Part shown: piece after piece, positions 1-21,022 of the stretch
How positions within the stretch are numbered: position 1 is the stretch's first letter
How the letters are laid out: every line of letters begins with the position of its first letter
Virus record (IMG/VR): IMGVR_UViG_3300021090_000121
Location: 1 to 21,022 of that record
DNA: 21,022 nucleotides
From: a virus
Direction: 5' to 3' (one strand)
Notes under the pieces: model-generated
What the model saw: only the letters and a program-made list of their open reading frames with translations
Told to the model about the DNA's origin: nothing
The model's database searches: none
Translations under genes and position numbers: made by a program

Positions 1-8
1 AACCTATA

Positions 9-353
9 GTGACCAAGTACGTCCTGGCCGCGTTCTTCCTCCTCGTCATGCCGACGCCCGTACTGGCGGAAGATCTGACCTTTCAGGTGCAACCGCAGCA
101 TGAAATCGTCGGAGCCTGGTCGGACTCCGCGAAGATGACTGGGTCATTCATCCCAATGGAGACGATAGCCTTCTATTTCGACTCGGAGAAGGCGATGCTT
201 ACGATTCATCGCGACGGCCGCGTGGAGTGGACTGGCGATCAGTCCGGCGCCGTACGGGCCTTCTGGCGACTCGTGGAGGAGATTGGCGGGCGGGAGTTCT
301 TCCAGTGTAGGTCGGCTACTGGCCCTGCGCCGAACGCGATCGCGACGCCATGA
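9..353 (+). CDS. Small exported protein of unknown function
   Basis: 114 residues from a GTG start; a preceding in-frame TAG at 7-9 may be the end of an upstream gene. The N-terminus (MTKYVLAAFFLLVMPTPVLA) is a textbook signal peptide: one Lys, a hydrophobic core and a VLA-ED type cleavage site. The mature part has about 94 residues and no motif I recognise; an aromatic/acidic stretch (VEWTGDQSGAVRAFWRLVEE) lies in its second half. There is no lipobox Cys at the signal end, so it does not look like an outer-membrane spanin. It overlaps the next ORF as ATGA, which suggests translational coupling. Its place just before the tail genes could mean a host-envelope role, but that is inference. The signal peptide is clear; the function is unknown. 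Confidence 0.65.
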   Translation: MTKYVLAAFFLLVMPTPVLAEDLTFQVQPQHEIVGAWSDSAKMTGSFIPMETIAFYFDSEKAMLTIHRDGRVEWTGDQSGAVRAFWRLVEEIGGREFFQCRSATGPAPNAIATP

Positions 354-442
354 GGACGCTCCTGCTCTCAGTGGCCCTTGTATTCCTGGCTACTATCCCA
401 CTTACATTTGCCGCGAGCAGGGTCCCGGAGGACGCTGGCTAA
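350..442 (+). CDS. 30-residue signal-peptide-like small ORF
   Basis: ATG at 350 overlaps the TGA of the preceding gene (ATGA). The product is MRTLLLSVALVFLATIPLTF followed by AASRVPEDAG. An Arg, a 17-19 residue hydrophobic core and a possible TFA-A or FAA-S cleavage site mean that almost the whole protein is a signal sequence or single membrane helix, leaving a hydrophilic tail of only 8-9 residues. It could be a secreted short peptide, a small membrane protein, or a decayed remnant of a longer exported protein. No Cys is present, so it is not an Rz1-type lipoprotein. The ORF is short enough to occur by chance, but the coupled start and well-formed hydrophobic profile favour translation. Confidence 0.4.
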   Translation: MRTLLLSVALVFLATIPLTFAASRVPEDAG

Positions 443-446
443 TACT

Positions 447-977
447 ATGGCGCTCGACGAGAACGCGAGGGCGAGGAACGTCGTAGGGTCGGTACAGGAG
501 TACCTCGACGACGCGCTCGCCGACGTCCTCACGAGCTCGGAGGCGCTCAACAGCTCGCAGCCCGTGATAGACTACGGCGGGGGGATACCGTTCAAGGATG
601 ACGGCCTCGGGCAGTGGATACAGGTTCGGATGATCGCCCCGGTCCGCCCCGAGGCCCTCAGCGGCCCCCGTGCCCCCCGGGGGAAGCTAGGGCAGGAGGT
701 ACGGTGGCTCCTCAACGTCAACTGCTTCGTCCGCCCCACCCTCCTCTCGCCGTTCTCGAACCTCGGTATATGGGGGGTCCGGGACCTCACGCTCGGTCCG
801 CTAATGCCCGGTACGCGGATCGTCGTAAAGGACTATACTGGGGACCTGGGGACGATAGGCTACCTGGTCGTAGAGTCGATCATGGAGGACAGGGCGGTGC
901 AGGACCCGCTGAGGACGGAGCTGCTCCAGCACAACCTGGTCTTGCTCCTTCGGTGGACCGAGACCTGGGCGGCGTAA
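447..977 (+). CDS. Tail terminator / tail completion protein candidate
   Basis: 176 residues from ATG 447 (MALDENARARNVVGSVQEYL). The frame is open further upstream to 378, but that region overlaps the preceding small ORF, and 447 gives a typical soluble N-terminus. The assignment rests mainly on position: it lies directly before the major tail protein candidate, where siphophages encode the tail terminator (lambda gpU-like) or a neck/tail completion protein. The length and mixed alpha/beta character, with an N-terminal helix and later strands (VRWLLNVNCFV, LVLLLRWTETW), fit that small-protein fold. A GGAGG at 427-431 sits rather far from the ATG. No diagnostic motif is visible, so the function is inferred from context. 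Confidence 0.6.
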   Translation: MALDENARARNVVGSVQEYLDDALADVLTSSEALNSSQPVIDYGGGIPFKDDGLGQWIQVRMIAPVRPEALSGPRAPRGKLGQEVRWLLNVNCFVRPTLLSPFSNLGIWGVRDLTLGPLMPGTRIVVKDYTGDLGTIGYLVVESIMEDRAVQDPLRTELLQHNLVLLLRWTETWAA

Positions 978-1000
978 GATTGACCCCGAACATCAGCACG

Positions 1001-1008
1001 AAGGAGGT
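1001..1008 (+). promoter_or_regulatory. Strong Shine-Dalgarno of the major tail protein gene
   Basis: AAGGAGGT lies 8 nt before ATG 1017. This near-perfect anti-SD match is the strongest ribosome binding site in the tail block and fits a gene whose product is needed in many copies per virion. Confidence 0.7.
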
Positions 1009-1016
1009 CTAGCGTT

Positions 1017-1631
1017 ATGAGCCAGTTTCAGAGCTACTACATCAAGGTGGGGCGGCTCCGCCTCTACTCGGGGAACACGCCCCCGTACTGGTTCGAGGTC
1101 CCGTTCCGGGGCGCCGTCACCGGCCCCGTGGACCGCGCCCGCGCCGGTGAGACGCTCGTCCTGAACCGGGGCCGGTTCGACGCCGACTCCCACTACGTCT
1201 CCCCGCCGGACGATCCGCTCCTGAACCCCCTGCCCTTCTCCTGCAACTTCAGGCTCGCGAACACCGAGCCGAACTACTCGAAGATCCTCACGCTGATCCG
1301 ACCCCCCGGCGGGGCGACGACGAAGAACATCGGCGGGAGGGCGTGGACGAGCACGAAGTCGACGACGCAGATCCGGAACGCGGACCCGCTCGGGCAGGTC
1401 CTGGCGACGACGCCGCCCTTCTCGGACTCGGAGAAGCACTGCGTCAACGTCGAGGTGCTCTGGACGGACCCGCAGCTCTTGCAGGACCGCGGGTTCCAGT
1501 GGGGGGAGGTCTACTTCCCACCCGACCGGCAGGTCACGGAGGGCGTGGACGTCGTGACCGTCGACCTCTCCGGTGAGATCTACGGCGCGATCACGCCGAT
1601 CACGGCCTTCACGGCTGGCACGGAGTCCTAG
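1017..1631 (+). CDS. Major tail (tube) protein candidate
   Basis: 204 residues starting MSQFQSYYIKVGRLRLYSGN, after a consensus AAGGAGGT ribosome binding site. It lies between the terminator-like gene and the frameshifting chaperone, exactly where the tail tube protein is found in lambda/HK97-type tails. The sequence is rich in beta-strand-forming, Thr/Pro/Gly segments and ends in a strand-rich stretch (VVTVDLSGEIYGAITPITAF). The strong SD and the GC-rich hairpins just downstream agree with high expression compared with its neighbours. I did not recognise a family-specific motif, so a decoration or other structural protein remains possible. Confidence 0.6.
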   Translation: MSQFQSYYIKVGRLRLYSGNTPPYWFEVPFRGAVTGPVDRARAGETLVLNRGRFDADSHYVSPPDDPLLNPLPFSCNFRLANTEPNYSKILTLIRPPGGATTKNIGGRAWTSTKSTTQIRNADPLGQVLATTPPFSDSEKHCVNVEVLWTDPQLLQDRGFQWGEVYFPPDRQVTEGVDVVTVDLSGEIYGAITPITAFTAGTES

Positions 1632-1650
1632 AGGAGGACTGGCAGGGAGA

Positions 1651-1671
1651 GCGGGGTCGTCCGGGCCCCGC
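1651..1671 (+). terminator. Hairpin after the major tail protein gene
   Basis: Inverted repeat GCGGGG (1651-1656) and CCCCGC (1666-1671) with a 9-nt loop, 20 nt after the stop codon. There is no T-run, so it is not a classical Rho-independent terminator. It may stabilise the upstream mRNA end or partly attenuate transcription. Confidence 0.3.
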
Positions 1672-1689
1672 CCTCCGTAACCACTAGCC

Positions 1690-1706
1690 GACCCCGAGAG
1701 GGGGTC
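1690..1706 (+). promoter_or_regulatory. Second hairpin, just before the chaperone RBS
   Basis: Perfect 6-bp stem GACCCC / GGGGTC around a GAGAG pentaloop. It ends one base before the AGGAG ribosome binding site (1708-1712) of the chaperone gene. Lying close behind the 1651-1671 hairpin, it may lower expression of the chaperone relative to the tube protein, or act as a processing site. Confidence 0.3.
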
Positions 1707-1719
1707 CAGGAGATTGACC

Positions 1720-2256
1720 ATGGCATTCAAAGAAGTCAACATCGAGGATCTCGGCGAGGAGAGGGAGGCGTTCACCGCATGGGGCTGGGTGACGCTCAAG
1801 GTGCAGCGGGGGGACGACATCATCGGGGTGAAGGTCAAGATCACCTCCGTGCCGCAGGAGACGATCGACGACCTCCGGAAGCGCATGCCGAAGCCGCCGG
1901 GCCGCACCGTCATGCTCGACCCGTCGATGCCCGAGGCGCAGGCCCTGGGGGTGACGACCCGGCAGAAGGCGATCATCCCGGACTACAACGACCAGGTCTA
2001 CCTCGACGCGACGGAGGCGTACAACCTCACCTTCCGGCGCGAGGTCGTCGGGCGCGGGGTGGCGAGCAAGCTCAAGCTCAAGGACGGGACGCCCGCGACG
2101 ACACCGGAGCAGCTCTACAGGGCGCTCGAGGAGAACGGCGTCTCGGGGATTCACTTCGCGGAGATCGCGCAGCAGATCCTCAACCTCACGCAGTGGACGG
2201 ACGACGAGCGCGTAAATTTTTTGAAGCCCGCCTCGGGGCAGACAGCCCAGAAATAA
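1720..2256 (+). CDS. Tail assembly chaperone, unshifted product (lambda gpG-like)
   Basis: 178 residues from ATG 1720 (MAFKEVNIEDLGEEREAFTA). AGGAG at 1708-1712 is 7 nt upstream; an in-frame TTG at 1714 is too close to it and was rejected. The gene lies between the tube protein and the tape measure and carries a frameshift site near its 3' end, the hallmark of the G/GT chaperone pair that coats and solubilises the tape measure during tail assembly. It reads through 2214-2220 in frame zero and ends 12 codons later (FLKPASGQTAQK). The sequence is diverged from lambda; the assignment rests on position plus the slippery site and the open -1 frame. Confidence 0.8.
   Translation: MAFKEVNIEDLGEEREAFTAWGWVTLKVQRGDDIIGVKVKITSVPQETIDDLRKRMPKPPGRTVMLDPSMPEAQALGVTTRQKAIIPDYNDQVYLDATEAYNLTFRREVVGRGVASKLKLKDGTPATTPEQLYRALEENGVSGIHFAEIAQQILNLTQWTDDERVNFLKPASGQTAQK
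2214..2220 (+). other. Programmed -1 ribosomal frameshift site (A AAT TTT)
   Basis: The heptamer AAATTTT is positioned in the zero frame as A_AAT_TTT (codons GTA AAT TTT), matching the X_XXY_YYZ slippery rule. Slipping back one base continues as FEARLGADSPEITNTVTERY instead of LKPASGQTAQK-stop. A short potential stem, GCCC (2226-2229) with GGGC (2236-2239), starts 5 nt downstream and could stimulate slippage. The A/T-only run stands out in very GC-rich coding DNA. Confidence 0.85.
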
Positions 2257-2444
2257 CGAACACCGTCACCGAGCGGTACTTCTTTCTGGATATGTGCATA
2301 GCGTGGGGCATCCCGCCCTCGGTGATGGAGCGGCTCGAGGACCGGGCGGAGATCTGGGCGCACTGGAAGTACCGGAACATCCGGGAGTCGCAGCTTCGGG
2401 CGCGGGCGGATATGGAGGCGAAGGCCGCGAGGGGAGGACGCTGA
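2220..2444 (+). CDS. -1 frame extension of the tail assembly chaperone (gpT-like)
   Basis: 74 residues read after the -1 shift at 2214-2220, giving a fusion of about 241 residues from ATG 1720 to the TGA at 2442-2444. The extension holds a helical segment (YFFLDMCIAWGIPPSVMERL) followed by a charged, Trp-containing helix (AEIWAHWKYRNIRESQLRAR). This resembles the T portion of many siphophage chaperones, which binds the tube protein while G binds the tape measure. The frame has an earlier ATG at 1779, but that region is antiphase to the chaperone and is not a separate gene. An internal ATG at 2294 could in principle start an independent short protein. Confidence 0.8.
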   Translation, partial: FEARLGADSPEITNTVTERYFFLDMCIAWGIPPSVMERLEDRAEIWAHWKYRNIRESQLRARADMEAKAARGGR

Positions 2445-2533
2445 TGCGAGACGTCGGGGGGTCCGTCCCTAGGGGTCGGGGGGAGAAGTCGACCCACATG
2501 CCCTGTGTGGACGTGTGGCGGGGGGATTCCTAG
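2444..2533 (+). CDS. Possible 29-residue ORF after the chaperone
   Basis: ATG 2444 overlaps the chaperone fusion stop (TGATG). It encodes MRDVGGSVPRGRGEKSTHMP and nine more residues. It has no recognisable motif, and the DNA is unusually G-rich, with G runs at 2456-2461, 2478-2483 and 2520-2525. Probably spacer; listed because it fills the only gap between the chaperone and the next gene. Confidence 0.2.
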   Translation: MRDVGGSVPRGRGEKSTHMPCVDVWRGDS

Positions 2534-2536
2534 GCC

Positions 2537-3004
2537 GTGCCGAGTACCCCCGGCGAGGCCCGCGCCCTCCTCGAGCTCGACGTCGAGATGTTCAACGCCT
2601 CCATGAAGGAGTACGTCGAGACGTTCCGGAAGAACGCGGAGTTCGAGGTCCAGAACCTCGCGCTCGAGCTCCTCGGGAAGATCGAGCGGCGGACGCCTAC
2701 GGTGACGCACCGGCTCCAGAACTCCTTCCACGTCATCATGCCAGGGGAGACCGACTCCTATCAGTTCGAGGACGCGGAGGGGCACTCATTCGACGGGGTA
2801 CTCCACGACCACCCGCATGCGGAGCTCAGCGACGAGGTCATCGAGGCCGTCGTCGGGTCGAGCGGAACGGCGGTGCCCTACAACATCATCATCGAGGCGG
2901 GGCACTCGGCGAAGGCGCCGCACGGGATGATGGCGATCTCCTTCGCCGAGATGGCCGGGCGGCTCGAGGCGGCGATCGCGAAGGAAATGGGGAAGGGCTT
3001 CTAG
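2537..3004 (+). CDS. HK97 gp10-like tail completion protein
   Basis: 155 residues from GTG 2537 (read as MPSTPGEARALLELDVEMFN). A long N-terminal helix is followed by a beta region: LGKIERRTPTVTHRLQNSFH at about 53-72, then VPYNIIIEAGHS, KAPHGMMAISFAEM and a C-terminal helix. The pattern 'Pro-V-DTG-L-x-NS' then 'VPYA-x-x-x-E-x-G...APxxFM' typifies HK97-gp10/tail-completion proteins, and this sequence matches it loosely (TPTVTHRLQNSF, VPYNIIIEAGHS, APHGMMAISFAEM). It lies after the chaperone and directly before the tape measure, whereas gp10-like proteins are usually encoded upstream of the tube gene. A start further in (ATG about residue 18) is possible. Confidence 0.6.
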   Translation: MPSTPGEARALLELDVEMFNASMKEYVETFRKNAEFEVQNLALELLGKIERRTPTVTHRLQNSFHVIMPGETDSYQFEDAEGHSFDGVLHDHPHAELSDEVIEAVVGSSGTAVPYNIIIEAGHSAKAPHGMMAISFAEMAGRLEAAIAKEMGKGF

Positions 3005-3005
3005 C

Positions 3006-6000
3006 GTGGACCTCACCGGCTACCTCAGGCTCGTAGATGTCAACTTTATGGCCCAGCTTAATAAGGCGAAGGCTGCCACTGCGGATTTCGGGAATCAAGT
3101 AAAGCAGTCCGCAGCACACATAGCAACTGGGTTTGCTGGCGGGTCCGATAAGGTAGCAGATGCGACATCGAAGCTCATGCAGTTTCGGAATACACTCGCC
3201 GGGGCGAGCGTCGCCGTCGGGATACTCGCGACGGGCTTTACGGCGCTAGGCATAGCGATGGTAAAGTCATTCGCGGATCAGGAGCAGGCGTTCTCGGGGA
3301 TTCTCAAGACGGTAGAGGCGACGGACGAGCAGTTCGAGCAGCTCCGGGATAATCTCACTACATTGAGCAATAGGATACCGGTGAAGTTCGAGGACCTCGC
3401 GAAGATCGGGGAGCTCGCGGGGCAGCTCGGGGTGCAGGGCGTCTCTAATCTCACGAAGTTCATCGAGACCATCGCCAGGGTCACCGAATCGACGAATCTC
3501 TCGACGGAGGCGGCGGCGATAGGATTCGCGCGGATCGCGTCGATCATGCAAGAGCCGATCGCGAACGTCGACAGGATGGCGGCGGTCGTCGTTCATCTCG
3601 GGAATAAGTTCGAGGCGACAGAGTCGGAGATCGTCAACTTCGCGACGCGGATCGCCGCGACCGGGAAGATCGCCGGGATGACGACCGGCGAGGTCTTCGC
3701 GCTCGCTACGGCGTTTACATCCGTCGGAGTACAGGCGGAGGCGGGCGGGACGGCGATCAATAAGATGATCACGGAGATGGCCACTGCAGTCTCGACGAAT
3801 TCGGATAAGCTCCTGGTCTTCGCGAAGCTCGCCGAGGAGACGCCGGGGGGGTTCCAGAAGCTTTTCAGGACGGAACCGGCAGAGGCGTTCAAGAAGGTCC
3901 TCGAGGGACTCGGACGGGAAGGCGAAGGCGCGTTCGGGATGCTCGAGGCCATAACTGGATTGGAGGCCCGCTTCGTCCGGGCGATGCTCTCGGAGGCTCA
4001 GGCGGGGGGGATGCTGAGCCGGGCACTCGTCCTTCAGAATCAAGCCTGGAAGGATAACCTCGCGCATATCATAGAGTCGGAGAAGAAGTTCGGGACTCTC
4101 ACGGCGCACTTTCGGATACTTCAGAATAACATCGAGAACTTCGCCGCCTCGCTCGGGGCGACGCTCGCCCCCGCCCTTCGGCTCTTCAGTCAGATCGGGA
4201 CGGCGATAGTTCAGGGGTTTCAAGGTCTCCCGGAATTAGTGAAGACCTTTATAGCTCTCACGATAGCAGCGGTGGCCCTCACGCTCGCCTTCACGGCGCT
4301 CCTCACGACGATAGCATTCATCGCGATCGCCATCAAGGCCATCGGGATTTCACTTACAGTACTCGCGATAGGGTTTGGGGTCACGACCGGGGCTCTCGTA
4401 ATTCTCGGCGGCGCGGTTCTGTTAGCGGTGAAGTATTTCGGCCTCTTCTCAGAGACGTCGAATCAGCTCGAAGAGAGGCTCCGGGGGCAGAAGGGTGCGA
4501 TCGCGGAGAATGCGTCGAGCTGGAAGGGCTGGTGGCAGGCGTTCAAGGATACGATGAACGGGGCAGGGGTGGCAATGAGCAAGCTCTACGATGCAATTAC
4601 GATATTTTTCCCCGACGTCCTCCTCGGGATGCTCTCCTGGGCCGAGGAGTTCGTCCCTGGATGGGATAAGATCTGGAAAGCTCTAAAGACGGTCGTTAGC
4701 TTTGAACTCGATCTCATCAAGACGAAGTTCGAATTCTTGTGGCAGGCTCTCCTCAGCACCCCCGGCCTCGGACAGTTCATCGCCATGATCCAGCTATTTC
4801 ACAGTCTCGGGGCGGCGAACCGCGTCGAGACGGAGAAGACCGCCTCGGCGACGAAGGACTGGATCGCTGCCATGGAAGTGGCAAATGCGGAGTTCCCGAA
4901 GCAGAGGGCGCAGCTCGGGAGCAGCGTCCTGAGCATGGAGGAGTACGAGAGAGCTATCCGGAAGATCGAGCTGGCGATGCAGCGTCAGTCGGATGCGGTG
5001 AAGATAAACGCGACAGTCCTCAAGGTCCAGCGTGAGACTGAAAAAGAAATTCTAAAGACCGAGGAGATAGTCTTTAGGGAGCGAGAGCGGGCGGCGAGTG
5101 ACGAACTCGACGAGAAGCTGAAGACGATCGGCGCGACCCGCTCGGGATTGGAGCAGGAGCTCGGTCTGACGCGGGACGGGACGAAGGCGCTCTCTGAGAA
5201 GATCGCCCTCATGAGTCGCGGTGCCGGGAAGCTCAGGGAGGATGGACAGAAGGAACTCGTCCAAAATCAGCAGCTCTTCAAGGATCGGTCGAAGAAGATC
5301 GACGAGATCACGAAGAAGATTGAGGACGCTAATACAGATAGGATCTTAGCGGAGCAGGGCTATAGTTTCGAGGTAACGAAGATCTGGAGAGATCGAGAAG
5401 AATTGAAGCTAAAAGATCTCTTCGCGAGTGCTAAAGTTAACGAAGAGAATGATAGGCTGGCGATTGAATCGGCACGGATGTTGTTCGACGTTAAAGAAGA
5501 TCAGAGTGATCGCCTAAAAGAACTCTACGAATCGGATACCGAGACCTTCATACGTGAAACAAAGAAGAAGGGGAATTATGCAGCGGCACAACTCGAAGAA
5601 TCACTCAAGGCAGTTGGAACTAGCGAAGAAGAAATACTGAGGAGAGTTTCAAAAGAACTCAGTTTGATAGATGTAAAAATTCTCGAATTCCTACGCAAGG
5701 GACTTCGTGAATCGCGAGCTGAAGTTAGTGGACTCCGAGAAGCGATGGGGCTTGAGCAATGGACTCTTGACTATCAGAAGCTGACGCTCGCGCAGGCAAA
5801 GTTTTCTACATCCTACAAGGACCTCCTGCCGTGGCAGCGGGACTACATAGACATCCTCGCGGAGTCGCGGGCGGAGCAGGAGAAGAACAAGCTCCTCACG
5901 GAGCAGCAGACGGTCGCGAATAACGCCCTCATGGTCGGGCTCGGTCGGCTCGTCGGGGTGGAGGACGCGCGCTACGCGCAGGACATCAAGCGGAGGGAGG

Positions 6001-8933
6001 CGCGGCTCAAGTCGGTCCTCGACACGCTCACGACGGAGAACGACGCGGCGCAGCAGTCGGCGATTCTCACGTCGCAGATCCAGCAGCAGGCGATCATCAG
6101 GGCCTCGAAGACGTGGGAGGGATTCGGCGACGCCGCGGCAGGGGCCTTCGCCTTCGCCGGGGCGAAGGCGCGGGAGTACGTCGCGTCGCAGGACACGGTA
6201 TGGCAGGGCTTCGCGAAGATGCTCGTGACGACCTTCGACGGCATCCAGCGGACGCTCTCCGACGTCTTCTTCGACTACTTCACGACGGGGACGTTCGACC
6301 TCCAGAAGGCGTGGACGAGCATGCTCAACTCGATGCTCCGGGCGCTCTCGGACTTCCTGGCGCAGCAGGCGGTCAAGACGTTCCTCTCCTTCCTCTTCGG
6401 GGCGCCGGAGGGGAGCACGGGCCTCGCGGCGATGGCGGGGACCGGTGGGGCAAGCCTCGTAGGCGGGGCGGGGTCCTCCGGGCTCCTCGGGGGAGTCCTC
6501 GGCTCGGTGGGGAAGGCGCTCGGGCTCGTCGCCCCGACGCCAGCACCCACTACGGCATCGGGATCTTCCGGTAGTAGTGGAGGTGGTATTTCTCTTGGCG
6601 GTCCGTCCGGGAACTTCCTAAGTTATCTCAGTCAGCCCTCGACGCCCACCTTCTCGATGGACTTGACGCCCTCCATCGACTGGGGGTCCCTAGGAGATTT
6701 CGGGCTCTCAGAGATCGCAGCCACAGACTGGGGAGGTGGGTGGGCCTCTGGTGGCCGCATCCCAGGCTCCGGACGCGGGGATATCGTACCCGCGATGCTC
6801 GAGCCCGGCGAGTTCGTCGTCCGCCGCTCGGTCGCCGAGGCGATGGGACCAACCCTCGACGCCCTGAACGCCTTCGGCAGGCCGACGGCATCGGGCGGGC
6901 GGCTCCTCATGGCGACCGGAGGGCAGGTGGACCTGACGGGGCTCGCCGGGACCTCAATCGAGGACCTCCGGGGGCTCGGGGCGCTCCAGTCCATAGGGTT
7001 CCTCCTCCAGCAGCAGATCGCGATTCAGCAGGAGGTCGCCGAGAACACCGGGGCGACGGCGGGCGCGCTCGGGGCGGCGGTCGCCCCCGAGATGACGGCA
7101 GGGTTCACGTCGATCACGGGGAGCGGCGGGGCGGCGCGCCCGGTGACGGTCGGCGGCGCGGGGCAGGACGGCGGCGGGATAGGCGCGAGCGAGATCCTCG
7201 GCATGCTCGGCGGCGGGGTCGGCCTCGCCCGGTCCGGGTCGAACCTCTTCGCGGGCCTGACGGGGACGACCGGGATGGGGGGCGTCAACGCCCTCCTCTC
7301 GGCCCTCACGGGCGGGATCGGGCTCGCCTCCGGCCTCTCGAGCGGGAACGTCCTCCAGGCCACGGGCGGGGGCCTCTCGCTCCTGAGCGCCGCGGCGCGG
7401 TTCTCGAGCGTCCAGTCCCTCCTCAACGAGACGTTCGGCTCCTCCCTGATCGGCTCCGGCTCGACGGCGCTCGGGGCGGGCGGCCTGACGAGCTCGGCCC
7501 TCGGGATCGCCGGTGGGGGCCTCGGGCTCTACGCGAGCATCTCGAGCATCATAGAGAACGGGGTCTCGACGGGGAACGTCGCAGGCGCTCTCCTGAACGC
7601 CTATCAGATCTACTCGGCGGCGGCCCCGATCGTCTCGGCGCTGACCGGGACGGCGCTCCCGACGTTCACGTCCCTCGTGGGAACCGCCTTGACTTCCTCG
7701 GGGATAGCCTTTTCGTCGAGTGCCGCCCTTGGAGCAGGCGTCACGGCGACCGGCGGCGCCGTCGGGGTCGGGACGGCCGCCGGGACGATGGGGGCGGGCC
7801 TGACGGCGGGGATAATGATGGCCCCACTCGCAGTCGGTATGATTATCAACTCGATACTGGATATGCAGGATGCGGTGCAGGTGCAGAGGCAGATCTCGCA
7901 GGCGCAGCAGGACCTCCGGACGGTCATCCCGCAGATCATCGAGCAGATCCCAGCGGTCGCGGACTCGTCGTGGGCGATCATCAACGACCCGGCGTCGACG
8001 CCGCAGCAGGTCCGGGCGGCGTATGACAGATCGCACGAAGCCTTCGACCTCTACCGGACCTACTGGAACTACTTCGCCACCGGGTCCGGGGCGTGGGGGA
8101 ACGTCGAGGTCCCGCAGCTCCTCGAGATCCAGAAGCAGCTCCAGCCATACTCGGCGAAGCTCCAGGGGGGGATGCTTCGTGCGGCCGACCGGCTCGCCTC
8201 GACACCATTCGCGGTCTCGGCGAGCGACCCGTTCCTCAATCCCGTGCCTCTGGCAGCGAACCTCTTCGGAGTTCCGGTCCTCAGCGCGGGGGCGGGAGAT
8301 ATAAACATGCAGACGACCCGCCCCGAGGACTACGGGGTGACGGGTTCCCCGTGGGGCCCGGTTCCGAAGGACATCTACGAGCAGATCCTCGCGAACGTCA
8401 AGCCGGGGCAGCTCGAGCAGAGCCTCGCGGCCCTCGCGAACCTCTACGGGAGCGGGGTGCCGGACATGTATAAGACGCTCGGGTTCGGAACCGTCGGGAC
8501 CGCGCTGGACCTCCCGAAGCTCCCGCTCGACGCCCTGAACTTCCTAATAAGCTCTCCGAGGTACACGGCGCAGGAGCGCCTCTGGATGGATACGGCTCAC
8601 ATAGACCCCAGTCCAGGGGGAATGGCAAGCGGGGGCTGGGTCACAGGAGGCATCCCGGGCCTTGACTCCGTCCCGATCCTCGCGATGCCCGGCGAGCCTA
8701 TCATTCCGGCGGGACCGGCGAAGCGGTACGCCCCGCTCATCAACAAGATGATCGGCGGCGAGGACCTCTCGTCGATCGGGCCGCAGACGGTCCACTACAA
8801 CGTCTCGATTACCGTCAACGGGCACGACGGCGACCCGCAGGAGCTGGCGCGGGTCCTCGCCCCGAGGCTCCGCGACGAGCTGAAGCGGATCGACCCGCGG
8901 TACAGTAGGGCGGGGAGCAAGAGTCAGGTATGA
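3006..8933 (+). CDS. Tail tape measure protein
   Basis: 1975 residues from GTG 3006, one base after the previous stop. It sets tail length and occupies the tube lumen until DNA ejection. Visible regions: a TP901-type minor tail core at about 80-330 (FADQEQAFSGILKTVEATDE; GMTTGEVFALATAFTSVGVQ); a strongly hydrophobic, membrane-like stretch at about 408-480; charged coiled-coil-rich sequence at about 600-1030; a lambda gpH-like C-terminal segment at about 1038-1135 (GFGDAAAGAFAFAGAKAREY); a Gly/Ser linker near 1180-1200; the common tape measure motif DIVPAMLEPGEFVVRRS near 1258-1275; a long Gly/Ala-rich region; and a second, diverged copy (DSVPILAMPGEPIIPAG) near 1885-1905. No peptidase or lysozyme domain was recognised. 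Base composition falls sharply at about 5340-5770. The end overlaps the next start (ATGA). Confidence 0.92.
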   Translation: MDLTGYLRLVDVNFMAQLNKAKAATADFGNQVKQSAAHIATGFAGGSDKVADATSKLMQFRNTLAGASVAVGILATGFTALGIAMVKSFADQEQAFSGILKTVEATDEQFEQLRDNLTTLSNRIPVKFEDLAKIGELAGQLGVQGVSNLTKFIETIARVTESTNLSTEAAAIGFARIASIMQEPIANVDRMAAVVVHLGNKFEATESEIVNFATRIAATGKIAGMTTGEVFALATAFTSVGVQAEAGGTAINKMITEMATAVSTNSDKLLVFAKLAEETPGGFQKLFRTEPAEAFKKVLEGLGREGEGAFGMLEAITGLEARFVRAMLSEAQAGGMLSRALVLQNQAWKDNLAHIIESEKKFGTLTAHFRILQNNIENFAASLGATLAPALRLFSQIGTAIVQGFQGLPELVKTFIALTIAAVALTLAFTALLTTIAFIAIAIKAIGISLTVLAIGFGVTTGALVILGGAVLLAVKYFGLFSETSNQLEERLRGQKGAIAENASSWKGWWQAFKDTMNGAGVAMSKLYDAITIFFPDVLLGMLSWAEEFVPGWDKIWKALKTVVSFELDLIKTKFEFLWQALLSTPGLGQFIAMIQLFHSLGAANRVETEKTASATKDWIAAMEVANAEFPKQRAQLGSSVLSMEEYERAIRKIELAMQRQSDAVKINATVLKVQRETEKEILKTEEIVFRERERAASDELDEKLKTIGATRSGLEQELGLTRDGTKALSEKIALMSRGAGKLREDGQKELVQNQQLFKDRSKKIDEITKKIEDANTDRILAEQGYSFEVTKIWRDREELKLKDLFASAKVNEENDRLAIESARMLFDVKEDQSDRLKELYESDTETFIRETKKKGNYAAAQLEESLKAVGTSEEEILRRVSKELSLIDVKILEFLRKGLRESRAEVSGLREAMGLEQWTLDYQKLTLAQAKFSTSYKDLLPWQRDYIDILAESRAEQEKNKLLTEQQTVANNALMVGLGRLVGVEDARYAQDIKRREARLKSVLDTLTTENDAAQQSAILTSQIQQQAIIRASKTWEGFGDAAAGAFAFAGAKAREYVASQDTVWQGFAKMLVTTFDGIQRTLSDVFFDYFTTGTFDLQKAWTSMLNSMLRALSDFLAQQAVKTFLSFLFGAPEGSTGLAAMAGTGGASLVGGAGSSGLLGGVLGSVGKALGLVAPTPAPTTASGSSGSSGGGISLGGPSGNFLSYLSQPSTPTFSMDLTPSIDWGSLGDFGLSEIAATDWGGGWASGGRIPGSGRGDIVPAMLEPGEFVVRRSVAEAMGPTLDALNAFGRPTASGGRLLMATGGQVDLTGLAGTSIEDLRGLGALQSIGFLLQQQIAIQQEVAENTGATAGALGAAVAPEMTAGFTSITGSGGAARPVTVGGAGQDGGGIGASEILGMLGGGVGLARSGSNLFAGLTGTTGMGGVNALLSALTGGIGLASGLSSGNVLQATGGGLSLLSAAARFSSVQSLLNETFGSSLIGSGSTALGAGGLTSSALGIAGGGLGLYASISSIIENGVSTGNVAGALLNAYQIYSAAAPIVSALTGTALPTFTSLVGTALTSSGIAFSSSAALGAGVTATGGAVGVGTAAGTMGAGLTAGIMMAPLAVGMIINSILDMQDAVQVQRQISQAQQDLRTVIPQIIEQIPAVADSSWAIINDPASTPQQVRAAYDRSHEAFDLYRTYWNYFATGSGAWGNVEVPQLLEIQKQLQPYSAKLQGGMLRAADRLASTPFAVSASDPFLNPVPLAANLFGVPVLSAGAGDINMQTTRPEDYGVTGSPWGPVPKDIYEQILANVKPGQLEQSLAALANLYGSGVPDMYKTLGFGTVGTALDLPKLPLDALNFLISSPRYTAQERLWMDTAHIDPSPGGMASGGWVTGGIPGLDSVPILAMPGEPIIPAGPAKRYAPLINKMIGGEDLSSIGPQTVHYNVSITVNGHDGDPQELARVLAPRLRDELKRIDPRYSRAGSKSQV
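5340..5770 (+). other. AT-rich patch inside the tape measure gene
   Basis: Codon choice changes from GC-ending to A/T-ending (AAA, GAA, GAT, CTA, AGT) over the coiled-coil region, then returns to the phage's usual style near 5780-5830. The reading frame is unbroken, so this looks like a recombined segment and not damage. Confidence 0.5.
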
Positions 8934-10057
8934 GCGAGATCAAGTCCGGGAAGGCGAGCTTCATGGCGGAGAACATGATCGTCGACAGCGCGACGGGCAT
9001 CCTCGCCGTGAGCCAGGCGGCCGGGGCGCTCTCGAGGCCGCAGAAGGAGGGGCTCGGCTCGGCCGCCGCGGTCCTGAACGGCGTCTACACCGGGAGCGAG
9101 AACCTCGACTACTACGTCGAGATCGAGACGACGGGGGAGATCGGGACCGCGACGTTCAAGTGGTCGGACGACGGCGGGGTGACCTTCGACGCGACCGGGG
9201 TCCCGACGTCGACGAGCTTCGTCAACCTCAACAACGGGGTTCAGATCAAGTGGACGCAGGGCGCCGGGAACGACGTCGAGAACGCCGACAACTGGCGGTT
9301 CAAGGGCTACCTCCCGTACCACCGGAACAAGGTCCTCGACCGGGAGCGGGACACGGAGTACCGGACGGCGGAGTGGGGGCTGACGGGCCAGGCCCTGACG
9401 TTCGACCTCGGGGCGGCGAAGGCGCCGACGGCGCTCGTTATCCTCGACCACAACCTCACGGCGCAGTCGTCGGTGATCCTCCAGGGATCGTCGGCGAGCG
9501 ACTTTAGCTCTCTAGTCAGCAGCTACGTCGTCCCGTACCAGGCGAGCAGGATCATGTACTTCCTCGGCCCCCCGATCCAGCCTGCCTGGTACTGGCGCGT
9601 ACAGTTCAGCGATCCGGGGAACACGGATGAGCACATCCGGATGTCGGAGGTCTTCCTCGGCACCTACACGCGGCTCTCCCGCTCGTTCGAGCTAGGGGAC
9701 ATCAGGGGGCGGCAGCGGGTGGGGCAGCGGGACCGCCTCCTCAGCGGGAAGTTCTACGGGGCGATGAACGCGGTCCTCCAGACGTTCGACCTCTCATGGG
9801 TCCGCCTCAATCAGACGGACCGAGATCAGCTCGTCGCAGTCTTCGACGCGCTCAACGACCTCGCGAATCGCCGGGCGCTCCCGGTCTTCTTCGCCCCGAT
9901 GGACACGGACCTCTCGCAGATCCACCTCTGCGAGTGGTCCGATCAGGGCATCGTCGGGAACTCCGAGACCGACGCGCCGGAGCGGTACAGCGTCCCGGTC
10001 AGGCTCATCGAGCAGCCCCGGACGCTCGATAGCGGCATCTTAACCACGGGGCTCTGA
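8930..10057 (+). CDS. Distal tail protein candidate with beta-sandwich modules
   Basis: 375 residues; ATG 8930 overlaps the tape measure stop. Residues about 45-125 form a beta module of the type 'Y-x-G-x-x-x-x-Y-x-V-x-I...G-T-A-x-F-K-W-S-D-D-G-G' (GTATFKWSDDGGVTFDATGV), often seen in phage structural proteins. Residues about 140-265 look like a galactose-binding/discoidin-type sandwich (ALTFDLGAAKAPTALVILDH; YWRVQFSDPGNTDEHIRMSE). Residues about 265-375 (SRSFELGDIRGRQRVGQRDR; LPVFFAPMDTDLSQIHLCEW) resemble the C-terminal part of distal tail proteins. Directly after the tape measure is where lambda gpM/Dit-type proteins that join tube to tip are encoded. Role inferred from position and fold-like patterns. 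Confidence 0.6.
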   Translation: MSEIKSGKASFMAENMIVDSATGILAVSQAAGALSRPQKEGLGSAAAVLNGVYTGSENLDYYVEIETTGEIGTATFKWSDDGGVTFDATGVPTSTSFVNLNNGVQIKWTQGAGNDVENADNWRFKGYLPYHRNKVLDRERDTEYRTAEWGLTGQALTFDLGAAKAPTALVILDHNLTAQSSVILQGSSASDFSSLVSSYVVPYQASRIMYFLGPPIQPAWYWRVQFSDPGNTDEHIRMSEVFLGTYTRLSRSFELGDIRGRQRVGQRDRLLSGKFYGAMNAVLQTFDLSWVRLNQTDRDQLVAVFDALNDLANRRALPVFFAPMDTDLSQIHLCEWSDQGIVGNSETDAPERYSVPVRLIEQPRTLDSGILTTGL

Positions 10058-10063
10058 GGCGCC

Positions 10064-10564
10064 ATGGAACCCCGGAGCAGGTTCTTCCACGACAAGCAGC
10101 TTCAGAACCGGAACGTCATTCCGCAGGTCGTGCTCAGGACCGGCTACGGCGACCGCGTCTGGGGGTTCATTGACCCGGCCGTCAACGACCCGATCGGGAC
10201 GGTGCTCAACTCGAGCGACGTCTTCTTCCTGCAGGATCAGCTCTCGGCGGAGCCGGTCCTGGAGCGGGCGCCGCGACTCGTCTCGCTCTCCCCGCTGACG
10301 GAGTCGAATCAGCCCCTCGACCAGGACATCCTCGGGTCGTGGGGGCAGGGGCAGCGCTCGGTCCTGCAGTTCGAGGCGCACAACGACGACGGGGCGATGA
10401 CCCGCATGGTCGGTGAGGAGTACATCCTGAACAAGGACGTCTACCTCTTCGTCGGCTTCCCGGGACTGCCATGGGACTACAGCCAGCAGCGGTACAAGGG
10501 CACGATCAACAGGATCACGCTCACGAAGAACAAGGTGCGGATCGAGGCGGAGACGCTTTGTTAG
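10064..10564 (+). CDS. Minor tail-tip protein candidate
   Basis: 166 residues from ATG 10064, 6 nt after the distal tail gene, with GAGG about 5 nt upstream. The sequence (MEPRSRFFHDKQLQNRNVIP; GFIDPAVNDPIGTVLNSSDV; DVYLFVGFPGLPWDYSQQRY) is strand-rich and ends RITLTKNKVRIEAETLC. No named motif is recognised. Its size and place between Dit-like and hub genes match the small tip proteins (lambda gpL-like slot) of siphophages. It has only one Cys, the last residue, so there is no sign of an iron-sulphur-type C-terminus. Confidence 0.5.
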   Translation: MEPRSRFFHDKQLQNRNVIPQVVLRTGYGDRVWGFIDPAVNDPIGTVLNSSDVFFLQDQLSAEPVLERAPRLVSLSPLTESNQPLDQDILGSWGQGQRSVLQFEAHNDDGAMTRMVGEEYILNKDVYLFVGFPGLPWDYSQQRYKGTINRITLTKNKVRIEAETLC

Positions 10565-10716
10565 TTATATGGAACCCGCTGGCCGGACTCGACACCGGCT
10601 CCCGTGGCCTTTGGGTCTCGATCGAAGGAGGCGTTCCGGGTTTTGCCGGCGCCATTCCAGACGATCTACGTGTCCTTCCACGCCGCAGCGAGTTCTCGAA
10701 GGAGAGTATAGCCTAA
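10558..10716 (+). CDS. Possible 52-residue small ORF in the tip operon
   Basis: TTG 10558 overlaps the previous stop (10562-10564) and has GGAG 5 nt upstream (10549-10552). The product begins MLVIWNPLAGLDTGSRGLWV and ends LPRRSEFSKESIA, a normal-looking globular composition. An antiphase ATG at 10570 gives an Arg-rich 49-residue product that looks like a shadow. The gap might instead be untranslated spacer or the remnant of a disrupted gene. Confidence 0.35.
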   Translation: MLVIWNPLAGLDTGSRGLWVSIEGGVPGFAGAIPDDLRVLPRRSEFSKESIA

Positions 10717-10717
10717 A

Positions 10718-10927
10718 ATGACCCAGATAATTTTTCTTTCTCGCGAGGAGCGGGAGCGGTTCGCCGCGTGGTGCGAGCAGGACGCGGCCGGCACGCTCGG
10801 GATCGTCGAGCAGATGGCGAAGCTGCCGGGCGGGCCTGCTATGGAGGGCCTCATGAAAAAGAGGAAGACAGAGGCGATGGCGCAGCAGATCGTAGCGAAG
10901 ATACTCCACTCCATCGAGGATGGATAA
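10718..10927 (+). CDS. Small helical protein of unknown function
   Basis: 69 residues (MTQIIFLSREERERFAAWCE...), predominantly helical and charged, ending VAKILHSIEDG. GGAGAG at 10701-10706 is upstream but spaced long (about 11-13 nt). The stop TAA shares its last base with the next ATG (TAATG), indicating tight coupling to the tip genes. No recognised domain. Its place suggests an assembly factor or small tail-tip component, but nothing in the sequence shows this directly. Confidence 0.6.
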   Translation: MTQIIFLSREERERFAAWCEQDAAGTLGIVEQMAKLPGGPAMEGLMKKRKTEAMAQQIVAKILHSIEDG

Positions 10928-11415
10928 TGGCTCAGGACCTCCTAGACCGATTTACGCCGCTCCACAATCAGCCGGTCGATCACTCCAACGTCGCGACGCT
11001 CGTCCTCCGGTTCGGGCACCGGCAGGTAAAGTTCCCGGAGAGCAAGTCGCGCGCCGCGTACTTCGCGAGCGTCATGTCGTCCCTCTTCAACGCGTCCGGG
11101 CTCCTCGTCACGCTCGTCTGGTCGATGCCGACCGCCGCCGCAGGGGTCAAGTGGGAGATCGTCTTCGAGCGGCACGACGGCGGCGTCTTCAACTTCGCGT
11201 CGAGCGGGTTCGGGACGATCGTCACCGCGACGGCACCCGCCCCGGCGGGCGCGAACCTCCCGCTCTATACGCAGATCGCGTGCGCGAACGGCCCGCAGAC
11301 GGACGGCATCCTCGGCCTCGAGAGCTACCGCCTCAGCGTCCGGCGGCGGGGGGATCAGGACGGAGTGGGGCAGGCCGCGTACCTCCACAGCGTCATCGTG
11401 CAGAACCTCACCTGA
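10927..11415 (+). CDS. Virion structural protein, beta-sandwich-like (tail tip)
   Basis: 162 residues from ATG 10927, with GAGGA 6 nt upstream. The first 60 residues are mixed (MAQDLLDRFTPLHNQPVDHS). The rest is strand-rich: LLVTLVWSMPTAAAGVKWEI, an FxFASSGFGTIVTATAPAPA stretch, then SYRLSVRRRGDQDGVGQAAY and a final VIVQNL strand. This profile is typical of small jelly-roll or sandwich proteins in phage tips and heads. Its stop overlaps the hub start (ATGA), so it is probably translated with the hub and may associate with it. No specific family name can be supported. Confidence 0.6.
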   Translation: MAQDLLDRFTPLHNQPVDHSNVATLVLRFGHRQVKFPESKSRAAYFASVMSSLFNASGLLVTLVWSMPTAAAGVKWEIVFERHDGGVFNFASSGFGTIVTATAPAPAGANLPLYTQIACANGPQTDGILGLESYRLSVRRRGDQDGVGQAAYLHSVIVQNLT

Positions 11416-14400
11416 TGGCCATCTACTTCCCCGGCCGCGTCGGGATGAAGTACGTCGCCCTCACGCCGCAGTTCCGGTACGACTACGGCCTCGCCGGGGG
11501 GCAGGTCGGGGCGGCGATCTGGATCAACCCGGACGACGTCTCATTCAACCAGGAGATCCTAGCGGCGAGCAACTACAACCCGAACTACCTGAACAGCTCC
11601 GTCGTCCAGTTCGTCGTCCGGCTCGAGGCCGGGGGAGTCCTCATCGTCATCCATGCCATGAACGTCTTCGGCTTCTGCACCGTTCGGCGCTCGCTCCCCG
11701 GCGCGGTCGTCGCGGGGCAGTGGCAGCAGATCACCGTCGTCTGCCTCGCGAGCAACGACATGCGCGTCTTCATCGACGGCGTCGAGATGTCGTACGCCTT
11801 CTCCCGGTCCGAGGTCGGCCTCCCGCTCTCGGGCGGCGGGGACGTGCTCTTCGGGACGTACTACCGCGACTCCGGCTGGCCCCGCGGTCCAGACCCCGCG
11901 CCGCACACCATGTACTCGGCGTACATCAGGACCATCACAGGAGACCAGACGAACGCGGACCTCGCGAAGCGGTTCACGACGGAGGTGGGGACGTGGTTTC
12001 AGGGCGGGCTCGCGTGCGGCGGGTTCTGGCACGCCGGGCTCGTCCAGGCGGACGCCGACGAGCTGGCGGAGAGCCTCGCGGGGGGGACGTCGCCGCTCTT
12101 CTACCCGCACTTCTTCAGGAACTCGACGTTTAGCCACGGGCTACTCATGGCCCCGCCGCTCGTCGGGGAAGACGCGATGATGGACTACGACCCGATCGCG
12201 CCCGAGTCGCCGGAGTCTCCCGGAGACAGCCCAGCGTTCGACATCATCAGTCCATTCGCGCAGAAGACGGTCCCCGTCGTCGGGGACCCGGGCGTCCTCT
12301 CGTGGATGGAGGGGCCCGGGATCATCGAGCCCTGCGAGCCCTACATCGACGGCCCGGGCCCCGCGGTCCCGACGGTTCCGAAGCTCTGCCTCCCCTTCGG
12401 CCTCCCGCGCGCTGAGATCTACGAGAATCCCGGGAACCCGGCGGACCTCCTCCCGATCGTCTACGGGAGCTTCCGGCGCGGGGGCCTCGCTGCGGGGCCG
12501 GGGCCCATTCCGGCGACGCTCATAGACCGGGGGGAGGACGATCTCGGCCCCTGGGTCTACTGCGCCGCCTTTCACCCGGTCCTCTCCATCGACGTCGTCT
12601 ACGTCGATAACGTGGCCGTCGTCCCGAGCACCGACTACGGGTGGAACCTCTCAGATAACTTTCAGAACCGCGGGACGATCGCGACGATCACCTTCCCGAC
12701 GCAGCCGCTCGGGAGGGTCACGTGGCGGGGGCTCGGGATCTACGACCGGACGGGTACGACGCTCATGGAGAACTGCCTCGATCAGGTCGTCCACCTCCTC
12801 ACGACGTGGGGGAACTTTACCCTCGCCGAGGACTTCGACCTCACGGCCCTCGCCGAGGCGACGTCGGCGGTCACGCGGCTCGGGTATAAGACAGCCTTCG
12901 TTGTCTTCTCGGAGGCCGTCACCCAGGACTGGCTCACGGAGATGCTCTTCAACGTCATGGGGTACTGGCGCGTCAACGGGCGGGAGCAGATGGAGTTCCA
13001 CGTCGACGACGGCTACTCGACGCTGGCCGCGTCCGACCTCGCCGCCGAGGTCCTCGCCGCCCGCGACTGCCTCGACGGCGACGACGGGGTGAGCTTCACG
13101 CTCGACCGGCAGAACCTCGTCAACGACCTCACCGCCCTCTACATCTACTCCTACACCGTCAACGAGGCGACCTCGCTCCTCTCGGGGCTTACCGACCGGG
13201 CGTCGATCGACGCCTATGGGGAGATGAAGAAGTCCGTCGTCCTCAGGGGGCTCCGGCGCATCGACAACGTCAGGACGTGGGCCGCGATCCTCCTCATGCG
13301 CCAGTCCGCCCGGCGGCGCGTCGAGGGCGGCCTCCTCGCGTTCACGCTCCTCGGGGGGCGCTTCGCGCACCTGACGATCGGCGACCTGATCACCCTCTCC
13401 TGGCCCTACGGCCCCCGCCTCGGCGAGGGGGTGCCCTACGAGGGCGAGGTCCTCCGCGTCGCGAACCTCACGATCGACCCGAGCCGCGGTGGGGCGATGG
13501 CGATTCTGGCCGTCGACCTCGGGATGCGCATGATCGGCGGCGCGGCGGCGATCCCGGACCTCCCCGCGCTCCCCTCGGACCCATCGCCCGAGGAGACGCC
13601 GGAGCCGACGTTTCCGAACATCTCCCCGATCGGCTCGCCGCCGCCGGGCCCGGCACCCTCGCCGCCCCCCTCGCCGCCGCCCCCCTCGCCCCCCGGGCCG
13701 ACGGCGCCCCCGGCGCCGCTCATCACGGGGTTCCCGGGGAACCCGACGGCCCGGACGAGCGCGACGTTCACCTTCACGGACGGCGAGGCCGGGGTCAGCT
13801 ACGTCGCGCAGCTCGACGGCGGGGGGTTCGTCCCCGTCACGAGTCCGGTAACGTACGACGGCCTGAGCGTCGGGAGCCACAGCTTCGGCGTCAAGGCGCA
13901 GAACGCCTCGGGGCTGCTGAGTCCGGCGACGACGTTCGCGTGGACGATCGACACGCTCGTCCACGACGCCCCGACGCGATTCGCGTGGAGCACGGTTCCC
14001 CCGTATCAGTTCAAGACGACGGAGGTCGCGATGGGGGTGCGCCTCCGGGCCCTAGACGCCGCCGACGCCGTCGCGACGGACTACACCGGGAGCGCCGTCC
14101 TCACGCTCGCGCTCGACGGGCCGGGAGACCCGGCGGAGTACTCGGTGGTGAAGGTCTACGTCTCGAATCCACTGAGCTCCTCCATGACGCTCTTCGGCAC
14201 GAACACGACGCCCCCCTTCGTCAACGGAATCTGCTCCGGGATCTTCCTCGTCCTCGCGGGCCCGGACGACGTCCAGGCGCACCTCGTCGCGACGGACGGG
14301 GCCGTAGTCGGATCGAGCAACACGTTCGGCATCAGTCAGATCGCGCCGCCGCCCCCTCCCACCCCAGGTCCCGGGGTTGACCCCTCGCCGGAGGGGGCGC

Positions 14401-14699
14401 CGCCCTACGATCTCGTGCTCAGTACGACGAACGAGGCGCTCGACTCGGGGACGTTCATCTGCTACCTCCCGGGCACGACCATCAGCATTCACCTCTTCAT
14501 CGCCGCGCAGAGCGGGACCACGCGGCACGACATCGGGAGGCACATTCAGATCAACGGCGGTCAGGACGGCGACGCCATCATCGTGGCCGCCCCCGCCGGC
14601 AACAACATAGTCACGGTCACCGTGATCGTCCCGTTTACAGCCGTGACGAGCCCGACCTTCACCCACCGCTACCCGGCGGGGACGTGGACGGTAGTCTGA
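11415..14699 (+). CDS. Tail hub with lectin-like, Pro-rich and Ig-like modules
   Basis: 1094 residues. ATG 11415 overlaps the previous stop and marks the start; the same frame is open upstream to 10920 only as antisense-phase sequence over the preceding gene. Residues about 1-185 look like a LamG/ConA-type jelly roll (VGAAIWINPDDVSFNQEILA; AGQWQQITVVCLASNDMRVF; IDGVE). Residues about 320-710 form a tail hub region (LPIVYGSFRRGGL; FVVFSEAVTQDWLTEMLFNV; MGYWRVNGREQMEFHVDDGY). A proline-rich linker lies at about 713-768, an Ig-like domain at 769-853 (ending FAWTID), a second sandwich to about 976, another Pro-rich linker, and a C-terminal domain. The hub closes the tube, and the lectin and Ig-like modules may contact the host surface. 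The start of the hub region recurs in the gene at 19529. Confidence 0.75.
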   Translation: MAIYFPGRVGMKYVALTPQFRYDYGLAGGQVGAAIWINPDDVSFNQEILAASNYNPNYLNSSVVQFVVRLEAGGVLIVIHAMNVFGFCTVRRSLPGAVVAGQWQQITVVCLASNDMRVFIDGVEMSYAFSRSEVGLPLSGGGDVLFGTYYRDSGWPRGPDPAPHTMYSAYIRTITGDQTNADLAKRFTTEVGTWFQGGLACGGFWHAGLVQADADELAESLAGGTSPLFYPHFFRNSTFSHGLLMAPPLVGEDAMMDYDPIAPESPESPGDSPAFDIISPFAQKTVPVVGDPGVLSWMEGPGIIEPCEPYIDGPGPAVPTVPKLCLPFGLPRAEIYENPGNPADLLPIVYGSFRRGGLAAGPGPIPATLIDRGEDDLGPWVYCAAFHPVLSIDVVYVDNVAVVPSTDYGWNLSDNFQNRGTIATITFPTQPLGRVTWRGLGIYDRTGTTLMENCLDQVVHLLTTWGNFTLAEDFDLTALAEATSAVTRLGYKTAFVVFSEAVTQDWLTEMLFNVMGYWRVNGREQMEFHVDDGYSTLAASDLAAEVLAARDCLDGDDGVSFTLDRQNLVNDLTALYIYSYTVNEATSLLSGLTDRASIDAYGEMKKSVVLRGLRRIDNVRTWAAILLMRQSARRRVEGGLLAFTLLGGRFAHLTIGDLITLSWPYGPRLGEGVPYEGEVLRVANLTIDPSRGGAMAILAVDLGMRMIGGAAAIPDLPALPSDPSPEETPEPTFPNISPIGSPPPGPAPSPPPSPPPPSPPGPTAPPAPLITGFPGNPTARTSATFTFTDGEAGVSYVAQLDGGGFVPVTSPVTYDGLSVGSHSFGVKAQNASGLLSPATTFAWTIDTLVHDAPTRFAWSTVPPYQFKTTEVAMGVRLRALDAADAVATDYTGSAVLTLALDGPGDPAEYSVVKVYVSNPLSSSMTLFGTNTTPPFVNGICSGIFLVLAGPDDVQAHLVATDGAVVGSSNTFGISQIAPPPPPTPGPGVDPSPEGAPPYDLVLSTTNEALDSGTFICYLPGTTISIHLFIAAQSGTTRHDIGRHIQINGGQDGDAIIVAAPAGNNIVTVTVIVPFTAVTSPTFTHRYPAGTWTVV

Positions 14700-14764
14700 T
14701 GGCATCTCCTGCCATACTGAGCTATACTAAACGCGAGCGACCCCCTAAAGGAGGGAGCCATTGA
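14699..14764 (+). CDS. Possible 21-residue leader ORF
   Basis: ATG 14699 overlaps the hub stop and encodes MASPAILSYTKRERPPKGGS-H. Its last codons contain the strong SD AAGGAGGG that precedes TTG 14761. It is probably spacer around that ribosome binding site and not a functional protein. Confidence 0.15.
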   Translation: MASPAILSYTKRERPPKGGSH

Positions 14765-14775
14765 GCAATGCACTA
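14748..14775 (+). other. Orphaned RBS and start codon, likely displaced gene start
   Basis: AAGGAGGG (14748-14755) is followed after 5 nt by TTG 14761 and codons reading M-S-N-A-L. The frame then runs antisense into the HNH gene whose stop codon complement lies at 14773-14775. The intact virion gene at 15512 starts M-A-N-S-L-F with a weaker RBS. The simplest reading is that this is the old start of that gene, cut off by the HNH insertion. Confidence 0.4.
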
Positions 14776-15459
14776 TCGTCCTCGGTAGCACTCGAGAGAA
14801 CAGAACCGTCCAGCTCCTCTCTTTGGATAGATAAGGAACTCTTGACGACAGTGCTCGCAGAGTCTTTTTACAGCCCGCAGCTTCCGACTCCCGGCTATTA
14901 TAAAGAGTTCTCCGTCTCTAATCAGAGTAGGATGATGCCGTCGAGTATTACATCTATGACACGATGCTACGAGGTTCTTCGGTTGATTATCTCTACCATG
15001 ATTATTCAGGTGATCGACTTCAAGCAAGCCGTATTCCCATGTCAATTTCTTTCTACACCAATAACACGGATGGGTTCCGGGGCCTATCTTGTCGAAGAGG
15101 ACCAGACGGTGCTCCAGAAGACGGCCAGTAGAATCCGCTAGCGGATGCCCGAAACAGTAGATCATGAGATAACGTCCGGGCTTCTTAGCTCTTGGTCTAG
15201 GTGGATTATATTGCCATTGCCACTTGATATGACACGATATAGAGCAGAATTTTCCGGTCCCTCGCTTCAACCTACTCGGGGAGGCGTGCCAGACAAACGT
15301 CTTCTTGCAGTATCGGCAGCGACGAGCGAGTCTCTTTCCGCCTCGAGGCTGCTTCGTACTGCACTTCAACGAACAGTACTTCGCCTCTCCACTTCTTACT
15401 CTATTCGCTTTGGCCATGAATAGCTTCTTACACTCTAGGCAGGTCCTTTGTAGTAGCAT
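14773..15459 (-). CDS. HNH endonuclease with zinc knuckles (homing type)
   Basis: 228 residues on the minus strand, the only convincing gene there. Zinc-knuckle pairs occur at C7/C10 with C29/C33, C48/C51 with C72/C76, and C201/C204 with C220/C224, each shaped CxxC-KK-x-F ... (F/Y)CSxxC. The HNH core lies at about 130-176: C132/C135, the DH pair 149-150 (LEVDHLNNHG), N162 (PKNLVASCHRC) and C167/C170. These HNH enzymes cut DNA next to their own gene's insertion site and spread by homing. Base composition is clearly lower in GC than the flanking tail genes, which fits recent transfer. It lies opposite to the operon, between a strong RBS and the virion gene at 15512. Catalytic residues look intact; the target site is unknown. 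Confidence 0.85.
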   Translation of the reverse strand: MLLQRTCLECKKLFMAKANRVRSGEAKYCSLKCSTKQPRGGKRLARRCRYCKKTFVWHASPSRLKRGTGKFCSISCHIKWQWQYNPPRPRAKKPGRYLMIYCFGHPLADSTGRLLEHRLVLFDKIGPGTHPCYWCRKKLTWEYGLLEVDHLNNHGRDNQPKNLVASCHRCNTRRHHPTLIRDGELFIIAGSRKLRAVKRLCEHCRQEFLIYPKRGAGRFCSLECYRGR

Positions 15460-15461
15460 AT

Positions 15462-15487
15462 CGGGAGTATATCATAACTATCTCCCG
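15462..15487 (-). promoter_or_regulatory. Inverted repeat in the leader of the minus-strand HNH gene
   Basis: CGGGAG (15462-15467) and CTCCCG (15482-15487) are separated by 14 A/T-rich bases and end 2 bases before the HNH start codon. On the HNH mRNA the only SD-like sequence (GGGAG) lies in the far arm of this stem and pairs with the bases next to AUG, so the hairpin could control translation. It could instead be a protein-binding dyad. Confidence 0.35.
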
Positions 15488-15511
15488 TTAGAAAGGATAA
15501 GGTAAGCTAGA

Positions 15512-15922
15512 TTGGCAAACTCATTGTTCGACTCTGGACGGCAAGCCTTCCTCGAAGGCGCGATCGCGATTCTTACCGTCGACATTAAGTTGGTCTTCGT
15601 CGACCATGGGGCCGACACGCCGGTTCCCGCGACCGACGACTTCCTCGACGACATCGACGCGGGGGCGCGGATCGCGACGAGCGGGAACTTCGCGAGCAAG
15701 ACGAGCACGGCGGGGGTCTTCGACGCCGCCGACGTCGTGGTCTCGAGCGTCTCAGGGGCGCAGTTCGAGTCGGTCGTCATCTACAACGACACCCCCGCGG
15801 CGGAGTCCGGGAAGCACCTCATCGCCTTCATCGACACGGCGACCGGCCTCCCCTTCACGCCGACGGGGAACAATGTAACAGTCGCTTGGGATAATGGTTC
15901 TAACAAGATTTTTAAGCTTTAG
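15512..15922 (+). CDS. Conserved small virion structural protein
   Basis: 136 residues from TTG 15512 (MANSLFDSGRQAFLEGAIAI). It matches from memory a widespread phage protein type: MANALYxKGREAFLxG at the start, 'LxDIxAGARxATS', 'VxDAADVxFSxVxG', 'ExVVxYxDT', 'LIAxIDTATGLPxTPxGxxVTVxWDNGxNKIFKL' at the end. Here these are FLDDIDAGARIATS, VFDAADVVVSSVSG, VVIYNDTPAA, LIAFIDTATGLPFTP and WDNGSNKIFKL. It is usually found near tail or fibre genes; its exact role is not established as far as I know. The ribosome binding site is weak (AAGG about 11-16 nt upstream), unlike the strong one stranded at 14748. It is flanked on both sides by HNH genes pointing away from it. Confidence 0.75.
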   Translation: MANSLFDSGRQAFLEGAIAILTVDIKLVFVDHGADTPVPATDDFLDDIDAGARIATSGNFASKTSTAGVFDAADVVVSSVSGAQFESVVIYNDTPAAESGKHLIAFIDTATGLPFTPTGNNVTVAWDNGSNKIFKL

Positions 15923-16004
15923 CACTATAATCCCAGGCAACGATTTTCTTGTTTACATTAGACGGAGGTCGTGGTAGCGTATGGGATCAAGGAGGACGAT
16001 CCCT

Positions 16005-16775
16005 ATGCTCAAAGTTTGTCCAACGTGTCGGAAGCGTTTTACACCTCGGAGTAATCATGGAAAGTTCTGCTCCCCGGAGTGCAAGAAAGGTCGATGGCGG
16101 CGAACCTGCGAGTACTGTCACCTGGAGTTTATCGCCTTCAAGGGTTCAGCTGGACGATTCTGTTCCCGAAAGTGTTTCTATCGTTCTCCGAGAACCGAGA
16201 TCTCAGAGAAAATGTGTCAGTACTGTAAAAAAATATTTCACCCGAAATCAAATAGTCAGTCGTTCTGTTCCGTCGCCTGCCACAATAAGTCGATGCGAGT
16301 TCCGAGGCCGTATATACTCTGCGAGACATGCTCAAAGCCCCTCGATCCAAAGATGCCCCCTCGAGTTCGGTTCTGCTCTCGACGGTGCTATTTCAAGAGT
16401 GGGACGAGATCGGATATGGCCTTACCTATTGGAACGCGGCGAAAGAATAGGGCTGGTTACATCTCAATCAAGATCGGTCGGAAAGAGAATAATAGAAACT
16501 CGAACTGGGTTTCCGAACACCGCTACGTCATGGCGAAGAAGCTCGGCCGCCCGCTCAAGAAATACGAGCAAGTACATCATAAGAATGGGAATCGGGGGGA
16601 TAACAAAGAGGAAAATCTCGAACTCTGGTCTCTCCTACAACACGGAAGGAGAAAGAGTCCATCTGGAGTACGACTTAGAGATATTCACTGCCCCGGCTGC
16701 CGATGCTTCGAGACCCCAGAGCGGAGAGATAGGCTATACTCTCCCGTAGGGCGACGAGCTACTCACGCGAGCTAG
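16005..16775 (+). CDS. HNH endonuclease with four zinc knuckles (homing type)
   Basis: 256 residues from ATG 16005 (MLKVCPTCRKRF). AAGGAGG at 15989-15995 is 9 nt upstream; an in-frame ATG at 15981 lies before that RBS and is less likely. Four knuckles precede the nuclease: C5/C8 with C22/C26, C35/C38 with C53/C57, C71/C74 with C88/C92, and C106/C109 with C124/C128. The HNH core follows at about 168-208: WVSEHRYVMAKKLGRPL, then EQVHHKNGNRGDNKEENLEL, with H191-H192, N194 and N204 in the usual places. This is a different HNH subtype from the minus-strand enzyme but shares the (F)CSxxC knuckle style. GC is lower than the neighbours. The last 35 residues (CPGCRCFETPERRDRLYSPV) look less conserved and overlap an inverted repeat, so the true end may be altered by an indel. 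Confidence 0.85.
   Translation: MLKVCPTCRKRFTPRSNHGKFCSPECKKGRWRRTCEYCHLEFIAFKGSAGRFCSRKCFYRSPRTEISEKMCQYCKKIFHPKSNSQSFCSVACHNKSMRVPRPYILCETCSKPLDPKMPPRVRFCSRRCYFKSGTRSDMALPIGTRRKNRAGYISIKIGRKENNRNSNWVSEHRYVMAKKLGRPLKKYEQVHHKNGNRGDNKEENLELWSLLQHGRRKSPSGVRLRDIHCPGCRCFETPERRDRLYSPVGRRATHAS
16723..16744. repeat. Inverted repeat at the 3' end of the second HNH gene
   Basis: GGAGAG (16723-16728) and CTCTCC (16739-16744) around a 10-base centre. The right part, TAGGCTATACTCTCC (16730-16744), is the exact reverse complement of 10701-10715 and resembles sequences beside the other HNH gene. No T-run follows, so it is not an obvious terminator. Confidence 0.35.
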
Positions 16776-16791
16776 AGGAGGACGAGAGAGA

Positions 16792-17088
16792 ATGTTTACC
16801 ATAGGGCAGACCTGCATCTACCTTCCAAACGGCGCGGTCTCCACGGTGCTCCGCGTCTACCCCGACCGGCACCGGGCGAGGATACAGATAACCGAGACGG
16901 GGCGCGAGATCGACGAGGTAGCGTGGCACGACCTCTCGGTCCGGGAGGTCGTCGCGGTCCCGAAGGTCGTTGGAGACGACGTGCTCCCGGTAGTGACGGC
17001 GAAGGTGGAGGTAAAAGCAGACGTAGAGAAGCGGGACTACCTGAGGTCCTGGAACCGGCGCGTCGACGAAGAGGGGGGTGTCGAATGA
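16792..17088 (+). CDS. Unknown protein, SH3-like beta start
   Basis: 98 residues from ATG 16792; AGGAGG (16776-16781) lies 10 nt upstream and overlaps the end of the HNH gene. The N-terminal half is strand-rich (MFTIGQTCIYLPNGAVSTVL; RVYPDRHRARIQITETGREI) in the rhythm of a small SH3-like or KOW-like barrel. The C-terminal half is Val/Lys-rich and charged (VVTAKVEVKADVEKRDYLRS). I do not recognise a family. It overlaps the next gene by ATGA and returns to the high-GC codon style of the phage after the HNH island. It may serve the packaging genes that follow, by position only. Confidence 0.6.
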   Translation: MFTIGQTCIYLPNGAVSTVLRVYPDRHRARIQITETGREIDEVAWHDLSVREVVAVPKVVGDDVLPVVTAKVEVKADVEKRDYLRSWNRRVDEEGGVE

Positions 17089-17327
17089 AGGATCGCGTCG
17101 AGGCGAGGTTCTTCCGGCTCGACGATCACGTCCTCGTCGACCTCGGGCGACCGATCCGCATCCTCAACTTCGACCACGAGACGTGCTTCGCGTGGGCGCG
17201 GGCCCTCATCAAGCTCGGGGAGCAGGCGCAGCGCGTGGGGGCGGGGCACGCCCGGATGAGCCGGGTGGAGGTCGAGCGGTTCGAGGAGTCCGTGGTCTCG
17301 CCGCGTCACAGGGTCGTCGGGAGCTAG
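17085..17327 (+). CDS. Small unknown protein before the terminase genes
   Basis: 80 residues; ATG 17085 overlaps the previous stop, with a GAGGGGGG run about 6 nt upstream. The sequence MKDRVEARFFRLDDHVLVDL then RPIRILNFDHETCFAWARAL suggests a beta hairpin followed by an amphipathic helix (AWARALIKLGEQAQRVG) and a basic tail. No recognised motif. A longer same-frame reading from 16923 is rejected because it lies antiphase over the preceding gene. Confidence 0.6.
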   Translation: MKDRVEARFFRLDDHVLVDLGRPIRILNFDHETCFAWARALIKLGEQAQRVGAGHARMSRVEVERFEESVVSPRHRVVGS

Positions 17328-17336
17328 GTCCGGGAT

Positions 17337-17801
17337 ATGCCGAGGAGCCTCCTCACGGATAAGGTGGCGTACAAGATCGCCAAGCACGTCGAGGCGGGGA
17401 ACCGCTTCTACATCGCCTGCGCGATGGAGCACATCGCGGAGGACACCGGACGGAACTGGCTCTCCGAGGGCCGGAAGTGGCCGAACACCCCCCAGGGGAG
17501 GTTCGCGAAGGCCGTGGAGCGGGCGGGGGCGAAGGCGGAGCTCAGGGCGCAGTCCAGGATACAGAGGGGGATCAAGCAGAGCTGGGTCGCCGCCGCGTGG
17601 TGGCTCACGCACGGCCCGTCGAAGCTCGGCTGGGCGGCGAAGGAGCCCGGCGGCGCGTCGGCGAGGGTCAACATCAACATCGGGGATCAGATACGAGGGA
17701 AGATCTCCGGGATGTCGGGGCACGTCCTCGAGGCAGAGTACACGCGGCTCGACCAGAACGTGAGGATGCTCGGAGACGGCGGAGGCCCCCCTGTCGACTG
17801 A
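17337..17801 (+). CDS. Terminase small subunit candidate (TerS)
   Basis: 154 residues from ATG 17337. The first 90 residues follow the pattern of TerS-like DNA-binding proteins: an N-terminal helix (LTDKVAYKIAKHVEAGNRFY), a helix-turn-helix-like segment (IACAMEHIAEDTGRNWLSEG), then 'GRFAKAVERAGAKAELR...I' and 'WVAAAWWLTHGPSKLGWA', which recalls the usual 'W-x-A-A-x-W-x-L-E-R-x-x-P-x-x-W-G' block. The C-terminal part (SARVNINIGDQIRGKISGMS) is probably for oligomerisation or TerL binding. It overlaps the terminase large subunit reading frame by 11 nt, the normal TerS-TerL arrangement. TerS selects the viral DNA packaging site and delivers it to TerL. Confidence 0.75.
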   Translation: MPRSLLTDKVAYKIAKHVEAGNRFYIACAMEHIAEDTGRNWLSEGRKWPNTPQGRFAKAVERAGAKAELRAQSRIQRGIKQSWVAAAWWLTHGPSKLGWAAKEPGGASARVNINIGDQIRGKISGMSGHVLEAEYTRLDQNVRMLGDGGGPPVD

Positions 17802-18567
17802 GACAGCCGACCGGAAGGTCCTGGAGGAGCGGTACGTCAGGCACGTCGAGAGCCTCGTCGGCCTGGCGCGCTCCGGGAGCCTCGACGCCTTCGGGGCGCT
17901 CGTCATCAAGGACCAGGACGGGACGCCGATCGAGCTGGCGCCGATTCACAAGTCCTGGTCCTCGTTCGTCCCCTGGTGCTGGAAGAACGGTCTCTACGCG
18001 GGCATCCTCGCCCCGTGGCGGCACGGGAAGACGACGCTCTGCACGATCCGCCTCGCCCTCTGGGAGATCGGCCGGAACCCCGACGTCCGCGTCCGGATCA
18101 TCTGCGCCGACGACGACGAGGCCATCCTCCGCGTCGCGGCGGTCCGGCGCTACCTGGAGTCGCCGGAGTACAGGTGGATCTTCCCGCACGTCGAGCCCGG
18201 GCGCCAGGGGGACTGGTCGAAGCACCGCCTCTTCGTCAACCGCTCCTCGCCGGGCCCGGACCCGACGCTCGAGGCGGCGGGGATATTCACGGGTGAGGCC
18301 GGGGGCGGGAACGACCTCATCCTCCTCGACGACATCGTCACGTACCAGAACGCGATCCTCCGGCCGTCGCTCAGGAACCAGGTCTTCGACGTCCTGAGCG
18401 CCGTCTGGCTCCGACGGGTCGAGCCTGACACGCGGATCGCGTCGGTGGGGACGACGTGGCACGTGGACGACGCCTATCAGAGGCTCCGGAAGCAGGCTGG
18501 GAGGTGGCGCTGGCTCATCCAGGGGATCGCGGACGACTTCGAGCGGATCGACTGTCACGTCGAATAG
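17791..18567 (+). CDS. Terminase large subunit, ATPase half only, CTG start
   Basis: 258 residues if read from CTG 17791 (M-STETADRKVLEERYV). In this frame no ATG, GTG or TTG occurs between the stop at 17761 and a GTG at 18436, well past both Walker motifs. GGAGG (17781-17785) sits 5 nt before the CTG. Visible motifs: an adenine-binding-like N-terminus (ELAPIHKSWSSFVPW), Walker A APWRHGKTT near 72-80, RVRIICADDDEAILRVAAVR, Walker B DLILLDD near 175-181, and the coupling motif GTTWHVDDAY near 218-227. The protein ends at IADDFERIDCHVE, where related TerLs pass into the RNase H-like nuclease. Full-length TerLs usually have about 400-600 residues. As it stands it could hydrolyse ATP but not cut DNA, unless a separate nuclease part exists elsewhere. 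Confidence 0.8.
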   Translation: MSTETADRKVLEERYVRHVESLVGLARSGSLDAFGALVIKDQDGTPIELAPIHKSWSSFVPWCWKNGLYAGILAPWRHGKTTLCTIRLALWEIGRNPDVRVRIICADDDEAILRVAAVRRYLESPEYRWIFPHVEPGRQGDWSKHRLFVNRSSPGPDPTLEAAGIFTGEAGGGNDLILLDDIVTYQNAILRPSLRNQVFDVLSAVWLRRVEPDTRIASVGTTWHVDDAYQRLRKQAGRWRWLIQGIADDFERIDCHVE

Positions 18568-18581
18568 CAGAGGAGGGAATG

Positions 18582-18839
18582 ATGGAGCTGGAGCTCAAGG
18601 TGGGGATGGGGATAGGGTGGGAGCACCCTCAGATGCAAGAGGGGGAGGTACTCATCGGTACCGTCGCCGCGATCGACCTGGTCGCGCGGACCGTGGACCT
18701 GGAGTTCCCGGACGGGAGCGCGCGGGGGAAGATCCCCTGGGAGCAGCTCGGGCGCCAGCGCCGCTCGGAGTTCTCCCCTGCCATCGACGTCATCGGGCCT
18801 CGTGGAATAGACTCCGAGGAGAGGATGGGGAGGTTCTGA
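18582..18839 (+). CDS. Small unknown protein, beta-rich
   Basis: 85 residues from ATG 18582; GGAGG (18572-18576) is 5 nt upstream, better than for the adjacent ATG at 18579. The core EGEVLIGTVAAIDLVARTVD followed by LEFPDGSARGKIPWEQLG looks like a small OB- or SH3-like barrel. It shows no nuclease residues and is not the missing half of TerL. The stop overlaps the next start (TGATG), so it is coupled to the virion protein gene downstream. Confidence 0.55.
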   Translation: MELELKVGMGIGWEHPQMQEGEVLIGTVAAIDLVARTVDLEFPDGSARGKIPWEQLGRQRRSEFSPAIDVIGPRGIDSEERMGRF

Positions 18840-19522
18840 TGGATACTTCTATACTATTGGAGAGAGATATAATCTCCTGCCTCACGTGCGGACTATCGCA
18901 CGCCCTCCCGGAGGAGGTGCGGCAGAACATCGCATCGGCGCAGGGATTCTCCGAGCGCCATCAGGGGCATCAGCTTACCCTCGGCCGCCTCGCCTCACCG
19001 GGACTCTATGCACAGTACGGGATGCCGTGGAACAGCGACGTGAAGCTGGCACTACAGGCCCTGCAGACGATGACGGTGACGAACCTCCACTCCCTCGCGA
19101 ACTCGGCGACCGGGGGGTGGCAGTCCGACGTCGTCGACAACACGTCGAACCTCTTCCTCGACGCATGGCTTCAGGTCGTCCTAGACTTCGCGAACACCGC
19201 CCCGGCAAACTCGAAGGCTGCGATCATCCTCGGGTACAGCGGGATCGAGTCGGGGAAGTACAGCAACCCGGCGAGTGGGTCTGAAGGCACTATCACTCTC
19301 GTGAACATAGACACCAGCGCGCAGAACCTCAAGCTCATAGATCTCATGCCCTACACGACTACGGATGAGGTAGTCGAGTCCTCGGCAATGAGTGTCACCC
19401 CTACATTCGGCGGAATACTTCCGCCGTACTGGGGTATCGTAATCATGAACCGCTCCGGGGCCGCCCTCGCCTCTAGCGGGAACACCGTCAAGTACCGCGG
19501 CATCTACGCGACCGTTATCTAG
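18839..19522 (+). CDS. Conserved virion structural protein (tail-associated)
   Basis: 227 residues; ATG 18839 overlaps the preceding stop and has GGGGAGG (18827-18833) 5 nt upstream. After a less conserved N-terminus (MDTSILLERDIISCLTCGLS) comes a sandwich-like domain whose landmarks recur in many phage and prophage proteins near tail-tip genes: SLANSATGGWQSDVVDNTSN, LFLDAWLQVVLDFANTAPAN, AAIILGYSGIESGKY, EGTITL, and a C-terminal GILPPYWGIVIMNRSGAALA with VKYRGIYATVI. The family role is unsettled; carbohydrate-binding or tip-decoration is likely. The first 40 nt are AT-rich compared with the rest, suggesting a junction at the gene start. Confidence 0.65.
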   Translation: MDTSILLERDIISCLTCGLSHALPEEVRQNIASAQGFSERHQGHQLTLGRLASPGLYAQYGMPWNSDVKLALQALQTMTVTNLHSLANSATGGWQSDVVDNTSNLFLDAWLQVVLDFANTAPANSKAAIILGYSGIESGKYSNPASGSEGTITLVNIDTSAQNLKLIDLMPYTTTDEVVESSAMSVTPTFGGILPPYWGIVIMNRSGAALASSGNTVKYRGIYATVI

Positions 19523-19528
19523 GGTGTA

Positions 19529-21022
19529 ATGTTTGGCCCTCGCTCTGGTCGTTGGGTCCAGAAGCCCCCGGTAGGAGTCCGCGCTAACCGGAGCCTCCCG
19601 TACGGTGTCCTCGGGGTCTGGACTATGAACGAGGCGCTCGAGATCCACAACCTCGTGCGCAGCGCATTCACACAGGGGTCTGGCAGCAGGACGGGCGGCT
19701 TCGGCAGTAATGGGACGTACCTCGCGCACACATCGACGCTCGACCGCGCGAACCTCTTCGAGGCGGGGGACGCGGTGGCGTGGGTCCCGACGCAGGAAAT
19801 TACGATCTGCCTCGGCTACGAGAAGCGCGACGCAACGCTCAGGGGCGCTGGGGCGTTTGGAGTGGGTAACAATACTAATGCAGAGCGCTGCCAGGCGCTC
19901 ATCCCATTTACTGATGGAACAGTATACTGGGACTTCGGGGGGGTCACCGAGGACGCGACGCGCGAGAGTGTTGCCGGACTAACAACAAGTGGCTATCACT
20001 CCTGGGGATTTACGTCCGGGCCTCGTGGTATGGAGATCTGGCAGGATGGACTCATTCGGTCGTCGAACTCCGCGAACCCGACGCGATCGAGCAGTGCGGT
20101 GGCGTACCAGCTAGGGCACGCGGTCTCTGTAAATAGCGACCTGGCAAACTACTACTGGGTCTTTATGCACCGGACCCAGCTGCCGTTTGAACTCCTCCGG
20201 CGAGTCCTCCTCGATCCATATAATACGATCCTCGCCCCACCGGTCCCGCGACGCAGAGTCTTTCCGTGGAAATCGTCTGTCCCTACTATAATTTCCCCGA
20301 GTGGCATCGCGTCCGTAGAGGCGTTCGGGAGCCACCGGGTCGGCGATATGACGGTCCCGTCCATCACCTCCGCCGAGGTGTTCGGGACCGCCACGCTAAT
20401 AGCCGGGGACATCGCCCCGGCGGGGATAGAGTCCGAGGAGTTGGTAAGCGACGGTGAGATTATTGATACCCCCGGGGCGGCGGGAACGATCACGCTGACC
20501 ACTGGGATCGCGTCCGGCGAGGGGTTCGGGACGGCGGAGCTGACGGACGTCGCAACCATCTACCCGACGGGCATCCCGTCGAGCTTTGCAGTGGACCTAC
20601 ACTCAGTGGGGGTAGCCGTGGGCACGATCGCACCGTTCGGGATTCGCTCCGAGGAGCACTTCGCCGACGTCAGCCGCACGGTCCTCGGCGTCCCGATCAG
20701 CGGGACGACGGTCTACGAGCTCCGGAACCCGCCGCCCCCGGCGGCCGGGACGGTCACGACGAAGCGGCTCTGCTCCCCCCTCGAGCTGATCCGCGCCGAG
20801 CGGTACGCGGGGAGCCCGAACCCGGCGTTCATCCTCCCAGACGTCTACGGCGACTTCCGGGTCGGCGGGCTCCGGGGGCCGATCCCGGCGGTCCTCGTCA
20901 CGCAGTCCTCGCCGTGGGTCTTCATCGCCGCCGCGCACCCGGTGAAGGAGATCACGAACGTCTACGTCGACGACGTCGAGGCGACGAGCGGCTTCGTGAC
21001 GATCCCGGCCATCGCTCTCGGG
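19529..21022 (+). CDS. Second lectin-like / tail hub protein, runs off the window
   Basis: At least 498 codons from ATG 19529, open to the last base, so the C-terminus is missing. Residues about 20-245 resemble a LamG/ConA-type jelly roll (GYHSWGFTSGPRGMEIWQDG) ending in the typical phage motif RTQLPFELLRRVLLDPYNTI then PPVPRRRVF. Residues about 255-400 carry degenerate repeats of the form P-x-G-I-x-S-x-E-x-F-G (GIASVEAFG, ITSAEVFG, GIASGEGFG, GIRSEEHF). From about 408 the sequence matches the start of the hub region of the 11415 gene: RLCSPLELIRAERY, NPAFILPDVYGDFRVGGLRG, PIPAVL, PWVFIAAAHPV, VYVDDV. It is therefore a paralogous hub with different front modules. No good SD is seen (AGGGTG very close to the ATG). 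Confidence 0.8.
   Translation, partial: MFGPRSGRWVQKPPVGVRANRSLPYGVLGVWTMNEALEIHNLVRSAFTQGSGSRTGGFGSNGTYLAHTSTLDRANLFEAGDAVAWVPTQEITICLGYEKRDATLRGAGAFGVGNNTNAERCQALIPFTDGTVYWDFGGVTEDATRESVAGLTTSGYHSWGFTSGPRGMEIWQDGLIRSSNSANPTRSSSAVAYQLGHAVSVNSDLANYYWVFMHRTQLPFELLRRVLLDPYNTILAPPVPRRRVFPWKSSVPTIISPSGIASVEAFGSHRVGDMTVPSITSAEVFGTATLIAGDIAPAGIESEELVSDGEIIDTPGAAGTITLTTGIASGEGFGTAELTDVATIYPTGIPSSFAVDLHSVGVAVGTIAPFGIRSEEHFADVSRTVLGVPISGTTVYELRNPPPPAAGTVTTKRLCSPLELIRAERYAGSPNPAFILPDVYGDFRVGGLRGPIPAVLVTQSSPWVFIAAAHPVKEITNVYVDDVEATSGFVTIPAIALG
20296..20730 (+). repeat. Degenerate GI-x-S-x-E-x-FG protein repeats
   Basis: Inside the 19529 gene, about six imperfect units of 20-30 residues follow the pattern P-x-G-I-x-S-x-E-x-F-G-x-x-x-V/L: GIASVEAFGSHRV, ITSAEVFGTATL, GIESEELVSDGEI, GIASGEGFGTAEL, GIPSSFAVDLHSV and GIRSEEHFADVSR. 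Such beta repeats are common in phage fibres. The DNA copies have diverged, so this is an old expansion. Confidence 0.7.

Follow-up and report, generated by a model that had tools for sequence, protein, structure and literature searches.

Does this phage carry two tail hubs, and if so, what could the second one be for? The DNA analysed, hereafter the window, is the complete IMG/VR record IMGVR_UViG_3300021090_000121 of an uncultured phage (21,022 nt), so that nothing is available past position 21022. The initial annotation had noted that the products of the genes at 11415 and 19529 share a colinear block, with the second copy starting at about 20757, and had named it a tail hub domain present in duplicate. 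These coordinates all hold, and the block residues that it listed are mostly correct. The two genes, here called hub 1 and hub 2, are located about 5 kb apart and have the following parts.

11415..14699, plus strand: hub 1 gene, 1094 aa; colinear homologues in two relatives (L004 and G004, see below), 48-49% identical
11415..12290, plus strand: lectin-like front of hub 1 (Laminin_G_3 / concanavalin-type), ~40% identical in three phages
12354..13538, plus strand: hub 1 core, aa 314-708; matched in structure by baseplate chains of GTA and JBD30
12354..12614, plus strand: shared block, copy 1, hub 1 aa 314-400
13539..14696, plus strand: C-terminal extension of hub 1, window only, 386 aa; a proline-rich linker, then beta-domain-like sequence
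14773-15459, minus strand: HNH-type endonuclease gene, with a 63% identical counterpart at the corresponding place in L004
15981-16775, plus strand: HNH-type endonuclease gene
18839..19522, plus strand: small protein before hub 2, part of its front cassette; relative at L003:9357-9902
19529..21022, plus strand: hub 2 gene, truncated at the end of the record, with 498 aa visible
19529..20284, plus strand: front of hub 2, lectin-like through relatives only, common to two other phages (L002 and L003)
20285..20665, plus strand: GIxSxExFG-type repeats, also repeats in the DNA; phrog_13352 minor tail protein, E 3.9e-9
20738..20977, plus strand: shared block, copy 2, hub 2 aa 404-483; the core then runs off at 21022

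Two genes with a common block

In a BLASTP alignment, residues 314-400 of hub 1 and 404-483 of hub 2 are 49.4% identical over 87 columns (E 3.7e-17), in agreement with the earlier count by eye of about half of the positions, and their Smith-Waterman score is 191, against a maximum of 83 among 500 shuffles. At the DNA level only 55 bp at 76% identity are clearly visible, so that the copies must be old. The front modules had been described as not clearly alike, and indeed their best local score of 39 lies within the range of shuffled sequences (mean 37, maximum 70). The description of both fronts as lectin-like stands for hub 1, where PF13385 is matched at E 7e-6 in the window, just under the cut-off, and at E 3e-7 and 1.6e-7 in the relatives, over the cut-off; galectin-like structures also match residues 1-127 of the hub 1 model. 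For hub 2 it holds only through relatives, the front in the window having no Pfam match of its own.

Hub 1 has the usual position of a hub gene: it follows the tape measure gene (assigned by PHROG) and three small tail genes, in the window as in L004 and G004, and a probable Dit-like gene is among those before it. Its lectin-like front is inherited vertically in these phages. The C-terminal extension of 386 aa is missing from the aligned hub 1 proteins of L004 and G004. A perfect 21-bp inverted repeat, longer than the maximum of 19 found in 40 simulated sequences, has one arm near the 3' end of the tape measure gene (8484-8504) and the other at the start of the hub 1 block (12362-12382), and is absent from the relatives. 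Both HNH-type endonuclease genes lie in a stretch of lower GC content behind hub 1.

Small and large terminase genes are located between both hubs in the window (17337-18567), and neither phrog_38 nor the window terminase finds a match on the 30 kb contig G004. The frame of the large subunit (17764-18567) holds the ATPase half only (phrog_38, E 2.8e-30) and has no in-frame ATG, GTG or TTG start; no adjacent nuclease part was found. As a relative in another contig (G005, L017) ends at the same place, the ATPase-only form looks genuine.

The hub pair in related phages

Two other contigs share the tail module of the window.

L004/L008: IMGVR_UViG_3300025917_000068, 17.5 kb; colinear with the window from the 378 gene to the phrog_644 gene
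G004: IMGVR_UViG_3300045391_006248, 30 kb; same tail gene order, extends further, both hubs present
L016:4505-6595: hub 1 of G004, 696 aa
L016:10584-12230: hub 2 of G004, the orthologue of hub 2 in the window, complete; 548 aa with the whole core

The hub 1 of L004 is 48% identical to that of the window, and the contig ends before the place of hub 2. G004, the only relative in which both hub genes occur together, repeats the order of the window, that is tail genes, hub 1, the phrog_644 gene and hub 2, with both hubs open, and a profile of the block finds two matches in it, each in an open frame. Hub 1 and hub 2 of G004 are 49% identical over 403 aa (E 1e-123), so that the homology reaches beyond the block and covers the full hub core of ~400 aa; within the window it is visible over the block only, owing to the record end. 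The visible part of hub 2 in the window (repeats and block) is 55-58% identical to hub 2 of G004 over about 231-245 aa, and the core of hub 1 in the window is 44% identical to the same protein over 433 aa. Judged by these alignments, the homology of the cores and the completeness of hub 2 in G004 are established, and the claim of a duplicated hub domain can be extended to two complete genes which, with homology over the whole domain, are a paralogous pair that arose by duplication. Hub 2 of G004 runs through the whole core instead of ending after the block. Of the two refuting conditions set by the initial annotation, a stop after the block and a misassembly, neither holds in view of this independent contig. 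Duplication is confined to the hub: the remaining tail-tip genes each match once in G004.

In trees of the core, and likewise of the block alone, both hub 2 proteins group together with 100% ultrafast bootstrap among five sequences (two hub 2 and three hub 1 proteins). The duplication therefore predates the split of these phages, and its age may be counted among the firm results. No recent gene conversion between hub 1 and hub 2 is seen in the trees, which indicate a long divergence. Nevertheless, 133 of the 190 core columns that are invariant in the three hub 1 proteins are also kept in hub 2 of G004 (70%). The hub 2 orthologues differ by 0.30, 0.26 and 0.48 at the first, second and third codon positions, respectively, the third being highest; with five sequences this is modest evidence, and the pattern would fit selection on the protein.

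The front of hub 2 shows a different history. Over about 250 aa it is 30% identical to a gene of L003 and 32% to one of L002 (E 1e-22 to 4e-27), and the product of 18839..19522 is 33% identical over 161 aa (E 5e-17) to that of L003:9357-9902, which likewise precedes a lectin-like gene. Neither L002 nor L003 has a hub core at the place of the matching front cassette. The lectin-like part of G004 forms an open reading frame of its own, the gene upstream of it matches L002 instead (46%), and the hub 2 fronts of G004 and the window are not conserved. As the cassette has matches in unrelated phages without the hub, and as the fronts are unlike, the core of hub 2 has been inherited and its front exchanged, an exchange as firmly indicated as the age of the duplication. 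The lectin-like frame of G004 (L016:9723-10584) stops at a TAA that is immediately followed, in frame, by the GTG start of hub 2; a split gene, coupled translation and a base error cannot be told apart at this junction.

The hub group is rare in the collections searched. Eight scans of viral sequences gave two contigs other than the window with the hub family, which makes three contigs in all in IMG/VR with the patterns used. A tblastn search with both hubs against 50,697 phage records returned no relative, only matches in the repeat region, and two scans of bacterial genome contigs for the hub family returned none.

Identity of the duplicated core

The name tail hub was a guess of the initial annotation, which gene order and structure comparison now support; the duplicated core is probably a true siphophage tail hub. 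The AlphaFold models of the hubs come from shallow alignments and have a mean pLDDT of 34, so I used the rank of the matches and ignored the geometry. With the model of hub 2 from G004 (pLDDT 34), Foldseek places only two of 350,542 PDB chains under E 0.001, 8vjh_A of the Chi tail tip and 8rk3_b of the JBD30 baseplate. In VIA-align, rows 1-9 for the same model at the same pLDDT are all tail-tip or baseplate chains, from DT57C, T5, lambda, JBD30, Chi and GTA (Z 5.0-5.4), and the JBD30 row pairs residues 210-532 of the model with residues 13-386 of the chain. The best row of the hub 1 model is the GTA particle (aa 363-447, rmsd 3.2), followed by galectin folds, and its residues 637-704 match 8rk3_b of JBD30. 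Structure matches at pLDDT 34 and Z 5-6 are below the level that would convince alone.

Plain Foldseek with the hub 1 model finds no PDB chain under E 0.001, and in the viral Foldseek library only an uncharacterised protein was matched. Searches of the core against Pfam, NCBIfam, PHROG and PDB sequences gave no match of weight (profile matches to the PDB were chance), and PF13550 does not match the core. Against a 17-member alignment of JBD30 hubs, hhalign scores 32.1-32.2 (Prob 8%) with a shuffle maximum of 31.9, although one shuffle against the profile referenced to hub 2 reached 34.4, above the real value. The hub and the JBD30 family align colinearly along 218 columns, while shuffled sequences reach 106 at most. 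Single-sequence hhalign was rejected as noise for the identity of the hub, as JBD30 gp48 outscored the hub.

A possible role for the second hub, and known systems

The reading that I prefer, an evenly balanced judgement, is that of a retained second hub whose core docks an exchangeable adhesion cassette and which is built into the tail tip together with the first. The lineage would keep two paralogous hub proteins with the same core, a trimeric cup like gpJ, pb3 or gp53 of JBD30 that closes the tail beneath the Dit ring. Hub 1 would be the standing hub with its fixed lectin-like front, and hub 2 an ancient duplicate whose core anchors an exchangeable lectin-plus-repeat cassette to the tail tip, where it may contact receptors. 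With both genes on the same strand amid other structural genes, the proteins are probably produced together and assembled into one virion, either in mixed trimers or with a second ring. That the tail tip combines both full paralogous hubs, mixed within one trimer or stacked as two cups, is a tentative and rather doubtful proposal; if true, a single virion would show a fixed and an exchangeable set of lectins through the same hub scaffold.

It is unlikely, yet deserves attention, that the core of hub 2 is used elsewhere, for example at the base of a side fibre or in a separate virion appendage. The gene does lie outside the tail-tip block, behind the terminase genes in the window, and its cassette is of an appendage type with minor-tail repeats. 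However, the full-length core retains 70% of the columns invariant in hub 1, and the repeats match a tail family, both of which speak against such a use.

Alternatively, the trimer of any one virion may consist of hub 1 alone or of hub 2 alone, so that two types of particle with different host contacts would arise, the option that the initial annotation named first. Both cores are complete and have many conserved residues in common, so either could fill the hub site, and only one Dit-like gene and one partner gene are present. Nonetheless this is improbable, as the long divergence without gene conversion suggests different rather than interchangeable jobs, and no switch gene was noticed among the genes scanned: no invertase or reverse transcriptase stood out among those covered by family scans. 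With both hubs on one strand amid structural genes and no switch noticed in those scans, co-production is likelier than a switch, and mixed or stacked assembly is therefore slightly favoured over alternative tips. Lastly, an artefact of assembly from two phages or a dead remnant is highly improbable: hub 2 is cut by the record end in the window, terminase genes separate the hubs in the window only and a stop codon lies between the lectin-like frame and hub 2 in G004, but the independent 30 kb contig of G004 repeats the gene order with both hubs open.

The preferred reading, in which hub 2 attaches an exchangeable cassette to the tail tip, can be compared with several known systems. In lambda and T5 there is one hub per phage; the VIA-align rows of gpJ and pb3 cover the core, with no sequence match to PF13550 here. 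Where tail-tip structures of siphophages were compared, there is one gpJ-type hub trimer, and a limited literature search found no report of a duplicated siphophage hub. Salmonella phage 35 and Redjac, which have extra matches to the JBD30 hub, were considered as two-hub precedents and rejected: one match is a split hub gene, and the others repeat only parts of the C-terminal half (aa 416-624) and do not amount to a second core.

The closest matches of the hub 2 model in Foldseek are the tail-tip hubs of JBD30 (gp53) and Chi (8rk3, 8vjh), with JBD30 colinear over residues 13-386. The JBD30 hub gene is likewise placed behind the tape measure and Dit genes (PMC11445458). JBD30 has a single hub with tip domains V-VII behind the core, and no match to the present hubs at the sequence level, whereas this phage has a lectin-like front before the core, two hubs and no tip domains, the sole exception being the extension of hub 1 in the window. 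The actinophage minor tail proteins of phrog_13352 have GIxSxExFG repeats as in hub 2, without a common hub core being detected, and the lectin-like cassettes of L002 and L003 have the same front, in L003 with the same small upstream protein, and no hub core.

In RcGTA, the particle to which the best row of the hub 1 model belongs, two different proteins, g13 and the megatron g15, jointly occupy a threefold baseplate below a single Dit ring (PMC7296036), and gp50 and gp53 likewise share a baseplate in JBD30 (PMC11445458), so there is a precedent for two proteins sharing a baseplate site. However, g13 and g15 are different proteins with different hub domains, unlike two copies of one full core, for which the literature read gave no precedent. 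While a tail hub is of a known kind, a retained second full hub with a swapped front would be new. Such a hub, if true, could widen the receptor range and leave the standing hub untouched, and a phage with two hubs would be a natural test of whether hub trimers mix or stack.
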